This document shows positions 1 through 64,000 of a DNA stretch of 64,000 bases, piece after piece; within the stretch, counting starts at the first letter, position 1; each line of letters starts with the position of its first letter. The stretch lies in the NCBI GenBank assembly GCA_021325235.1, contig JAJPHN010000006.1, positions 248,001-312,000 on the forward strand, in the 5' to 3' direction. This stretch comes from Terriglobia bacterium. GTDB taxonomy: Bacteria > Acidobacteriota > Terriglobia > Bryobacterales > Bryobacteraceae. Below the pieces are notes generated by a model. It had not been told where the DNA came from and did no database searches. It worked only from the letters and a program-made list of their open reading frames with translations. Both the position numbers and the translations under genes were made by a program.

Positions 1-2176
1 AATAGAAGGGCGCGACTGGCCGGTCAAGGCCGTACGTTACGTACCGGGCATTACGGGCGATGCCGACGATTTCGTATTCGTGTTCGGAGCCGGGACCGTG
101 GATGCCGAAATGTCTGCCGATGGCGTTCTGGTGCGGAAAGAACTGGGCGGCAAAAGCCTGATTGACGACGGCGGCAAGCGGCGAAGAATCGGTATCGCGT
201 TCGGAAATCGAGCGGCCGCTGACGATCGGGTTGCCAATCGCTTCGAGGAAGCCGGGGGTGACGCGATCGACAGAGGCGAAACTATTGTCGTTGGGGCCGG
301 GAGCGGGGCGCCCTTCAGCGGCGATTGCGCTGCTCCAGTTATTGCCGTTCATGGGCGAGTAGTCACCGATCCCCACGGCTGCGACACCGGGAACGGAGGC
401 CAGCGATTCGCGAATGCGGCGATAGAGCCGCGTGAGTTGATCGGGCTGATATCCGGCGAGCTTAGCGTCGATGTTGACGACGGTGCGACGATCGGCATCG
501 AAACCGAGATCGAGATGCTCGAGATGGTGGAGTGCGGCAAACAACAGGCCCGAGGCCGAGAGCAGTACCAGCGATAACGCCGCCTGGAAGACGACCAGGG
601 ATTGACGAGGCAGGGTAGCTCGGTCTCCGATGGCGCGATTGGCGCCGCGCAGGGCTTCTATGGGATCGATGCGCGTGGCGAGCCAGGCGGGAACGATGCC
701 GAAACCGATGCCGGTGAGCATTGAGACGCCGAAGGCGAATAACAGCACGGGCAGTGAAGGCGAGGCATCGATCGGGATGGCGGCTAGACCGGGAATGCGC
801 GGAAAAACGAACTGGAGAATGAGATGCGTACTGAAGAACGCGACCACCAAACCGGCAATGCCGCCGGAGATTGCGAGGAGCAGGCTTTCGGTGAGTGTCT
901 GCCGGACGAGACGCGCGGGGCGTGCGCCTAACGCCATGCTGAGCGAGATCTGACGCCGGTGCTGGATGGCGCGCACGAGCAGAAGATTGGCGATGTTGGC
1001 GCAGGCGATCAGCAAAACGAGCGCGGTAACCAGCATCAGGATTTCCAGCCAGTGATTGTACTGGTCGCGCATGCTGGTGATGCCAGAGCCGCCGGGCATG
1101 AGAAAGAGGGTCTGATGATCGAACTCGGTGCGCTCGTTGGCCGTCATTTCGCTCCAGTGCGAGCGTAACCATTGCTTCAGCGCTACGCGCATGCTGGCTT
1201 CGACGGATTGCGAACGGATTCCGGGCTGGATGCGGCCGATCAGGTCGAGCCAGTGGGTGCTGATTTCGTTCAGAGAGTTGGCTGGCTCGAGGTAGGGCGC
1301 TTGATTGAGGGGGACAAAGAAGTCAGGCGATGCATCGCGTAATTTATCGCCGAAGAAGCCGGGCGGCGCGATGCCGACGATGGCGACTGGCTTGTTGTTG
1401 AGATCGAAGATGCTGCCGATGACGGAGGGATCGGAGCCGTAGCGCTCCTGCCAGAGGCGATAACTCATGACCGCGACGGGCGCGGAATGGGGCTGATCGT
1501 CTGAGGGCACCAGGAGGCGGCCGGCGTAAGCGTTAACGCCGAACATGCGGAAGTAATTGCCGGAGACAAATTCGCCCGGATAGGGGTGGGCGGGATCGGA
1601 GGTGCCGCTGCGGCGAGCGCCGAAACCGGAGCCGCCGGCCTGAAACGCGGCGAGTTCCGAGAATCCGTGCGTGTGGTCGCGCAGATATTTGTAGAGATCG
1701 TAGGAGACGATCGAAAATTCACCCGCTTGCGAGTAGCCGCCCCAGTAGCAGCAGCGCGATTCCTTGCCGAGTCGAAGAAGCTGATCGGGATTTGCGACGG
1801 CGAGCGACTTGAGTGCAACCGCGTAGACAAGAGTGAATATCGCGGTGGTGGCGCCGATGGCGAGGGCCAGAGTAAGGATGGCTGTGAACGTGAACGCAGG
1901 CGCGTTGCGGAGACGGCGCAGGGCGAGGCGGGTGTCGCTCAAGAGTGTTTCGAAAAAGGGAAGAGAGCGTTGGTCGCGCCAGGCTTCGCGGGTGGCTTCA
2001 ATCGCGCCGAATTTGAGAATCGCCTGACGGCGAGCTTCTTCAGGCGACATACCGCTGCGAATGTTTTCGGCGGTTTGATGACCCAGGTGATCTTCGATTT
2101 CGCGGCTGAGCCGGTCTTCCTCGCGGCTCCTGGATAGCGCAAAAGCTCGTCGAAGAAAGCGGCGTAGAGATTTCAT
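1..2176 (-). CDS. ADOP-family ABC transporter permease (partial, C-terminus off the left edge)
   Basis: About 725 codons are visible from the ATG at 2176 with no interruption, and the frame stays open at base 1. The protein begins with a permease-prefix region (MKSLRRFLRRAF, then a helix containing EEARRQAILKFG). A transmembrane segment (FTAILTLALAIGATTAIFTL), a MacB-like periplasmic region and FtsX-type membrane segments (LIACANIANLLLVRA) follow. This is the layout of acidobacterial duplicated orphan permeases, which resemble MacB/FtsX permeases without a linked ATPase; their substrates are unknown. It lies 6 bp after the stop of the preceding paralogue and is very similar to it, so the pair is a tandem duplication in one operon with padR. 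Family assignment is sure; the transported substrate cannot be told. Confidence 0.9.
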   Translation of the reverse strand, partial: MKSLRRFLRRAFALSRSREEDRLSREIEDHLGHQTAENIRSGMSPEEARRQAILKFGAIEATREAWRDQRSLPFFETLLSDTRLALRRLRNAPAFTFTAILTLALAIGATTAIFTLVYAVALKSLAVANPDQLLRLGKESRCCYWGGYSQAGEFSIVSYDLYKYLRDHTHGFSELAAFQAGGSGFGARRSGTSDPAHPYPGEFVSGNYFRMFGVNAYAGRLLVPSDDQPHSAPVAVMSYRLWQERYGSDPSVIGSIFDLNNKPVAIVGIAPPGFFGDKLRDASPDFFVPLNQAPYLEPANSLNEISTHWLDLIGRIQPGIRSQSVEASMRVALKQWLRSHWSEMTANERTEFDHQTLFLMPGGSGITSMRDQYNHWLEILMLVTALVLLIACANIANLLLVRAIQHRRQISLSMALGARPARLVRQTLTESLLLAISGGIAGLVVAFFSTHLILQFVFPRIPGLAAIPIDASPSLPVLLFAFGVSMLTGIGFGIVPAWLATRIDPIEALRGANRAIGDRATLPRQSLVVFQAALSLVLLSASGLLFAALHHLEHLDLGFDADRRTVVNIDAKLAGYQPDQLTRLYRRIRESLASVPGVAAVGIGDYSPMNGNNWSSAIAAEGRPAPGPNDNSFASVDRVTPGFLEAIGNPIVSGRSISERDTDSSPLAAVVNQAFAAQFFPHQNAIGRHFGIHGPGSEHEYEIVGIARNARYVTYGLDRPVAPFY

Positions 2177-2182
2177 GAGTAG

Positions 2183-4963
2183 TTATTCCGTGCGGAGGGC
2201 GTCGAGAGGCGAGATGGAGCTGGCGCGAAGGGCCGGAAGGAGCGCGGCGAGTGTGGCTGAGAGAGCGAGCGCGGCGATGCTGATGGCGATCACGGCCGGG
2301 TTGTAGGGATTAGCGCCGTAGAGCTGCGCGCCGAGGAATCGGCCGGCTGCGAGCGAGAGCGGAAGGCCGATCGCGAGGCCGATGCCGATGAGCGCGAGTG
2401 CGCCGCGGAGGACGAGTTGGAGGATTTGCTTGCGATCCGCGCCGAGGGCCATGCGCAAGCCGATTTCGCTGGTGCGCTGGGTGGCGTTATAGGCGGTGAC
2501 GCCGTAGAGGCCGATGGCGGCGAGCAGTAAAGAGAGCAGGCCGAAGAAGGATGTAAGGCGCGCGATGAGGCGCTGGTTGCGGAAGACGGCAGAGACCTGT
2601 TCCTCGAGGGTTTGGATGGCCGTTACGGGCAGGTTCGGGTCTATGGATGAGATAGCGTGGCGGATCTGCGATTTGGAAATGTGAGCCCCTGAGTGGGGCA
2701 GGAGGACGATATCGCCGAGATAATGCGAGCCGGGGCTGATTTCGGTGTTGCTGGATTTCGAAAACTCGTGCTGGGTGTCGGAGAGGAAGAAAAACGGACC
2801 GATGGGCCGGGCAATTTCGAACTGGAGATAGTGGGCGTCCCTGGCGACGCCGACGATCTGGTAAACGGGTGAGCTGGGATCTTCGTCGCGGCGGAAGTAC
2901 TTGCCGATCGGATCTTCATTCGGAAAGAAGCGGCGAGCGAGCGTCTGGTTGACGACCGCCACGAGCGGCGAGGCAGCGGTGTCCTGGCGCGTGATGCCGC
3001 GGCCGCGGAGGACGGGCATGCCGAGCACGTCGAAATAGCCTGCGCTGATGCGGGTCCAGTAGGCGCTGTGGTCGAAGTTCGCGCTGGGCTCGGAATGATC
3101 GAGCGTCCAGACACCCGAGCCCCAGGCGTTGTTGGCGAGGGGGGAGTAGGTGCAGAGAGCGATACCGGCGATGCCGGGCAGCGCGCCGAGCGAGTCGTGG
3201 ATGCGCTGGTACAACGGTGCAAGCTGATCGCCTTTATAGCCGGCGACGCGCGGATTGACATTGACGACGATGCGATGCGCCGGGTTGAAGCCGAGATCCT
3301 GATGCTCGAGACGGTGCAACGCAGCCGTGAGCAGGCCCGCGGTGGAGAGCAGAAGGAGCGAGAGCGCGGCCTGTACGATGACCAGGGCTTTGCGAGGAAG
3401 CGAGGCGGTGCGTGCGGTTGCGCGACCGACTCCGCGGAGAGCTTCGATGGGATCGATGCGGGTTGCCATCCAGGCGGGTGCGAGGCCAAACGCGATTCCG
3501 GTCAGAAGCGAGACGGCGCAGGCGAAGGCGAGTACGGGAAGCGAGGGCGACGGGCTCACCGCGACGGCGATCCCGCCGGTACTGCTCGGGAAGACGAAGC
3601 GAAGGATCAGAGAAGTGCCGGCATAGGCGAGAGCGAGTCCCGCGCTGCCGCCGAGAAGAGAAAGCAGGATGGTTTCGGTGAGCGTCTGGCGGATGAGGCG
3701 CGAAGGGCGGGCGCCGAGTGCCATGCTGAGCGAGATCTGGCGACGTTCGCCGAGGCTGCGGACGAGCATGAGGTTGGCGATGTTGGCGCAGGCGATCAGA
3801 AGCACGAGCGCGGTAACGGTCATCAGGATATTGAGCCAGTGTTCGTAATCCCGCCGCATGTAGGTAATGCCTGCGCCTCCGGCGCGAAGGTACAACGTTT
3901 GCCTGGGGAATTCAGCACGTTCGTAGGGCTGCATCTCACCCCAGTGGGAGCGGAGCCACTGCTTCAGTTCAACACGCATCTGGGCTTCAATGGCAAGAGG
4001 AGTCGCGCCGGGTCGCATGCGGCCGATGAGGTCGAGCCAGTGAAGGGCGTAGTTGTTGAGATCGTTGTCGGGCTCGATGTAGGGCTCGGTGTTGAGCGGG
4101 AGGAAGAAGTCGGGCGCCGGATTGCGGAGCGCATCCCCGTAGAAAGCAGGGGGAGCGATGCCGACGATGGTGAATGGCTTCTGGTTCAGATTGAAAACGG
4201 CGCCTATTACGGATGGATCGGAGCCGTAACGTTCCGCCCAGAGGCGATAACTGATGACCGCGACGGGGGCGGCGTGCGGCTGATCGTCGGCGGGCGTGAG
4301 TACCCGTCCGGCATAAGCGTTGACGCCGAACATGCGGAAGTAGTTGCCCGAGACGAATTCGCCGTTCTCGCTTTGAGCGGGCTCGCTGTGGCCCGCGCGA
4401 CGGACCGCGAGATCCGTCCCGCCCGCCTGGAAAGCGGCGAGCTCGGAAAAGCCTTTTGTGTTGTCACGGAAGTGCTGGTAGAGATCGTAGGAGACGAGCG
4501 AAAATTCGCCGTCGACTTGCGTGTAGCCTCCGAAGTAGCAACAGCTTGGCTCTTTGCCGAGGCGGAGGAGTTCTTCTGGTTTTGCCACCGCAAGCGATTT
4601 GATCAGAACGGCGTAGACCAGAGTGAAGATCGAGGTCGTGGCACCGATACCTAGAGCGAGCGTCAGGATCGTGGTGAAGGTGAAGGCGGGCGCATTTCGC
4701 AGACGATGCAGGGCGAGGCGGGTGTCGGCGAGGAGCGTTTCGAAAAAGGGCAGCGAGCGTTGGTCGCGCCAGGCTTCGCGAGTCGATTCGATCGAACCGA
4801 ATTTAAGAACGGCTTGGCGGCGCGCTTCTTGGGGTGAGAGGCCGTTACGGATATTTTCGGCGGTTTGTTCGGCGAGATGTGCTTCGATCTCGGTCGTTAT
4901 GCGCTGCTCATCGCTGCGCTGGAACGAGAGTACCCGGCTCAGAAAACGGCGCAATGTCCTCAT
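2183..4963 (-). CDS. ADOP-family ABC transporter permease
   Basis: A complete 926-residue inner-membrane protein. Residues about 1-85 form the permease-prefix domain, with the motif SPQEARRQAVLKFGS. The first transmembrane helix follows near 90-115, then a MacB-like periplasmic domain and FtsX domain 1 with its membrane segments near 385-490. A second periplasmic domain and a second FtsX domain with membrane segments near 800-910 complete it. The C-terminus, SISPLDALRTE, is typical of the family. No ATPase is encoded alongside, as usual for these orphan permeases. Its ATG overlaps the padR stop as ATGA (4960-4963), so the two are translationally coupled. It is a close paralogue of the next gene. 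A role in export or envelope stress is only inferred from MacB kinship. Confidence 0.93.
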   Translation of the reverse strand: MRTLRRFLSRVLSFQRSDEQRITTEIEAHLAEQTAENIRNGLSPQEARRQAVLKFGSIESTREAWRDQRSLPFFETLLADTRLALHRLRNAPAFTFTTILTLALGIGATTSIFTLVYAVLIKSLAVAKPEELLRLGKEPSCCYFGGYTQVDGEFSLVSYDLYQHFRDNTKGFSELAAFQAGGTDLAVRRAGHSEPAQSENGEFVSGNYFRMFGVNAYAGRVLTPADDQPHAAPVAVISYRLWAERYGSDPSVIGAVFNLNQKPFTIVGIAPPAFYGDALRNPAPDFFLPLNTEPYIEPDNDLNNYALHWLDLIGRMRPGATPLAIEAQMRVELKQWLRSHWGEMQPYERAEFPRQTLYLRAGGAGITYMRRDYEHWLNILMTVTALVLLIACANIANLMLVRSLGERRQISLSMALGARPSRLIRQTLTETILLSLLGGSAGLALAYAGTSLILRFVFPSSTGGIAVAVSPSPSLPVLAFACAVSLLTGIAFGLAPAWMATRIDPIEALRGVGRATARTASLPRKALVIVQAALSLLLLSTAGLLTAALHRLEHQDLGFNPAHRIVVNVNPRVAGYKGDQLAPLYQRIHDSLGALPGIAGIALCTYSPLANNAWGSGVWTLDHSEPSANFDHSAYWTRISAGYFDVLGMPVLRGRGITRQDTAASPLVAVVNQTLARRFFPNEDPIGKYFRRDEDPSSPVYQIVGVARDAHYLQFEIARPIGPFFFLSDTQHEFSKSSNTEISPGSHYLGDIVLLPHSGAHISKSQIRHAISSIDPNLPVTAIQTLEEQVSAVFRNQRLIARLTSFFGLLSLLLAAIGLYGVTAYNATQRTSEIGLRMALGADRKQILQLVLRGALALIGIGLAIGLPLSLAAGRFLGAQLYGANPYNPAVIAISIAALALSATLAALLPALRASSISPLDALRTE

Positions 4964-5307
4964 GAGAAGTCCCCGGCTTTAGCGGTGAGGAAGCGGTCGA
5001 TAATGGAGGCGGTCTGCTGCCAGCCCTGTGTTTCGGCGTGGAGTTGTTTGCGCCCGGCGCGGGTGAGGCTGTAGAAGCGCGCTTTGCGGTTGTTTTCCGA
5101 CGCGCCCCACTCGGAGGCGATCGAGCCCTCCTGTTCGAGTTTCAGCAGAAGCGGGTAGAGGGTGCCCTGGTTGACGCTGAGCAGGTCGCCGCTGATCTGC
5201 TCGATGCGTCGGGCGATGCCGTAGCCGTGAAGGGGGCCGAGGACATCGAGAGTCTTGAGGACCATGAGGGCGAGCGTGCCCTGCAGGACGTCGGTCTTGT
5301 CTTTCAT
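4960..5307 (-). CDS. PadR-family transcriptional regulator
   Basis: A 115-residue winged-helix repressor of the short PadR class. The conserved core is all present: LQGTLALMVLKTL at the start, then LHGYGIARRIE, then NQGTLYPLLLKLEQEGSI (recognition helix) and the wing with RKARFYSLTRAGRKQL. An AGGAG ribosome-binding site lies 4-5 bases before the ATG. It is the first gene of an operon with the two ADOP permeases, a pairing that is extremely common in Acidobacteriota. It probably represses its own operon, since a palindrome overlaps the predicted transcription start. The ligand is unknown. Confidence 0.95.
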   Translation of the reverse strand: MKDKTDVLQGTLALMVLKTLDVLGPLHGYGIARRIEQISGDLLSVNQGTLYPLLLKLEQEGSIASEWGASENNRKARFYSLTRAGRKQLHAETQGWQQTASIIDRFLTAKAGDFS

Positions 5308-5308
5308 G

Positions 5309-5333
5309 CTCCTATTTTGGTTACCAACAGGAG
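5309..5333. promoter_or_regulatory. Candidate PadR operator palindrome
   Basis: TTGGT-T-ACCAA (5317-5327) is an 11-base palindrome nested inside CTCCT (5309-5313) and AGGAG (5329-5333). It sits between the predicted -10 element and the padR start codon, covering the expected transcription start and the ribosome-binding site. That is where an autorepressor would bind. Binding by this PadR is inferred. Confidence 0.4.
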
Positions 5334-5360
5334 TATGGCACAGCTTTATTGGGAAAGCAA
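5332..5360 (-). promoter_or_regulatory. Predicted sigma70 promoter of padR-ADOP operon
   Basis: On the minus strand, TTGCTT (5360-5355) and CATACT (5337-5332) are separated by exactly 17 bases. This places transcription start near 5325, about 18 bases before the padR ATG. Both hexamers differ from consensus but the spacing is ideal. This is a sequence prediction only. Confidence 0.45.
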
Positions 5361-5410
5361 CAGGAGATTGTGTCTTGGCGGGATCGCGGGACGCGGACGC
5401 GAGGTGCGCC

Positions 5411-5826
5411 CTACGGCTTGTGGTTAGCAGTCGAAGAGGTGGTGGACCGAGAGGCTGATCGCCAGCGCTTCGCTTTCGAGCGTGTGTCTTCGGCGGTGTT
5501 GCTGGGGGAGATAATCTCGATCGCGACTAAGGGGGCGCCGGGAAAAAAGCCGACCGGAACGCCATCCGATCGCTTTGTTACGGCAGTATCGGTCGCTCGG
5601 ACGGTGGCGCGATCTTCCGTCGCGTTCAGAAGAAGACCAACGTTTCCCGCACCGGCGCAAAAGAGGTAACGGTCGAGGTTTGAGTAGATCAGGTGCGAGA
5701 TGTTGGAAACGAGGGCCCGTGGAGGAAGCCGTCGAGGGGCAGCCTGATTAACTGCCCCTCGCTGAGTTCGAAGCGATAGCCATCGTCTGTGTGCTCGGGG
5801 AGAGCAACAAAGTCCGAGAGCGTCAT
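5411..5826 (-). pseudogene. Uma2-family (DUF820) endonuclease remnant, frameshifted
   Basis: The ATG at 5826 overlaps the stop of the TonB-dependent receptor as TGATG. The first frame gives MTLSDFVALPEHTDDGYRFE and further Uma2-like sequence, then stops at 5691-5689. Near 5716 the similarity moves to another frame, which reads ALVSNISHLIYSNLDRYLF and later GFFPGAPLVAIEIISPSNTA, matching the Uma2 core. The frame ends at 5413-5411. The family is usually close to 190 residues, and only about 138 are recoverable across both frames, so the C-terminus is also lost. A restriction-endonuclease-like fold is known for the family. No active product is expected unless the frameshift is a sequencing error. 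Confidence 0.75.
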
Positions 5827-8800
5827 CAGAACGTAAAGCGGAGTTGCATGTCTAGGCGGCGCTGGTTGCTGGCGGTGGATTCGGCGCCGAAGCCGCCGGT
5901 GATGCCCGTGGATTCGAGGAAGTAGGGCGAAGTGAGTGCGCCGTTGGGGGTATTCAGATTCTCGTGGTTAAGAATGTTGCGGGCGTTGACGCCGAGCGTG
6001 AGGTTGTAGCGGTGCTCGGTAGATTCGCCGGGTCCGCCGAAAAATCCGCCGCCGCCATGGCGTCCCCCGCCGCCACCGCCGGCGCGAGCGCCGCCTGACG
6101 GTCCGGAGAATTTCGTCGTTCCGAAGCCCCAGGTTTTGCTGACGCGCAGGTTCAGGCCGATGAAGCCGGGGCCAGTGGCGGCGTTGCGCTCGATCATGTT
6201 GGTGCTGCCGGGTGCGGCGACCACCGGGATGGGGTTGAGGAAGCCGAACGGCGTGTCGTAGCGGGTGGTGTAATCGACCACTTCGGGGCGGGCGGTGGGT
6301 GTGCCGGTGCCCTGATCGAAGAGGTCGGTGCCGCTGGTGATGTTGTAAGGAATGCCGGTGCGCGCGACCAGGAACGGAGAGAAGCGCAGGCCCCACTTGG
6401 CGAGCAGAGAACCGCCGAAGAAGAGCGTGTGCGTGGGAGAGAGCGAAGTGCGGCCCCAGTCGGCGGCGAAGTTGTAGGGATTCGCCGGCAGGCTGGCGAT
6501 GCCATCGGTATCGGCGTGGGCATTGGAATAGCTGTAGCGGCTGAAGATGGTGAGCCATTTGCCGACCTGGCTGTTAATGCCCACGAGCACCTGCGTTTGT
6601 TTGAAGATGCCGTCGGATTCGAAGTTGTAGATATCGCCGACATTGCCGTAAGGGCGAATGATGGGGCCGGTGTAGCCGGGCGCGCCGGGCGGCAGATCGC
6701 CGGGAATCGGGACGGGCGCGTTGATATCGACTGTGCGCAGTTCGTGGGTACCGCGCGAGTTGACGAAGTTGAGGTTCAGCGTGGTGTGGCTGAAAAGCTG
6801 GCGTTCGAGTGAAACGGCGGTCTGCATGAGGCGCGGGGCCTTCAGATTGGAATCGATCTGGTAACGCTGCTTGCTCTGCTGCGCCTGAAGCATGTCGAGC
6901 GGAATGGGCGTATCGAAGGCGGCGTCGTAGAAAGTCGGATTGGTGAGCAGGTAGGACGTCTGCGCGCCGGCTTCCTGGTTATAGCGGTAGGCGGTGAGGA
7001 CGTTGGAGATGGCGAAGCGGTCGTAGAAGTAGCCCCAGCCGCCGCGGATCACGGTCTTGGCGCGGCCGCCGTGGGCTTTGGCATCGGGCGACCAGGCGAA
7101 ACCGATGCGCGGAGCCCAGTCGTTCTTATCGTTGATGTTGTTCTGCGCTTCCCAGCGGAGGCCGAGGCTGATGGTCAGGTTCTGCCGGACTTTCCAATCG
7201 TCCTGAATGAATGGGCCGAAATCGAGCTGATAGAAGCTGAGGTACGGATTGCCGGCGTTTACGGTGTAGCGCGAAGGACCGTAGCCGAACTGTGACGTGA
7301 TGAGCTGGCTGGAGAGACCGGCCTGGAGCAGTTGTTCGGTGATGAGGTACTGCTCGATGGAGGTGAGCTGGACGGTTTTCCCGGGAACGATGGTCAGATT
7401 CGGCGACAACAGCGGGAAGGTGCCCCCCAGGAAGTAATAGGTGCCGTTGAATCCTTTGGGGCTCTGGTCCGCGAGATCGTCGGCGCGGATGCGGAGGCCG
7501 AATTTGGTGGTGTGGTTACGCCAGGTGACGGACGTATAATTCTGCAGCTCGTAACTGTTTTGCGTGTCGTAGCTGTTGGCAAAACCAGGGGCGCTGTAAC
7601 CGGAGCCGCCGGCAGTAAAGGATTGACTTACGGCGAGCTGGGGCGCGAGACTCTGGCTGGCTTCGGATTCATTTTCATGCTCGAACTGGAAGCGGGTTTC
7701 GTTGATGGCCTTGGCGCTGAGCACCATGGTGTCGACTGCCTGGAAGCTGTGCTCGACGTCGGAGGAGGTGTAGCCGCTGCTCGGGTAATTGAGGTTGCCG
7801 ACCGTGAGCGCGGGCAGGTCGAAGGCGCCGATGCCGGTGACGATGTGCTCGTTATCGAGCCACCCGTAGCGGAAGCTGAGCGTGTTCTTGTCGTTGAGCT
7901 GATAGTCGACGCGTGGGCTGACCGTTGTGCGACGCTGTGGCGTCGAGTAGAAGCTCTGATACGAGTAGTGGTTCAGAAAATCCGAGGTGGGGATGGTAGC
8001 GGTGATGATGCCGTTGTCGTCGATATTGCGGCGCTCGACATCGAGAAAGAAGCTGGCCTTCTTCGAAATCGGCCCGCTCACGTTGCCACCGAAGAGCTGG
8101 GTGCGGAAGGGTGGATTGACGGTCAGAAAGGGATTGCGCGAATTCCAGACGTCGTCGCTGATGGAATAGTAGCCCTGACCGTGAAATTTATCGGAGCCGG
8201 GTTTGGTGAAGATCTGAATGCGGCCATAGCCGAGCTTGTCGTATTCGGCCGAGAACGGGTTGGAGTTGATACGGATCTCGCGGATGGACTCTTTGGGAGG
8301 CATGCGGCCGCCGGTGAAGCCATCGATGTAGATTTGATTGCCTCCGGGTCCGGCAGAAGGTCCGGCGAGCGCTTCGAGGTCGGCCTGCAGATCGTCGGGA
8401 TCATCGGGAAGCGCGTCGAGGTCTTCGGGCTTGAGCACGAGCGCGGTGGCGTTATTGGAGGGCTCGGTACTGACGGTGTTGGTGCTGGTGTCGGTGACAT
8501 TGACTTCCTGCTTTTCGGTTTGCAGAGTCATGGTGATGTTCGCGCTTTGCGACTGGCCGGGCGCGGCATCGACCAGGAGCGGCTTCTGCTGCTCGAGACC
8601 GGTGTAGGTGACGGAGACGCTATAGGTGCCCGCTGCGACGTGGAAGACGTAGCTGCCATCGGTGCCGGTCGTGGTGATTTTGGTTGCGCCATCGGAGCTG
8701 GTGAGCGTGACGCGAGCGCCGGGAATGATGCCGCCGGTCGAGTCTTTGACCGTACCGCGGACGGTGGCGTTACCCGCGGGGATGCTGCGGGAAGCGGCCG

Positions 8801-8909
8801 CGGCGGGCGGAGGCGTCTGCTGAGCAGGTGCTGCTGCCGGGGCGAGCAGAGCGGCAATCGAAAAAAGAAAAGCGACAGTGGCGCGTCGGAACATACGATG
8901 CATGAACAA
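5826..8909 (-). CDS. Oar-like TonB-dependent receptor with carboxypeptidase-regulatory domain
   Basis: 1027 residues. A signal peptide (about 1-29, ending at APAAAPAQQ) is followed by a carboxypeptidase-regulatory-like beta-sandwich at about 45-130, containing VRGTVKDSTGGIIPGARVTL. A plug domain spans about 135-260 and a large outer-membrane beta-barrel runs to the C-terminus. The protein ends in LDMQLRFTF; a terminal aromatic residue is typical of barrel proteins inserted by the Bam machinery. A glycine-rich loop (GGGGGGRHGGGGFFGG) lies near residues 945-965. Such receptors are hugely expanded in Acidobacteriota and are thought to import polymers or chelates with TonB energy. It follows the DUF5666 gene by 12 bp, so they probably share an operon. 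The substrate is unknown. Confidence 0.92.
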   Translation of the reverse strand: MFMHRMFRRATVAFLFSIAALLAPAAAPAQQTPPPAAAASRSIPAGNATVRGTVKDSTGGIIPGARVTLTSSDGATKITTTGTDGSYVFHVAAGTYSVSVTYTGLEQQKPLLVDAAPGQSQSANITMTLQTEKQEVNVTDTSTNTVSTEPSNNATALVLKPEDLDALPDDPDDLQADLEALAGPSAGPGGNQIYIDGFTGGRMPPKESIREIRINSNPFSAEYDKLGYGRIQIFTKPGSDKFHGQGYYSISDDVWNSRNPFLTVNPPFRTQLFGGNVSGPISKKASFFLDVERRNIDDNGIITATIPTSDFLNHYSYQSFYSTPQRRTTVSPRVDYQLNDKNTLSFRYGWLDNEHIVTGIGAFDLPALTVGNLNYPSSGYTSSDVEHSFQAVDTMVLSAKAINETRFQFEHENESEASQSLAPQLAVSQSFTAGGSGYSAPGFANSYDTQNSYELQNYTSVTWRNHTTKFGLRIRADDLADQSPKGFNGTYYFLGGTFPLLSPNLTIVPGKTVQLTSIEQYLITEQLLQAGLSSQLITSQFGYGPSRYTVNAGNPYLSFYQLDFGPFIQDDWKVRQNLTISLGLRWEAQNNINDKNDWAPRIGFAWSPDAKAHGGRAKTVIRGGWGYFYDRFAISNVLTAYRYNQEAGAQTSYLLTNPTFYDAAFDTPIPLDMLQAQQSKQRYQIDSNLKAPRLMQTAVSLERQLFSHTTLNLNFVNSRGTHELRTVDINAPVPIPGDLPPGAPGYTGPIIRPYGNVGDIYNFESDGIFKQTQVLVGINSQVGKWLTIFSRYSYSNAHADTDGIASLPANPYNFAADWGRTSLSPTHTLFFGGSLLAKWGLRFSPFLVARTGIPYNITSGTDLFDQGTGTPTARPEVVDYTTRYDTPFGFLNPIPVVAAPGSTNMIERNAATGPGFIGLNLRVSKTWGFGTTKFSGPSGGARAGGGGGGRHGGGGFFGGPGESTEHRYNLTLGVNARNILNHENLNTPNGALTSPYFLESTGITGGFGAESTASNQRRLDMQLRFTF

Positions 8910-8921
8910 GTGAGAAATCCT

Positions 8922-10151
8922 TTATTGCGGGACGGACATTTCGCCGAGGCCCCAGTCGCCGCCGAGGGAATCGCCTCCGTTACCGCCGCGCTGGCGTGAA
9001 GAACCGGCGGCCTGGAGCAGCGGCTCGACACCGCTGATGACGTGGGTGGCGACGAGGCGGTCGGGTGCGGTGGAATCGAGGGCGCCGGCAACGACTACCG
9101 CCTGGCCGGGCTTCAGCTCCGCGATGCTGATTTTGGGAAGACGTTCGATCAGTCGCGAGAGATCGCCGCTACGCGGACCGCGGGCATAGCCGGAAGGACC
9201 GGCCTGCGAAGGCGGGGGCCCGCTTGATGGTGGAGGATTAGCTGGCGCATTGCTATTGGCGCCTGCTCCTCCATTGGCGCCGGCTGCGCGCTGGGCTCGC
9301 ATCTGGGCCATCATCTGCACCATCTGCGGAGGAATGTTCTGAATCTCGGAATTCGCCGTCAGGGCGACCGTTACGGGGCTCCTGGTGGCGAGATTATTGA
9401 TGACGATTTGCGATCCGTCGGCCGCGATGGAAGCGATGGTGCCGTTGAGCGTGCGGAACGCTCCGCTATAGACGCGGCGGGCGGTAATGGTGGCGCCATC
9501 CGGACTCTTGTCGCCGATCACGCGCAGCTGATCGCCCGGATGAATATCGGAGAGCTGCGAGGCGGCGGGTGCGTTGGGGTTCTGCGGGGAATAGCGCGTG
9601 AACTCGGTTTGTGGCGAAACGCTGACGGTTACCGTTTGCGGAGGACCCTGCGGATTGCGCTCGTTGAAGACGATTTTCTGAGCGGCTGGATCGACGCTCG
9701 AGACCACACCCGAAGCAGCGTTCTGCCACTCAGCGGCCTGGGCCTGGTGAACGGCGGCGAGTTCGCGGCCCGACATAAGCACGACGCTGCGCGCAGCGAT
9801 TTTGTCGGGAGCATCGGCCGGTTTGTTGCCGCGTACATCGACGCGATCGCCGACGGAGAGATCGGAAGCGGTAATGCGAGTGGCGGTTTTCAGATCCTTG
9901 GCGCCGGGCGGCACTTTGAGAAGCGTGTGGGTGGCGGCGAGCAGGATGACGTGGTCCTGGTTGGTCTTGTCCTCTTTAACGGTAATGGTTTGCGCGGCGG
10001 GATCGATGGCGCTGATGGTCCCGATGACGTGTTCGGTGGGTTTGGCAGCGGCGGTGGTGGGCTCCTGGGCAGAAACCGCCAGATGGGCCTGTAGCGCCGA
10101 GCAGAGCAGGAGCGAGGCCGCGAGACAGGACAGAAGGCGCGAGGTGAGCAT
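8922..10151 (-). CDS. Secreted DUF5666-repeat protein
   Basis: 409 residues with an N-terminal signal peptide (SCLAASLLLCSALQAHLAVSA, cut near residue 29). Three related beta-barrel-like modules are visible. The first, near 42-125, begins GTISAIDPAAQTITVKED and contains LSVGDRVDVRG. The second, near 145-230, begins VVSSVDPAAQKIVF and contains IHPGDQLRVIGDK. The third, near 233-380, begins GTIASIAADGSQIVINN and is split by an Ala/Asn/Pro/Gly-rich linker near 280-320. This pattern fits DUF5666. The family is exported and has no known biochemical role. It is the first gene of a likely operon with the Oar-like receptor 12 bp downstream, which suggests a shared envelope function. Confidence 0.85.
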   Translation of the reverse strand: MLTSRLLSCLAASLLLCSALQAHLAVSAQEPTTAAAKPTEHVIGTISAIDPAAQTITVKEDKTNQDHVILLAATHTLLKVPPGAKDLKTATRITASDLSVGDRVDVRGNKPADAPDKIAARSVVLMSGRELAAVHQAQAAEWQNAASGVVSSVDPAAQKIVFNERNPQGPPQTVTVSVSPQTEFTRYSPQNPNAPAASQLSDIHPGDQLRVIGDKSPDGATITARRVYSGAFRTLNGTIASIAADGSQIVINNLATRSPVTVALTANSEIQNIPPQMVQMMAQMRAQRAAGANGGAGANSNAPANPPPSSGPPPSQAGPSGYARGPRSGDLSRLIERLPKISIAELKPGQAVVVAGALDSTAPDRLVATHVISGVEPLLQAAGSSRQRGGNGGDSLGGDWGLGEMSVPQ

Positions 10152-10248
10152 CGGGATCGGGTGAACTAGCCTTAGGTATCAATTTCTAGGCGCACCAAAG
10201 ATCCGCGAAGTTACCATTTGCCCGACAAAGCGTGGCGGGGAAAGATCA

Positions 10249-10290
10249 AGAAAAAATCAGGGCGCGCCTGGCGGGGATTGCGGCGCGCCC
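10249..10290 (-). terminator. Rho-independent terminator after the DksA-like gene
   Basis: A perfect 9-bp stem (GGGCGCGCC at 10260-10268 with GGCGCGCCC at 10282-10290, 13-base loop) is followed on the minus strand by TGATTTTTTC. It lies 35 bases beyond the stop of the zinc-finger gene and separates it from the DUF5666/receptor operon. Confidence 0.88.
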
Positions 10291-10324
10291 GGAGATGTGA
10301 AAAGAAGGTTTGCGAGCGAGGAGA

Positions 10325-10708
10325 TCAGGCTGCGCTGAGCATTTCGTCGTCGAACATTTCTTCGCCTTCGGCCTGCAGGCGGTCGGCTTCTTCCTGGCAC
10401 TGGATGCAGTACGGCGCCCACGGTACGGCGGCCAGGCGTTTCGGGCTGATCTCCTCATCGCAGTGGAGGCAGGTTCCAAAGGAGCCGTCCTCGATCCGCC
10501 GCAGAGCTGAACGAACATTCCGAAGCAGATTAGACTCGCGATCCAGATTGCGGATGGCGAGCTCACGCTCGGAAGCATGCTGCACCTGGTCGAGAGCGTC
10601 CGCGGCCTGCTCGATGGCGATCGCGTCGCGATTGCGGACAATCTGTTCCAGTTCGTCCTGTTTCTGTTCCAGGATCTTTTTGAAGTTGTTCAGTTCTGTT
10701 TTGGTCAT
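10325..10708 (-). CDS. DksA/TraR-family C4 zinc-finger protein
   Basis: 127 residues. The N-terminal two thirds form a long alpha-helical coiled-coil-like region (LNNFKKILEQKQDELEQIV onward). It is followed by the family zinc finger CLHC (about residues 80-83) and CIQC (about 101-104) within GTCLHCDEEISPKRL and PYCIQCQEEAD. DksA-type proteins enter the secondary channel of RNA polymerase and adjust initiation, with ppGpp in the case of DksA. This one is a short member and could equally be a DksA-like paralogue of unknown target. A clear ribosome-binding site (AAGGAGAAA) precedes the ATG, and a strong terminator follows, so it is a single-gene unit. Confidence 0.93.
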   Translation of the reverse strand: MTKTELNNFKKILEQKQDELEQIVRNRDAIAIEQAADALDQVQHASERELAIRNLDRESNLLRNVRSALRRIEDGSFGTCLHCDEEISPKRLAAVPWAPYCIQCQEEADRLQAEGEEMFDDEMLSAA

Positions 10709-11213
10709 TTTATTTTTCTCCTTCTTTAAACCGACTAGCCATGCTCACATTCGAAAGGTTTGAAGCAGCCAAGTCATACGCTTATGACGTAGGAAGCATC
10801 AAAAGGGTTCAAGAACCGCAGCACAAAAAACCGGGTCGAGTGCCACCGCTCGTTTACTAGTACGAACCGAGTGGAACGCGCGCGGCGTCTTTCTGTTCGA
10901 GACAGAGAAGACGAAAGACTCGCAGCCGGATCCGGGAAAAACACCGGGTGACTCCGACGGTCGAGAGAGTGCCCGAGAAGCCAGCGCTTTTCGGTTCTGA
11001 AAATCATAACACAGCCCCTGAGCAATTCAAACACCAACCGCTAAAACCGCTGAAACGGCCTATTTTCCGGGCCTTCTGTTGAGTAACAGTCGGGCGGGGG
11101 AGCAAAAAATCTCAGGTACAGGTGGGAAGAAAGTGCGGGAAGCGGAAGAGAATGGATAGGACAGGGACGAAGCGGTAGAGTGGGTCGGGGATGTTTCCAG
11201 AAGAGGGAATCAG
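10709..11213. other. Intergenic region between the divergent DksA-like and SelW-like genes
   Basis: About 500 bases without a convincing gene. An 87-codon frame on the minus strand (10774-11037) is rich in Arg and Ser, has no ribosome-binding site and resembles nothing known. A perfect inverted repeat, GTCATA-CGCT-TATGAC (10773-10788), lies about 65 bases upstream of the DksA-like start and could be an operator or a leader hairpin. A small hairpin CTGTT-GAGT-AACAG is at 11076-11089. No promoter is clear. Confidence 0.5.
10773..10788. repeat. Perfect 6-bp inverted repeat upstream of the DksA-like gene
   Basis: GTCATA and TATGAC flank the four bases CGCT. Its position about 65-80 bases before the start codon suits an operator or 5' leader hairpin. 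No regulator can be named. Confidence 0.4.
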
Positions 11214-11432
11214 ATGACGATTGAAATCAAGCGCTGCTTTTTTTGAGTGGACTTAAAACAAGAGGCCGTGCGTCTCAAGGATGCGATTGAACGAGAGTTG
11301 GGCGTTCCGGTACGAGTACGGGCAGGGGCGCCGGGATCGCTGCGAGTGCTGCGGGATGGCGAGCAGGTGTACTCGCTGAAGGAGGACGGACACGCGGCCG
11401 CGGAAGATGTCGTGGGCCGGCTGCGGCGCTAA
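11214..11432 (+). CDS. SelW/Rdx-family selenoprotein, TGA at 11244-11246 read as selenocysteine
   Basis: From the ATG at 11214 the frame reads MTIEIKRCFF, then TGA, then VDLKQEAVRLKDAIERELGV and on to a TAA at 11430-11432, giving 72 residues if TGA encodes Sec. The result is CFFU at residues 8-11, matching the CxxU/CxxC redox motif that follows the first beta strand in SelW, SelT, SelH and bacterial Rdx proteins. The rest fits the thioredoxin-like Rdx fold: helix EAVRLKDAIERELG, strand VPVRVRAG, then GSLRVLRDGEQVYSLKEDG and a final helix. A GAGGG ribosome-binding site lies 6 bases before the ATG. The only later in-frame start is GTG 11247, directly after the TGA, with no ribosome-binding site and no active-site motif. 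A candidate SECIS is at 11262-11276. The stop overlaps the convergent oxidase gene by 4 bases. A Cys/Sec oxidoreductase role is inferred from the family. Confidence 0.8.
11262..11276 (+). promoter_or_regulatory. Candidate bacterial SECIS stem-loop
   Basis: GAGGC (11262-11266) pairs with GTCTC (11272-11276), with one G-T wobble, around the five-base loop CGTGC. The stem begins 15 bases and the loop 20 bases after the TGA. The second loop base is G. Bacterial SECIS elements lie inside the coding region just after UGA, with a short apical stem and a G near the start of the loop for SelB binding. The fit is good, but a five-pair stem can arise by chance. Confidence 0.6.
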
Positions 11433-13042
11433 GCGGAACGTATCACGTACGGACGCATCATCTCGTTATCTTCGTGTTCGAGCATGTGGCAGTGCCAGAC
11501 GAAGCGGCCCGGTTCGGCATGGAATGGCGCGAGAATGCGGGTGACCTGGCCGGGAGGGCAGATGATGGTGTCCTTCCAGCCCTGTTCGGCAGCTGCGGCG
11601 CCGAGCAGCGGACCTGTGTAGAAAACTTCTGAGGTGGATTGATACCGGCGGACATCGAAGGCGCGCCGATCGAGCAGCTGGAAATGAATCGCGTGCAGAT
11701 GGATGGGATGAGTGTCCATGGTGGTGTTGACGAATTCCCAGATTTCGGCGGTGCCGCGGAGGGGATCTTCGCTCACCGGGTCCATGAAACGCTTGCCGTC
11801 GAGCAGCGTGCGCTGGAGGCGCTTGTCGGGTCCCATGAACTCGACGAGTTTGAGGCGGCGGGTTTTGACGGCGGCGGCCTCGGCAAGACGCGGAACAGAG
11901 GCGAGCGCGTTCGGGATTTCGCTGGTTTGACGGACGGGAGTGAGCGGGCGCTCAACGCGGAATTGGAGAACAAAGCCGGGCACGGGCGACCCACCGGAGG
12001 GATACGGTGCGCGGCCGTAGTTGACCAGATTCAGGCGGCGGCCCTGGCGTTCACGGAAGTCGATGAGCAGGTCGAGACGTTCGCCGGGGGCGAGGAGAAG
12101 CTCAGCGGATTCGACAGGCTCGCGCAGCAGGCCGCCATCGCTGGCGATGACGTAAAAGGGCTGCTCAGGGTGAAGCGCCATCTGGTAAATACGCGAATTC
12201 GAGGCGTTGAGCAGACGGAAGCGATACAGGCGCGGCTCGACAGTGAGATAGGGCCACACTTTGCCGTTCACTAGCACGTGGGTACCGAAAAATTCCGAGA
12301 CCCAGGGGTGATCGGCTGAGGGGCCAACGGGATAGGCGAGCTGGCCGCCAGCGTCGAGAATGCGGTCCTGCAGGATCAGCGGAATGTCGTAGGGGCCCGA
12401 GGGTAGATGGAGGCGCTGCTCATCGGGATCGTGAAGCAGATAGAGGCCGGCCAGACCCATCACGGCATTGAGGCGGGTGATGCCCATGGCATGGTCGTGA
12501 TACCAGAGCGTGGCGGTCGGCTGCCGGTTGGGATAGTGGGTGCGCTGGGCTTGTCCGGGGATAATCCAGTGCTCGGGGTAACCGTCGTTTTCAGCGGATA
12601 CGTGGCCGCCGTGCAGGTGGATGACGGTGCGCACTGCGGGGATATCAGGACCGGCTCCGTCGAGGGTGTGATCGACGGCGAGGGGATGCTGATCGGGGAG
12701 CCGGTTGTGCCACTCGATGTGGGCGGGGCAGCCGCGGGCAGCGACGAGCGTCGGGCCGGGAGTCGTTCCATTGAAACCCCAAACGAGAGAAGGCGGAAGA
12801 TCGCGATGCAGCTTCTGGCGGAACTGCGAGAGAATGATGCGCTCGGGAGCGGAGGTGTGGCCGGGAGTGGCAGGCAGACGGATGGCGCGCGGGATCGGCA
12901 AAGGATCAACGAACGGTTCGAGGCGGATGCCGAAGAGCGTATTCGTGGTGAGCTCATCGGACTGCGCGCGGGCAGTTCGGCGAGCGAGTGTGGCGGCGGC
13001 GAGAGAGCTGAGGATCTGGCGGCGGGTGAATCGCGGAGACAT
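11429..13042 (-). CDS. Tat-exported multicopper oxidase, CotA-like
   Basis: 537 residues. A twin-arginine signal (TRRQIL near residues 6-11, then SSLAAATLARRTARAQ) implies folded export with copper. All copper-binding motifs are visible: HLHGGHV, WYHDHAMGITRLN, HPIHLHAIHF and the type-1/trinuclear motif HCHMLEHEDNEM near the C-terminus. The WYHDHAM..TRLN segment closely resembles CotA laccase of Bacillus, and three cupredoxin domains fit the length. It would oxidise phenols, bilirubin-like compounds or metal ions with O2 as acceptor. Its ATG overlaps the stop of the propeller-protein gene as TGATG, so the two are coupled. Its 3' end overlaps the convergent SelW-like gene by 4 bases. Confidence 0.92.
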   Translation of the reverse strand: MSPRFTRRQILSSLAAATLARRTARAQSDELTTNTLFGIRLEPFVDPLPIPRAIRLPATPGHTSAPERIILSQFRQKLHRDLPPSLVWGFNGTTPGPTLVAARGCPAHIEWHNRLPDQHPLAVDHTLDGAGPDIPAVRTVIHLHGGHVSAENDGYPEHWIIPGQAQRTHYPNRQPTATLWYHDHAMGITRLNAVMGLAGLYLLHDPDEQRLHLPSGPYDIPLILQDRILDAGGQLAYPVGPSADHPWVSEFFGTHVLVNGKVWPYLTVEPRLYRFRLLNASNSRIYQMALHPEQPFYVIASDGGLLREPVESAELLLAPGERLDLLIDFRERQGRRLNLVNYGRAPYPSGGSPVPGFVLQFRVERPLTPVRQTSEIPNALASVPRLAEAAAVKTRRLKLVEFMGPDKRLQRTLLDGKRFMDPVSEDPLRGTAEIWEFVNTTMDTHPIHLHAIHFQLLDRRAFDVRRYQSTSEVFYTGPLLGAAAAEQGWKDTIICPPGQVTRILAPFHAEPGRFVWHCHMLEHEDNEMMRPYVIRSA

Positions 13043-14535
13043 CAGCGTGTGGCCGGGCAGGCAGGAGCTTCGGAAACAGTGAACAAGCGCGGGCGGCCGG
13101 TCGAGTCCGACGTGGGAGCAGCGGTTGTGGCGAAGCGATCGAGAGCGGGCTGGATGGCGGCGATGGGAGCATCGATGGCAGATGTACCGAGCGTTTCGAA
13201 ATGAATGCGGCCGTTGCGGCAGGGGTCGAGCCTGAGCAGAAACAGCTGCTGGCCGTTGTCGGACGTGAGGAGGCGGCCGGCGAGCAGGATCTGCTGATGC
13301 GGCGACATGGCGATGGCTTCGCCGCTCGAGATCTCAGCAGGTGAAAACCGGGCGCGATAGCTGAGTTGGCCAGAAGCTGGATCGACGGCGGCGAGGAAAG
13401 TGGCGTTGCCGGTTCGGCCGGTCAGGTACACGGTTCCGGACGGGCCGAGTGCCAGAGCCGAGAGTTCCGTTTGTGGAAAAAAGTGGGAGGAGAGCAGGGC
13501 GGAGCCCGACGGATTGATGATGTCGAGAAAGGAGCCGGTGCTGCTGGTGCCGGCTAGGTAAGCGCTTCCGACGGAGTCGATGCGAAGAGCCGAAACGGAG
13601 CTGGCGGGTGCTGGAAGAAAGGTGGAGAAGAGGAGCGAGGCCGGTTCGGGCTTATTCGTATCGAGAGCGATGAGGAACGGATGGAGATGGCTGCCCGCAG
13701 GAGGTTGGGAAGCGAGTGCGCCGGGAGTGGTCTGGAGGCATGCAGTCGTATTACCGGCGAGCCAGAGCCTGCCGTCGGAGTGAAGCGCGAAACCGCTGAC
13801 CGAGAGGAAGCCCGGGCTGCAGAAACGTACCAATCGATCGTAGGAGACGCTGCCATCGGGACGGTAGCGGCGAATTTCGATATCGGAAGTGGAGTGCGAG
13901 GCTGTATATAGGTTACCGTTGTGGTCGAATGCGACGGCATCGGCGGTATCGGCCTCGACGCGCGCGAGTTGGCGCGTGAAGCCGGTCAGGTTGCGGGCGA
14001 AATTCTGCTGTGGATCGAGAGACCAGTCGAGAGGAGTGCCGTTACGCCTGGGCACGCACGCGCGCGGATCGAGGCGGCTGAATTCGTCGCAGAAGCCGAA
14101 CTCGGCTGCGGGGCGAAAGGTAATCCCGCTGATTTGGGCGGTGTGGCCCGTGTCGAGCAGAAGCGAGAGCGCGTGCGATCCGGAATGGACCGGAGACTCG
14201 ATGTTCGTTTCAATTGAGAGCTCACGCGAGGCGACGGCCAACTTGTTTTGATAGATGCGGTGACCGTCGAGCAGAACGGCATAGGCATGGATCATGCGGC
14301 CAGGGAAAGCGTTGGCCTGAGCGCTGAAGTGGAATATGTCGGGAACGGTTTCAGTTGCTCCAGGCGCGCCCTCTCGCGGATAACAGATGAAGACACCGGG
14401 CGAAGGATGGTTGACGGCACAGGCTGTCTGCGGGTAAACGGGTAAGACGAAAGCGGCCTGCCCGAGCGCAATAAAAAGAGAGGCTCGCAGGGCGGGGAAC
14501 AAAGCAAGAAATAGCCGGAATTTAGGGCTATGCAA
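13042..14535 (-). CDS. Secreted beta-propeller-like protein (SBBP-type repeats)
   Basis: About 497 residues if translation starts at the TTG at 14535, which has GGAAG just upstream and gives a good signal peptide (FRLFLALFPALRASLFIALG). An upstream ATG at 14670 would overlap the divergent PilZ gene and give an implausible N-terminus. Repeated blade-like motifs occur, such as DHNGNLYTASHS, LHSDGRLWLAGNTT, DSVGSAYLAGTSS and GPSGTVYLTGRTG, which fit SBBP or similar beta-propeller repeats. The N-terminal part has an Ig-like look. No enzymatic residues are recognisable. It is coupled to the multicopper oxidase by a TGATG overlap, suggesting a common exported function. Confidence 0.7.
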   Translation of the reverse strand: MHSPKFRLFLALFPALRASLFIALGQAAFVLPVYPQTACAVNHPSPGVFICYPREGAPGATETVPDIFHFSAQANAFPGRMIHAYAVLLDGHRIYQNKLAVASRELSIETNIESPVHSGSHALSLLLDTGHTAQISGITFRPAAEFGFCDEFSRLDPRACVPRRNGTPLDWSLDPQQNFARNLTGFTRQLARVEADTADAVAFDHNGNLYTASHSTSDIEIRRYRPDGSVSYDRLVRFCSPGFLSVSGFALHSDGRLWLAGNTTACLQTTPGALASQPPAGSHLHPFLIALDTNKPEPASLLFSTFLPAPASSVSALRIDSVGSAYLAGTSSTGSFLDIINPSGSALLSSHFFPQTELSALALGPSGTVYLTGRTGNATFLAAVDPASGQLSYRARFSPAEISSGEAIAMSPHQQILLAGRLLTSDNGQQLFLLRLDPCRNGRIHFETLGTSAIDAPIAAIQPALDRFATTAAPTSDSTGRPRLFTVSEAPACPATR

Positions 14536-14655
14536 ATGGCTTCCAAACTGCTTGAATGGCTTAAAGAATATCAGACGCGGGCCTGAGCCGGGCGGGAACG
14601 AACCAATTGAACGTGCGGCTGGCAAAGTTTTTGAACTTTTTCCGAAGAGCAGGAA

Positions 14656-15084
14656 ATGACCAAGGAACATCGAAGCCGACCACGAACGAATTTGCGCACT
14701 CCGGTGTATTTATTTTTTCCGGGAACGGATGTTCTGGTTGAGAGTGAAACCGAGAACGTGAGCCGAAACGGTTTTTTCTGCCGCACGCGGGAGATGCATG
14801 CTCCGGGCGAGCGATTTCGATTCCTGCTGTGCCTCTCACCGCGCGGAGGCGAATTGCAGGGTGCAAGGCCGGTGTACATGGAGGGGGTCGCTGAGGTGGT
14901 CCATGTCAAGATCGGCGCGGCGGCGAACGGATTTGGGGTGGGGTGCCGAGTGGAGGGATATCACGTGCTTCCGCAATCGGACATTCGTACGCAGGAAGAC
15001 ATTCGCCGCCTATTGACCGAACCGTATCGTGTGGAACTCGACCGCGCAAACGAAGTCTGCTTCGAAGCCGCCGTCGTCCGCTGA
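14656..15084 (+). CDS. PilZ-domain protein (candidate c-di-GMP effector)
   Basis: 142 residues. The arginine-rich N-terminus (RSRPRTNLRTPVYL) matches the RxxxR arm of PilZ, and NVSRNGFF matches the D/NxSxxG motif that contacts cyclic di-GMP. It is a stand-alone PilZ domain with no membrane segment. The target is unknown. Two neighbouring features make an exopolysaccharide link attractive: the secreted-protein operon downstream, and a GGDEF-like sugar transferase in the polysaccharide locus. It diverges from the propeller-protein gene, and a hairpin with a T-rich tail follows it. Confidence 0.87.
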   Translation: MTKEHRSRPRTNLRTPVYLFFPGTDVLVESETENVSRNGFFCRTREMHAPGERFRFLLCLSPRGGELQGARPVYMEGVAEVVHVKIGAAANGFGVGCRVEGYHVLPQSDIRTQEDIRRLLTEPYRVELDRANEVCFEAAVVR

Positions 15085-15782
15085 GTCATCTCTCGCACTC
15101 GGCAAAATCCGAAGAGACTTTTCCCTTCCGGACACACTTACCAGGTAAGCCGCTGCCCAGCGGCAGTGCAGCACCGAGAGCGGATCGGTATTCCGCTTGA
15201 TTTCTCGTGCGTGAGCAGGAGGGGAAGGTGCGCAGTTGGCGAGTTTGTAGAGATGGTCTGACCGCGCAATAGCGACCGCTGCCGATCGCTATGCTATAAC
15301 ATTCTTTTATTAGTTCGGTGCTGTAAGCGCCTGCTACTTTTATGTCAGGCCGTTGGCAAAAAATTGCTTATTGCATAAGCGATTTTTATGTATACTAGGC
15401 CTAAGCCTTATTGAAGGGTACGCCTCGGGTCACCGAAGGGCGAATTGAGAGATGGTTTCGGGAACCAAGACCGGAACCAGCCGGGCATTCGTGCGTGTTG
15501 ACGGATTGTCCGAGGCGAGTGGTTCGTGAGACCGGCCAAGGTGGGCCGGTGGGCGGCGCGGGACGGGTGTCTCGTAGCGTCTCCAAGAGAAAAATAGCCG
15601 GGATTTAGCCGGCCAGTTTTCAAAAAAGAAACAATTTGTTTCCGGGGAGACGTGTGTCTTTTTGCGCTCATTCTACGGATCCAGCTGCGAGAGAGCGGTC
15701 GATTTAGACGCTCCCGACAACTGAGGACAGGAGCAAAGACTCCTGAGTTAATCGACGACATTTTGACGAACGGGGAAATGAA
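15085..15782 (+). other. Long hairpin-rich leader upstream of the secreted-protein operon
   Basis: About 700 bases without a gene. A possible extended -10 (TGCTATAAC) ends near 15300, and TATACT is at 15391-15396. Several perfect hairpins follow. They are GGTT/AACC at 15454-15466, ACCGGCC/GGCCGGT at 15531-15550 (6-base loop), GAAACA/TGTTTC at 15628-15642 and CAGGAG/CTCCTG at 15728-15745. AGAC/GTCT at 15648-15659 runs into TTTTT, like a weak terminator inside the leader. CTTACC/GGTAAG and GCCGCT/AGCGGC lie earlier, at 15137-15164. I recognise no known riboswitch, including the two c-di-GMP classes. The region could be a structured 5' UTR or hold a small RNA. Confidence 0.5.
15091..15123 (+). 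terminator. Terminator-like hairpin after the PilZ gene
   Basis: TCTC/GAGA and TCGG/CCGA form two stacked helices separated by an internal loop (15091-15117) around CAAAAT, followed by CTTTTC. It begins 6 bases after the PilZ stop. Confidence 0.55.
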
Positions 15783-16880
15783 GTGACTCAACCAAGATTG
15801 TTTTTTGATCGGGGCGAACCCCGAGGCGCGGCGATGGCGCGCTGGGCAGAGCGATGGAAGCTGGCAAGTCTGCCGGCTCTTGCGATAGGGATGAGCCTGT
15901 TAGCGGCAACGCCCGCACGGGCTTCGTTCTGGAATTCGAGCACGGTACCGGCAACGCCGAATTCGGGTGATTCGAGTGCGGTGACGCTCGGACTGGAGTT
16001 TCAGAGCAGTGCGGCCGGCACAGTGACGGCGGTGCGGTTTTACAAGGGGCAGTACGATACGGGCACGCACAGCGGCCAGTTGTGGTCGGCGAGCGGGACG
16101 CTGCTAGGGTCAGTGACGTTTGGCAGCGAAACGGCTTCTGGCTGGCAGCAGGCGAACTTTTCCAAGCCGATCTCGATTCAGGCGAATACGACGTATGTTA
16201 TTTCGTATTTTGCGCCCAACGGGAACTATGCCGACGACACCTACTACAACTGGGGCGGGCTGAATGCGGCGCCACTGAAGGTGGTCGGGTCGGCGCCTGG
16301 TGTGTATGCGTATGGCAGCGGGGCGGCATTTCCGAACCAATCGTGGGACGCGAGTAATTATTATGTGGATCTGGTGTTCATTCCGCAGGGGAGTAGCCAG
16401 ACTTACAGCATTTCGGGCACGGTGAGCGGAGCAACGGCCTCGATCAGCCTTTCGGGTGCGAGCTCGGCCTCGACTGAGACGAATTCTTCCGGGCAGTACA
16501 CATTTTCGGGACTGGCCAACGGCTCGTATCTGCTTTCTCCGAGCGCGTCCGGATACAGCTTTTCGCCTGCGACCTCAAGCGTAACCGTGAACGGGGCGAA
16601 TGTGACGGGCGTGAATTTTACGGCGACCAAGAATACCAGTCATAGTGTCACGCTGAGCTGGACAGCAAGTACTTCACCGAACATCAGCGGGTACAAGGTG
16701 TACCGAGCGGGTGTTTCGGGCGGTCCGTATGCGTTAGTAAGCGGATCGCTGGTGAGCGGCACGAGTTATGTGGACTCCAACGTCGTTGCCGGGGATACCT
16801 ATTACTACGTAACAACGGCAGTGAACAGCAGTGGCCTTGAGAGTGCTTACTCGAACCAGGCATCGGCGGTGGTGCCATAG
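15783..16880 (+). CDS. Secreted DUF4082 / carboxypeptidase-like repeat / FN3 protein
   Basis: 365 residues from GTG 15783, which has GGGGA upstream; ATG 15834 is an alternative start that still keeps the signal peptide (ALAIGMSLLAATPARA). Residues about 48-200 form a DUF4082 domain (VRFYKGQYDTGTHSGQLW, then ASGWQQANFSKPISIQANTT). A carboxypeptidase-regulatory-like repeat of about 75 residues follows (YSISGTVSGATASISLSG to GVNFTA). The last 85 residues are a fibronectin type III domain (VTLSWTASTSPNISGYKVYR). It is the first gene of a three-gene operon with two beta-helix proteins. The same DUF4082 and repeat modules recur in the 1847-residue protein on the far side of the polysaccharide locus. 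A carbohydrate-binding or adhesive role is only inferred. Confidence 0.82.
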   Translation: MTQPRLFFDRGEPRGAAMARWAERWKLASLPALAIGMSLLAATPARASFWNSSTVPATPNSGDSSAVTLGLEFQSSAAGTVTAVRFYKGQYDTGTHSGQLWSASGTLLGSVTFGSETASGWQQANFSKPISIQANTTYVISYFAPNGNYADDTYYNWGGLNAAPLKVVGSAPGVYAYGSGAAFPNQSWDASNYYVDLVFIPQGSSQTYSISGTVSGATASISLSGASSASTETNSSGQYTFSGLANGSYLLSPSASGYSFSPATSSVTVNGANVTGVNFTATKNTSHSVTLSWTASTSPNISGYKVYRAGVSGGPYALVSGSLVSGTSYVDSNVVAGDTYYYVTTAVNSSGLESAYSNQASAVVP

Positions 16881-18098
16881 ATGCGGAGTACGAGCGAAAG
16901 AACAGGGAGTGCGATTTTGAAACGAGCGATCTATCTTTCATTCGCCGCAGTTTGCCTGGGCGCCGCTGCGCACGCGAACACGATTACGGCAAGTTCTTGT
17001 TCGTCGTCAGACGTTCAGAACGCAATCAATTCGGCTTCCACCGGCGATACAGTGGTTGTGCCTGGCGGCAGCTGTAACTGGTCGAGCGGAGTTTCGATTC
17101 CGAGCTCGAAAGCGATTACGGTAAACGGGGGAGGAAACACCACCATCTCCGGAGGCATCAGCCTGACCGCCGGTACTTCCGGAACTTCGCGGATTACCGG
17201 ATTTACGTTCACGAGCAACAACGCGATCACTACGCAAGGCTCGACCAGCACATCGCCTTTCCGGATTGACCACAATACCTTCAGCGAACCAAATAGTCAG
17301 GCGATTTTTGTGGTTTGCAACGGAAACGGTCCTGGCTTGTTGGATCACAACACATTCAATGGCGGGTCCGCTTCGGAGATGATTCACAACATGGGAATGG
17401 GAGCTACCGATGCGAGCGGTTGGAGCGACAACATCGTTCCGGGCGGTCCCAACATGCTGTTCATTGAAGACAACACGTTCACGTACAACGCGTCAGGAAA
17501 CCCGGCTTATTTCTGGGGAACATCGGCGCTCGAGTCGTATTACGGTGCGCGTACTGTGTTCCGCCACAATACCTGCAATATGTGTCAGGTGGACCAGCAC
17601 GGGACGGCGGGCATGATTGGCGCGCGATGGTGGGAGTTCTACGAGAACACATTCAATGTAGTGCCGAACGGCAATCAGTCCGACTACATTGTCATTCGGG
17701 CCGGTAGCGGCGTGATCTTCAACAATCACGTGACGGGTGCTTCGAACAATCAAGGCGCGGGCTCAATCAACCTTTATGAAGAGGATTCCGGCTATCCGGC
17801 GCTGTACCAGGTAGGGCGCGGCATCAATCAGAATTACAGCCCCGCATACATCTGGGGCAACGATTCCTCAATGAGTGTCAGCAGCGGCAGTTCGAACGTG
17901 GTCGCGGGACGAGACTTCATCGTTTCGACGAGCCAGCCTTCGAGTATGCACAGATGGGAACTGAGCACGGATAACGCCTCTACGACCTACTCGTACACAC
18001 CCTACACGTATCCGCACCCGCTTCAGGGTCAGAGTGCGCCGCCGCCGCCCACCCCTGCTCCGAACGCGCCCGGCAGCTTGTCGGCAAAGGCGAAGTGA
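16881..18098 (+). CDS. Secreted right-handed parallel beta-helix protein
   Basis: 405 residues. The ATG follows the previous stop without a gap. A signal peptide (ILKRAIYLSFAAVCLGAAAHA) is followed by a pectate-lyase-like beta-helix, with rungs such as FRIDHNTFSEPNSQAIFV, LLDHNTFNGGSA and IEDNTFTYNASG. The opening, SDVQNAINSASTGDTVVVPG, is the usual capping segment of such folds. The C-terminus is a Pro-rich linker ending APGSLSAKAK, which looks like the first strand of an FN3 domain cut short. Catalytic residues cannot be assigned. A polysaccharide lyase or binding function, possibly on the neighbouring exopolysaccharide, is plausible but unproven. Confidence 0.8.
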   Translation: MRSTSERTGSAILKRAIYLSFAAVCLGAAAHANTITASSCSSSDVQNAINSASTGDTVVVPGGSCNWSSGVSIPSSKAITVNGGGNTTISGGISLTAGTSGTSRITGFTFTSNNAITTQGSTSTSPFRIDHNTFSEPNSQAIFVVCNGNGPGLLDHNTFNGGSASEMIHNMGMGATDASGWSDNIVPGGPNMLFIEDNTFTYNASGNPAYFWGTSALESYYGARTVFRHNTCNMCQVDQHGTAGMIGARWWEFYENTFNVVPNGNQSDYIVIRAGSGVIFNNHVTGASNNQGAGSINLYEEDSGYPALYQVGRGINQNYSPAYIWGNDSSMSVSSGSSNVVAGRDFIVSTSQPSSMHRWELSTDNASTTYSYTPYTYPHPLQGQSAPPPPTPAPNAPGSLSAKAK

Positions 18099-18102
18099 AG
18101 CC

Positions 18103-19980
18103 ATGACGAGAAAAAGCTGTTTTTTGATTGCATCAGTGACCTGCGCACTGTTGGTCTGCACGGCACTGAGCGGGTGGGCGCAGGGAATTTCGGGCTTCCT
18201 TCCTAGCACCCGGACTGTGGACTGGACTCACGCCGGCATTCCGGGTGGCATTCCGAGTGGCAACTGGCCGATCGCGGCCACGCTCTCACCGAGCGGGTCG
18301 GCGGACGACAGCGTCGCGATTCAAAAGGCGATCAAAGCTGCGCCGGCGCACTCGGTCGTCCTCCTGAATCCGGGAACGTACAAGATCCATCGTTCTTCGA
18401 CGGTCTGTTCGGGCTATTCGGATGATTACGCCTCGGGTGACTACGAAGCCGGTTTGTGTATTCCAGGAGGAGTGGCTCTGCGCGGGTCAGGGCCGGACAA
18501 GACCATTATCGAGTATGGGGACGGCGCGAACATCGTCAGTCTCGGGCAGACGTATTTATCGTCCTCCCAAGTCGTATTCATTCCGATTACGGCAGGAGGA
18601 CAAAAGGGCTCAACTCAGATAACACTGCAGAGTGCCGCCGGGATTGTAGCCGGGAGCTATCTGGTCGTTACGCAGCAGAATCCGACGGACAGCGATGGTA
18701 ATCCGCTGGTCAACACCTCGGGCTATACCGGTTCGTGCAGCGCATGCGGCCACGATCTCACGAATTACGCGATGACCCAAATCGTGAGGGTGACGGCGGT
18801 GAGCGGCAACGTCGTTACGACCGAACGGCCGTTGTACTTCACTTACAACAACTCGCCGGCCGTTTACAAACTGCCGATGGTCGAGAACGCAGGGCTCGAA
18901 AATCTAAGGCTGCTGCCCACCGCTTCTTCGGGAACGGGCGTAGTCTTCAAGAACATCAATCTCGAAGCCTGCGCCCATTGCTGGGTACATAACGTGGAGA
19001 GTGATATGGCCGTTGACCGTTCCCATATCTATCTCTCGGATGTGTACGGGAGCGAAATCAGCAACAACTACGTGTACGACGGCTACAGCCACAACAGCGG
19101 AGAGACGTACTCGATCTATCTGGAATTCCGGAATTCGGAAAACCTGATCCAGAACAATATCATCCGGAAGGCGCGCCATTCCACGGTCATGAATGGCGGC
19201 AGCGGAAATGTGTTCGGGTACAACTACATGTTCGATTCCTACATGGGAGAATACCCGAACTCACTTGCGGAAACAAACACGCACGGCGCTCATCCCTATA
19301 TGAACTTATGGGAAGGCAATGTGACGTCGAACGTCGAGTTCGATTTTGCGCACGGCAGCGGCAGCCACAACACGCTGTTCCGCAACTATATCGACCTGAC
19401 CTCAACGAATCCGAGCACAGGCTCGAATATGACCAGCGCCATCTTTGGTGTGGCCATTGCGTACTACAACAACTATGAAAATGTGGTCGGCAATGTGCTC
19501 GGCGAGTCCGGGTCCACCTGCACAGCCGGCAGTTACGAAATCGACGCAGATGCTTCGCAAAACCCCAGCATTTTCAAACTGGGGTACTACGACGACGGCG
19601 GAACGTCAACACCCAATGCGAGTCTGTCGGCGAAAGTCAAGAACACTCTCGTTCGCGGCGGCAACTGGGACTGTAAGACGAACGCGGTGATCTGGAGCAC
19701 GAATATACCGAGCGGCGGCGGCACTGCCTCGACGTACCTCGTGCAACAGACTTTACCTGCGTCGTTGTATCTTTCAGGCAAACCGAGCTGGTTTGGCGGA
19801 ACGGCCTGGCCGCCGATCGATCCAGTAGCTTCAACGAGAGTGTCGAATATCCCTGCGGAAACCTGTTACAACAACGGACCGAAGACGGGAGCCGCATTTA
19901 ACCCGACAGCCTGCTACGGCAGCGGCACGGTGGTAAGTCCGCCGGCTGCACCAACGAACCTAAAAACAACAGTTCAGTGA
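18103..19980 (+). CDS. Secreted pectate-lyase-like beta-helix protein
   Basis: 625 residues from ATG 18103, which gives a clean signal peptide (CFLIASVTCALLVCTALSGWAQ); the frame is open further upstream but overlaps the previous gene. SADDSVAIQKAIKAAPAHSV and VVLLNPGTYKI form the N-terminal cap typical of pectate-lyase superfamily proteins such as family 28 or 55 enzymes. The rungs follow, for example SHIYLSDVYGSEISNNYVYD and ENLIQNNIIRKARHSTVM. The C-terminus ends APTNLKTTVQ, again like a clipped FN3 strand. It is the last gene of the secreted operon and is closed by a bidirectional terminator. The exact enzyme class is not clear. Confidence 0.82.
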   Translation: MTRKSCFLIASVTCALLVCTALSGWAQGISGFLPSTRTVDWTHAGIPGGIPSGNWPIAATLSPSGSADDSVAIQKAIKAAPAHSVVLLNPGTYKIHRSSTVCSGYSDDYASGDYEAGLCIPGGVALRGSGPDKTIIEYGDGANIVSLGQTYLSSSQVVFIPITAGGQKGSTQITLQSAAGIVAGSYLVVTQQNPTDSDGNPLVNTSGYTGSCSACGHDLTNYAMTQIVRVTAVSGNVVTTERPLYFTYNNSPAVYKLPMVENAGLENLRLLPTASSGTGVVFKNINLEACAHCWVHNVESDMAVDRSHIYLSDVYGSEISNNYVYDGYSHNSGETYSIYLEFRNSENLIQNNIIRKARHSTVMNGGSGNVFGYNYMFDSYMGEYPNSLAETNTHGAHPYMNLWEGNVTSNVEFDFAHGSGSHNTLFRNYIDLTSTNPSTGSNMTSAIFGVAIAYYNNYENVVGNVLGESGSTCTAGSYEIDADASQNPSIFKLGYYDDGGTSTPNASLSAKVKNTLVRGGNWDCKTNAVIWSTNIPSGGGTASTYLVQQTLPASLYLSGKPSWFGGTAWPPIDPVASTRVSNIPAETCYNNGPKTGAAFNPTACYGSGTVVSPPAAPTNLKTTVQ

Positions 19981-19985
19981 TGGGC

Positions 19986-20015
19986 CTTTTACCGGATCGA
20001 GAGAGCCGGCAAAAG
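19986..20015. terminator. Bidirectional terminator between convergent operons
   Basis: CTTTT-A-CCGG (19986-19995) pairs with CCGG-C-AAAAG (20006-20015), leaving one A-C mismatch. It gives an A-tract before and a T-tract after the stem on either strand. It lies exactly between the plus-strand beta-helix gene (stop 19980) and the minus-strand asparagine synthase gene (stop 20021). Confidence 0.75.
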
Positions 20016-20020
20016 AAGCA

Positions 20021-21919
20021 TCAGATGTGACAGACGCGGTGGCTCAGAGAAGCGGTATAGGATCTGAGCCACTGCTCGAGAACGATAATGCTGAACAGTA
20101 CTTTGTGGTTATCCTGTTCGCCTGACTGATGCTGTGCCAAAAGCTGCTCGACAGCTGCGGGTCGCATAAATTGGTAAACAAGAGACTCACGGTCGAGCAA
20201 AGTGGCGCGCATGTTTTTGGCGAGTGCTCCGCGGAACCAGCCGTCGACTACGTTCACCGCGAATCCTCGCTTTTTTCGACGAAGAATTGTTTTCGGCAGG
20301 AGCCTCTGGCAAACCTGGCGATGCAGCCATTTGCGCGAACCGTGCCGGACTTTGAAGGAAGCCGGCAACCGCTCGACGTATTCGACTATTTCTTTGTCAA
20401 GATAGGGTACACGGACCTCGAGCGAGTGCGCCATTGAAAGCTTGTCGGCGTACATCAGGAGCTCGTCGGGCAGAGTTGAGCGCAGTTCGAGGAACTGGAA
20501 CCCACCGAGCTCATCGGTACCGCTGCTGAGGGCAGCGATTTCGTGCCAGGATTCCAGGATTTTGTCGCCCGTTTCCGGTCCGAGAAGTCCCTCGCGGAAA
20601 AGGCCGTCAAGTGTTGGACCTGGCATGAGAGAGAGGACATTCTGGTAGCGCCGGAGGCGATCCGGGATGTCGAGGGAATAAAGCGCTCGCTTTAGCGTCT
20701 CGTTACGGGGCAGTGCGCCGATAGCGGACGCTGCGGGACGCCGGAGAAATCCGGGAAGACCCGCCCACAAAGCTCCATAACGGACGCCGAGATGCCGCCG
20801 GTAACCGCCGAACAACTCATCCGGGCCTTGGCCCATCAAGGCAACTTTGACGTCCTGCCGGGCGCGTTGGCAAACGAAATACATCGGGACCACCGAAGAG
20901 GACGCGATCGGTTCTTCGAGGGCGGCAATGATTCCGGGAAGAGAGTCTTCAAAAGTGGAGACGTCCAAGCGGACAGAGGAATGCCGAGCAGAAAAGAGAG
21001 CTGCCGTTTCTGCTGCATCCCTCAGTTCGTCGTCGGCAAACTCAGAACCGTATCCAACCGTGTAGGTCTGCCACGATTTGCCATACAAATTCATCAGCGC
21101 CAGGAGCAAGCCGGAGTCCATGCCGCCGCTGAGCAGGAGGCCAACCGGGACATCGCTGAGCAGGTGCCGTTCCATGGATTTGCGATAGAGCTGTGCCAGC
21201 TCCTGGATGGCATCGTGCGGCGATTTTGGTGGTGTAAAGGGCTTTGGCTGATAGCGATACCAGCGACGCAGTTTGTAGGATCCGTTCGAGAACGTCAGCA
21301 GAGTTCCGGGAGCGAGCTTCTTGACGTTTTGGAAAATCGTGTGCGGCGATGGCGTGTAGCGATAGCGCAGAAACAGATACAGCGAGGCTGGGTCGACTTC
21401 CGGATCCTCATCGGTGGCCGCGAGCACGGCGCGCATTTCGGAGCCGAAATATACGTGGCCGCGGTCGATGCGATAGTAAACGGGCTTGATGCCGAACGGG
21501 TCGCGCGCCAACAAAAGACGGCGCCTGCGGCTATCCCAAATGGCGAGGCCGAACATTCCATTCAGGTGGTTGAGAACGTCCTCGCCCCACTCTTTGTAAC
21601 CGTGAACGATCGCCTCGGTGTCGCAAGTCGTGCGGAAAACGTGACCGCGCTGCTCGAGTTCATCCCGAAGTTCACGAAAATTATAGATCTCGCCATTGAA
21701 GACGACCCAGACCGATTGTTCCGGATCGGACATGGGCTGATGCCCGCCGGCGAGGTCCAGAATCGAGAGACGGCGGAAGCCGAAGCCGAGTGCACCTTCG
21801 ATGTAGTAGCCTTCGTCGTCCGGTCCGCGATGAACGATGCTGCGCGTCATCGCCTCCAGCGTGCGTCGTCGCACCGGGGCCTGATCGGCGAAATTAAACT
21901 GCCCGCAGATTCCGCACAT
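20021..21919 (-). CDS. asnB: Asparagine synthase-like glutamine-hydrolysing amidotransferase
   Basis: 632 residues. The start at 21919 is fixed by the need for Cys2: MCGICGQFNF begins the class-II glutamine amidotransferase domain (about 1-215), with the conserved RGPDDEGYY and FNGEIYNFRELR. The synthetase domain follows with the PP-loop SGGMDSGLLLAL, which binds ATP. It ends in a basic C-terminal region (RKKRGFAVNV) that is usual for AsnB. In polysaccharide loci these enzymes often amidate a uronic acid or an amino acid substituent rather than making free asparagine, and either is possible here. It overlaps the upstream toroid-protein gene by 26 bases and is the last gene of the polysaccharide locus. 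Confidence 0.92.
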   Translation of the reverse strand: MCGICGQFNFADQAPVRRRTLEAMTRSIVHRGPDDEGYYIEGALGFGFRRLSILDLAGGHQPMSDPEQSVWVVFNGEIYNFRELRDELEQRGHVFRTTCDTEAIVHGYKEWGEDVLNHLNGMFGLAIWDSRRRRLLLARDPFGIKPVYYRIDRGHVYFGSEMRAVLAATDEDPEVDPASLYLFLRYRYTPSPHTIFQNVKKLAPGTLLTFSNGSYKLRRWYRYQPKPFTPPKSPHDAIQELAQLYRKSMERHLLSDVPVGLLLSGGMDSGLLLALMNLYGKSWQTYTVGYGSEFADDELRDAAETAALFSARHSSVRLDVSTFEDSLPGIIAALEEPIASSSVVPMYFVCQRARQDVKVALMGQGPDELFGGYRRHLGVRYGALWAGLPGFLRRPAASAIGALPRNETLKRALYSLDIPDRLRRYQNVLSLMPGPTLDGLFREGLLGPETGDKILESWHEIAALSSGTDELGGFQFLELRSTLPDELLMYADKLSMAHSLEVRVPYLDKEIVEYVERLPASFKVRHGSRKWLHRQVCQRLLPKTILRRKKRGFAVNVVDGWFRGALAKNMRATLLDRESLVYQFMRPAAVEQLLAQHQSGEQDNHKVLFSIIVLEQWLRSYTASLSHRVCHI

Positions 21920-23222
21920 CGTGCTCGCCCTCCATGCCCGGACTAAAAGATTTCTGCTGCCTCCGCCGCTGATGGAGCAGGAAACAGAGGCTTCGAAAAT
22001 ATTGAGACTGCGCCCAGCGGTGCATAGGCGTGTTATCCCAGCCGAGTAACAGCTGCCGGCTTCGAAAGGAACCGTCCCGTTTTTGCCACCGGTTGAAATC
22101 GAGAACACGTGGCAGCACGGAGTCGAGCGCCGGGAAGCGCCCTGCAAGCAGGGTGGCCAGGTTCAGGCACTCGGCGTAGTCGTACAGTTCTCGGCGGTAG
22201 ACAGTGAGGCGCGGACGTCGCGAAAAGGGCTTGGGCAGTCCCTCTTCATCGAACAGATTCGCGACGTAATAGGCGACGCCGCGCTCAATCGCCTTTGTGC
22301 AGTCCGGATTGCCGGTAAGCTGCTCGATTTTGGCAAGCGCCTTCAAGACGAAACAGGTATGAAAATGGTCGACAAAATCACGCTCGCCGTCTACGGAGTA
22401 ATACCAGGAGCCATCCTGATTCTGCGCTTCGATCACAAAATAGAGGTTTCGCTGGGCAACTTGAAGATAGTCGTCGCTTTCGAAGTCATGCGCGGCCCTG
22501 GTCAGCAAGAACGCGCGATAGGCACTCGCGTTGACCACTCCCGCCGGGTCTCCGGGTTCCGGTGTGTAGGAGCAGGTGGACCCGCGCGCGGAGGTAACGA
22601 AGTCCTTATATTCGTTTTGCGCATGGCGCGCAATAGAGCGCATGACGGCGAGCCAGCGGGCGTCGCGATCGATTTCGTAGACTTCGCGAAACGCTTCGTA
22701 TACGTAAGGCACGGTCGTTATCAGTGGTGTGCCGGCCCGCATCGTGCCGCGCCGAGTCTCCCAGTTGAAGGGATAACCCCAGCAGAAGTCGTCGTAACCG
22801 GAACATCTGGTTTGCTCCAAAACCTCTAGAAAGTGCAGCGCGCGCCGGTAATGAGACTCCTGGTTCAGCGCTCGCGCGAGAAATGCAAAGCCCATGGCAT
22901 AGTGAGCATCGGCGATCGGGAATCGTTGCGGCTTCCAGAACAAACGGCGCGCAGAGGGAACGAGAGCCTCGGAGAGGATCATCGGCGATACCGCGACTGT
23001 TCCCAAAAGGCGTTGCCGGTAATACAGTGCCTTAGCAGCGCCGCCGACCGGGCCCGCAAAGTAACTTTGGTGATCGTAGGAGACTTCACCGTAGCCGTCG
23101 AGCCACGAAACGAAGCGACCGATAGCGGCTTCAAGCGCTTCGGTGCCGGCGAGAGTGCTTCTCTTGGGTATTGAGACGGTGGTCGACACGGATCTAGCTC
23201 GGAGTGACTTCGAAGTTGTCAA
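21894..23222 (-). CDS. Alpha/alpha-toroid protein in polysaccharide locus
   Basis: 442 residues, cytoplasmic by sequence. The helical repeats carry conserved aromatic and acidic residues: FCWGYPFNWETRRG, TPLITTVPYVYEAFREVY, NQDGSWYYSVDGE, DHFHTCFVLKALAKIE and DYAECLNLATLLA. This pattern fits the six-hairpin/terpenoid-cyclase-like (alpha/alpha)6 fold of glycoside hydrolases, epimerases and lyases. I do not recognise a specific family with certainty. Similar genes occur next to amidotransferases and GT2 genes in exopolysaccharide clusters. It overlaps both neighbours (26 and 29 bases), so it is translated as part of the operon. Confidence 0.6.
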   Translation of the reverse strand: MTTSKSLRARSVSTTVSIPKRSTLAGTEALEAAIGRFVSWLDGYGEVSYDHQSYFAGPVGGAAKALYYRQRLLGTVAVSPMILSEALVPSARRLFWKPQRFPIADAHYAMGFAFLARALNQESHYRRALHFLEVLEQTRCSGYDDFCWGYPFNWETRRGTMRAGTPLITTVPYVYEAFREVYEIDRDARWLAVMRSIARHAQNEYKDFVTSARGSTCSYTPEPGDPAGVVNASAYRAFLLTRAAHDFESDDYLQVAQRNLYFVIEAQNQDGSWYYSVDGERDFVDHFHTCFVLKALAKIEQLTGNPDCTKAIERGVAYYVANLFDEEGLPKPFSRRPRLTVYRRELYDYAECLNLATLLAGRFPALDSVLPRVLDFNRWQKRDGSFRSRQLLLGWDNTPMHRWAQSQYFRSLCFLLHQRRRQQKSFSPGMEGEHDVRNLRAV

Positions 23223-24108
23223 CGCGCCTGAATGAGAGTCGACGCTTAAGAATCGACTGCAGTTTGAGCATCTGCTCCCGGCGGTGGAACCGCATCAGCT
23301 CGCGCGAAACCGGCCTGCGCATGCGCCGGAGAGCTGCCGAAAGATATCCGGAATAGATTGCCAGAGCGGCGAGCATATAGGGCTTTTTGGTGGCCCGGTA
23401 AGCGACCCGGAACATTTCCCAAAGGGGATGGTTGCCGAGATAGTAGTCTTTCTCGCCATAGGAGAAAGCAGAAGCGAGCAGACCGCGTTCGGCTGTACCA
23501 AGACTGCGGTAATGAAAGAAAAACTTCTCGCGAAACGACCGGGTCTTCCAGCCGAGCATACGCGCCGTTGTAACCGCAATCCAATCGATGCCGCCCGCCC
23601 GATTGGGGACGTATCCGCCGATTTGTTCGAAGCATTGCCGGCGAAAGAGCTGGCACCCGCCTGCTACATGGTTCTGTCCTTCGAAGCTGTCAGTCGCGGA
23701 GTTATAACCGTTCTCTTCAAATGCCGTACCTGCCACTCCCAGGCTTGCGTCCAGGGCGAATTTCTGGAGCAGAAATTCGCAATAATCCGGATCGAAAGAG
23801 AGATCGGCGTCCAGATTGCCGATCACTTCGTACTCCAGGTTCTTCACGCGCTCAAGGCCGGCATTAAAGGCATGAACTTTACCAGCAAAACTCCGATCGC
23901 GATGCACCGGCAAATCGATCATCTCGATCCAGGGATGTGCGGCCAGGTATTTTGCAACCAGCGAGGCGGTGTTGTCGGTCGATCCGTCGTTCACAATCAC
24001 CCACTTGCGGGGCAACACCGTTTGACGAATCATGGACTCGAGGGTCTTCTCGATGTACCGGGACTCGTTTCGGGCCGGTGTGATGAGCACATACGATAGG
24101 GAATCCAA
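23194..24108 (-). CDS. Glycosyltransferase family 2
   Basis: 304 residues with a GT-A fold. The N-terminus YVLITPARNESRYIEKTLES and the nucleotide-binding WVIVNDGSTDNTASL are typical, and the metal-binding motif is NLDADLSF (near residue 100). GGIDWIAVTT probably holds the acceptor-side acidic residue. Hydrophobic stretches near the C-terminus (PYMLAALAIYSGYLSAAL) may anchor it at the membrane. It should add one sugar to the lipid-linked repeat unit; donor and linkage cannot be told. Confidence 0.9.
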   Translation of the reverse strand: MDSLSYVLITPARNESRYIEKTLESMIRQTVLPRKWVIVNDGSTDNTASLVAKYLAAHPWIEMIDLPVHRDRSFAGKVHAFNAGLERVKNLEYEVIGNLDADLSFDPDYCEFLLQKFALDASLGVAGTAFEENGYNSATDSFEGQNHVAGGCQLFRRQCFEQIGGYVPNRAGGIDWIAVTTARMLGWKTRSFREKFFFHYRSLGTAERGLLASAFSYGEKDYYLGNHPLWEMFRVAYRATKKPYMLAALAIYSGYLSAALRRMRRPVSRELMRFHRREQMLKLQSILKRRLSFRRVDNFEVTPS

Positions 24109-24122
24109 GGGATGTTCCTTTC

Positions 24123-25253
24123 CTAGTGAGCGACCAGCTCCGCCTTGAGACGCGCATCGATATTGCCGGTTAGAGCCGGCGTTCGAGCTGACAGCTGGGC
24201 GAAGATACGGTCCATGATTTTGGCGGTTCGCAATATCTCGGAATACGGGATGGGGGGCGGTCCGTCCTCGCGGATGGACCGGTAGAATTCGCCAATGAGA
24301 TATCGCATTCCGTACCCGGGAGGAAAATCGGCACGCGCGAACTTAGCCACATTGTGAAAAGCGTTTGCAAGGTATTGGCGCGCGTGATCCCACGGCGAGA
24401 CGAATTGCTCTAGGAAGCTTTTGCGGGCGTTTCCGCGCAGACGGATCAGGGTCTGCTGGTTCTCGTCGAGAACCAGTCCATTCTTCGCTCCATAAAGGCG
24501 GAGCTGGTGGAGGCACGGCTTCATCTGCGAGGAAAAGGTGAAATAGGCAGTCTGGGCCCGATCGCGAATGATAACCCGGAGTTCATCCACAATGGTGCTT
24601 TCGCCAACGCTCTCGAGCAGCGGGCTGGTGAAGCCGTGAGCGATGACCTCGGGATCGTCCCCGCTGAGAAATTCGGCGATTTTACTGATCCCGTGGCTGA
24701 TCGTATTCTGCAACAGACCGCCTGGCAGGCTCCGCACCCAGTGCCGGCAGTCGCCGAGCAGGGCCGCGGCATAGCCGGCGTCTCCGAGGTTGTAGCAATA
24801 ATAACTTTCCAGGTGCAACGGGAGACCGCCGAGAAAACCGCTCGCCACCAGTGCGCGCATCCGGTTCGCAGCATGGCTGAACTGCGCGTTATGTCCGGCA
24901 GTGATCTTGCGACCGGTTTCGCGGGCGAGCAGAATCAGCTCCTCGGCTTCGCTCGCGGTGACGGTAAACGGCTTTTCGAGATATACGTGACAGCCCGCCG
25001 AGAGGCAGGCTTTCGCGAGCGGATAATGCGTCTGCGGCGGTGTCGTGATGTGTACCACATCGGGGCGCGCGTGCTCAAGCAACTCGCTTAGCTCAATATG
25101 AGCAGAGGATACTTTCAGCCGTTCCTGCAGCTGGCGCGCCATGAGTCCTTCACGGTCACAGACGCCCACGATTTCGCAGCCCGGAAGGTGCGCAATTTGC
25201 TCGGCGTGCTGGTCGGCGATTTTGCCGCAACCGACAATCGCTACGCGGAGCAT
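24123..25253 (-). CDS. Gfo/Idh/MocA-family sugar oxidoreductase
   Basis: 376 residues. The NAD(P)-binding Rossmann motif is at the start (RVAIVGCGKIADQHAEQI). The family signature YLEKPF follows near residue 95, and the C-terminal alpha/beta domain begins with AGHNAQFSHAANRM. Enzymes of this family oxidise or reduce a hydroxyl or keto group of a sugar or nucleotide sugar. The substrate is unknown. It overlaps the upstream epimerase gene by 13 bases and lies 14 bases before the GT2 gene, so it is part of the same transcript. Confidence 0.9.
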   Translation of the reverse strand: MLRVAIVGCGKIADQHAEQIAHLPGCEIVGVCDREGLMARQLQERLKVSSAHIELSELLEHARPDVVHITTPPQTHYPLAKACLSAGCHVYLEKPFTVTASEAEELILLARETGRKITAGHNAQFSHAANRMRALVASGFLGGLPLHLESYYCYNLGDAGYAAALLGDCRHWVRSLPGGLLQNTISHGISKIAEFLSGDDPEVIAHGFTSPLLESVGESTIVDELRVIIRDRAQTAYFTFSSQMKPCLHQLRLYGAKNGLVLDENQQTLIRLRGNARKSFLEQFVSPWDHARQYLANAFHNVAKFARADFPPGYGMRYLIGEFYRSIREDGPPPIPYSEILRTAKIMDRIFAQLSARTPALTGNIDARLKAELVAH

Positions 25254-26302
25254 CGGGTGCTCTCCTTGATATAGGCGAAGTAGCGGCGCGAAGCTTCGTC
25301 AAACGGCACGCTTGGTTCCCAGCCGAGTCGCTCTTTGAGCTTGCGATTTGTATATCGATTGCCCTTCCAGTAGGTCGCACAGCGATGTCGGTTGAAAGCG
25401 GGAGGCAGCTGGCCGTTTGACCAGCGGGAATAACGCTCCCAAAGATCGCAGAACAGGTAAAAGAAAGGATAAGGAACGTAGAGCGAACGGAAGGGTCGGC
25501 CGTGCCTTTTATACAGGCGCAGAAATTGCCGGCTGGTGGGCAATTCATCGTCGACTACGTTGTAGGCTTCCCCTTCGACTCCCGGCCGCAGACCCGCCAA
25601 AGCGATCGCCTCTGCGCAGTTATCTACATAGGTGAGCGGAATGCGATTCGATCCCCCCAGATGCAGAAAGATGCCAAATGTGTCGAGCCCGATGCGCGCG
25701 CTGAGATGGCGGGCACCGGGTCCATAAACCGCGCCGGGCCGGACGGTAACGTAGCGAAGGTTATAACGACGGGCGTATTCCTCGACTAGCTCTTCCTGTT
25801 TGAGCTTGGCAAAGGCATATGCCTCCGCGCGCTCATTGTATTTCGTCTCGAGCGAGCAGCCCTCGTCGAGCAGGGCACCGCGGGCGAGATCCCAGTTCGA
25901 GTAAACCGCAAAGGAGCTGATATTGACGAATCGCTCGAGGCTGCCGAAAGCAAGCGCCGCGTCGAGCAGGTTGCGCGTCGTGACGACCGAGTTCATGAAC
26001 GAGCCCGGAAATGTCTTCTCGATCCCGGCGGCGAGATGATAGATCACCCGGGCGCCCCGGGCCGCTGCCGCGCAGTCCTCGCGAGAAAGCAGATTGCCGC
26101 GTTGGATTTCGATTTTCAGCTGGGGGAAGCGGGCGCCGATCGCGGTGAGTTCCTCCAGATGGCCGGTGCTGCGGACAAAACAGCGCAGGTTCGAGTACCC
26201 AGCTTTGGCAAGACACTCCACGACCTTTTTGCCAATGAAGCCGTTAGCACCCGTAATCAGGATGAGGTCGTCGGGCCGCAATATGGAAGCGATTTCCTGC
26301 AT
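25241..26302 (-). CDS. NAD-dependent epimerase/dehydratase (extended SDR)
   Basis: 353 residues. The cofactor motif is GANGFIG near residues 19-25, and the catalytic pair is YAFAK near residue 160, with a preceding Ser-rich strand (FVNISSFAVYS). The C-terminal part (VRPGAVYGPGAR, then LTYVDNCAEAIALA) follows the nucleotide-sugar epimerase pattern. It could be a 4-epimerase, reductase or dehydratase acting on a nucleotide sugar. It overlaps the Gfo/Idh gene by 13 bases, so the two probably act in sequence. Confidence 0.88.
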   Translation of the reverse strand: MQEIASILRPDDLILITGANGFIGKKVVECLAKAGYSNLRCFVRSTGHLEELTAIGARFPQLKIEIQRGNLLSREDCAAAARGARVIYHLAAGIEKTFPGSFMNSVVTTRNLLDAALAFGSLERFVNISSFAVYSNWDLARGALLDEGCSLETKYNERAEAYAFAKLKQEELVEEYARRYNLRYVTVRPGAVYGPGARHLSARIGLDTFGIFLHLGGSNRIPLTYVDNCAEAIALAGLRPGVEGEAYNVVDDELPTSRQFLRLYKRHGRPFRSLYVPYPFFYLFCDLWERYSRWSNGQLPPAFNRHRCATYWKGNRYTNRKLKERLGWEPSVPFDEASRRYFAYIKESTRCSA

Positions 26303-26338
26303 GCTTTGAACGAATGAGACGAATTCGATTGGCAGCTC

Positions 26339-27385
26339 TTACGCGTGCGCCGCGTAAATTGCCGAGCGCTCCTCCGAAAGCGCCGGCTCATAGAGCTGAT
26401 CGCGCTCATAGACCACCACGTGGCTGCCGCGCTGCGAGAACCGGAACGGAACGCAAAGCAGGTTCTGCAGACGCTTCCGAAGCGTGGGCCGATGTTCTGG
26501 GGAGACGTAAAACAACATGAAGCCGCCGCCGCCGGCACCGAGCAGCTTGCCGCCGAGTGCTCCCGCGCTCAGGCCTGCCTGATAGATCTCATCAATGTTC
26601 GAGTTCGAAATCTTTTGTGTGAGCGATTTCTTGATCTGCCAGCTTTCATGCATCAGACGCCCGAAGTCATCAAAGCTGCGGCTGCCGCTCGCAATCACCC
26701 GCTCGGCCTCATCCACCATCTGCTGCATGGCGTGTAACTCGTGCTGCTTGCGCGGCGTTACGTTCAATTGCTCCTGCGCGATTTCCGAAGCGGTCCGCGA
26801 AAAACCGGTGAAGTACAGCGCGAGATGCTGCTCGAGTTCACCGATTCTGCCCGGGGCTGCAATCACGCGGTTCACGTCGATCGAGCCATCTGTATGAAAA
26901 TTGATCCGATTAAAGCCGCCGTGAGCGGCGGCCACCTGATCCTGAGCGCCAACGGCTTCCTGCAAAATGTCCTGCTCGACATGAATCGCATCGCGCGCCA
27001 GCGTGGCCTTATCGCGCATCTGGTCGCGCAGCGCGTATAAAGCAAGAAGGAGGCCCACCGTGAACGCGGAACTGGTCCCGAGCCCGGTGCGCGCCGGCAG
27101 GTCTGCGACGTGATGAATTTCGACGCCCTCGGTCATTCCAAAGAATTGCAGGCAGGCTCGCACCGATGGGTGCTGAATCAGATCGTTGCTGCTCACGTTC
27201 TCGACTTTCGAGTACGAGATGCGGCTGTGATACTCGAAAAACGGGGGCAAGGGGCGGCAGGTGATATAGCAGTACTTATCGATTGTCGTCGACAGCACCG
27301 AACCGCCGTGCTCCCGGTACCAGATCGGATAATCCGTGCCGCCGCCGAAAAAGGAGATACGAAGAGGGGTGCTCGTGATAATCAT
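26339..27385 (-). CDS. hddA: D-glycero-alpha-D-manno-heptose-7-phosphate kinase (GHMP family)
   Basis: 348 residues from ATG 27385, where the family N-terminus MIITSTPLRISFFGGGTDYP begins. The frame is open to 27466, but that extension does not resemble the family. The ATP-binding GHMP motif is LPARTGLGTSSAFTVG near residues 95-110, and the C-terminal motif is GGKLLGAGGGGFMLFY. FFGGGTDYPIWY is characteristic of HddA-type heptose kinases. It phosphorylates C1 of D-glycero-D-manno-heptose 7-phosphate in GDP-heptose synthesis. The partner enzymes GmhB, GmhA and HddC are encoded directly upstream. Confidence 0.87.
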   Translation of the reverse strand: MIITSTPLRISFFGGGTDYPIWYREHGGSVLSTTIDKYCYITCRPLPPFFEYHSRISYSKVENVSSNDLIQHPSVRACLQFFGMTEGVEIHHVADLPARTGLGTSSAFTVGLLLALYALRDQMRDKATLARDAIHVEQDILQEAVGAQDQVAAAHGGFNRINFHTDGSIDVNRVIAAPGRIGELEQHLALYFTGFSRTASEIAQEQLNVTPRKQHELHAMQQMVDEAERVIASGSRSFDDFGRLMHESWQIKKSLTQKISNSNIDEIYQAGLSAGALGGKLLGAGGGGFMLFYVSPEHRPTLRKRLQNLLCVPFRFSQRGSHVVVYERDQLYEPALSEERSAIYAAHA

Positions 27386-27502
27386 CTCGACGAAGGATCC
27401 GATGCTGCCGTTTTTTCTGGGAACACACGACGAGAGGAGCACGTAGCTCGCCAAAACCAGCGGCACAGCAGGTCCTCGCTGTGTGGCAACAATTTTCAGG
27501 TC

Positions 27503-28123
27503 TCAGGGGGAAATCGATCCGGATTTGGTGGGTCTTTCGACTCCGCAGCCAGGCTCCGAATCGCTCTGGGGTCGAAAGAACGGGATTTTTTCCAACTCAA
27601 AGATCTGCCGGACTGCTTCGAGCAGGCAGGGCGCGATCAGGTCAGCCCCGGTGGCAGGAACGCCGTGCCGATCGTTTTCCCAAATCCTGACGGTACGGCA
27701 GCCTGATTGTCTTCCAGCGGTGATGTCGCTCTCGGAGTCGCCGATCATCCAGGAGCGCGGCAGGTCGAAATCGTGCGTCCGGGAAGCCTCGAGCAGCATC
27801 CCGGGCGCTGGTTTGCGGCAGGCGCAGCCGTCCAGGAGCTCGTGCGGGCAATAGTAGACGGCGTCGATCCGGGCGCCCGCCGAGGCGAGTCGCTCCCGCA
27901 TTGTTGCGTGCAATTTTTCGAGCTCGCGGGTTCCAATCAAACCTTTCGCTACGCAGCGTTGGTTTGTAATCACAACGACGGCGTAGCCGGCGCGATTCAA
28001 ATGCCTGATGGCGGGTTCGACACCGGGCAGGATCTCCACATCTTCCTCGCGGACAATGTACTTGCCGGCCGGCGCTTTCCGATTGATAACGCCGTCACGA
28101 TCGAGGAAGGCAGCTTTCGGCAC
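27503..28123 (-). CDS. gmhB: D-glycero-D-manno-heptose-1,7-bisphosphate 7-phosphatase (HAD)
   Basis: 206 residues. HAD motif I is FLDRDGVIN (catalytic Asp pair near residues 7-9), motif II is VITNQRCVAKG and motif IV is SWMIGDSESDI. The GmhB-specific zinc loop is visible as YYCPHELLDGCACRKP, with its Cys/His ligands. It removes the 7-phosphate from heptose 1,7-bisphosphate. It overlaps the end of gmhA by 29 bases, consistent with one operon. Its length is slightly above the usual 185-190 residues because of an Arg/Ser-rich C-terminal tail. Confidence 0.92.
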   Translation of the reverse strand: MPKAAFLDRDGVINRKAPAGKYIVREEDVEILPGVEPAIRHLNRAGYAVVVITNQRCVAKGLIGTRELEKLHATMRERLASAGARIDAVYYCPHELLDGCACRKPAPGMLLEASRTHDFDLPRSWMIGDSESDITAGRQSGCRTVRIWENDRHGVPATGADLIAPCLLEAVRQIFELEKIPFFRPQSDSEPGCGVERPTKSGSISP

Positions 28124-28742
28124 CGAAAATCTCTTCTTCCACCAGCTGCGCCAGCACGTGGCCGATCAGGATGTGACACTCCTGAATGCGGGGCGTCTCC
28201 CGCGAAGGAACCGACAGGCAATAGTCGGCCACGCCCCTGAGCTTTCCACCGGTCTCCCCGGTCAGAGCGGCGGTAATCAGGCCGTTTTGCCGGGCCGTTT
28301 CGAGCCCTTTCCGCACGCTTTCGGAATTGCCGCTGGTCGAAATTCCGATAGCAATGTCGCCCGGTCGGGCGAGGGCTTCGATCTGGCGCGCAAAGACCAG
28401 ATCGTAGCCGTAATCGTTACCAATTGCCGTGACACACGAGGTGTTCACGGAGAGCGCGAGGGCGGGAAGCGCAGGGCGGTCGAAGGCAAAACGGCCTACA
28501 AATTCGGCCGCGATGTGCTGGGCATCCGCGGCGCTGCCGCCGTTTCCGAACAGAATCGGTTTGTTCCCGTTTCGGATTGCTTCGATCAGAAGGCCACTCA
28601 GCTCACCTAACTGCGCGACGATCTGCCCATCGCCGAGAAGCCGCTGCTTTACGGTGATCGAAGCCTCAAACGATCGGGCGATCCGCCCGGGATAGGTACT
28701 CGTATTCGGGCTTTCGTTCGAGGCACAGTTCGTGCGAGCCAC
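28095..28742 (-). CDS. gmhA: Phosphoheptose isomerase (SIS domain)
   Basis: About 215 residues from GTG 28742. The frame is open to 28946, but that part overlaps the nucleotidyltransferase gene and is not family-like. No start codon lies nearer the conserved region, so the start is uncertain. The SIS-domain motifs are clear: ILFGNGGSAADAQHIAAEFVG near the middle, IGNDYGYD, GISTSGNSESV and the C-terminal RIQECHILIGHVLAQLVE. GmhA converts sedoheptulose 7-phosphate to D-glycero-D-manno-heptose 7-phosphate, the first step of activated heptose synthesis. It overlaps its upstream neighbour by about 75 bases if the GTG is used. Confidence 0.88.
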   Translation of the reverse strand: MARTNCASNESPNTSTYPGRIARSFEASITVKQRLLGDGQIVAQLGELSGLLIEAIRNGNKPILFGNGGSAADAQHIAAEFVGRFAFDRPALPALALSVNTSCVTAIGNDYGYDLVFARQIEALARPGDIAIGISTSGNSESVRKGLETARQNGLITAALTGETGGKLRGVADYCLSVPSRETPRIQECHILIGHVLAQLVEEEIFGAESCLPRS

Positions 28743-29484
28743 CGCGGGCGGCGCGTTCGAGCCGGCTGTAGAGTTGCTGCGCTCTCGCGTAGTCTTCGGG
28801 GATACCAATGTCGATGAAGATTCCATGTTGCTCCTGAGCGTGTACTCCGCGCGATAAGATGCGCGGAAACACATCTGTTTCAAAGTTGGCCCGACCTGGC
28901 GGGATGTAGTCAAAAATAGCGGGACTGAAGAGGTAGGCGCCGCCATTGATCAGACCGGAGCAGCTTACTCCTGTCTTTTCGAGGAAGCGCAGGACACGGC
29001 CCTCGTCCGAGAGTTCCACGGTGCCATACCGAGCAGAATCAGGCACTCGCACCGTCGCTAAGGTGGCAAGGCCGTTCTGCTGCAGATGAAAGGCGAGAAA
29101 GCCTGGAAGATCAATTTCGAGAAACGAGTCGCCGTTAAGCACCAGGAAGGCAGGTGACTGCTCGAGATGGGCTCGCGCGAAGGCGATTGCACCCGCCGTT
29201 CCCAGCGGTTCCGGTTCTCGCGAGCAAGCGATATTGAGCCGCCGCCGGCGAGCTTCGGCCAACACGCGCTCCATCTGCTCGGCCAGGTAGCCCGTGCAAA
29301 GCAGTACCTGCTGAATGCCCTGGGCCTCGAGTTGTTCCAGCAGCAGATCGAGGAACGGCCTTGCGCCAAGCGAGGCGAGAGCCTTCGGTTTATCGGGCAA
29401 AACGGAGCGCAGACGGGTTCCCAATCCGCCTACCAGCAGGACGGCGGGGATATCGGCAAGCGAGGGCACCGCGTTTTCAGGCAT
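28666..29484 (-). CDS. hddC: Heptose-1-phosphate guanylyltransferase / sugar nucleotidyltransferase
   Basis: 272 residues. The nucleotidyltransferase signature VLLVGGLGTRLRSVLPDKPK lies near residues 15-34, and the metal-binding aspartate is in LNGDSFLEID. The family alone could give a mannose-, glucose- or heptose-1-phosphate enzyme. The neighbouring gmhA, hddA and gmhB identify it as the guanylyltransferase that makes GDP-D-glycero-alpha-D-manno-heptose. Its C-terminus (SRADRPIV) is encoded by DNA that also encodes the start of gmhA. Homologues in Aneurinibacillus and Campylobacter act in the same pathway. Confidence 0.82.
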   Translation of the reverse strand: MPENAVPSLADIPAVLLVGGLGTRLRSVLPDKPKALASLGARPFLDLLLEQLEAQGIQQVLLCTGYLAEQMERVLAEARRRRLNIACSREPEPLGTAGAIAFARAHLEQSPAFLVLNGDSFLEIDLPGFLAFHLQQNGLATLATVRVPDSARYGTVELSDEGRVLRFLEKTGVSCSGLINGGAYLFSPAIFDYIPPGRANFETDVFPRILSRGVHAQEQHGIFIDIGIPEDYARAQQLYSRLERAARGGSHELCLERKPEYEYLSRADRPIV

Positions 29485-29502
29485 TCGAATGGTCCTCGAT
29501 CG

Positions 29503-30450
29503 TCATAGTGCGCCTTCCCAGTGGGCCAGCATCGACTCGAGCGTCTGTTCGATGGTTCGCAATGGCTTCCAACCGGTATCGCGCCGTATCTTGCTCGTAT
29601 CTCCGAAAATGATCCGTTCATCGGACGGGCGCATCAGACGAGGAACCGGCCGGATCTCCGCTTTGACTCCCGAAAGCCGGATCGCGGTCTTGAGCAGATC
29701 GCCGATGACGTGGGTTTGGGAGGCGCACAAATTGTACGCGCTTCCCGGCTTGCCTTTAGTGGCGGCCAGATAAAAGCCGCGAACGGTGTCGTTCACATCC
29801 AGAAATGCGCGGCGGGGTTCCAGATTCCCGACTTCGACGAACGGCTTCTGCAGTCCTTTCCTGATTCGAATCAGTTGCTGCACGAAATCGGAAGGAGCAT
29901 CGTTGGTTTTGCCGGGGCCGGTCGTATTAAAGAGCCGGATGTTCACCGCCCGCAGGCCGTAGTCGAGAAAGTATTGCCGCCCGAGCAGATCGAGACACAC
30001 CTTACTGATCCCATAGGGATGCAAAGGATGCAGCGGCTGCTCTTCCTTGACCGGGATGGCGGATGCCGGAACGTGGCCGTATTCGGCGCTTGAACAGGCA
30101 GAAACAACCACCGGCGGCTGTTTGGTGTTCCGCAGTGCCTGAAATAAGTGAAGCGAACCCATGATGTTCGCCTCAAATGTACCGACCGGGTCCGTCCAGG
30201 AGACCGTCGGAAGGCTCTGGGCGCCGAGATGAAAAACATGGCTCGGCTGGTACTTGTCGATCAGTTTCTGTAGCCGCGTCCCGTCGCGCAGATCGCACTC
30301 GACAAAGCGCAGGTTACGCGCTGGCCGGCGTTTCTCCGGGCGGCGTGCCCAGTAGCCTCCGATCACGTCCCAATTTTTTGCGCTCAGAAACTCCACCAGA
30401 TGCGATCCGATGAAGCCTTCGGCGCCCGTTACAAATGCGGTTCCGCTCAT
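29503..30450 (-). CDS. GDP-sugar SDR (GDP-mannose 4,6-dehydratase/RMD-like)
   Basis: 315 residues. The cofactor motif is VTGAEGFIGSHLVE, the Ser strand is VVVSACSSAEYG and the catalytic pair is YGISK. FNTTGPGKTNDAPSDFVQQL and RRAFLDVNDTVRGFYLA are typical of GDP-mannose dehydratases and GDP-6-deoxy-D-lyxo-4-hexulose reductases. Placed next to the GDP-heptose genes, it may convert GDP-heptose toward a 6-deoxyheptose, or act on GDP-mannose. Only one such SDR is adjacent, so a complete dehydratase-reductase pair would need the other SDR at 25241 or an enzyme elsewhere. Confidence 0.82.
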   Translation of the reverse strand: MSGTAFVTGAEGFIGSHLVEFLSAKNWDVIGGYWARRPEKRRPARNLRFVECDLRDGTRLQKLIDKYQPSHVFHLGAQSLPTVSWTDPVGTFEANIMGSLHLFQALRNTKQPPVVVSACSSAEYGHVPASAIPVKEEQPLHPLHPYGISKVCLDLLGRQYFLDYGLRAVNIRLFNTTGPGKTNDAPSDFVQQLIRIRKGLQKPFVEVGNLEPRRAFLDVNDTVRGFYLAATKGKPGSAYNLCASQTHVIGDLLKTAIRLSGVKAEIRPVPRLMRPSDERIIFGDTSKIRRDTGWKPLRTIEQTLESMLAHWEGAL

Positions 30451-30507
30451 GTCTGTTGTTTACCGTCTCCTCTTTTCCGCAGCCGCGCGGCAAGCCCCAT
30501 TGCTTTT

Positions 30508-31533
30508 CTAGACCACATCGGAGCTGTACCGTTCTTTCTCGGCTTGCCAGGCCAGTTTGTCCCAATACCGGATCACCCGCCACTTGAGCTGCGGCAGAAA
30601 CATCTGGGCCCGTTTGGCCGAATGCCAGCCTGCCGTCTTCTGAATCCATTGATACTTCCAGGGCAGCCGGGGAAGCGGAATGTCTCCTCCGAGTTCGTGG
30701 GCCGACTGCCGCATCTCGGCGAGCAGATCGGGCCGCAGGGGATAAAAGGCAATCGCATAGTTCTGCAGATAGGTTACGCAGGCCGCGCGCGCCCGGGCGC
30801 TGTCGTCGAGCGATCGCAGTGCGCGGATGTGCTTCTGCATGGAACCCCAGAGCGCTTCGAGCTTGCGGTTGGACTGTCCGACATAGCTGAGGCTGGAGGC
30901 GCCCACTATGCGGTAGTAAACGCGCGCTTCCGGCACAAAACGGATACCGTCGCTTGCCAGCAGCAGGCGGCAGAAGTACTCCCCGTCGTCATCGGAGATC
31001 ATGGTCGTGTCCCAGGGGCCGGCGGCTTCGGATAATTCGCGGCTGACCAGCCATACCGCGGTCTGCATGTAGATTCGCTCGGAGAGTTTGCGGAGCAGAA
31101 ATTCGGCAGGGGACAGATCGGTCCAAAGGCTGCTCGGCAGGAAGCGTGCTTTCGAGGGACGGTAAAGGAAGTGGCCCCACGAGCCCGAAAGCAGAGTTCG
31201 GGTACCGACGCCCGCGGAGCGGGCGGCGAGTTGTCGCTCAATCTTATCCGGCGCAAGCAGATCGTCGGCGTCCAGCCACTGTATGTAGTCACCGCGGCTG
31301 AGAGATAAGGCGGTGTTTCGCGCAGCCGCTGCGCCCTGGTTTCTTTGTGAAACAACCCGTACGGAATCCGATTCGAAACGACGCGCGCTCGCCAACGTCT
31401 GATCGCGCGAGCCGTCGTCCACGATGATAATTTCTTTGCGCGGCCAGGTCTGAGCCATGGCCGAGCGGACGGTATCGGCGATCCAATGTTCGGCGTTGTA
31501 AGCCGGTATCAGTATCGAGACAAGTGGATTCAT
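30508..31533 (-). CDS. Glycosyltransferase family 2
   Basis: 341 residues. The start at 31533 overlaps the upstream gene stop as ATGA and gives the standard GT2 opening (MNPLVSILIPAYNAEHWIAD). The nucleotide-binding motif is IIIVDDGSRDQTLA, and the metal-binding QWLDADDLLAPDKIE is near residue 90. The protein is likely peripheral on the inner membrane. It transfers one sugar onto the growing repeat unit; donor unknown. Confidence 0.9.
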   Translation of the reverse strand: MNPLVSILIPAYNAEHWIADTVRSAMAQTWPRKEIIIVDDGSRDQTLASARRFESDSVRVVSQRNQGAAAARNTALSLSRGDYIQWLDADDLLAPDKIERQLAARSAGVGTRTLLSGSWGHFLYRPSKARFLPSSLWTDLSPAEFLLRKLSERIYMQTAVWLVSRELSEAAGPWDTTMISDDDGEYFCRLLLASDGIRFVPEARVYYRIVGASSLSYVGQSNRKLEALWGSMQKHIRALRSLDDSARARAACVTYLQNYAIAFYPLRPDLLAEMRQSAHELGGDIPLPRLPWKYQWIQKTAGWHSAKRAQMFLPQLKWRVIRYWDKLAWQAEKERYSSDVV

Positions 31534-32795
31534 TTCTCCGTCCGCAATGCGGTGTAGACCGCGCGGGTTTTCTCGCCGACGATTTTCCAGGAATGACATT
31601 CGTTGGCGAATTCTCTGATGCGCGCGCCCGACTCCGGCAAGGCCTCGTACAGGCGGCTTGAGAAGTATCGCCTGATAGCGTCGGCCAGGCTCGCGGGGTC
31701 GCGCGGCTGACACAGAAATCCGGTTTCGCCCTCCAGCATGTCCTCCGCGATCGAGCCGACATCGGTAGCAATCACCGGGATCCCGAAACTATAGGCGAGA
31801 AACAACACTCCGCTCTGGAAAATGTGGGTGTAAGGCAGCACAACGACATCGGCCGCCTTGAAATAGAGTTCGGTCTCCTCATCGGGAATGTATTCGATTT
31901 TTTGCAACACCCGATCGCATGCGGGATCGCCGGCGATTCGGTTTCGGATTCTGAGCAGGTAATCCTCGGCACCGCTCTTCGGTTTGCCGGCAACGATCAG
32001 CCGGTAGCGCGGATCTTGAGCCGCGAGCCCGAGGAATGCCTCTGTGAGATATTCAAGTCCCTTGTATGCACCAATGGCGCCAAAGAACAGAATGGTTTTT
32101 TCCTCCGGCCGGATTCCGAAGCGTTCTCTTGCATCCGAGCGGGTCAGCGCGGTGACCGGAATCGTGTTGTTGATGCCGAAGGGAATCACAGTCACGCGGG
32201 CTGCGGGAATGTGGAAGTCGTTCTCGAGCTCCTTCTTCATCTTTTCGGTATGCACGAACAGATGGTCGGCTAACCCGTACTGGGTGCGCAGTCCGAGGCG
32301 GTTTAGCCAGGAATCATTTCCATCGCGCTTGCCGGCGTTGACGTTGTGCGCGGTAAACACGACTTTCTTCCCGAGCAGTTTATAGAACGCCATGAGCAAA
32401 GTCCGGTCGAGAAGCTCGAACTTGTTGTTCCAGAGAATATGAAAAACAGGCTTGGCGGTGGCGGCATATCGGATCAGACGTGCGTAATAGAGCAATACCC
32501 GAACGATTTTTGCGGCCATTCCAGTACCGCTCTTATTGCCGCGCAAATTGAGAAACCGGAGACCGGGTAACGTATCCAGGTCGGGACTGTAGACGTGATC
32601 ACTGCCGATCACATCAACCCTGACGCTCTCTTCTGCGAGGGCCTGGCAGAGTCCGAGTACGTAAGGCCGGTCGAAACCGCCGGTCAACAACGAAATGCTC
32701 TCTTGGATCGAACCCTGTATAGCGGAAACAGGATGCGGCGCTTTGCGGGCGGAAACATCAGGACAATCCACCGGAGCCGTAGTCAGGCGCTGCAT
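31530..32795 (-). CDS. Glycosyltransferase family 4
   Basis: 421 residues with a GT-B fold. The N-terminal acceptor domain contains LTGGFDRPYVLGLCQALAEE. The donor-binding C-terminal half begins KTILFFGAIGAYKGLEYLTE and has YKLIVAG-like strands. The retaining EX7E region is visible around VLPYTHIFQSGVLFLAYSFG and VIATDVGSIAE. It overlaps both neighbours (4 and 13 bases). Donor sugar is unknown. Confidence 0.9.
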   Translation of the reverse strand: MQRLTTAPVDCPDVSARKAPHPVSAIQGSIQESISLLTGGFDRPYVLGLCQALAEESVRVDVIGSDHVYSPDLDTLPGLRFLNLRGNKSGTGMAAKIVRVLLYYARLIRYAATAKPVFHILWNNKFELLDRTLLMAFYKLLGKKVVFTAHNVNAGKRDGNDSWLNRLGLRTQYGLADHLFVHTEKMKKELENDFHIPAARVTVIPFGINNTIPVTALTRSDARERFGIRPEEKTILFFGAIGAYKGLEYLTEAFLGLAAQDPRYRLIVAGKPKSGAEDYLLRIRNRIAGDPACDRVLQKIEYIPDEETELYFKAADVVVLPYTHIFQSGVLFLAYSFGIPVIATDVGSIAEDMLEGETGFLCQPRDPASLADAIRRYFSSRLYEALPESGARIREFANECHSWKIVGEKTRAVYTALRTEK

Positions 32796-34165
32796 GCCAA
32801 TGTCTCCTGCGGTACTCGTACGCGCTCGGTTGGAACCTGGGCTTTAGCGGCCGGCAGCTTCGGCCACCGGGTGATCGCGAGCAGAAAGAACATCCAGGCC
32901 GGAGCCTGCATGCGAAAGAACGCGGCCTCTGTGAAATTAAAAACCAGTCCGACGAAGAAATAGGCGAGAAACAAGCTTGCGATGGCGGGATTGCGCCGCC
33001 AGGCCCGAAAAACTGTCTGATATCCGACAAGGATCACGATCGCCAGGAGGGCTATTCCGACCCAGCCGAGGTTGATATAGATTTCGAGATAGCCGTTGTG
33101 CGCCTCGTTTGGACGCCACCAGTAAAGATCCCACATTTTCGCCAGGCGGGGCCCGAGCCAGAATGTCTCAAACCCAGTTCCTAACAGTGGATTCTGAACC
33201 AGAGTGAGAAGCACGCCCCAAACCTCAGTCCGATCCGTTAGGGTTGGATTTCTGCCCATCGCGCGCAGGACGTCCGGGCTGGCCCCGAGGAATACAACGG
33301 AAGCCGAAACCGCCAGCATCGCGAGTACCAGGACATGCACAATTACGGGACGCCGGATCGCTCTGCGCAGATTTGCTGCAAGCAGCAGCAGGCTGGCCAT
33401 GACAAAGGTGTTGAGCGACGTCATCGAGTTGGCGATCCGGAACAGGTAAAGAATCATCCCGAGTGTGAGACACAGCGCAGCCATGTGGCGCTTTCTTCCT
33501 TCGAGATCGCGATTGCGATAGGCTGCGATAAGCCGCCAAACCAGTCCGAGACCCAGGCATAGACAAATACAGCCAAGGCTGTTCTTGTTCGCGGTTACTC
33601 CTCGATAATCCGGCTTGCCGCCCCACGGGCTGTACTGGACGCCTAGATCCGGGAAGTATTTAATCAGCAGAACCGAGAGCGGTATGAGCAGGTAAGCCGT
33701 GCGCGCGATCAGCCGTTCGATGGCAGCCAGAGGCTCGGGTTCGCTCAAAACGATCAGAATCATGACCAAGTCGCCGATCGCTTTGGTAAGACGTTTGAAA
33801 CCAACATCGGGAAAATCAGACCAGAGCAGGCTTAACGCGCAATAAAGAAAGAACAAAACAATCGAAGCGTTGGAGCGCAGCAGCGCGAGGACTTTTGAAC
33901 TTCGAAGTGCGAGGATCGCAATACCAAGCAGGAGAAATCCCGTAAAGATGAGCCGATCCATCGGACTGCCGTCGGCCACTTCTTCGGCGGAGGCAAACGA
34001 CGAACTCCCCTCGATCCACTCCGAGACCGGCCGGGAACAGGCAATCAGAAACCAGAGAACCGGAATCCAGAGCAGTGGAGATACACGCGACTGACGATTC
34101 CGGTCGAGCCAGAAGAGCGCGAGAATTAACCCGAGGAAAAAGACTTCGGCCAGTGAGGGAGACAT
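32783..34165 (-). CDS. O-antigen polymerase/ligase-family membrane protein (Wzy-like)
   Basis: 460 residues with about ten to twelve hydrophobic segments, for example VFFLGLILALFWLD and LLIPLSVLLIKYFPDLGVQY. A large periplasmic loop contains GVTANKNSLG and ETFWLGPRLAKMWDLYWWRPNEAHNGYLEIYIN. The motif NEAHNGYLEIYINLGW is characteristic of the Wzy_C/O-antigen ligase family. With a Wzx-like flippase in the same locus, it is the probable polymerase of the repeat unit. A ligase role is the alternative. Confidence 0.88.
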   Translation of the reverse strand: MSPSLAEVFFLGLILALFWLDRNRQSRVSPLLWIPVLWFLIACSRPVSEWIEGSSSFASAEEVADGSPMDRLIFTGFLLLGIAILALRSSKVLALLRSNASIVLFFLYCALSLLWSDFPDVGFKRLTKAIGDLVMILIVLSEPEPLAAIERLIARTAYLLIPLSVLLIKYFPDLGVQYSPWGGKPDYRGVTANKNSLGCICLCLGLGLVWRLIAAYRNRDLEGRKRHMAALCLTLGMILYLFRIANSMTSLNTFVMASLLLLAANLRRAIRRPVIVHVLVLAMLAVSASVVFLGASPDVLRAMGRNPTLTDRTEVWGVLLTLVQNPLLGTGFETFWLGPRLAKMWDLYWWRPNEAHNGYLEIYINLGWVGIALLAIVILVGYQTVFRAWRRNPAIASLFLAYFFVGLVFNFTEAAFFRMQAPAWMFFLLAITRWPKLPAAKAQVPTERVRVPQETLACSA

Positions 34166-34169
34166 CTTG

Positions 34170-35798
34170 CTATACCGATGCCAAAGTAGTTACCAAGGCC
34201 GATGCGTCGGGAACGCGCCGGGCGGGATGAATTCTTAGCTCGAGCGCAGGCAGATCATCAGAAGCCGTCTCTATCCGGACTTCAGGGTTGCCGGATTCTC
34301 CGTGCAGAACGATGAACTTCGCGGACCGCCGCTTCCGGAACCAGGCAACCGCCTGCGAGGCGCTAGCGAACCAGGCACCGGCGGTTCTGAGCTCTGACAG
34401 GAGATGCTCATAGAAGGGTCCCCAGCAGCGCTCGGGGGCCAGACTCCGGTCGTGCCAATTCACCACGACACAGCCGCCGCGCCGAACGGCATGCTCGACA
34501 ATCGGCCGGACACGTTCGTTCGCCTGCGCAAACGTGAGGTGCAGGTGAGCCGGTAAGAACAGCGCCGTGTCCATGATATGCAACGGAAGCTCGAGCAATC
34601 TGGTGACCGACACAGGCTTATAAACCTGGTTGGTTCCGGCCCGATATCCGACCGTCTGGTTGTAGCCGAAGGTCGAGTCGTAATCAAGCCCACCCTGTTC
34701 GAGAGCGGCGTAGGAGTCTTCGTCAAAGTACAGCCAATGCATCCGGACGCCGATCTCTCGGGTGTTCGTCACCGCTCGGATTCGCTCGGCTTCCACGCTT
34801 GCCTGCGACGCATTCAGCCAGGCGTCGAGCCCATGTAGCCCAATTTCGGCGCCCCCTGCTTCGAGCGCGCGGATCGAACGAGCGATCTCGCTCAGTTCAT
34901 ATCGTGCTGCCCGATAGGGCGGTGCCGCGCCGGTTCGGGTGCGGCCGGCGTGGCGGGCAAAGGGGATCAGAAAGAAAGTGGACGGCGCTTTATTTTCGAT
35001 TCGAAGATACTGGTTCGCAAATTCGCTCCAGAAATCGCGCGCCAGGCCGAGCAATACCAGCGGCAACTGGAGGGCTGCATTCCAGGTTCGGACAAAATCG
35101 CGCGCGGAGATCCGCTTGCACAAAAAATCCAGAAACGATCCTGCGATGGCCCGCTGAAGGAAGCCAAACATGGTGTGGTCGAAGCGGTGACTGGCAAGGC
35201 GAGGATGATCCACATCGTGGGTCAGACAGCCAATGAAGCTAAAACCGGCGGGCACAGGAGGAATTTCCGCCAGTGACAGTCCACTGGCCAGGATCAATTC
35301 GCGTAACAGTTCGATATGAAGATCCAGGGTGGGAATGGCCGCGTAGGGGATTGGCTGGCCAACTGTGAGGAGATGGCCGATCTCTGAAAACAGGTCGTAA
35401 CCAATCCGGACAACAACTCTTTCACCGAATTCTTGCCGATATGCGACCGGGTATCCGGTGCCGGCATCGATCAGCAGATCGCTGTCCTGTTCGGGAAAGA
35501 GGCGGTGGCGCCCAAACAGGGGGAATTGCCCTTTTGTGAACTCTAACAGAGCGCCGCTCCGCTGTTCTTTGCATGCAAGCGATCGCTGCTTCTCTTCGCC
35601 CGGCAGTGTTTGGCTGCTATAAAGAAGGACCAGCCGGGCCGGATCCGCTTGGTGTGGTATCTCACCGGTCACGAGCAGTAAATCGTATCGGCCGTCCTCA
35701 CGGAAGAACTCCCAAGGCGTCTTGAACAGTTCGAAAAATTCGCGAACCAATTCCTGCTCGCAGGCATGCGCCAGAACGCCAATCACGCTCGTACCCAT
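34170..35798 (-). CDS. Polysaccharide deacetylase-like protein
   Basis: 542 residues with no clear signal peptide. The centre reads FSIGCLTHDVDHPR-like sequence (TxDxD motif, GCLTHDVDHPRLASH), followed by APSTFFLIPFARHAGR and GGAEIGLHGLDAWLN. These correspond to the metal-binding Asp/His set and the His-rich motif of carbohydrate esterase family 4. LDYDSTFGYNQTVGYRAGTN and CVVVNWHDRS complete the fold. The N-terminal 180 residues are unassigned. Such proteins in capsule loci are thought to deacetylate or modify the polymer. Because it lacks a visible export signal, it may act on the cytoplasmic precursor. Confidence 0.75.
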   Translation of the reverse strand: MGTSVIGVLAHACEQELVREFFELFKTPWEFFREDGRYDLLLVTGEIPHQADPARLVLLYSSQTLPGEEKQRSLACKEQRSGALLEFTKGQFPLFGRHRLFPEQDSDLLIDAGTGYPVAYRQEFGERVVVRIGYDLFSEIGHLLTVGQPIPYAAIPTLDLHIELLRELILASGLSLAEIPPVPAGFSFIGCLTHDVDHPRLASHRFDHTMFGFLQRAIAGSFLDFLCKRISARDFVRTWNAALQLPLVLLGLARDFWSEFANQYLRIENKAPSTFFLIPFARHAGRTRTGAAPPYRAARYELSEIARSIRALEAGGAEIGLHGLDAWLNASQASVEAERIRAVTNTREIGVRMHWLYFDEDSYAALEQGGLDYDSTFGYNQTVGYRAGTNQVYKPVSVTRLLELPLHIMDTALFLPAHLHLTFAQANERVRPIVEHAVRRGGCVVVNWHDRSLAPERCWGPFYEHLLSELRTAGAWFASASQAVAWFRKRRSAKFIVLHGESGNPEVRIETASDDLPALELRIHPARRVPDASALVTTLASV

Positions 35799-35825
35799 GA
35801 TCTTTCGATACGATTTTGCAAAGCC

Positions 35826-37094
35826 TTACTCAAGCGCCATCGCCAGTGCCTGCCTGCCCTCGGCCGGCAGCAGGAGGTTCTCGATCGCTTGAACTAACTT
35901 CTTCCTTTCCTCAGGCCAGGTGTGCGCGAGGTAAATCTGTTGGCCGCGGGCAGCGATTGCCGGCAGCTCATCCCGATGCTCGTAGCAGTGCTCGAGACGC
36001 TGTGCCAAATCCGAGGCGTTGCCCGATTCGAAAAAGAAAAGCGACTGTTCGTCGAAGTAGTCGGTGATACCTTGGGTGCGAGGAGCAATGACCGGCTTAC
36101 CCATTACCAGATACTCGAAAATTCGAGTGGGCGTATTGATGTCCGTGAAGGCGTTGCGCTGATTCGGGATGATCCCGATGTCACCGGCTTCGATCTCGGT
36201 GACGAGTTCCTCAAGTGTCCGCGGGCCGCGATAGCTTACCCGATCCCCGAGACCATTGCCGTTCGCCTCCGCGAGGACCTCATCGAGAAAGGGCGTTCTG
36301 CGGCCAAAGATGCGCAACTCGGCACCTGGAATTTTCTCGGCGATTTCTGCGAAGGCCTTCACCGCAAGATCCAGACCGTTGCGTTCGACAATCGACCCGT
36401 GATAGAGCACAACAAAAGGCTTCGGCACTGCAAGGTCGAGAGCCGCCGAGGAACGCACCGGACGCAGCGGAAAGATCTGCTCATCGGGAGAATTCATGAT
36501 GACGCTGATTTTTTCGGCTGGACAGCTGCGCGACGCGAAGATCCGCTGGCAGGCGATGTTCACCGTCAGAACCTGATGCGCTCGCGCCAGGCTCCATTTT
36601 TCGAGCGAGCGCATTGCCTTCACGGCGAAGCTATTCGGGGCGAGACTGTATATGGTTGTCATCAGCTCCGGCATCGGGTCGTGCAGATCGAGAATGACCT
36701 TTGCTCCCAAAGCCTTCGGAAACAGGGCGCTCGCCACCAGCACGTCCGGCATGTTGTGGATATAAACCAGATCGTAGCGACGCCGCAGGCAACGCACGGC
36801 CAGAACCAGCGCCGAAAGGAAAATGAAGCTGGCATAGCGATAGGCGTAGGAGAGCTTGCCGCCGCGTTGCTGGGTGATCGGAATACGCCAGATTCGCAGG
36901 TTTTCGCTCGCTTCGCGTTTCGGCTCGTCTGCCTCACCCAGGCACACCAGATCCAGGCTCACTCCTTGTCGTAGGAGCGTTTCTACGGCGCGGCGGGGCC
37001 GTGGGTCGCCTGGGAAAGCCGAAAAGGTGACCATAGCCGCGTGCTTGCCGGAGAGCGGCCGAGTTGTGTTTACCGGCCGCGAGGGAGTAGCCAT
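35826..37094 (-). CDS. Glycosyltransferase family 4
   Basis: 422 residues. The first 20 may be an overlong start, since MVTFSAFPGDPRPRRAVETL is a more typical beginning. The N-terminal domain has FGD-like PGDPRPRR and YDLVYIHNMPDVLVASALFP. The C-terminal donor domain has FVVLYHGSIVERNGLDLAVKA, GAELRIFGRR and the EX7E-type region IIPNQRNAFTDINTPTRIFEYLVMGKPVIA. The fit with GT4 family enzymes is good. It transfers a sugar from a nucleotide donor; identity unknown. Confidence 0.9.
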   Translation of the reverse strand: MATPSRPVNTTRPLSGKHAAMVTFSAFPGDPRPRRAVETLLRQGVSLDLVCLGEADEPKREASENLRIWRIPITQQRGGKLSYAYRYASFIFLSALVLAVRCLRRRYDLVYIHNMPDVLVASALFPKALGAKVILDLHDPMPELMTTIYSLAPNSFAVKAMRSLEKWSLARAHQVLTVNIACQRIFASRSCPAEKISVIMNSPDEQIFPLRPVRSSAALDLAVPKPFVVLYHGSIVERNGLDLAVKAFAEIAEKIPGAELRIFGRRTPFLDEVLAEANGNGLGDRVSYRGPRTLEELVTEIEAGDIGIIPNQRNAFTDINTPTRIFEYLVMGKPVIAPRTQGITDYFDEQSLFFFESGNASDLAQRLEHCYEHRDELPAIAARGQQIYLAHTWPEERKKLVQAIENLLLPAEGRQALAMALE

Positions 37095-37134
37095 ATATGT
37101 TGTTCCTCGATAGTTTGCTCGACCGACCGGTCGT

Positions 37135-37899
37135 TTACACCGGGACGGAATGGGAAACCGCGGCCGGGTTCTTCCGCAGCGTTTCTCGTTCCACCTTCAT
37201 CTCGTTCGAACACTGAATGGCGTCGAGCAGCACCGATTTCCCGAACTTACTCAGAATTTCAATGTTTGGCATCACGCAGTGGCCGCCGATCACTCCCGGG
37301 AAATACTTGACGCGAGGGAAGAAAGAGATCTCGTCGAAGAACGACGCGACGTCGTCGTAATTCTGTCCGGCGCGGTCGCAGTAGCGCTCGATCTCCTGTG
37401 CCCATGCGATCATCAGGCCGAAGTAGGTGGTTTCGGCCAGCTTAGCCAGTTCCGTCGCTTCGGGCGCCGACAATGTCCGCGTCTTCACTCCCATGCCTTC
37501 GAAATGCTTCGCCGCGAGCTCGCCGTCGGCTTCGCGCACGGGTCCCAGGTACTTGGTATAACTCCGAAGCTCTTCGAGCATTCGGGCATGTTTCCCGCGC
37601 ACTGGGCTGTTGACGACCGCGGCTCCGGTGCGCTCAGCAACGGCTCGGGTAGTGCCTACCCCAACCGTGCTGTTGATGATCGTTACAGCCGGTTGGAAGC
37701 GTTCGATGTAGCGCGCCGTTTCCCCGACGAAATCTTCGATTTCGAAGGGATAGCAGATGTGCAAAACATCCACGCTCCCGACGCCCTGAACGGGCGAGAT
37801 GTCGACGCCAACCGCGTCGTAATACTCCGAGACCAGATCAAGGAGCGGTTTCCCGACCTCGCCCAATCCGACAACAACAACTTTATTTTTCTCTTGCAC
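37135..37899 (-). CDS. Truncated nucleotide-sugar dehydrogenase-like protein
   Basis: 254 residues, well short of the roughly 430 of UDP-glucose or GDP-mannose dehydrogenases. The N-terminal NAD domain is present (VVVVGLGEVGKPLLDLV), then the strand NSTVGVGTTRAVAERTG and SPVRGKHARMLEELRSYTKY. The central helical domain (TELAKLAETTYFGLMIAWAQE) is intact, and IGGHCVMPN matches the catalytic-cysteine motif. The C-terminal UDP-binding domain is absent, with no sign of it downstream. It may be a short stand-alone dehydrogenase of different function, or it may need a partner. The GGHC cysteine is retained, so catalysis is possible. Confidence 0.75.
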   Translation of the reverse strand: MQEKNKVVVVGLGEVGKPLLDLVSEYYDAVGVDISPVQGVGSVDVLHICYPFEIEDFVGETARYIERFQPAVTIINSTVGVGTTRAVAERTGAAVVNSPVRGKHARMLEELRSYTKYLGPVREADGELAAKHFEGMGVKTRTLSAPEATELAKLAETTYFGLMIAWAQEIERYCDRAGQNYDDVASFFDEISFFPRVKYFPGVIGGHCVMPNIEILSKFGKSVLLDAIQCSNEMKVERETLRKNPAAVSHSVPV

Positions 37900-37999
37900 G
37901 CTAATAACTCTCCTTCTAATGGGCTGTGCTACAGCCCGAGTTTCCTTTCAGTGATAAAGTCCTGCTCTGCCGCCACACGGCGGCTATCCCGCTGGTGTC

Positions 38000-40246
38000 T
38001 CATTCGACTTCCAAGATGCGCCTTTCATCGTTTAGGTACTCGGGTTGATCGAGACTATCTCGCGGGACCGCCTCGAAGATGGCGTACGCGTCGGGGCCCT
38101 TCAGCTGTTGGTCAAGCAAAACGTAACCGGGGTGATCGATCAAGGTGAAGTATGCGGCACGGATGCTCGCGCGCGAGATACCGTAGAGGAACAACAAGCG
38201 CGCCTTCGGCAGCAACGACTCGAATACATCTGACGAAAAGCGTTCGCTCCTCCTTCCCGACGCATCGATCAGAACCAGATCAAAATCGGTATCCTGCGGA
38301 CAGAGAGCGTTTCCCGCCACGAGGGCCTCGGTGCGGACAATTCGGATGTTACTCGGGACACGCTGGAGCGCCCCGATCGCTGTGCCTTTGGCGGACCCGA
38401 CGGCAAGGACGCGATCGACCTGCTGCTCGCCGAGCACACTTTCGAGAGCGGCGAAAAAGGGGTGCTTCTTTCGCCCGGAAACAGCATACGGCAGGAAATA
38501 GCCAAACCGGCTTTCGAGGCTGTGCAAGAAGTTCGCGATTGTTCGGCGCGCTTGCTCCCGGCGTTTCGATCGAGCCCGCTGTCTCTCGAATACTGACCTC
38601 GAGGAAGGGAATCGTCCGCGAGGTCCTGTGGCAAGCGTCGGTGCGGGCGCTTCACCCCGTTTCCACGAGGCAAGTGCATTCTCGAAGCGGCCTTGCCCGC
38701 ACGCCTTCAGCATGCGGCCGACATTCTCTTTCCAGTCATCCCAGCTGCGTACCGGAAGCCTGTGAATGCTCGGGCGGAAAGCACCACTTTCATCCGTGAT
38801 CGGAGAGGTATAGCCGCCGAGAAAGGCCGTTAAGGCCCGTGCGCGATCCAGTTCGGGATGTTTCAGCCCCGCGAACTCGTCTGACCGCGCGCGCGCTTCT
38901 TCCAGCCGTCCGGCGCACAGCAGGGCAATCAAAAAGTAAGCCCACTCCACCGGATCCGGATCGGGCGAACGATACTCGGTCAGGAGATATCGGAGGGGTT
39001 TCTGGATCCAGGCGAGCGCTTGGGCAGAATCTCCTTGCAGAAGCCGGCAGAGTGCAAGCCGCAGTTGCGGCTCCGGCATGAAGCGGTAATAGTGCAGACA
39101 CTGAGCATAAGCGCGCTCGGCCTCTTCATAACGACCGTGGACGAGTGCAGAATCTCCTTGCCGCAGCAGATCGAGATGCAGTCCGTTGGACGCGAAATAG
39201 GGGGACGGCGAGGAAACGGAAACGATTTGTAACCGTTCAAACGGCCCAGGCTGGATAATCTTCTCGCCCGGTTTTAACTGGCGCCGCAGGTCGAGCCATT
39301 GTCTCACCTGATCCCGCTGCCGCATCGTGTGCCGCGAGTGAATCAGTTTGTAACCGGCGTCTACGATCGACGCCAGTTTTTCGGGATGGCCAAACAGATC
39401 TGCCAACTTGTCTACAACATCGCTTTCGGTCGCAAAGACGCAGTTGATACCGTCCTCGAAACCGGCGGCGCGCAATGCGGGCGAATCCTCGGTGATCAGA
39501 CACGAGCGGCAGGCGGGTATCTCCAGGTGTTTGCGAACCAGTTCCTTGGCTACCGTGCCGCAGGCGGGTACAAAATTCGAAGCGTTGAGGAGGCGCGCGT
39601 AACGCTCGCCTGTGATGGCCTGCAGCTGGGCTTTGGGGCTGTATCCGGGGTGCGGACAGATCAGCGAAGGATAGCGCGCCGAGACCCGGCGCAGAATACC
39701 CTTGCGCCAGGGGTACAGTGTACCGGTGCTGCCGGTGAACAGCACCGGTATGTTTTTCGCTTCGCCATAGTCGCGATAAGTCTCCGGATCCACAAAGTTC
39801 GGCCAGACGAAGAGATTCGGCCGGAGCGCCTGGGTGTATTCAGCCGCGGTGGTAGCAATAGCGAAGAATGTCTCGACGCCCCACCGTTCCATATCCGAAA
39901 GAAACCCGGCGCGAGCCTCGCAGAATGCATCCGAGTGCATGAGTCCCAGCTTCGGGATTTGGCCGTGCGCCCGCACATTCCGGATTTCAGGACGGCGGCA
40001 GGTTGCAAAGGGAACACCGCTTTCAAACAGGACCAGGTCCGGCTGGTGGCTCTCACACATTTGGCCGTAATCACAATCCTCTGTAACGAGCGTGACTACA
40101 AAAAACTGTGCAAGGCATTCGACGTGCTCGCGTTTGTGATTCAACAGAAACGACGGAAGGCTCTCGTCGTAGCAGTATTGAAAGAAGAGGAGCTTCGGCT
40201 TGTGGGCTTGGGGCACAGTGCGGTCCGCAAAACGAGATTGCGTCAT
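38000..40246 (-). CDS. CgeB-like glycosyltransferase fused to TPR and C-terminal methyltransferase-like region
   Basis: 748 residues in three parts. Residues about 1-325 resemble the CgeB/YkvP-type glycosyltransferase (DUF3880-like) family, with ECLAQFFVVTLVTEDCDYGQ, IPVLFTGSTGTLYPWRKGI and the donor-side RKHLEIPACRSCLITED. A TPR-like repeat follows near 355-470 (ALVHGRYEEAERAYAQCLHY). The final part (about 590-740) has a Rossmann-like methyltransferase pattern, VDRVLAVGSAKGTAIGAL and TDFDLVLIDASGR, but the SAM motif is not canonical. It overlaps the flippase gene by 4 bases. Its role in repeat-unit assembly is inferred. Confidence 0.72.
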   Translation of the reverse strand: MTQSRFADRTVPQAHKPKLLFFQYCYDESLPSFLLNHKREHVECLAQFFVVTLVTEDCDYGQMCESHQPDLVLFESGVPFATCRRPEIRNVRAHGQIPKLGLMHSDAFCEARAGFLSDMERWGVETFFAIATTAAEYTQALRPNLFVWPNFVDPETYRDYGEAKNIPVLFTGSTGTLYPWRKGILRRVSARYPSLICPHPGYSPKAQLQAITGERYARLLNASNFVPACGTVAKELVRKHLEIPACRSCLITEDSPALRAAGFEDGINCVFATESDVVDKLADLFGHPEKLASIVDAGYKLIHSRHTMRQRDQVRQWLDLRRQLKPGEKIIQPGPFERLQIVSVSSPSPYFASNGLHLDLLRQGDSALVHGRYEEAERAYAQCLHYYRFMPEPQLRLALCRLLQGDSAQALAWIQKPLRYLLTEYRSPDPDPVEWAYFLIALLCAGRLEEARARSDEFAGLKHPELDRARALTAFLGGYTSPITDESGAFRPSIHRLPVRSWDDWKENVGRMLKACGQGRFENALASWKRGEAPAPTLATGPRGRFPSSRSVFERQRARSKRREQARRTIANFLHSLESRFGYFLPYAVSGRKKHPFFAALESVLGEQQVDRVLAVGSAKGTAIGALQRVPSNIRIVRTEALVAGNALCPQDTDFDLVLIDASGRRSERFSSDVFESLLPKARLLFLYGISRASIRAAYFTLIDHPGYVLLDQQLKGPDAYAIFEAVPRDSLDQPEYLNDERRILEVE

Positions 40247-41847
40247 ATTCGGTTGACGGAACCTCGCATTCCGCGAAAGATGGTAGCCGTGCGTTGGCTT
40301 CCACGATCGAGTGCGCCCAGCGCCGCGTGCAAGCGACGCGGCAAACGCTCAACAGGTACGGCCGTGAGAAGCTCGGAAACGGAAAAATACGAGCCCCCGA
40401 GAAACCCGACGATTCCGAGCCAAAGGGATATTCGAGCCGACAGCGTAAAGCTTGCGGTTGCCAGGAGAGCAGTCAGCACGGACCAGGACAATATCAGGCG
40501 TCCGTTTTCTCTTGCTAAGCGGAAAGTGCTCAGACGCCGCGCGATGACATAGTTCAGCAGTGTGTGAAATGCGTAAGATCCACAGAAGGCGATCCCGGCG
40601 CCATTCGTGCCGATCCAGCCGATCAACGCCCACGCCAGTGCGAGATACACGACGGCCCAGGCGAAATCGCTCGCCAGGAAAATTAGTTGCCGGCCCTTTG
40701 CCAATACGATGAAACCCATGGGCCAGCTGATCACCTGCAAAAACGTGCCGAGTGACAACCAGCGCAGCAGATCGAGCGCCGGATGAAATTTGGCGCTGTA
40801 AAAGACCAGCAGGATTACGGGTGCGAAGACTAGGGTGGCGAGCACGCCGGGACCAGCAAGCAGGAGCCCAACTTTGGTTTGCTCATTCACGATGGTGTTT
40901 ACTGCCCGATTATCGTTTGCCTGGGCAGTAAGCCGGGGATAGAAGTCGGCGCCCATAGCCTGCAGAATGATGCCTACGTATAACCCGCCGAGCGTCCAGG
41001 CCGCCTGATAGTAACCTGTCGCTGCCACACCCGATCGACGAAGCAGCAGGATCCGGACGGCGTAGGCGGCACCCATCGTGAGGAACCCGCTGATCATGAA
41101 GGCGAACCCCAATTTGAGCAATCCGCTCAGTTCCTGCTTTACATCGGCCGCCGTTACGCGCATGGCCGGGACACGAATCTTCCGGCTGTACCACCAGCTC
41201 GCGGCAATGGTCATAGCCGCAACGCACGCCAGCCCCGGCGCAATTCCCTCTTCGCGGAAAAAGTAGACCAGTGGGATACTGAGCAGAAGACCCAAGCCTG
41301 CGCCGAGCACGTTCATTTTGGCCAGATCGGAAATGCGGCGCATACCTTGGATGAGCGCCGTTTGGCCGTTGGCAACGAGTTTGAAAAGTACGGCGATCGA
41401 CAACAAGCCGAGAGCAGCGGTGTGCTTGGTTGTACCGAATGTCAGCTGCGAAATCTGCCGCGCGAAGACCGCGACCAGCAGCGCTCCGAAAACACCGAGC
41501 AGGAGGGAAGTCCGGCGCAGCACTGCCGCTGTGCGCGCAATCCGAATCTGATCGCCGGTGCCGACCGATTCGGCAATCTGACGCACGCCACTGCTATTTA
41601 CTCCCATCCCGGCGATGCTTTGCGCTACATCAGTTATCGAAGAATAGAGCCCGTTCAAACCAAAGCCGGCCGGCCCGAGCAGGATCGACAGAATTTTGGT
41701 GCGGACAATACCGATTCCGATGTTGAGAACGGTCGAGCCGCCCACCCAGGCCGAAGAGCGCAAGATTTCACCGTAGGAATGCTTCTCGGTAGTGCTTTCC
41801 GGTGCTGACACCGTGACCACCGGCTCTTCCAAGGACACCGATGACAT
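40243..41847 (-). CDS. Wzx-like O-antigen/exopolysaccharide flippase
   Basis: 534 residues with about twelve to fourteen membrane segments. GSTVLNIGIGIVRTKILSIL and LGPAGFGLNGLYSSI at the N-terminus match O-antigen translocases of the MOP superfamily. Further signatures are AMGADFYPRLTAQANDN and VNTIVNEQTKVGLLLAGPG. It would flip the lipid-linked repeat unit from cytoplasm to periplasm. It is 6 bases downstream of the sugar-transferase stop and overlaps the next gene, as expected for a core assembly gene. Confidence 0.9.
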   Translation of the reverse strand: MSSVSLEEPVVTVSAPESTTEKHSYGEILRSSAWVGGSTVLNIGIGIVRTKILSILLGPAGFGLNGLYSSITDVAQSIAGMGVNSSGVRQIAESVGTGDQIRIARTAAVLRRTSLLLGVFGALLVAVFARQISQLTFGTTKHTAALGLLSIAVLFKLVANGQTALIQGMRRISDLAKMNVLGAGLGLLLSIPLVYFFREEGIAPGLACVAAMTIAASWWYSRKIRVPAMRVTAADVKQELSGLLKLGFAFMISGFLTMGAAYAVRILLLRRSGVAATGYYQAAWTLGGLYVGIILQAMGADFYPRLTAQANDNRAVNTIVNEQTKVGLLLAGPGVLATLVFAPVILLVFYSAKFHPALDLLRWLSLGTFLQVISWPMGFIVLAKGRQLIFLASDFAWAVVYLALAWALIGWIGTNGAGIAFCGSYAFHTLLNYVIARRLSTFRLARENGRLILSWSVLTALLATASFTLSARISLWLGIVGFLGGSYFSVSELLTAVPVERLPRRLHAALGALDRGSQRTATIFRGMRGSVNRI

Positions 41848-41853
41848 CGCGGT

Positions 41854-42981
41854 TTAGTGTGCCCCCTGTCCGAAAAGCACCGCACGTGGCGTCTCGATCA
41901 GCGTCTTCACGTCGAGCCAGAGCGAACGCGAAGAGGCGTACCGCACGTCGAGCCGCACCATCTCGTCGAAAGTCACCCGGCTCCGTCCTTTGACTTGCCA
42001 CAGCCCTGTAATGCCTGGCTTCGCTTCGAGCACCCGGCGCCGGTGCCAAGGTGCGTACGCTTCCACTTCGTATGGGATCGCAGGGCGCGGGCCTACCAGC
42101 GACATGTCGCCTTTGAGGACGTTCCAAAGCTGGGGCAGCTCGTCCAGACTGCTCTTCCTCAGGAAAGCGCCTATACGGGTGACACGCGGATCCTTGGTGA
42201 GTTTATACACGCCCTCCTGCGTGCCCGGGCCCGAAGTATTGTTTGCGCTCCCGCGGATCAGTGATTTCACGTACTCGCGATGAATGGCCGGATCGTTGTT
42301 GGCGTACATCGAGCGGAATTTAAGAAACGTGAAGGGCGCGCCATATTGTCCGACGCGTGTCTGACGGAACAGTACCGGACCCCTCGAGGTGCACTTCACC
42401 GCGAGCGCGATCGCGCCGAGCAGTGGCGCTCCAGCCAGGAGACCGAGCGCCGCTCCGGCGATGTCCATGCCGCGCTTGGCAACCGAATAGAAGCTCTTGT
42501 CCTTCTCGACCCGGGTAAGGTCGGTGTACAGGCTCGGGTGGCTCGGCCGCTGGGGCAGGTCGTGATTCCACTCCTCGGGAAACAGGTAATGCGAAATCTC
42601 GATCCGATTGAAATCCTCGAAGCTCAGTTCCCGGTACAAGATCCCTTTGATACGCGCGAGCATGGCACTGGCAATCGTGGCACGCAGTTCTTTCGGAATT
42701 TCGGTAAAGATGAGTCCGAGGACGTTATCCTGCACGTGCCAGCCAAGCGCATCGGTTTCGCGCACGGAGCGTGTAAGCGCAGCCAGAATTCGTGCTACTA
42801 CCTTTCGCTTTCCGGCGCCCTCCTCCATTCCCCCGAGATCGAGCAGCATCAACAAAAAAAGGCGACCTGAGCGTTCGCTGCGCTTGCGTTCAACCGCTAG
42901 CGTCCGCTCGAAAGTTGCTTCTTCGAGCAGCTTGCGGACCGGGGTGTGTAGCCGCGGACGGTAGGAACGGTTCGGGTTCAT
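41854..42981 (-). CDS. Polyprenyl-phosphate sugar phosphotransferase with N-terminal degenerate GGDEF-like domain
   Basis: 375 residues. Residues about 1-140 look like a diguanylate-cyclase fold (FERTLAVERKRSERSGRLF, LLMLLDL, VRETDALGWHVQDNVLGLIF) but lack the GGDEF active-site motif. Residues about 165-370 are a bacterial sugar transferase of the WcaJ/PglC class. A hydrophobic membrane hairpin (GMDIAGAALGLLAGAPLLGA) is followed by GPVLFRQTRVG, FTFLKFRSMY, SLDELPQLWNVLKGDMSLVG, PRPAIPYEV and KPGITGLWQVKGRS. It transfers a sugar phosphate to undecaprenyl phosphate, starting the repeat unit. The N-terminal domain may be regulatory. Confidence 0.9.
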   Translation of the reverse strand: MNPNRSYRPRLHTPVRKLLEEATFERTLAVERKRSERSGRLFLLMLLDLGGMEEGAGKRKVVARILAALTRSVRETDALGWHVQDNVLGLIFTEIPKELRATIASAMLARIKGILYRELSFEDFNRIEISHYLFPEEWNHDLPQRPSHPSLYTDLTRVEKDKSFYSVAKRGMDIAGAALGLLAGAPLLGAIALAVKCTSRGPVLFRQTRVGQYGAPFTFLKFRSMYANNDPAIHREYVKSLIRGSANNTSGPGTQEGVYKLTKDPRVTRIGAFLRKSSLDELPQLWNVLKGDMSLVGPRPAIPYEVEAYAPWHRRRVLEAKPGITGLWQVKGRSRVTFDEMVRLDVRYASSRSLWLDVKTLIETPRAVLFGQGAH

Positions 42982-43706
42982 GGATGCTTCTCCTCGCGCC
43001 GATCGCGTAGAAAGCGCGCCGGTACGCCCGCGACGATGGCATACTCGGGAACGTCCTGGGTCACGACCGCCCCCGCTCCCACGATTGCGTGCGCTCCTAC
43101 CCTCACGCCCGGCAGAATGCTCGCGTTCATGCCGACATCCGCCCCGAAACCGACGCGCACCGGTTTGATCACAAGCCCGGTTCTGATAATGGGGTCGGTG
43201 ATCGGCATACCGGTGTGGGCCGAGCCGAGCACCTTTGCCCCCGGTCCCCAGCCGACATAGTCCTCGATCACCAGATCACGAGCGTCGAAATAGGCCTGCG
43301 GCCCGATCCAGACATGATTCCCGATCCGACAAGTGCCATCGAAACGGCCCTGGATCATGCATTGCGCGCCTAGAAAGACCGAATCGCCGAATTCCATTGT
43401 TTCGGGATGCTTAAGAACGATGTTCGGCCCGACTTGCAAGTCGTTCCCGGTGCTGCGACAAACGGCGCTGAGTAGAATACGCCGCATCCGCTGATCGAAG
43501 GCGTTCTCGCCAGCGGCAAAACGGGTGAGCAGATCGAGTAATTCCTGCCGCGAATGAGCCTCTCGCAAAGAGAGGGCCAATTCGCGTTCGAAAGCCGGAT
43601 CCTGTCTGTCGGTACGGCGACCGAAAGTCGCAATGACTTCGCGCGGCGTCCCACTCTGGGGAACGGCGCCAGGCGTCTGGCCGTTGGTGATCGTGAACTC
43701 GTTCAT
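42978..43706 (-). CDS. Left-handed beta-helix acyltransferase (WcaF/LacA-like)
   Basis: 242 residues. Hexapeptide repeats run from about residue 90 to the end: MEFGDSVFLGAQCMIQGR, RIGNHVWIGPQAYFDARD, FGADVGMNASILPGVRVG and AHAIVGAGAVVTQDVPEYAI. These are typical of sugar O-acetyltransferases using acetyl-CoA. An N-terminal 80-residue helical region is less conserved. It overlaps both neighbours by 4 bases, so it is translationally coupled with the sugar transferase and the upstream oxidoreductase. Confidence 0.9.
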   Translation of the reverse strand: MNEFTITNGQTPGAVPQSGTPREVIATFGRRTDRQDPAFERELALSLREAHSRQELLDLLTRFAAGENAFDQRMRRILLSAVCRSTGNDLQVGPNIVLKHPETMEFGDSVFLGAQCMIQGRFDGTCRIGNHVWIGPQAYFDARDLVIEDYVGWGPGAKVLGSAHTGMPITDPIIRTGLVIKPVRVGFGADVGMNASILPGVRVGAHAIVGAGAVVTQDVPEYAIVAGVPARFLRDRREEKHP

Positions 43707-44767
43707 TGTGAAATTGCGACTGCCTTTCCGGTTTTGATACGCGGCGCCGCAGCCGGGGAAAGCTCCACCGGACGGCCGTGCTGTGTCATCGAACGCTGAG
43801 CGGCTTCAAGCAGGCGTACCACCCGATAGCCGAAATATCCATCTGCGAGGGGTGGCCGCTTATCGATCATGGCGTGCGCGAAATCCTCGGCTACTCCGGC
43901 CAGCGCCTCGCGGGTTTCGAGCACCGGAGCGACCATATCGCCGTTTTGAAAACCGGTGAGCAGTGTTTCGCGCACACTGGTACCGTGTTCGAGTACGGGA
44001 CTCTTTCCATAGACCTTCAGCTTTTCGCTCGCTTCGAGATCGTCGTAGATAATCATCTTGCGACTGCCGCCAATTAGCGTGCGGCGCATTTTAACCGGCG
44101 AGAGCCAGTTCAGATGAAAATGCGCGCTCAAATTCCCGTTGAACTCGGCCGAGACATAGGCGATGTTCTCGAAGGAACAGCCGAAATGGCGGGTGCCGGT
44201 CGCCGTGACTGCAACAGGATCACGACCTGAAAGGTGGTTGAGAATCGAGAAGTCGTGCGCGCCGAGATCCCAGAGCACGTTGAGATCGCTTCGTACCAGG
44301 CCGAGGCTGATGCGCGCCGAATCGAAGTACAACATATCGCCGAGCTCACGTTCCACCAGAGACTTGAGAGTCCGCACGGCGCTGGTATAGAGAAACGTGT
44401 GGTCGACCATCAGCATGCGTGCCCGCTTCTGGGCAAGCTCGACTAATTCGAAGGCCTCTGCGCCAGCCGTAGCCATGGGTGTTTCGACCAGCACATGCTT
44501 GCCCGCGAGCAAAGCCTTGCGTGCAATCGGATAGTGAGTCGAGGCGGGGGTTGCGATCACCACGGCGTCGATGCGCGCGTCCGAGAGTACCGCACGGTAA
44601 TCCGGCTCAAGATCGATTAACGGATATCGCCGCTTGAGACGGGCTAGCGCCCCCAGATCGAAGTCGCATACGGTCTTCACTTCCACTTCGCGCAATTCCA
44701 CGAAGTTGCGCAGCAGATTCTGCCCCCAATAGCCGCATCCGATAAGAGCCAGGCGAGGTTTGGACAT
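43703..44767 (-). CDS. Gfo/Idh/MocA-family oxidoreductase
   Basis: 354 residues from ATG 44767, where the expected N-terminus (MSKPRLALIGCGYWGQNLLR) begins; the frame continues to 44848 without family similarity. The cofactor motif GCGYWGQN and the signature HVLVETPM (an EKP variant with Thr in place of Lys) are visible. The C-terminal domain has LNVLWDLGAHDFSILN. It is similar to the oxidoreductase at 52257. The EKP lysine normally contributes to catalysis, so the change is notable and activity may differ. Confidence 0.87.
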   Translation of the reverse strand: MSKPRLALIGCGYWGQNLLRNFVELREVEVKTVCDFDLGALARLKRRYPLIDLEPDYRAVLSDARIDAVVIATPASTHYPIARKALLAGKHVLVETPMATAGAEAFELVELAQKRARMLMVDHTFLYTSAVRTLKSLVERELGDMLYFDSARISLGLVRSDLNVLWDLGAHDFSILNHLSGRDPVAVTATGTRHFGCSFENIAYVSAEFNGNLSAHFHLNWLSPVKMRRTLIGGSRKMIIYDDLEASEKLKVYGKSPVLEHGTSVRETLLTGFQNGDMVAPVLETREALAGVAEDFAHAMIDKRPPLADGYFGYRVVRLLEAAQRSMTQHGRPVELSPAAAPRIKTGKAVAISQ

Positions 44768-44783
44768 AAAACGCAGGGGATTG

Positions 44784-44981
44784 TTACGGCCTTGCCGTCT
44801 CGGCGGGCAGAAAAGCAAGGGGTGCGCCCAGCACGCGGTCGATTCCAACGGAAATCGATTGGGCAGGAGCGCCTTCCCTGAGTACTGGGCCGACTTCGTC
44901 GTTAATCTGGATCAGAACACTCTCGAAACCGCGCATTACGGTCTTCCGTCGCCCTTTCTGTGCTAGTTCCGTGCCTGACAT
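44784..44981 (-). CDS. Possible small protein, 65 residues
   Basis: An ATG at 44981 is preceded by AGGAA seven bases upstream, and the frame runs to a TAA at 44784. The sequence begins MSGTELAQKGRRKTV, continues with the amphipathic FESVLIQINDEVGPVL and ends in TARP. Codon use resembles neighbouring genes. It resembles no family I know. It fills the only large gap in the polysaccharide locus, between the XRE regulator and an oxidoreductase. It could be a real small gene or chance. Confidence 0.35.
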   Translation of the reverse strand: MSGTELAQKGRRKTVMRGFESVLIQINDEVGPVLREGAPAQSISVGIDRVLGAPLAFLPAETARP

Positions 44982-45110
44982 CCCAGTTCCTGAAACAAAA
45001 TCCAAATCGCAACAACCCCGACCCGGTTGCCTTTCTGAGTTCAGCGTTGCGATTTTCCGCACGGCTGTAAGCAATGCAATCGCGCGGCCAAAGCTCGGAA
45101 ACATTTCTGC

Positions 45111-45389
45111 TCAGCCGTGGTTTTCGTCTGCCGGCACCGGATTTACGTCTCCTGGTGTGCCGGGCTCGAATAGCCACTCTTGATCGCTGCCCAGCGCATG
45201 TGCGATCTTCTCTCTCAATTCCGGTGAGGGCTTACGAAATCCGTTTACGATACGGCTCAGATTCGTTTCATCGATTTGGATCATCCGCGCCAGGCGGTTC
45301 TGTCGCAGCCCGGTTCGCCACATCTGCAATTTCAAATTCGGATACACTGATTCTCCTTCCGTTTTCCCGCTGCCAGTGTTGCTGCTCAT
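45111..45389 (-). CDS. XRE-family helix-turn-helix regulator
   Basis: 92 residues. A single lambda-repressor-like HTH spans about residues 18-72 (LKLQMWRTGLRQNRLARMIQ, IDETNLSRIVNGFRKPSPEL). It has no effector domain, and the C-terminus is short and Pro-rich. It overlaps the BY-kinase gene by 4 bases, so it is co-transcribed with the export genes. A role in regulating polysaccharide production is inferred from position only. Confidence 0.87.
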   Translation of the reverse strand: MSSNTGSGKTEGESVYPNLKLQMWRTGLRQNRLARMIQIDETNLSRIVNGFRKPSPELREKIAHALGSDQEWLFEPGTPGDVNPVPADENHG

Positions 45390-46279
45390 CGATCATCCTG
45401 CGGTATCCGCTTTCCGTAATACCCGTAACTGGGAGTCTTCCAAAGCCACCAATCCTCCACACAGTTCAAAACCACCCCGAGCATTTTTTTCGAATCAACT
45501 CCGGCCAGCGCTTTGAAGCATGCCTGGCGTTCGCTATGTCCGGGGCGGGCCACGAGTATGACAGCCTCAGCTGCCAGCTGCAGAAGTTCGTAATCGGCAA
45601 CAGTCGCAATTGGCGGTGCGTCGCAGATCACGGAGGTGAAGCGTGTACGGACCGTTGCCACAAGCGAGCGCCAGCGATCGGAATCGAGCAGGTCAGCGGC
45701 GCGCGTGCTGCATTCACCTGCCGGTAGAATGTGCAAGTTCGGTAGCTCGGCCGCGCGAACTATCGCTTTTTCCAAGGGCATCTTTCCGGCGAGCACGTCG
45801 TTTAATCCAGGTTCCGGTGAAATGCCGAGTGTGCGTGCTACACTCGGCCGTCTCAGATCCCCATCGATGAGCAACACTAGGGCATCGGTTTTCAGCGCGA
45901 GCGAGGCGGCGATATTGATCGACGTCACGGTCTTGCCATCGCCGCTGGTTGCACTCGAGATCAGTACGAACTGCGGTTTACGCGGATGATGGAGGATCTT
46001 GGTACGGACGATCTGGTACTGTTCGGCGGCGCGCTGATTGCGCTGATCGAATGGCAGCACCGGAGCGAGCGCGGAAATCCGCAGACTCACTTGCTTTATG
46101 GTTTCGCCGGCAGCTTCGCGCGTGGAATTCGGCAGCGCCGTCCCTGGCAGTGGGCGCTGTGCAACGAAAACCGGCCGAGCGGCACGAAGTCTCGGATCGC
46201 GGGCCTCGGATATGAGATCCTGTTCGAGCTCCGGCGTGCTCGCGCCACCTTTCCGTAACGCTCCAAAAATATTGCTCAT
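45386..46279 (-). CDS. CpsD/CapB-type BY-kinase (tyrosine-protein kinase)
   Basis: 297 residues. Walker A is SATSGDGKTVTSIN, Walker A' is VLLIDGDLRRPSVART and Walker B is SVICDAPPIATVAD. These are the motifs of bacterial tyrosine kinases that control polysaccharide chain length. The C-terminus is Tyr-rich (SYGYYGKR), a likely autophosphorylation cluster. It lacks its own transmembrane domain, and its activator would be the GNVR membrane protein encoded at 47280-48791. It is coupled by 4-base overlaps to both neighbours. Confidence 0.92.
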   Translation of the reverse strand: MSNIFGALRKGGASTPELEQDLISEARDPRLRAARPVFVAQRPLPGTALPNSTREAAGETIKQVSLRISALAPVLPFDQRNQRAAEQYQIVRTKILHHPRKPQFVLISSATSGDGKTVTSINIAASLALKTDALVLLIDGDLRRPSVARTLGISPEPGLNDVLAGKMPLEKAIVRAAELPNLHILPAGECSTRAADLLDSDRWRSLVATVRTRFTSVICDAPPIATVADYELLQLAAEAVILVARPGHSERQACFKALAGVDSKKMLGVVLNCVEDWWLWKTPSYGYYGKRIPQDDR

Positions 46280-47283
46280 TTCTCACCTCCGGAAGCAAGT
46301 CCGAGCCAGCTCGCAATCCTCCAGCGGCGCGGCGAATCCTGTTTCACTGGTGCATAGCGATCGATAACCGGAGCCGCGGTTGGAATTGCGGAACGTGAGG
46401 GATAAGGTGCGGAAAGGACGGATATGTCTGGTGCTGCTAGAGCCGCCGCACGAACAGAGATGAGCGCGGGCGCCAGGCCCAGGTCTCTCAACACTTCTTC
46501 GATTCCTGTTTTAGTGATCAAGTGGACGCCCGAAGCAAAAGCGTTCACCAGCGCGGCATCGGCCATCATGTTCAGCAGGCGCGGGATCCCGCGCGAGGCC
46601 CGCGCCATGAGCGTGATGGCATCCTCCGAGAACGCAAGCGGCCGTTCGCTTGCGCGCGACCAGCGGCTCTGCAGATAGAGCCGTACTTCGCTCTCGTCGA
46701 GCGGATCGATTTGCATCCGGATGGCCACTCGCTGCCGGACCTGGCGCAGCGATTCGAGCGACAACACGCGATCGAGCTCGCTTTGACCGGCGAGCACGAT
46801 TTGCACGAGCTTGTGCTCGGCGGTTTCAAAGTTGGAGAGCAGCCGGACTTCCTCCATCAGCTCTTCGGTAAGCAGATGCGCCTCGTCGATGACCACCACC
46901 GAGGTGCGTCCTTCGGCTTCGGCCGCAAGCAGCCGGCGGCGGAACAACTCGAGCCGCTGCGGCTTGCTGGCCGGAATCTGCTTTTCGCCGAAATCGAGGA
47001 GCACGCTTTCGAGCAGCTCCGAGCGCGTCAGAACCGGATTCACAATTACGCTGAATTGGGCGCACGCCACCGGAATCGAAAGCAGCAGTTTACGAATCAG
47101 AGTGGTTTTGCCGGTACCGGCTTCCCCGGTCAGCACCAGAAACCCTTTGCGCTCGGTAACGGCAAACAGCAGCGCGGCCAGCGCCTCGCGGTGCTTCGGG
47201 GTCAGAAACAGGAAGCGCGGGTCGGGTGTCGCCGAAAACGGGTTACGGCTCAGCCCGAAGTGCTCGAGGTAAGGGCTGCTCAC
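46276..47283 (-). CDS. ExeA-like AAA ATPase of polysaccharide export locus
   Basis: 335 residues. The N-terminus YLEHFGLSRNPFSATPDPRF and FLTPKHREALAALL is typical of ExeA and of ATPases associated with exosortase and polysaccharide loci. Walker A is LTGEAGTGKTTLIRKLL, Walker B is SVVVIDEAHLL, and sensor motifs follow (LVQIVLAGQSELD). It is flanked by the Wzc-like and CpsD-like genes with 4-base overlaps. No exosortase or PEP-CTERM protein is visible in the window. The energised step is unknown. Confidence 0.9.
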   Translation of the reverse strand: MSSPYLEHFGLSRNPFSATPDPRFLFLTPKHREALAALLFAVTERKGFLVLTGEAGTGKTTLIRKLLLSIPVACAQFSVIVNPVLTRSELLESVLLDFGEKQIPASKPQRLELFRRRLLAAEAEGRTSVVVIDEAHLLTEELMEEVRLLSNFETAEHKLVQIVLAGQSELDRVLSLESLRQVRQRVAIRMQIDPLDESEVRLYLQSRWSRASERPLAFSEDAITLMARASRGIPRLLNMMADAALVNAFASGVHLITKTGIEEVLRDLGLAPALISVRAAALAAPDISVLSAPYPSRSAIPTAAPVIDRYAPVKQDSPRRWRIASWLGLASGGEK

Positions 47284-48791
47284 GCTTCGGCTCCTACCTG
47301 CTCAATGGGTGGCACACGCCCCAGCACCAGCGTCCCGGCCGGCAGTTCCCATTCGCCCAGCAGAACGCCTTTGCGATATTCGAGCCCTAGGCCCGCAGCC
47401 GCTCCGAGGAATAGTCCGGCGATGCTGCCGATGAGCGCGATCACGAGCCGCTTCGGCTTCTCGGGCGCCTGTGGCGGGCGCGCCGGATCGATGATGGTGA
47501 AGCGCTCGGATTTTTGCGAACGTTCCATATCGGTCGCCATGCCGGCGGCTAGCTGCTTTTGCAGAAGCGAGTTGTAGTTGGCGGCCGATTCATCGTAATT
47601 GCGCTTCAGATCGGCCATCTCCTGCTCAACCAGCGGCAGCCGCCCGACACGCTCACGCGTTTCGGCGAGCTGAGCCGAGAGCTGGTCGCGCTGTTTTTCG
47701 TAAGAGGAAATCTGATGCTTGGAAACCTCGATCTGTGCTTTGAGCGAAGCAATGCGCTCGCGCAGCTGCAGTAGTTCGGGAGAAGTGCGGATCGGCCGGG
47801 ACGTTTCGGCGAGCGCCGGCGCGGCGGGCTGCTCGGCTTCTTCGCGGCGGGCCTCGGCCAGCTGCTCTTCCACCGCCTTTACTTCCGGATAATCCGGCGT
47901 GTAGCGCAGCCGCAGCGCTCGCAACTGCTCGCCCAGGGTGACCGAGCGCGGCACCGAGCTCGTCGTGCCGGACAATCCTTTTGCTTCGCGCGCGAGTGAT
48001 GCGCGCACCGCTGATTCCGACGATTCGGCGGCTGCCAGTGCGGCCTCGAGCGAGAGCTTGTTCTCCTGCGCGCGCGCGATGCTCGCTTCAACGCCCTGCA
48101 GTTCGACACTCGTACTGCTCAGCGTCCCCAACAGAGAATTTTCCTGTTCCGGCAGGCTGCCGTTATGCTCCTGCTTGAAGCGCGCTACTTTTTGTTCCTG
48201 TTCGTCCAGGCTCCTTTTCGCTTCCTGCAACTGGCGGGTGAGGAACTGCACGGTCCCCTCGGCCTGGCTCTCGCGCGCGATCGTGTTTTCCTCGACGTAC
48301 AGGCTGGCCAGACGGTTGGCGACGTCGGCTACAATCTTGGGATTTCGCCCCTGGTAGCCAAGCCGGAAGGCTTTCATGCGATCGCCGGTCCAGTTCTTTT
48401 CGAAACTGACGCTGATGTCTTGGCGCATTTTGCGCAGCAACTCGTCCTGTGTCATAGAGGAACGCTGGCCGCGATAGAGGCCGAAGTGATCGATGACGGC
48501 CAGCAGCCGCGAGCTGGTCATGACACTTTGACTGATCAGCGCCAGACGGTCGGCAGCATCGCCCTGTACAGTCGGGCTGACATAGGCCTCGGGAATCTTT
48601 TGCGAATCGACCAGAACGACCGCTTCGGCTTTGTAGACAGCCGGTAGAAGACGCGCCACGACGACCGCGATCACGGAAAAGAACAGCCACAAGCAGGCGA
48701 TCAGCCAGCGCCGGTTCCAAAGCATGCGGATGATGGTGAGCGCCTGATGCGAGTTCTGCGGGGGCGCTTCGAGTTCTGCGGTCTCGTTCAT
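47280..48791 (-). CDS. GNVR-domain chain-length determinant protein (Wzc-like, without kinase)
   Basis: 503 residues. A first membrane helix near 30-52 (LIACLWLFFSVIAVVVARLL) and a second near 450-470 (LVIALIGSIAGLFLGAAAGL) flank a periplasmic coiled-coil region at about 170-400. The Wzz motif region is present near the start (YKAEAVVLVDSQKIPEAY). The GNVR region is near 385-420 (LPLVEQEMADLKRNYDESAA). It would set polymer chain length in the inner membrane with the BY-kinase. It is the first gene of the export subset. Confidence 0.92.
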   Translation of the reverse strand: MNETAELEAPPQNSHQALTIIRMLWNRRWLIACLWLFFSVIAVVVARLLPAVYKAEAVVLVDSQKIPEAYVSPTVQGDAADRLALISQSVMTSSRLLAVIDHFGLYRGQRSSMTQDELLRKMRQDISVSFEKNWTGDRMKAFRLGYQGRNPKIVADVANRLASLYVEENTIARESQAEGTVQFLTRQLQEAKRSLDEQEQKVARFKQEHNGSLPEQENSLLGTLSSTSVELQGVEASIARAQENKLSLEAALAAAESSESAVRASLAREAKGLSGTTSSVPRSVTLGEQLRALRLRYTPDYPEVKAVEEQLAEARREEAEQPAAPALAETSRPIRTSPELLQLRERIASLKAQIEVSKHQISSYEKQRDQLSAQLAETRERVGRLPLVEQEMADLKRNYDESAANYNSLLQKQLAAGMATDMERSQKSERFTIIDPARPPQAPEKPKRLVIALIGSIAGLFLGAAAGLGLEYRKGVLLGEWELPAGTLVLGRVPPIEQVGAEA

Positions 48792-48949
48792 CGAGTCGTC
48801 AACATCTTGTTGGTGTTGGCGCCATTCTTAGAGCAACTGGAGAGCCATTCCCGCGCAACCGCGAAACGCTGCGCCTGGCTGGCCGGGCCGGGTGGAAGAT
48901 GTCCCACTCTGCGGGTTAACTTCCCAATCGGACGAGAGGCGCGCGGAAT

Positions 48950-50107
48950 TCATGCCACGCACTCCCGCTCGAGGACAGCGGCTAAGGCGGAAACGACCGC
49001 CTGTTGATCTCCGACCGTCATCTGGGGATAGAGCGGCAGAATCAGCGTGCGCTCCTGGGCCTGCTCCGAGTGCGTGAGGGCTCCGGCTGCGCGCCAGGGC
49101 TCGCGGCTGTAGGCCGGCTCGCGATGGGAGCACATAATCCCGCGGCGCGTCGCGATGCCCCGCTCGAGCAGCAGTTGCATCACTTCAGCCTGCTCGCGCG
49201 GGTTCGCCAGGCGCACGGCGTAGCTCTGCCAGTTACTGCGCGCCCAAACCGGTTCTGCCGGCGTTTGTACGTCGCTGATGGCAGCCAGCGCCGCACGATA
49301 CCATTCCGCCTGTTCCCGGCGCCGCGCCACGATGCCATCAAGCCGCTTGAGTTGTTCGCGTCCGACCGCGGCCTGGATATCGGTAAGGCGGTAGTTGTAG
49401 CCGAGTTCGAGGTACTCTTCAAAGACCACCTGGCGGGCTGAATGCCGTACGGTGTCGGCGACCGACATGCCGTGCTGCCGCCACAGGCGCAGTTTCCGGT
49501 CCCACTCCGCACGGCGCGTGGTGAGCATGCCGCCGTCGCCGGTGGAGATAACCTTGCGCGGGTGGAAGGAAAAACAGGCGATATCGCCGTGCGGTTTGCC
49601 GATGCGCTCCCAGTTGCCGTTCCAGAGAATTTCGCTGCCGATCGCGCAGGCGGCGTCTTCGATCAGCGGCAGGCGGTGCGCGGCGGCGATTTCGACCAGC
49701 ACCTTCAGATCACACGGCATGCCCATCTGGTGCACGCACAAAATAGCCTTTGTGCGCCCCGTGATCGCCGCCTCCACCCGCGCCGGATCGATATTGAAGG
49801 TCTCGGGCGTGATATCGACGAAAACCGGGAGGGCGCCGGTATAGCGGATGCTGTTGGCGGTGGCGATAAAGGAATGGCTGACCGTAATGACTTCATCTCC
49901 CGCGCCCACGCCAGCGGCGAGCAGCGCCAGATGGAGAGCCGTGGTGCAGTTGGAAACGGCGCAGGCGAACGGGGCATTTACTGCCGCCGCAAATTCGCGC
50001 TCGAAAGCGGCCACTTCGGGGCCCTGCGTGATCCAGCCGGAAAGAATGGCGCGCCGCGCGGCTTCGGCCTCCGCTTCACCGAGTAGAGGTTTACTGATCG
50101 GAATCAT
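48950..50107 (-). CDS. DegT/DnrJ/EryC1-family PLP aminotransferase
   Basis: 385 residues from ATG 50107, where the usual MIPISKPLLGEAE begins; the frame extends to 50173 without similarity. The motif SGWITQGPEVAAFEREFA, the cofactor region VITVSHSFIATANS and LPLIEDAACAIGS are present. The PLP-binding lysine lies in ACFSFHPRKVISTGDGGM. It transfers an amino group to a keto nucleotide sugar. It is the second such enzyme in this locus and differs from the one at 51143. Confidence 0.92.
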   Translation of the reverse strand: MIPISKPLLGEAEAEAARRAILSGWITQGPEVAAFEREFAAAVNAPFACAVSNCTTALHLALLAAGVGAGDEVITVSHSFIATANSIRYTGALPVFVDITPETFNIDPARVEAAITGRTKAILCVHQMGMPCDLKVLVEIAAAHRLPLIEDAACAIGSEILWNGNWERIGKPHGDIACFSFHPRKVISTGDGGMLTTRRAEWDRKLRLWRQHGMSVADTVRHSARQVVFEEYLELGYNYRLTDIQAAVGREQLKRLDGIVARRREQAEWYRAALAAISDVQTPAEPVWARSNWQSYAVRLANPREQAEVMQLLLERGIATRRGIMCSHREPAYSREPWRAAGALTHSEQAQERTLILPLYPQMTVGDQQAVVSALAAVLERECVA

Positions 50108-50127
50108 GACGTTTCTCCGAGCCTTGA

Positions 50128-51159
50128 TCAGGCGAGCGCGGCGACACCCACTGCGGCCTGCTGCTCTTTCCACCAGGCGACCAGGCGGATGAGGCCTTCT
50201 TCGAGCGGCACCTCGGCGCGGAAGCCCAGCAGGCGCTCGGCTTTCCGCACATCGGCCAGGCGGCGCTCCACCGGGTTCACCTTGCGCGCCGGGCCATACT
50301 CGGGCTCAAGCGCGACGCCCATGGCGCGCCCCATGGCGCGCGCGAGTTCGTTCAGGTTGGTTTCGGTTCCGCTGGCGATATTGATTACTTCATCGCTGGC
50401 CGGAGAGGCGGCTGCGAGCAGGTTCGCGCGCGCCACGTCTTCGATGTACACAAAGTCCATGGTCTGCTTGCCGTCGCCCAGAATCAGGCACGGCTTGCCT
50501 TCGGCCAGACGCTCCATCCAGCGGATCATCACCTCTGTGTACGCGCCGTAGGTATCCATACGCGGCCCGTATACATTGAAGTAGCGCAGCGCCACGTACT
50601 CGACGCCGTGCATGTCGTGAAAGCTGCGCAGCATACCCTCGTTGAATAGCTTGGCGGCGCCATAAAGCGTGCGGTTGGCATAGCCGTGGTGCGTCTCGGG
50701 CGTAGGAAACGCCTCGGCCATCCCATAAACGGAAGCCGAAGAGGCGGCCACGATTTTCTTGACGCCCATGGCCACGGCGGCTTCGAGCACATTGAAGGTT
50801 CCGCCCGCCAGCACATCGAGCGCGAGGCGCGGATCCTTCGCGCAGTGCGTGATGCGAATGGCCGCCTGGTGAAAGACCAGGTCGATGCCTTCGATGGCAT
50901 GCTCCACATCGACCGGATCCGCGATATCCCCTTCCAGAATGTGGACCTTGCCCGAGCGAAGCGCTTCGGTCAGGTTTTCGCGGCGCCCGCGGCTGAAGTC
51001 GTCGAACACGACGATCTCTTCCATGCTGGGTACGCGCGCCAGCAGATCGGCGATATGCGAGCCGACCAGGCCCGCACCGCCTGTAATGAGAGCGCGCCGA
51101 TACCGGGCGAGACCGGCGGCTAGGTCCGTCCCGGAGACGGATTCAGTATTGATAGGCAT
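50128..51159 (-). CDS. UDP-glucose 4-epimerase-like SDR
   Basis: 343 residues. The cofactor motif is [17 protein letters not shown], and the active-site tyrosine is in [14 protein letters not shown] (YxxxK). [15 protein letters not shown] and [14 protein letters not shown] are typical of nucleotide-sugar epimerases such as WbpP/GalE. It may interconvert UDP-GlcNAc and UDP-GalNAc or a related sugar. It overlaps the upstream aminotransferase by 17 bases. Confidence 0.88.
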
Positions 51160-52255
51160 GCTGATGTTCGAGTACTGCTTCGGCCACTTCGGCGATCTGC
51201 GAAAGAGTCATCTCGGGGAACATCGGCAGCGACAGTTCTTCGCGCGCGACACGTTCCGAGACAGGGAAATCGCCCGGGCGATAGTTCAGGTCGGCATAAG
51301 CCGGTAACAAGTGAATCGGCGTGGGATAGTGGATCCCGGTCTGCACCCCGCGTGCGCTGAGAGAATCCATCAACGGCTGCCGTTCCGGCGTGCGCAGCGC
51401 GTAGACGTGATACACGTGCCGGTTAGCAGCTCGTTCCACTGGGAGCGTAAGCCCGGACTCGGCTAACGTTTCGTTGTAGGCGATCGCGTGCGCGCGGCGC
51501 GCCTCGGTCCACTCTTCCATGTAGCGCAGTTTGACGCGCAACACAGCGCCCTGCACGCCTTCCATACGATAGTTGTAGCCCTTGAGCACGTGCTCGTATT
51601 TCTTTTCGGCGCCCCAGTCGCGCAGCATGCGGATTTTGCGCGCCAGCTCCGGGTGCCGGGTCACGACCATACCGGCTTCGCCGTAGGCGCCCATATTCTT
51701 GCCGGGATAAAAACTGAAACAGCCCAGATCGCCGATCGAACCGGCGCGGCGGCCCTTGTATTCGGCTCCGTGCGCCTGGGCGGCGTCTTCGATGACGACC
51801 AGATGGTGGCGCCTGGCGATCTCGAGAATCGGATCCATATCTGCCATCTGTCCGTAGAGGTGAACGGGCAGAATCGCCTTGGTGCGCGGCGTGATCGCTT
51901 GCTCGATCTGCGCCGGATCCATAGTGTACGTCTGCGGATCAATATCGACGTAGACCGGCCTGGCGCCCGAATACACGACCGCCGCGGTGGTAGCGACGAA
52001 AGTGAACGGCACCGTAATGACTTCATCGCCCGGCCCAATGCCAGCCGCGAGCAAGGCCAAATGCAGCGCGCTCGTACCGTTGCTCACACCGATCGAATGA
52101 GGCGCGCGGCAATAGGCCGAAAACTCCTCTTCGAGTGCCGCTACTTCCGGCCCGAGAATAAAGTGCGCGCCTTCCAGCACCCGCTCAATGGCGGGCAGAA
52201 TTTCGTGCTTCAGATTCTGGTACTGGAGCTTGAGATCAGCGAACGGAACCCCCAT
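51143..52255 (-). CDS. WbpE/WlbC-like UDP-sugar aminotransferase (DegT family)
   Basis: 370 residues. [19 protein letters not shown] at the start and [18 protein letters not shown] in the core are typical of enzymes like WbpE. The PLP lysine is in [18 protein letters not shown]. With the WbpB-like oxidoreductase and WbpD-like acetyltransferase immediately upstream, it probably aminates C3 of a UDP-2-acetamido-2-deoxy-3-keto sugar. It is one base downstream of the oxidoreductase stop, so the three are one unit. Confidence 0.9.
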
Positions 52256-52256
52256 A

Positions 52257-53300
52257 TCAGGCGCATACCTCGCGTACCGGAACGTGCGCCTCGAGCATCA
52301 TGGCGCGTCCGCGATCCTTCATCGAGCGGGTGGCTGCTTCAAGCACGCTCACCACACGCAGACCGGCATAACCATCCGTCAAAGGAGCCGTCCCGTGCTC
52401 GATGGAATCGGCAAAGTGCTGCGCTTCGACGCGCAGAGCTTCGGTGACGTCGAGCTGCGGGCAGAACATATCGCCCGAGCGGTAGGCGACCAGTTGTTTG
52501 TAAACCGCCTCGGGGCCACTGTTGCGCACCGTGATGCCTTTGTCGTAAAGCTTGACCTTTTCGCTCGCCTCCAGATCGTCGTAGACGATCATCTGTCGGC
52601 TGCCGCCGATCAGCGTCTTGCGAACTTTGACCGGAGAGAGCCAGTTGACGTTGAGGTGGGCGATCAGCGGGCTGTCGTAAAAGGCGGTTACGTAGGCGAT
52701 GTTTTCGGCGGCGCCCTTCACATGACCAATGCCGGTGGCCGAAATCGCGACCGGGAACTCGGGCAGAATGTACTCCATGATCGAGAGGTCATGCACGGCC
52801 AGATCCCAGATTACGTCTACGTCGTGCTGGAAGAGTCCGAGATTGACGCGGACCGAATCGTAGTAGTAGATCTCGCCCAGGGAGCCTTTCTCGATCAGTT
52901 CGCGAATCTTGCGCACCGCTCCGGTGTAAACGAAGGTGTGATCCACCATCAGCACCACGCGCCGGCGCTCGGCCTCATCGATCAGCCGCAGCGCTTCTTC
53001 CGAGCTGGCCGTCATGGGTTTTTCGACCAGCACATGCTTGCCGGCGCGAATCGCTTCCATAGCCAGCGGGAAATGCGTGGTCACCGGGGTCGAGATGGCG
53101 ATCGCATCCACGTTGGGGCTGTTGAGCAGCTCGCGGTAGTCGCGGGTCAGCTTGAGGCCGGGATGGGCGCGGCCCGCAGCGGCCAGCCGATCCTCGCTCA
53201 GGTCTGAAACGGCCACCACCTGCGTGGCCTGACACTCGCGGAAATTCCGGACCAGGTTTGGTCCCCAGTATCCATAACCGATGACGCCAACTCGAATCAT
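52257..53300 (-). CDS. WbpB/WlbA-like Gfo/Idh/MocA oxidoreductase
   Basis: 347 residues. The cofactor motif is [17 protein letters not shown] and the signature is [29 protein letters not shown] and [20 protein letters not shown] match sugar-3-dehydrogenases. In the Wbp pathway the enzyme oxidises C3 of a UDP-N-acetylated sugar acid. The usual partner 6-dehydrogenase (WbpA) is not adjacent. It belongs with the aminotransferase and acetyltransferase genes beside it. Confidence 0.88.
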
Positions 53301-53324
53301 TTCATGCCCTCCGAAAAATCCTCT

Positions 53325-53840
53325 TCAGCCCAGCGACGCGGTAAGCTCGGGCTCCGCCTTTTTGTCATGAGCTTGCCGGACATCACCGATCACACGCGCC
53401 GGCACCCCGGCCACGATGGCGTACTCCGGCACGTCGCGCGTGACAACCGCGCCTGCGCCCACGAGCGCATGTGCGCCCACCGAAACTCCGCCCAGAATGG
53501 TGGCATTGCTGCCGATCGAAGCCTGCCGGCCGATGCGCGTCTCGACACAGACCCAGTCGCTCGCCGTCTGCAGCGAGCCATCGGCATTCACTGCACTCGG
53601 GTATAGGTCATTCACGAACATGACGCCGTGGCCGATAAACACGCCATCCTCGAGCGTCACGCCCGAACATAAGAACGAATGGCTGGAGATCTTGCAGTTG
53701 GCGCCGACCTCGACGTCCTTCTGAATTTCGACGAAAGGTCCGATGCGGGTGTCGGATCCGATCCGGCACCCGTACAGATTCACCAGAGACTTTTCGTGGA
53801 TGACAACGCCGTCGCCCAGGACGACATTCGCAGCAATCAT
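53325..53840 (-). CDS. WbpD/WlbB-like N-acetyltransferase (left-handed beta-helix)
   Basis: 171 residues, almost entirely hexapeptide repeats: DGVVIHEKSLVNLYGC, RIGPFVEIQKDVEVGANC, ISSHSFLCSGVTLEDG and AHALVGAGAVVTRDVPEYAI. The core SHSFLCSGVTLEDGVFIGHG resembles enzymes that acetylate the 3-amino group of UDP-2-acetamido-3-amino sugars. It is the first gene of the minus-strand polysaccharide locus. A promoter should lie in the gap 53841-54050, but I see no strong one. Confidence 0.9.
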   Translation of the reverse strand: MIAANVVLGDGVVIHEKSLVNLYGCRIGSDTRIGPFVEIQKDVEVGANCKISSHSFLCSGVTLEDGVFIGHGVMFVNDLYPSAVNADGSLQTASDWVCVETRIGRQASIGSNATILGGVSVGAHALVGAGAVVTRDVPEYAIVAGVPARVIGDVRQAHDKKAEPELTASLG

Positions 53841-54050
53841 GAAGTAATGGCCTGACCGTTTGGAAACTCACTTCCTGGGGAGCACGTCAGAGGCCAAACG
53901 CTGAGCAGCCGATTTTGCCGATTTCATGCGTGCTTCGGCTCCGGAATGGCGATCGAACGAGGCAAAACGAGGAGAACAATCACGAATCTTTAGGAATCGC
54001 TGAGGGGTAAACGCGCGCAAGGCACGTTCACCCCTGCCTGTGCCATCAAC
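53841..54050. other. Gap upstream of the polysaccharide locus
   Basis: About 210 bases with no gene. CGTTTGG (53857-53863) and CCAAACG (53894-53900), with CTGAC/GTCAG interleaved, could form alternative structures or an operator. No recognisable RfaH-type ops element or promoter was found. The terminator of the upstream gene lies at its far end. Confidence 0.35.
54003..54035 (-). terminator. Strong hairpin terminator after the large secreted protein gene
   Basis: An 11-pair stem with one G-T wobble (54003-54013 with 54025-54035; minus-strand arm AGGGGTGAACG) begins 16 bases beyond the stop at 54051. No long T-tract follows, so termination may be Rho-assisted. It separates this gene from the polysaccharide operon. 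Confidence 0.65.
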
Positions 54051-57000
54051 TTAAGGCGCCGGTTGTACGGCGCAGACGGCCAGGTTCCAGCGGTCGGTGG
54101 TCGGCGCCGTGTCGTTGATGGTGACGATCGTACCGCTGGCCGGCGTCGGCGCGTTCTGCATCTGAACCCAGTAGGTGTCGCCGGTATTGGTGGCCAGATA
54201 TTGGTGCACCAGGCTCTGCGAGCTGCCGGGTGTGCGCGCGATGGCGTTGTCGAAATCCTGTCCGACGCCGAAAACCCAAGAATTGATGCGAGCGGTCGTG
54301 AGACTGGCTGATGGAGCTCCACTCGTAGCGCTGGCTCCGCCGGATGCGCCGATCGCACCCGAGCCGTTGGTACCGGACGTGTCCACCCCGGCAAAACTCA
54401 TGACCGTCATGGAAGACTGCACGCTCTGGTTCAACGTCGCTTTGACGCTGACGTTCGTCAGCGCCGACGTGGCAAAGGCGCGCCAGATCTCTGCGGTTCC
54501 GTTCTGCCCGTTGGTGCGTTTGACGAGAACCCAGGTGAGGCCGCCGCCGGTGATGCCCGAAACCGTGGTGTTGTTGAGGAGGGACAGGCGGTCCGCACCG
54601 ACGAAGGCGAGCAGAAGTTCGTTGGAGCTAACAGTGGAGAATGTCGGTGAAGTGATGCTGCTGCTGGCGGAGGTCTGATCTTTAAAGACCTGCGCGTCCA
54701 GTGTGAGACCCTTACCCGTGAAATTGACTCCGGTTACGCTTGCTCCGCTGATCGTAACCGCCTGGTTGGCCGGGGCGAAGCTGAAGCCGCTCTTCGATGG
54801 CGTCACCGTATACGAGCCGTTCGCGAGGTTGCTAAACGTATACGCGCCGGAGCTATTGGTAGTTGTTGTGGCGCTCGCTGCGCCGCTCAGGGTGACCGTC
54901 ACACTCGCGCCGTTGGTGATGGTGCCCGAAAGGCTATATGTGGCGATGGCACTGCCGGTGAAGTTGACACCGGTGACATTAGCGCTATTCACCGTAACGT
55001 TCTGGCTGGCCGGGCTGAAGGTGAAGCCGGTCTCGGAGGGCGTGACTGTGTAACTGCCATTGGCCAAGTTCGAGAAGGTGAACGCACCGGAGCTGTTGGC
55101 CGTGGTTGTCGCGCTGCTCGCACCGCTGAGGGTGACGGTTGCGCCGGCCCCGTTGGTGATCGTGCCGGAGATGGAGTAAGTGTTGCCGGTAGCGGTGAAG
55201 TTAACGCCGGTGACATTAGCGCTATTCACCGTAACGTTCTGGCTGGCCGGACTGAAAGTGAAGCCGGTTTCCGATGGCGTAACAGTGTAGCTGCCGTTGG
55301 CCAGATTGGAGAAGGTGAACGCGCCAGAGCTGTTGGCGGTGGTTGTAGCACTGCTCGCGCCGCTCAACGTCACGGTTGCGCCGGCCCCGTTGGTGATCGT
55401 GCCGGAGATGGAGTACGTGTTGCCGGTCGCGGTGAAGTTGATGCCGGTGACATTAGCGCTATTCACGGTAACGTTCTGGCTGGCCGGGCTGAAGGTAAAA
55501 CCGGTCTCCGATGGCCTGACTGTGTAACTGCCATTGGCCAAGTTGGAGAAGGTGAACGCACCGGAGCTGTTGGCCGTGGTTGTAGCGCTGCTCGCACCGC
55601 TCAGCGTGACGGTTGCGCCGGCCCCATTGGTGATGGTGCCGGAGATCGAGTACGTGTTGCCGGTCGCGGTGAAGTTGACACCGGTGACATTAGCGCTGTT
55701 CACCGTAACGTTCTGGCTGGCCGGACTGAAAGTGAAGCCGGTTTCCGATGGCGTGACCGTGTAACTGCCATTGGCCAGATTGGAGAAGGTGAACGCGCCA
55801 GAGCTGTTGGCGGTGGTCGTAGCACTGCTCGCGCCGCTCAGCGTGACGGTTGCGCCGGCACCGTTGGTGATCGTGCCGGAGATGGAGTACGTGTTGCCGG
55901 TAGCGGTGAAGTTGATGCCGGTGACATTAGCGCTATTCACCGTAACGTTCTGGCTGGCCGGGCTGAAGGTAAAGCCGGTTTCCGATGGCGTAACGGTGTA
56001 ACTGCCGTTGGCCAGATTGGAGAAGGTGAACGCGCCAGAGCTGTTGGCGGTGGTCGTGGCGCTGCTCGCGCCACTCAACGTCACGGTTGCGCCCGCGCCG
56101 TTCGTGATCGTGCCGGAGATGGAGTAGGTAGCGCTAGCGTTAGGAGCGAACACTAAGTCCACCCAGTAGTTGGTCGAATTGTAGGAATTGGAAGGGAAGC
56201 CCCCGCCGGTCGCATATAAATAGACCCCATTCGGTCCATCAACCCCGTTCTGGAGCGCATGCAAGGGCGCGTTGTCGACACCAGCCGCGGCGAAGAAATT
56301 CGAGTCCGCGGCATAGTTTCCGTTCGGGGCGTAATAAGAGACGATGTACGTTGTGTTTGCGGAAATGGAGACCGCCGATGAAAACGTTGCCTGTTGCCAA
56401 CCGGTCGCGGTCTCATTCGAAAACGTCACAGTCGCGAGTTTCGTTCCGGTGCTGGTCCAAAGATTACCGATATGTGTACCCGTATTATTGGCCCCTTTGT
56501 AGAATCGAACGGCACTCACCCTTCCGGCTACGTCACTGCGGAATTTAACGCCGAGCTCTACGGGCGAATTGTCGGAGGCATCCGCTGTGCCCGGCACTGC
56601 CGAATTGCTCCAGATCGATGCAGCAGCGGAGGCAGTGAAATTGATCGCACTGAGACTAGCTCCATTCACGGTGACGCTTTGCGAAGACGGCGAAAACGCG
56701 TACTGCGCTTTGGTGGGTGTCACCACGTAGCTCCCGTTAACAACCGAGCTAAAGGAGTAATTGCCGGCAGAGTCTGCCGTCGTTGTCTGGTTTTCCGCGC
56801 CAGTTAAGGTGACAAGGGCTCCGGGTATCCCGGCATTGCCGGAAATGCTAAAGGTGGGCTGGGCAACAGCGCTGAAATTGACTCCGCTGACACTCGCGCT
56901 ACTAACGGTAACGCTCTGGGCAGCAGGGTTAAACGTGAAGCCGTTCTGCGTCGGAGTGACTGTGTACGTCCCATTCTGCACATTAGTGAATGTGTAGTTA

Positions 57001-59594
57001 CCCGAGGAGTCGGTTGTTACCGAACCGGTGCCCGCCCCAGAAAGAGAGACGGTCGCCCCGCTTGTCCCGCTGACATTTCCGCTGATTGTCCAGGGTGAGG
57101 GCTGCGAAAAGACGAGATCAACCCAATAGTTGCCTTCGTTATATGTATGAGTCGGAAAGCCGCCACCGCTCGCATAAACGAAAAGCCCGTTTCCACCGCC
57201 GGCGCCGGTTGCCGGAGCATGCAAAGGAGGATTATCGAGCTGGGTACCGAAATAGGGTTCATCGTCGGCGTAATCACCGTTCGGAGCGTAATACGAAACG
57301 ATGTAAGTCGTATTGGCAGAGATGGCGATAGGCGACGAGAAATTGGCCTGTTGCCAACCGGATGCTGTCTCGTTAGTGAAGGTGACAGATCCGAGCAGCG
57401 CACCCTGCAAAGTCCACAGGTGTCCGACGTGGGTACCGGTGTTGTTCGATCCTTTGTAGAACCGAACACCGGTTACATAGCCGGCGACGTCGCTGCGAAA
57501 TTTAACGCCCACCTCGATCGAGTTGGGGTCATTTTCTGACGCAGTCTTGGGCGCGGCACTGGCGTTCCAGAGCGAACACGGGCAGCCGGGTTGACCGGAT
57601 ACGGTAAACGTGACGCTCGCCGGAGTCTGCTGTAAATTCCCGCTGTCGTCGACTGCGCGAGCCATCACACTGGCCGAGCCGGAGGATGAGTAGGGATACC
57701 ACGAATACGTCCATTGTTCACGCCCGCTCGCCGGATGCCAGGTATTGCCGCCATCGGTCGATACCTCGACTCCGCCCACCACGCCGCCGCCTGCATCGGC
57801 GGCAGTACCACTGATGGTCAGCGGCGAGCCGTACGGTGCCGAAGCCCCCGGCGCAGGCGAGATGATTGTTACAGTCGGGGGTGTTGTATCGGTACTCTGA
57901 GTGGCTGGGAGCAGTCCGGAAAGAATAGTTGTCGGCTGTACCCCCATATCCGCAAACAAATTCACAGTTGCCTGCTGCATGCGAATGTCGGAAGTGTCTT
58001 GTCCGTTGTCGTGATTGTCGTCAAGACCCCAGGCCCACTGAACGCTTCCGGCACCGAAGACGAGCGAGCCGCTTGGAGCCCGGTACATCGTGGCGTGATG
58101 CGTCAGGTTTCCCCCTCCGTAGGTGGCCCCGTAATCAAGCAAGAGATCCGTTGTCAAGGTGTAGGGCGCCGAGGATACCTCAAACAGGCCAGCCGGTCGC
58201 GCACCGTTATCGACATCGCCGTCCCATTCATAGCCGAGCGTCCCTGGCGGTAAAGTAGCGATCTGTCCTGGCGATTGCGTGGCGATCGACGTGTTACGCC
58301 AGAAACGCATTTTGCCATCCGCTGCTGGTACCTGAATCGAAAGATCCTCGTTGTCGTCGCCTGGCCCGTTCACCATGAACAGCGTTCCGGTCAGTGCGTT
58401 TTCGGGCCTGCCGCCATCGGCTGGAGGGCTGAAGCGTGGATCGCGCCAGGTACCGGTCCAGGTGGACGGATCAAGCGGGTCGCGGACATATGTGCCTTGC
58501 CCGGTACCGAAATAGGTCTCCTTGAAGCAAACCAACGTCCGGTAAGGCGTTCCACTCCCGTCAATGCTGTTCTCCCAGCGGGTTTTCCAGAAGACTTCAT
58601 TGCCGCTAAAGAATGCCAGGTTCACCCCAGCCGATAGAGCGGACTGGATATTCGCACGCCGCGGCCCAGAGACGTACTCGTCGTGTCCAGTCGAGAGCAC
58701 GATCTTGTGATTCGTGAGCAGACTACCGTTTCGAACCTCGTCCACGTTGGTAAAGTAAGCAACGTCATATCCGTTAGCCTCGAGAAATCGAATCATGGGA
58801 TATTCGGCATTAAAAAGAAACGTGGCTGCTTCGAAATTGCGGGTGTCGAAGGGCCTGTTATAGCTCACCTTGTAAGCGCGGTTGTTCAGATCGAAGACGC
58901 CGGTTGGACCGTAAAGGCTATATCCTCCGTAGTCGTTGTAGGCTTGCCACGTCTCATCCGAGGTGACGTAGAGAATATCGGAGTGCCCAGTATCGTTGCG
59001 CACAACAAAATAGATATGGCTACTGCCGCTAGTGTCGCTGCGCGTGAGCAGGGCGAAGTAGAGACCGGAAACCGCATTCGACGGGATTTGCCAGGACGCG
59101 GATACACTCCAGTTGCCGCAATCATACAATCTCGTGTTCGAATCCGTTATACAAGCCGGCTGCGTTTGCGGCAGCGAAACGGAGGGGTTGATGGTCGTGA
59201 TGCGCCTGGCACCGGCCCCGCCGTAATATCCCATACGATAGATAGCAATCGTATAGTTGCTCGCGTTCGTATTGATCTTGAAAGAGACTGTCTGTCCCGG
59301 GACGTAGCTTATATCCGTCGCGAACCCTTGAATAGTCGGGTCACCCGATCCACTAATCTGCCAATCCGAGTCTCCTGTGTTCTGGTTTTCGCAGGCTACC
59401 GGATTGGCGCAGCCTTGCGCTCGCGCGATTGTCTGTGATGCTGCCTGAGCGAGCAGAACAACGGCTAGAGAGGATAGCAACTGCTTCCGGAACGGCAGCA
59501 AGGAAGAGAGCAAGGACCGGCAACATAGGGAGTAATTCACGAGAACAAGAATCCTGCGTGCGAAGGTCGCACGTGAATAGCCATTCACCAGCAA
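54051..59594 (-). CDS. 1847-residue secreted modular protein: dimethylformamidase-like domain, DUF4082 x2, carboxypeptidase-like repeats
   Basis: A signal peptide (LLSSLAVVLLAQAASQTIARA near 40-60) is followed by a domain resembling the C-terminal domain of N,N-dimethylformamidase large subunits (about 65-560; SNYTIAIYRMGYYGGAGAR, LSTGHDEYVSGPRR, FSGNEVFWKTRWE). An Ig-like module (about 565-670) follows. The first DUF4082 domain spans about 675-825 and leads into two divergent carboxypeptidase-like repeats. The second DUF4082 domain spans about 995-1150. Five near-identical 79-residue repeats start at residue 1156 (TYSISGTITNGAGATVTLSG), with a sixth divergent copy after them. A 215-residue C-terminal domain of unknown type begins near AQVFKDQTSASS. 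The start codon could be a few codons later. Enzymatic activity is uncertain; a surface or matrix role is likely. Confidence 0.85.
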   Translation of the reverse strand: MLVNGYSRATFARRILVLVNYSLCCRSLLSSLLPFRKQLLSSLAVVLLAQAASQTIARAQGCANPVACENQNTGDSDWQISGSGDPTIQGFATDISYVPGQTVSFKINTNASNYTIAIYRMGYYGGAGARRITTINPSVSLPQTQPACITDSNTRLYDCGNWSVSASWQIPSNAVSGLYFALLTRSDTSGSSHIYFVVRNDTGHSDILYVTSDETWQAYNDYGGYSLYGPTGVFDLNNRAYKVSYNRPFDTRNFEAATFLFNAEYPMIRFLEANGYDVAYFTNVDEVRNGSLLTNHKIVLSTGHDEYVSGPRRANIQSALSAGVNLAFFSGNEVFWKTRWENSIDGSGTPYRTLVCFKETYFGTGQGTYVRDPLDPSTWTGTWRDPRFSPPADGGRPENALTGTLFMVNGPGDDNEDLSIQVPAADGKMRFWRNTSIATQSPGQIATLPPGTLGYEWDGDVDNGARPAGLFEVSSAPYTLTTDLLLDYGATYGGGNLTHHATMYRAPSGSLVFGAGSVQWAWGLDDNHDNGQDTSDIRMQQATVNLFADMGVQPTTILSGLLPATQSTDTTPPTVTIISPAPGASAPYGSPLTISGTAADAGGGVVGGVEVSTDGGNTWHPASGREQWTYSWYPYSSSGSASVMARAVDDSGNLQQTPASVTFTVSGQPGCPCSLWNASAAPKTASENDPNSIEVGVKFRSDVAGYVTGVRFYKGSNNTGTHVGHLWTLQGALLGSVTFTNETASGWQQANFSSPIAISANTTYIVSYYAPNGDYADDEPYFGTQLDNPPLHAPATGAGGGNGLFVYASGGGFPTHTYNEGNYWVDLVFSQPSPWTISGNVSGTSGATVSLSGAGTGSVTTDSSGNYTFTNVQNGTYTVTPTQNGFTFNPAAQSVTVSSASVSGVNFSAVAQPTFSISGNAGIPGALVTLTGAENQTTTADSAGNYSFSSVVNGSYVVTPTKAQYAFSPSSQSVTVNGASLSAINFTASAAASIWSNSAVPGTADASDNSPVELGVKFRSDVAGRVSAVRFYKGANNTGTHIGNLWTSTGTKLATVTFSNETATGWQQATFSSAVSISANTTYIVSYYAPNGNYAADSNFFAAAGVDNAPLHALQNGVDGPNGVYLYATGGGFPSNSYNSTNYWVDLVFAPNASATYSISGTITNGAGATVTLSGASSATTTANSSGAFTFSNLANGSYTVTPSETGFTFSPASQNVTVNSANVTGINFTATGNTYSISGTITNGAGATVTLSGASSATTTANSSGAFTFSNLANGSYTVTPSETGFTFSPASQNVTVNSANVTGVNFTATGNTYSISGTITNGAGATVTLSGASSATTTANSSGAFTFSNLANGSYTVRPSETGFTFSPASQNVTVNSANVTGINFTATGNTYSISGTITNGAGATVTLSGASSATTTANSSGAFTFSNLANGSYTVTPSETGFTFSPASQNVTVNSANVTGVNFTATGNTYSISGTITNGAGATVTLSGASSATTTANSSGAFTFSNLANGSYTVTPSETGFTFSPASQNVTVNSANVTGVNFTGSAIATYSLSGTITNGASVTVTLSGAASATTTTNSSGAYTFSNLANGSYTVTPSKSGFSFAPANQAVTISGASVTGVNFTGKGLTLDAQVFKDQTSASSSITSPTFSTVSSNELLLAFVGADRLSLLNNTTVSGITGGGLTWVLVKRTNGQNGTAEIWRAFATSALTNVSVKATLNQSVQSSMTVMSFAGVDTSGTNGSGAIGASGGASATSGAPSASLTTARINSWVFGVGQDFDNAIARTPGSSQSLVHQYLATNTGDTYWVQMQNAPTPASGTIVTINDTAPTTDRWNLAVCAVQPAP
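54945..56129 (-). repeat. Five tandem 237-bp repeats (79 codons each)
   Basis: Five units of exactly 237 bases encode almost the same 79 residues, each beginning TYSISGTITNGAGA and ending GVNFTATGN or GINFTATGN. The differences are mostly silent or single changes (for example R for T in the third unit). A sixth, more divergent copy follows to about 54,708. The unit is a carboxypeptidase-regulatory-like beta-sandwich. High nucleotide identity implies recent expansion or ongoing gene conversion. Confidence 0.95.
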
Positions 59595-59684
59595 AACGCG
59601 CTTAGCCCTGGGAGTCGAGTACTGGTACAGGAATTCCCTGCAGCCGCTGGACCCTGAAATGCTCTAGGCCTCCCGAGGCAGTAA

Positions 59685-60278
59685 ATGCAAAAACGTCTGA
59701 TCCTTTCCTTCCTCAGCCTGTTTGCAGTCGCCGCGTTTCTAGGTTTTCGTACTCTGAGGGGGCAGGAGACCCCGGAGGCTTACTCTTTGTCTCGTGACGC
59801 GCAACAGGGCAAGGCGATTAGTCCCGTCGCGCTCAACCTAGGCAACAGGCACCCAAGTCTGGTCTATCTCGGCAGTTATATCGTGAACGCACACGGCAGT
59901 TGCAACAGTTGTCACACGTGCCCGTCCTATCGCGGAACAAATCCGTACAACGGGCTGCTGCCAACCGATCCAACACCGGTGAATGCGGCCAATTTTCTCT
60001 CCGGAGGCACGCCGTTTGTGAATGGCACGATTGTCGCTCCGAGTCTCACGCCGGACAGTTCCGGAAAACCGGGCGGCTTAACTTATGCGCAATTCAAGTC
60101 TGCTATGCACGACGGCGCGTCGGTGCATTCCCCCGGTCACATCCTGCAGGTGATGCCCTGGCCCATCTACCGCAACATGGATGAAAACGACTTTCGCGCG
60201 GTCTATGCGTATCTGAGCGCGATTCCGAGCGCGCCCTCCGGTGCCGGTCAATGTACCGGTCCGGACCAGACGCATTGA
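59685..60278 (+). CDS. Secreted mono-haem cytochrome c
   Basis: 197 residues with an N-terminal signal or anchor (LILSFLSLFAVAAFLGF). The haem-binding motif is CNSCH near residue 73, and a second Cys follows in CPSYRG. The distal region contains VMPWPIYRNMDENDFRAVYAYL, which supplies a methionine ligand and the usual C-terminal helix of class-I cytochromes c. A GAGG ribosome-binding site lies 6 bases before the ATG. It is a single gene, divergent from the large modular protein and convergent with the response-regulator gene. The redox partner is unknown. Confidence 0.9.
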   Translation: MQKRLILSFLSLFAVAAFLGFRTLRGQETPEAYSLSRDAQQGKAISPVALNLGNRHPSLVYLGSYIVNAHGSCNSCHTCPSYRGTNPYNGLLPTDPTPVNAANFLSGGTPFVNGTIVAPSLTPDSSGKPGGLTYAQFKSAMHDGASVHSPGHILQVMPWPIYRNMDENDFRAVYAYLSAIPSAPSGAGQCTGPDQTH

Positions 60279-60308
60279 GATTCCGGCTCCCCTGCCGCGT
60301 CAAAGAGC

Positions 60309-61748
60309 TCAGTTGACGGATCCGTCTCCAATCCCAAGTTTTTTCATTTTGTACAAAAGAGCCTTGTAATCGATCTGGAGAAGTGCGGCGGCTTTCTTGC
60401 GGTTCCAGAGCGATGTCTGAAGTGCAGACAGAATAGCTTCCTTCTCGGCGCGTCTGCGATGGCTATCTACATCGGCGAGCGTCGAAGACGGCTCGGAAGC
60501 TTGCGCACGAACGGCAGCGGACGTACGTGACTCGGTTGCGGGCGGTTCCGGTGCCGGGATGTCGGCCGGCGTGGGGGCCACGGCCGCCTTTCGCGTAACC
60601 GAAGTTGCTGCCTGCGCTCTGCGCCGCAGTTCGGCCGCGACCAGGTTCGGGTTGCGCATCACCAGGAATTTGCGTATCACATTTTCCAGTTCACGCACAT
60701 TGCCGGGCCAGTCGTGCTCGAGCAGAGCGGCCTCGAGCGAAGCCGGGATCTCGATAAATTCTCCCGGTGCATATCTGTGCAGGAACGTATGGGCGAGTGA
60801 CACGATTTCGTCTTTTCGCTCGCGCATCGGGGGGACGTGAATTTCGATGATGTTCAGACGGTAATAGAGATCCTCGCGGAAACGCCCGTCGACTATGGCG
60901 CGCTCGAGATCGCAATGCGTAGCGGCCATGACGCGAACATCGACCTGCTGCGTCTCTTTCGCGCCGAGCCGCAGGAATTCGCGATCTTGCAGTACCTGCA
61001 GTAGCTTGGCCTGGAGCTTAAAGTCCATGTCGCCGATCTCGTCCAGCAGGATCGTCCCGCCATTGGCCATCTCGAATTTGCCCGGCGTGCTCTTGAAGGC
61101 GCCCGTGAAGGCACCGCGCTCGTAGCCGAACAGCTCGCTCTCAACGAGTTCGGAAGGCAGCGCCGCGCAGTTGAGCTTGAGAAAGGGCCGAGCGGCGCGC
61201 CGGGATTGGGCGTGCAATTTGCGGGCGAGTACCTCTTTGCCGACGCCGGTTTCGCCGCGCAACAGTACCGGAACGTCTGAACCTCCGACCGTGGCGAGTA
61301 ACATGTCACAGGTCTCGCGCCAGGAAGCGGTTTGAGCACCGGAAGGGTTACTGCGATCCGGTTTGGGGGTGTAGACCGCCGGCCGATCGTTTAGCGCGGT
61401 GGTAACGGCACGCACCAGTTCCGAATGCGCGATGGGCTTCGGCAGGAAATCCACGGCACCACCTTTCAGAACCGTAGCCACGTTCGCAGGCGTGCAGGAC
61501 CCGGAGAGAGTAATGACAGGCAGACCAGGCCAGCCGCCGCGCACCTGCTTCAAGGTCTCGAAGCCGTCCTTCCGCGGCATGATCAGATCCATCAGCAACA
61601 GAGAAATATTCGAGCTGTTGTGCTCGAGATGCTGCACGACCTCCTCGCCATCGCGCGCGAACTCCACGTCATAGCCTTCGCAGCGTAGCGCGAGACCGAG
61701 ATAGTCTCGGATTTCCGGTTCATCTTCCGCAATCAGGACGGTCGCCAT
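60309..61748 (-). CDS. NtrC-family sigma54-dependent response regulator
   Basis: 479 residues from ATG 61748; the frame continues to 61913 without similarity. A receiver domain (about 1-120) has the acidic pair ED at 9-10, phosphoacceptor Asp54 in LLMDLIMP and a Lys in DFLPKP. The AAA+ domain has Walker A GETGVGKE, the sigma54-contact motif RGAFTGAFKS and Walker B TILLDEIGDM. A Fis-type HTH closes the protein (NRKKAAALLQIDYKALLYKM). It activates sigma54 promoters after phosphorylation. Its kinase is encoded directly upstream. Confidence 0.95.
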   Translation of the reverse strand: MATVLIAEDEPEIRDYLGLALRCEGYDVEFARDGEEVVQHLEHNSSNISLLLMDLIMPRKDGFETLKQVRGGWPGLPVITLSGSCTPANVATVLKGGAVDFLPKPIAHSELVRAVTTALNDRPAVYTPKPDRSNPSGAQTASWRETCDMLLATVGGSDVPVLLRGETGVGKEVLARKLHAQSRRAARPFLKLNCAALPSELVESELFGYERGAFTGAFKSTPGKFEMANGGTILLDEIGDMDFKLQAKLLQVLQDREFLRLGAKETQQVDVRVMAATHCDLERAIVDGRFREDLYYRLNIIEIHVPPMRERKDEIVSLAHTFLHRYAPGEFIEIPASLEAALLEHDWPGNVRELENVIRKFLVMRNPNLVAAELRRRAQAATSVTRKAAVAPTPADIPAPEPPATESRTSAAVRAQASEPSSTLADVDSHRRRAEKEAILSALQTSLWNRKKAAALLQIDYKALLYKMKKLGIGDGSVN

Positions 61749-61780
61749 GTTCTTCTGTCCACTTTCTGGTTTTGTAATCG

Positions 61781-62989
61781 TTACTGAGTGAGCAGACGTT
61801 CCGGCCCACCCTCCGCAATAGCTGCAAACGAAGGTTCGGGGGAATCCGCAGGAATTTCGGAGAGCGGTAAGACGAAAGAAAAACAACCGCCGGAATCGCT
61901 TGGCGTGGCCCAAACAACTCCGCCGTGCGCGCGAACGATGGCGCGCGCGATTGCGAGGCCCAGGCCGCCGACAGACCGATCGGCGCCTCCGCCGTATGAG
62001 GTGTACTGCTCGAAGATCTTTTCCGCCAGAGCGGCGGGAACGCCGGGGCCCGAATCGCAGATATCGATCCGGTACCCGGGGCCGTTCAGCGGTTTGTGCC
62101 CGTTTCCCGTATGATCGGGCGGAAGATCGTTCACCGGAGCAGCGCGAATTTCAATCGAACCACCCTGCGGCGTAAATTTGCAGGCGTTTTCGAGCAGGTT
62201 TACCAGCACTTGCTCGATCTGCTCGCTCTCGAAAAGCAGCCGTCCGCCGGGCGGCTGAATTTCAATGCGCAGCTCGAGGCCCTTCTCTTTAGCCATCGGA
62301 TAAACATCGTGCACGGCCTGGCTCAGCGTCTCCCCGATATCGCCGGCGTTCCGCACCGGTGCTCGTTCAAAACGCCCTTCCGATAGCAACTCGAGCGCGC
62401 CGCCTGCGAGCCGCGTAAGCCGCCGGGTGCTGTTGCGCATGCGTTCAAGTAGGGTCCGCTGAGCGCTTGTTACAGCCCCGATCTTGCCTTCACTCAGCAG
62501 ATCGCAATAACCGAGCAGCGCGGTTAAGGGCGCGCGGAAATCGTGCAGCGCTCGTGCCAAGAAATTGTTGCGCTCCTGGTCGTATTCCTGCAGCTTGAGA
62601 TTGACTTCCAGGACATATTGCAGCAGCGTGTCACGATCCGATCGGAGGCTGTCGGTTTCCAATACTTGTTTCCGCAACTGCCAGGTCTTGTAGGCAAGCT
62701 CGACAAACGCGCGCATGCGAAATGCTGCGAAAGGCTTGAGCAGAACGCAGATCGAGCTCTGGAGGTCCCCAAGCGAATCGAGGTCCTTTGGATCCAGCAG
62801 TAAGTATTGCTGCGCATGGGGGTGGGATGCGAACCACGCGCGCAGTTCATCACTGACCCGGCAATCCCAGATGTAGAGATCGGCCACGGGAACGTCTTCG
62901 CCCGCTCGGATCGTCTCTACGCTAAAACGCTGATCGAACCGGAGCAAAGAAGGCAACTCGTCCGACTGCGAGACCACGCAGATTCGCAT
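61781..62989 (-). CDS. Soluble sensor histidine kinase with N-terminal pseudo-receiver-like domain
   Basis: 402 residues from ATG 62989 with GGAG upstream. Residues 1-110 resemble a receiver-like fold (MRICVVSQSDELPSLLRF, LYIWDCRV, QYLLLDPKDL, VLLKPF) without a complete phosphoacceptor set. A short coiled coil leads to the H box ALHDFRAPLTALLGY (His149). The N box is LENACKFTPQ, G1 is DICDSGPGVP and G2 is GGLGLAIARA. It has no membrane segment, so the signal is probably internal. It lies 32 bases upstream of its response regulator. Confidence 0.93.
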   Translation of the reverse strand: MRICVVSQSDELPSLLRFDQRFSVETIRAGEDVPVADLYIWDCRVSDELRAWFASHPHAQQYLLLDPKDLDSLGDLQSSICVLLKPFAAFRMRAFVELAYKTWQLRKQVLETDSLRSDRDTLLQYVLEVNLKLQEYDQERNNFLARALHDFRAPLTALLGYCDLLSEGKIGAVTSAQRTLLERMRNSTRRLTRLAGGALELLSEGRFERAPVRNAGDIGETLSQAVHDVYPMAKEKGLELRIEIQPPGGRLLFESEQIEQVLVNLLENACKFTPQGGSIEIRAAPVNDLPPDHTGNGHKPLNGPGYRIDICDSGPGVPAALAEKIFEQYTSYGGGADRSVGGLGLAIARAIVRAHGGVVWATPSDSGGCFSFVLPLSEIPADSPEPSFAAIAEGGPERLLTQ

Positions 62990-63086
62990 GCTCTCCACTA
63001 AATGTCCACTGCTCACTTCAGGGTGCCTCCGAATACACTGCCTGCTAAGCTTCCCGGCTCCGACACCAGGAATTAGCAAACATTGC

Positions 63087-63127
63087 CAATTTGTAAGACT
63101 TTGCTAGATCAGAATACAGCAATTTGT
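63087..63127. repeat. Direct repeats CAATTTGT upstream of the kinase gene
   Basis: CAATTTGT occurs at 63087-63094 and 63120-63127, starts 33 bases apart (about three helical turns). The same AT-rich tract is flanked by ATTAGCA (63072-63078) and TGCTAAT (63140-63146). This is a likely promoter/operator area for the kinase-regulator pair; no hexamers are clear. Confidence 0.35.
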
Positions 63128-63268
63128 CTAGCTTCCGGTGCTAATGAGTACTGGTACGGCGCTCCGATTTAAGAGAAGACAGAACTCGATTTTGAGTTAT
63201 AGAAACATAAAATTCCCGAATGCCAGGAAGCATTCCGAAAAGGAGGGAAGAAGCAGGAAGTTTTCGCC

Positions 63269-63535
63269 TCAGTTCACGCGCTCGCGGAACTTCTCACGAA
63301 GAACCAGTTCGTCGAAGATGGCGAGAACACGCTTGCGGTAGGTATACATCTGACGCAGGGAATCGCGGAAGCCGGCTTCGTAGCGTCGGGGATGCAGCCA
63401 TTTGTTAAGGAGCGGCCGGGGAACATCGATATCTTTGCGCAGATCTTCAGCCGAGTGTCCCCGCAAAAAAAGTCCGTAGAAGATGGCTGCCTCCCGTTGA
63501 GGGGCGAGAGGATCAAAATCGTCGCGGCCAACCAT
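63269..63535 (-). CDS. Conserved-looking small protein of unknown function
   Basis: 88 residues from ATG 63535; the frame extends to a TTG at 63592. It begins MVGRDDFDPLAPQREAAIFY and is helical, with SAEDLRKDIDVPRPLLNKWL near the middle resembling a helix-turn-helix. It ends RERVN. I do not recognise a family. The divergent partial gene at the right edge shares its promoter region. A DNA-binding role is a guess. Confidence 0.55.
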   Translation of the reverse strand: MVGRDDFDPLAPQREAAIFYGLFLRGHSAEDLRKDIDVPRPLLNKWLHPRRYEAGFRDSLRQMYTYRKRVLAIFDELVLREKFRERVN

Positions 63536-63672
63536 AAACGAGCGCTGCCAAATCCGTATCGTACACCAAAAAAACGGATTCTCAACCTCCAAAAGAACAG
63601 TGTAGCTTCGAGCGAGGTCCGCTCTCCAACATTTCGTCCCGGTCTTGTATTGTTGCGGCGTGCTCGCACGGT

Positions 63673-64000
63673 TTGAGGTACGATTTCAGCAAGGATGAGG
63701 CGCCTGCCCGGGTTGAACGACCCGACCGCACAGCGCCCGAACAACAGGAACTACAGGTGCCGGCTCGCAGGCAGACGTTGGAGGACTTCGGACGCAGCTC
63801 ACCAGGCGCCTCGCTCAGCGGAAACGTCATTGTGAGCGAGTTGCTGAGGAACATGGAGGCCGGCCGTTTCGAGATGGCCTACAGCGTTCTGCTGCCCTGC
63901 GTGTTCACTATTTACCTGAATCCCGAAGACCACGCCGCACTTAGCGGAGTGCTGGATTTTGTGGTTGAGGATGCTCGCAAGGCGCTGCGCGCTCGCGTCG
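63673..64000 (+). CDS. Partial protein of unknown function at the right edge
   Basis: An open frame of about 109 codons continues beyond the window. A TTG at 63673 gives MRYDFSKDEAPARVERPD; the frame is also open upstream, so the start is uncertain. The visible C-terminal part, ELLRNMEAGRFEMAYSVLLP and CVFTIYLNPEDHAALSGVLD, weakly resembles the N-terminal domain of FhaA-type FHA proteins (DUF3662). The full gene would be needed to confirm. It diverges from the small gene at 63269. Confidence 0.55.
   Translation, partial: MRYDFSKDEAPARVERPDRTAPEQQELQVPARRQTLEDFGRSSPGASLSGNVIVSELLRNMEAGRFEMAYSVLLPCVFTIYLNPEDHAALSGVLDFVVEDARKALRARV

Follow-up and report, generated by a model that had tools for sequence, protein, structure and literature searches.

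A small Rdx/SelW-like gene with an in-frame TGA in a Terriglobia bacterium, very likely encoding a divergent selenoprotein

Results

The locus

We analysed a 64,000-nucleotide stretch of DNA (henceforth the window; G000:C41:248001-312000) from a Terriglobia assembly of 5.03 Mb in 60 contigs (95.7% complete, 4.8% contamination). At the locus studied here (Table 1), a single internal stop codon, the TGA at 11244-11246, lies in frame between an ATG at 11214-11216 and a TAA at 11430-11432. An earlier, sequence-only reading of this DNA had described an ATG preceded by a ribosome-binding site, a TGA following MTIEIKRCFF and a frame that stays open to 11432, and we found all of these in the sequence. 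When the TGA is read as selenocysteine (Sec), the product has 72 residues (MTIEIKRCFFUVDLKQEAVRLKDAIERELGVPVRVRAGAPGSLRVLRDGEQVYSLKEDGHAAAEDVVGRLRR). Without readthrough, the mechanical list of open reading frames retains a frame of 61 aa that starts at GTG 11247 and ends at 11432, i.e., the alternative start that had been named in that reading. Neither of the two neighbouring genes, encoding a DksA/TraR-type protein and a multicopper oxidase, suggests an operon.

Table 1 Features of the locus (positions in the window)
Feature	Position	Strand	Basis
DksA/TraR-type zinc-finger protein, neighbour outside the system	10325..10708	-	profile match
Shine-Dalgarno-like GAGGG, 6-base spacer to ATG	11203..11207	+	sequence
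Selenoprotein gene (very likely), Rdx/SelW-like, 72 aa plus stop	11214..11432	+	frame, homologues, profiles, predicted fold
Cys8 codon TGC, first residue of CxxU	11235..11237	+	invariant in 12-row alignment
TGA codon 11, putative Sec codon	11244..11246	+	frame and homologues
Putative bacterial SECIS hairpin, weak in window copy	11262..11276	+	alignment folding, recoding, published model
Multicopper oxidase, convergent neighbour outside the system	11429..13042	-	stop overlaps selenoprotein stop

Coding constraint on both sides of the TGA

We compared pN and pS in 12 sequences, namely 11 loci from the window's own family and L017, a locus from a Terriglobia MAG and the one relative among the matches listed from a named genome collection. 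Codons 2-10 had a pN of 0.10 against a pS of 0.91 (0.07 and 0.91 when only the window was compared with the others), and the 50 codons 3' of the TGA had a pN of 0.25 and a pS of 0.65. As a control, the 27 in-frame bases ending 3 bases 5' of the start gave a pN of 0.76 and a pS of 0.79 in the 11 family loci and L017. The best conserved part of the gene is hence the one 5' of the TGA, while the sequence 5' of the ATG looks neutral. Given this constraint on codons 2-10 and the unconstrained control, translation of the segment ahead of the TGA in frame with the remainder is very probable. A lack of upstream coding conservation in relatives, which the sequence-only reading had listed as evidence that would count against it, is thus the opposite of what was found.

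Homologues and motif variants

Searching with the readthrough protein, we found homologues at 13 places, spread over 12 of the family's 237 genomes; the other 225, including 9 of the 17 genomes of the genus, gave none, and the gene is present in the remaining 8 of that genus. Each of the 13 places has exactly one TGA, and all translate with RCxxU at one position, a conserved Cys preceding the TGA by three residues; none of the 12 aligned family proteins departs from CxxU. One homologue (L025, from genome G035 of the same genus) encodes a protein identical to that of L017. The window's own genome gave no match to the Pfam Rdx model at E 0.001, consistent with the low score of the readthrough product against Pfam (see below); the gene was found instead by using the readthrough protein and an alignment (A1) as queries. 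A search of plasmid records returned no match.

The A1 profile matched 33 of 399 genomes of the class. Reading of 27 newly fetched class loci gave 8 with RCxxU, 11 with YCxxU (one of them HCxxU) and 6 with CxxC, plus L066, in which the N-terminus is absent in the frame read, and L050, described below. At the level of the phylum, 103 of 396 genomes were matched, and all 28 newly fetched loci (L076-L103) have CxxU with a TGA, one of them (L079) being of the RCxxU kind. In one class genome (G517) there were two profile matches with a TGA, on contigs C7 and C49. By eye, many of the 28 phylum loci have a longer GC-rich inverted repeat 3' of the TGA.

To place these variants, we built a tree from 60 of the 67 sequences, a motif filter having dropped L050, L062, L066, L067, L080, L095 and L096; the near-copies L025 and L030 had been left out beforehand. 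One branch (support 100/100) sets all 21 RCxxU rows apart, and another (100/99) does so for the six Cys rows; the tree rests on 68 columns, many of its other forks are weak and the bootstrap was not quite settled. The RCxxU motif continues as RCF in 19 of the 21 rows. The end branch of the window sequence (0.58) is among the longer ones in this clade.

It had been proposed that Cys or Sec homologues should align at position 11, and this is what the alignment gave: Sec in close relatives and Cys in distant homologues from the class (YCTQC, YCTGC; 6 of the 27 class loci read). Orthologues thus keep the in-frame UGA, and other homologues have Cys aligned with it, with L050 (genome G472) as the one exception. 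From base 1501 this locus reads MKIEIQTPLFPGDL..., in which Pro codons replace both the Cys and the Sec while the frame is otherwise kept. The sequence-only reading had counted a non-Cys sense codon in close relatives as a sign against it; the closer relatives are free of such a codon, and that part of the expectation stands, whereas L050, from another family, departs from it. L050 occupies the same place in gene order as the loci of f10 (another Terriglobia family), so we take it as a probable orthologue from which both residues have been lost. Its genome has selA (536 bits), and the locus keeps the hairpin pairing described below despite having no Sec.

Family membership and predicted fold

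Each of the 12 aligned family members matched two family models: Pfam Rdx, with a best E of 1e-10 (E limit 1), and NCBIfam CXXU_selWTH, with a best E of 6.7e-11 (E limit 10). The window protein itself scored below the curated cut-offs, with E 0.011 and 16.3 bits against 22.6 for Pfam Rdx, 15.7 bits against 34.2 for TIGR02174 (CXXU_selWTH) and 18.4 bits against 88 for NF041051 (SelTWH_Campy). Five other RCxxU members were tested on TIGR02174, of which three pass (39.5, 34.5 and 36.6 bits) and two fall below; the first of these (P0001, 39.5 bits) is 60% identical to the window protein. As for NF041051 (SelT/SelW/SelH family), it was matched by all 12 aligned family members with an E limit of 10 (best 5.2e-11), but the same five other RCxxU members reached only 29-40 bits, where 88 are required, compared with 93.7 and 85.9 bits for two Acidobacteriota YCxxU proteins. 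A profile search also met chain 2ljk of MIEN1/C17orf37 (9.6e-6) and, with weaker scores, chains related to SelW.

The AlphaFold model of the window protein, predicted from a 2-row alignment (pLDDT 87.3, pTM 0.75), has the order beta-alpha-beta-beta-beta-alpha; the five models had pLDDT values of 87.3, 87.2, 66.0, 62.6 and 62.6. CFFU spans residues 8-11, between a strand at 3-7 and a helix from residue 12, so that in the model the Cys-Sec pair lies in the loop that follows strand 1. The predicted fold thus bears out the earlier description of an Rdx/SelW-like domain with CxxU after the first strand. Chains of 2ojl, 2oka, 2fa8, 3dex, 2obk and 2p0g (TM 0.76-0.84) fill the first 19 places among the PDB matches, and mouse SelW (2npb) comes at rank 23 (TM 0.62); only three structure matches reach E 0.001, as expected for 72 residues. 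The predicted fold resembles those of the six bacterial entries and of mouse SelW at an identity of 19-26%. Three of the six entries are named as SelW- or SelT/W/H-related, and all six, which we take to be Cys forms, are related in sequence to the CxxC Rdx protein encoded at L058 (E 1e-33 to 3e-28), a protein that passes CXXU_selWTH with 85.3 bits.

Selenocysteine machinery and a second in-frame TGA

The sequence-only reading held that the organism makes selenoproteins and suggested a search for selA, selB, selC and selD. Each was found in the host assembly: selB on contig C22 (377 bits), selA on C42 (502 bits), selD on C8 (362 bits) and a tRNA-Sec with anticodon TCA on C46 (73 bits). A further piece of selB on C36 (L002) ends at the edge of its 9.7-kb contig, and a second selD lies on the 15-kb contig C3 (L034); both may be contamination or extra copies.

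We also found a formate dehydrogenase alpha homologue (L070; G000:C42:47837-48580, minus strand) with one in-frame TGA, in the context NQARIUHSSTVPSLGTSFGRG, presumably the usual Sec site of FdnG-type enzymes. It is probably a second selenoprotein gene of this genome and, together with the machinery genes, supports the claim that the organism makes selenoproteins.

Across the family, selA scored above the cut-off in 187 of 237 genomes (any match in 209), and a match was present in all 12 genomes that carry the gene, in G041 as a partial match only. Among 27 genomes of the class searched for selA, 26 gave a match, 23 of them above the cut-off, and the one miss (G294) is 81% complete. As selA is common in the family, its co-occurrence with the gene says little.

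A hairpin downstream of the TGA

Given an alignment of 20 sequences without any structure, RNAalifold picked a stem of 5 bp with a 5-base loop which, in the window, pairs 11262-11266 with 11272-11276 around the loop 11267-11271 (CGUGC), 20 bases 3' of the TGA. In these 20 sequences 96 of the 100 pair cells are formed, a value reached by 1 of 500 column shuffles. Changes on both sides were seen in only one of the five pairs, and 460 of the 500 shuffles do likewise. The pair concerned is the outer one, G-C in 13 and C-G in 5 of the 20 sequences (Fisher p 5e-4 in 19 of the 20, with L043 outside the table and relatedness uncorrected); on its 3' side this pair uses the third position of a Leu codon, at which the changes leave the protein unaltered. 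When the same question was put on the tree, one pair had changes on supported branches, with few independent changes and a sign test of p = 1.

Given the low power of the tree-based test, the argument for the hairpin is carried by synonymous recoding. Specifically, 101 of 105 cells pair in 21 sequences, against a mean of 70 and a maximum of 82 in 2000 synonymous recodings (with codon usage taken from five window ORFs only and relatedness uncorrected), and all five pairs form in 19 of the 21 sequences, against a mean of 2.7 in the recodings. For the window copy alone the result was not significant, 25% of its synonymous recodings forming all five pairs.

The hairpin varies in strength between sequences. 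The five pairs have a probability of at least 0.6 in 17 of the 21 sequences; L028 forms the hairpin as a minority fold, and in L043 and L047 it is partly broken. In 40 bases of the window RNA, the forced hairpin, which contains a G-U pair, has -6.1 kcal/mol against -8.7 for the minimum-energy fold, i.e., a cost of 2.6 kcal/mol. In its accessible text, PMC13188914 gives a bacterial SECIS model with a loop of 3-9 bases carrying a G in the first two, a stem of 4-16 bp, a position 16-37 bases after the UGA and an energy of at most -7.5. The window hairpin fits in stem (5), loop (5 bases, the second a G) and spacing (20), but not in energy, the limit being missed by both the window copy (-6.1) and L041 (-6.7). 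In this clade the hairpin therefore pairs far beyond what the protein-coding sequence demands, and the window's own copy is weak.

Discussion

We infer with high confidence that the gene encodes a small Rdx/SelW-like selenoprotein in which UGA codon 11 is decoded as Sec. The decoding would be carried out by SelB and tRNA-Sec(UCA), probably assisted by the hairpin just 3' of the UGA. The frame through the TGA, the machinery genes, the clade-wide hairpin and the membership of the family are direct results of the computation, as is the predicted beta-alpha-beta-beta-beta-alpha, thioredoxin-like fold with Cys-Phe-Phe-Sec in the loop after strand 1. As its most likely role, the Cys-Sec pair would act as a thiol/selenol oxidoreductase whose partner is a protein or a small thiol, via a selenenylsulfide.

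Among the alternatives, the one that fares best concerns this role only and is compatible with Sec: the selenol might serve as a selenium- or metal-binding site instead of a redox catalyst. The function of SelW-like proteins is called unclear in the accessible text of PMC1088965, and L050, an orthologue by gene order, persists without Cys and Sec. We nevertheless consider a binding role unlikely, given that, in a thioredoxin-like model, CxxU occupies the loop leading from strand 1 into helix 1, and that it is invariant in the family alignment and is replaced by CxxC in the Cys branch.

A reading in which the TGA is a true stop is far less probable. The gene would then start at GTG 11247, where an open reading frame does exist, or be a pseudogene, and the codons ahead of the TGA would lie outside the protein; the weak hairpin of the window copy and its comparatively long end branch point the same way. 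These codons are, however, the most constrained part of the gene, next to neutral-looking sequence before the ATG, and it is on this constraint that we rejected a stop codon or pseudogene, a reading now largely refuted. It is further opposed by the TGA being kept at all 13 family places, by the Cys that replaces it in CxxC relatives and by the ribosome-binding site that precedes the ATG. Least credible of all is readthrough by suppression with Cys or Trp instead of Sec, since, although the computation reveals a conserved open frame and not the inserted residue, and the CxxC relatives suggest that Cys could work, the genome has selA, selB, selD and tRNA-Sec(UCA), the clade conserves a SECIS-like hairpin and an in-frame TGA also occurs in the genome's formate dehydrogenase alpha homologue.

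SelW-like selenoproteins with CxxU are already known in bacteria. They were listed in 2006 (PMC1794560), were the most abundant selenoprotein family in the Sargasso Sea set (PMC1088965) and appear with PF10262 and CxxU in tables of 2022 and 2026 (PMC9312934, PMC13188914), as far as the accessible parts of these papers go. For Acidobacteria, the accessible text of PMC1794560 counts 4 selenoproteins in 3 families and that of PMC12013277 reports 3 selenoprotein genes in one Acidobacteriota genome, in both cases without their names. In the literature on selenoproteins of Acidobacteria or Acidobacteriota, mostly as open texts without supplements, we found no description of the RCxxU clade.

The window gene is very likely a real selenoprotein gene and a divergent member or subfamily of this known family. 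With bacterial SelW-like selenoproteins it shares the predicted Rdx fold, CxxU after strand 1 and an in-frame UGA followed by a hairpin; it differs in that its clade has RCxxU instead of YCxxU and lies on a separate, fully supported side of the tree, and in the below-cut-off scores of the window copy. Our analysis adds a well-supported clade of likely selenoproteins, the tested members of which score far below the NCBI seleno-specific SelW model. The number of matching genomes in the phylum, together with CxxU at every newly fetched phylum locus, suggests that TGA-bearing SelW-like genes are widespread in Acidobacteriota. Such genes may easily be truncated or dropped in annotation, and for the window gene the earlier statement that it is missed by standard annotation is plausible in view of scores below the Pfam and NCBIfam cut-offs.

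A possible lead to the substrate of a family whose function is described as unclear (PMC1088965, accessible text) comes from gene neighbourhoods. In f10, an acyl-CoA dehydrogenase gene lies downstream on the same strand at 6 of 8 RCxxU loci (L042-L046, L048), and an SRPBCC (Polyketide_cyc2) gene lies upstream on the same strand at 5 of the 8 (L042, L043, L045, L046, L048), the Pfam identity having been taken from one neighbour of each kind. Neither gene was found within the flanks (mostly 1.5 kb) of the loci of f1, the window's own family, so this context holds for f10. We therefore offer only as a tentative idea, more doubtful than not, that the RCxxU clade is a separate Acidobacteriota selenoprotein subfamily with a job of its own, unlike that of classical SelW-like proteins; the f10 context would suggest a selenol-based redox carrier or regulator linked to acyl-CoA dehydrogenation. 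At two of these loci (L042 and L043), the stop of the SRPBCC gene overlaps the start of the selenoprotein gene by 4 bases.
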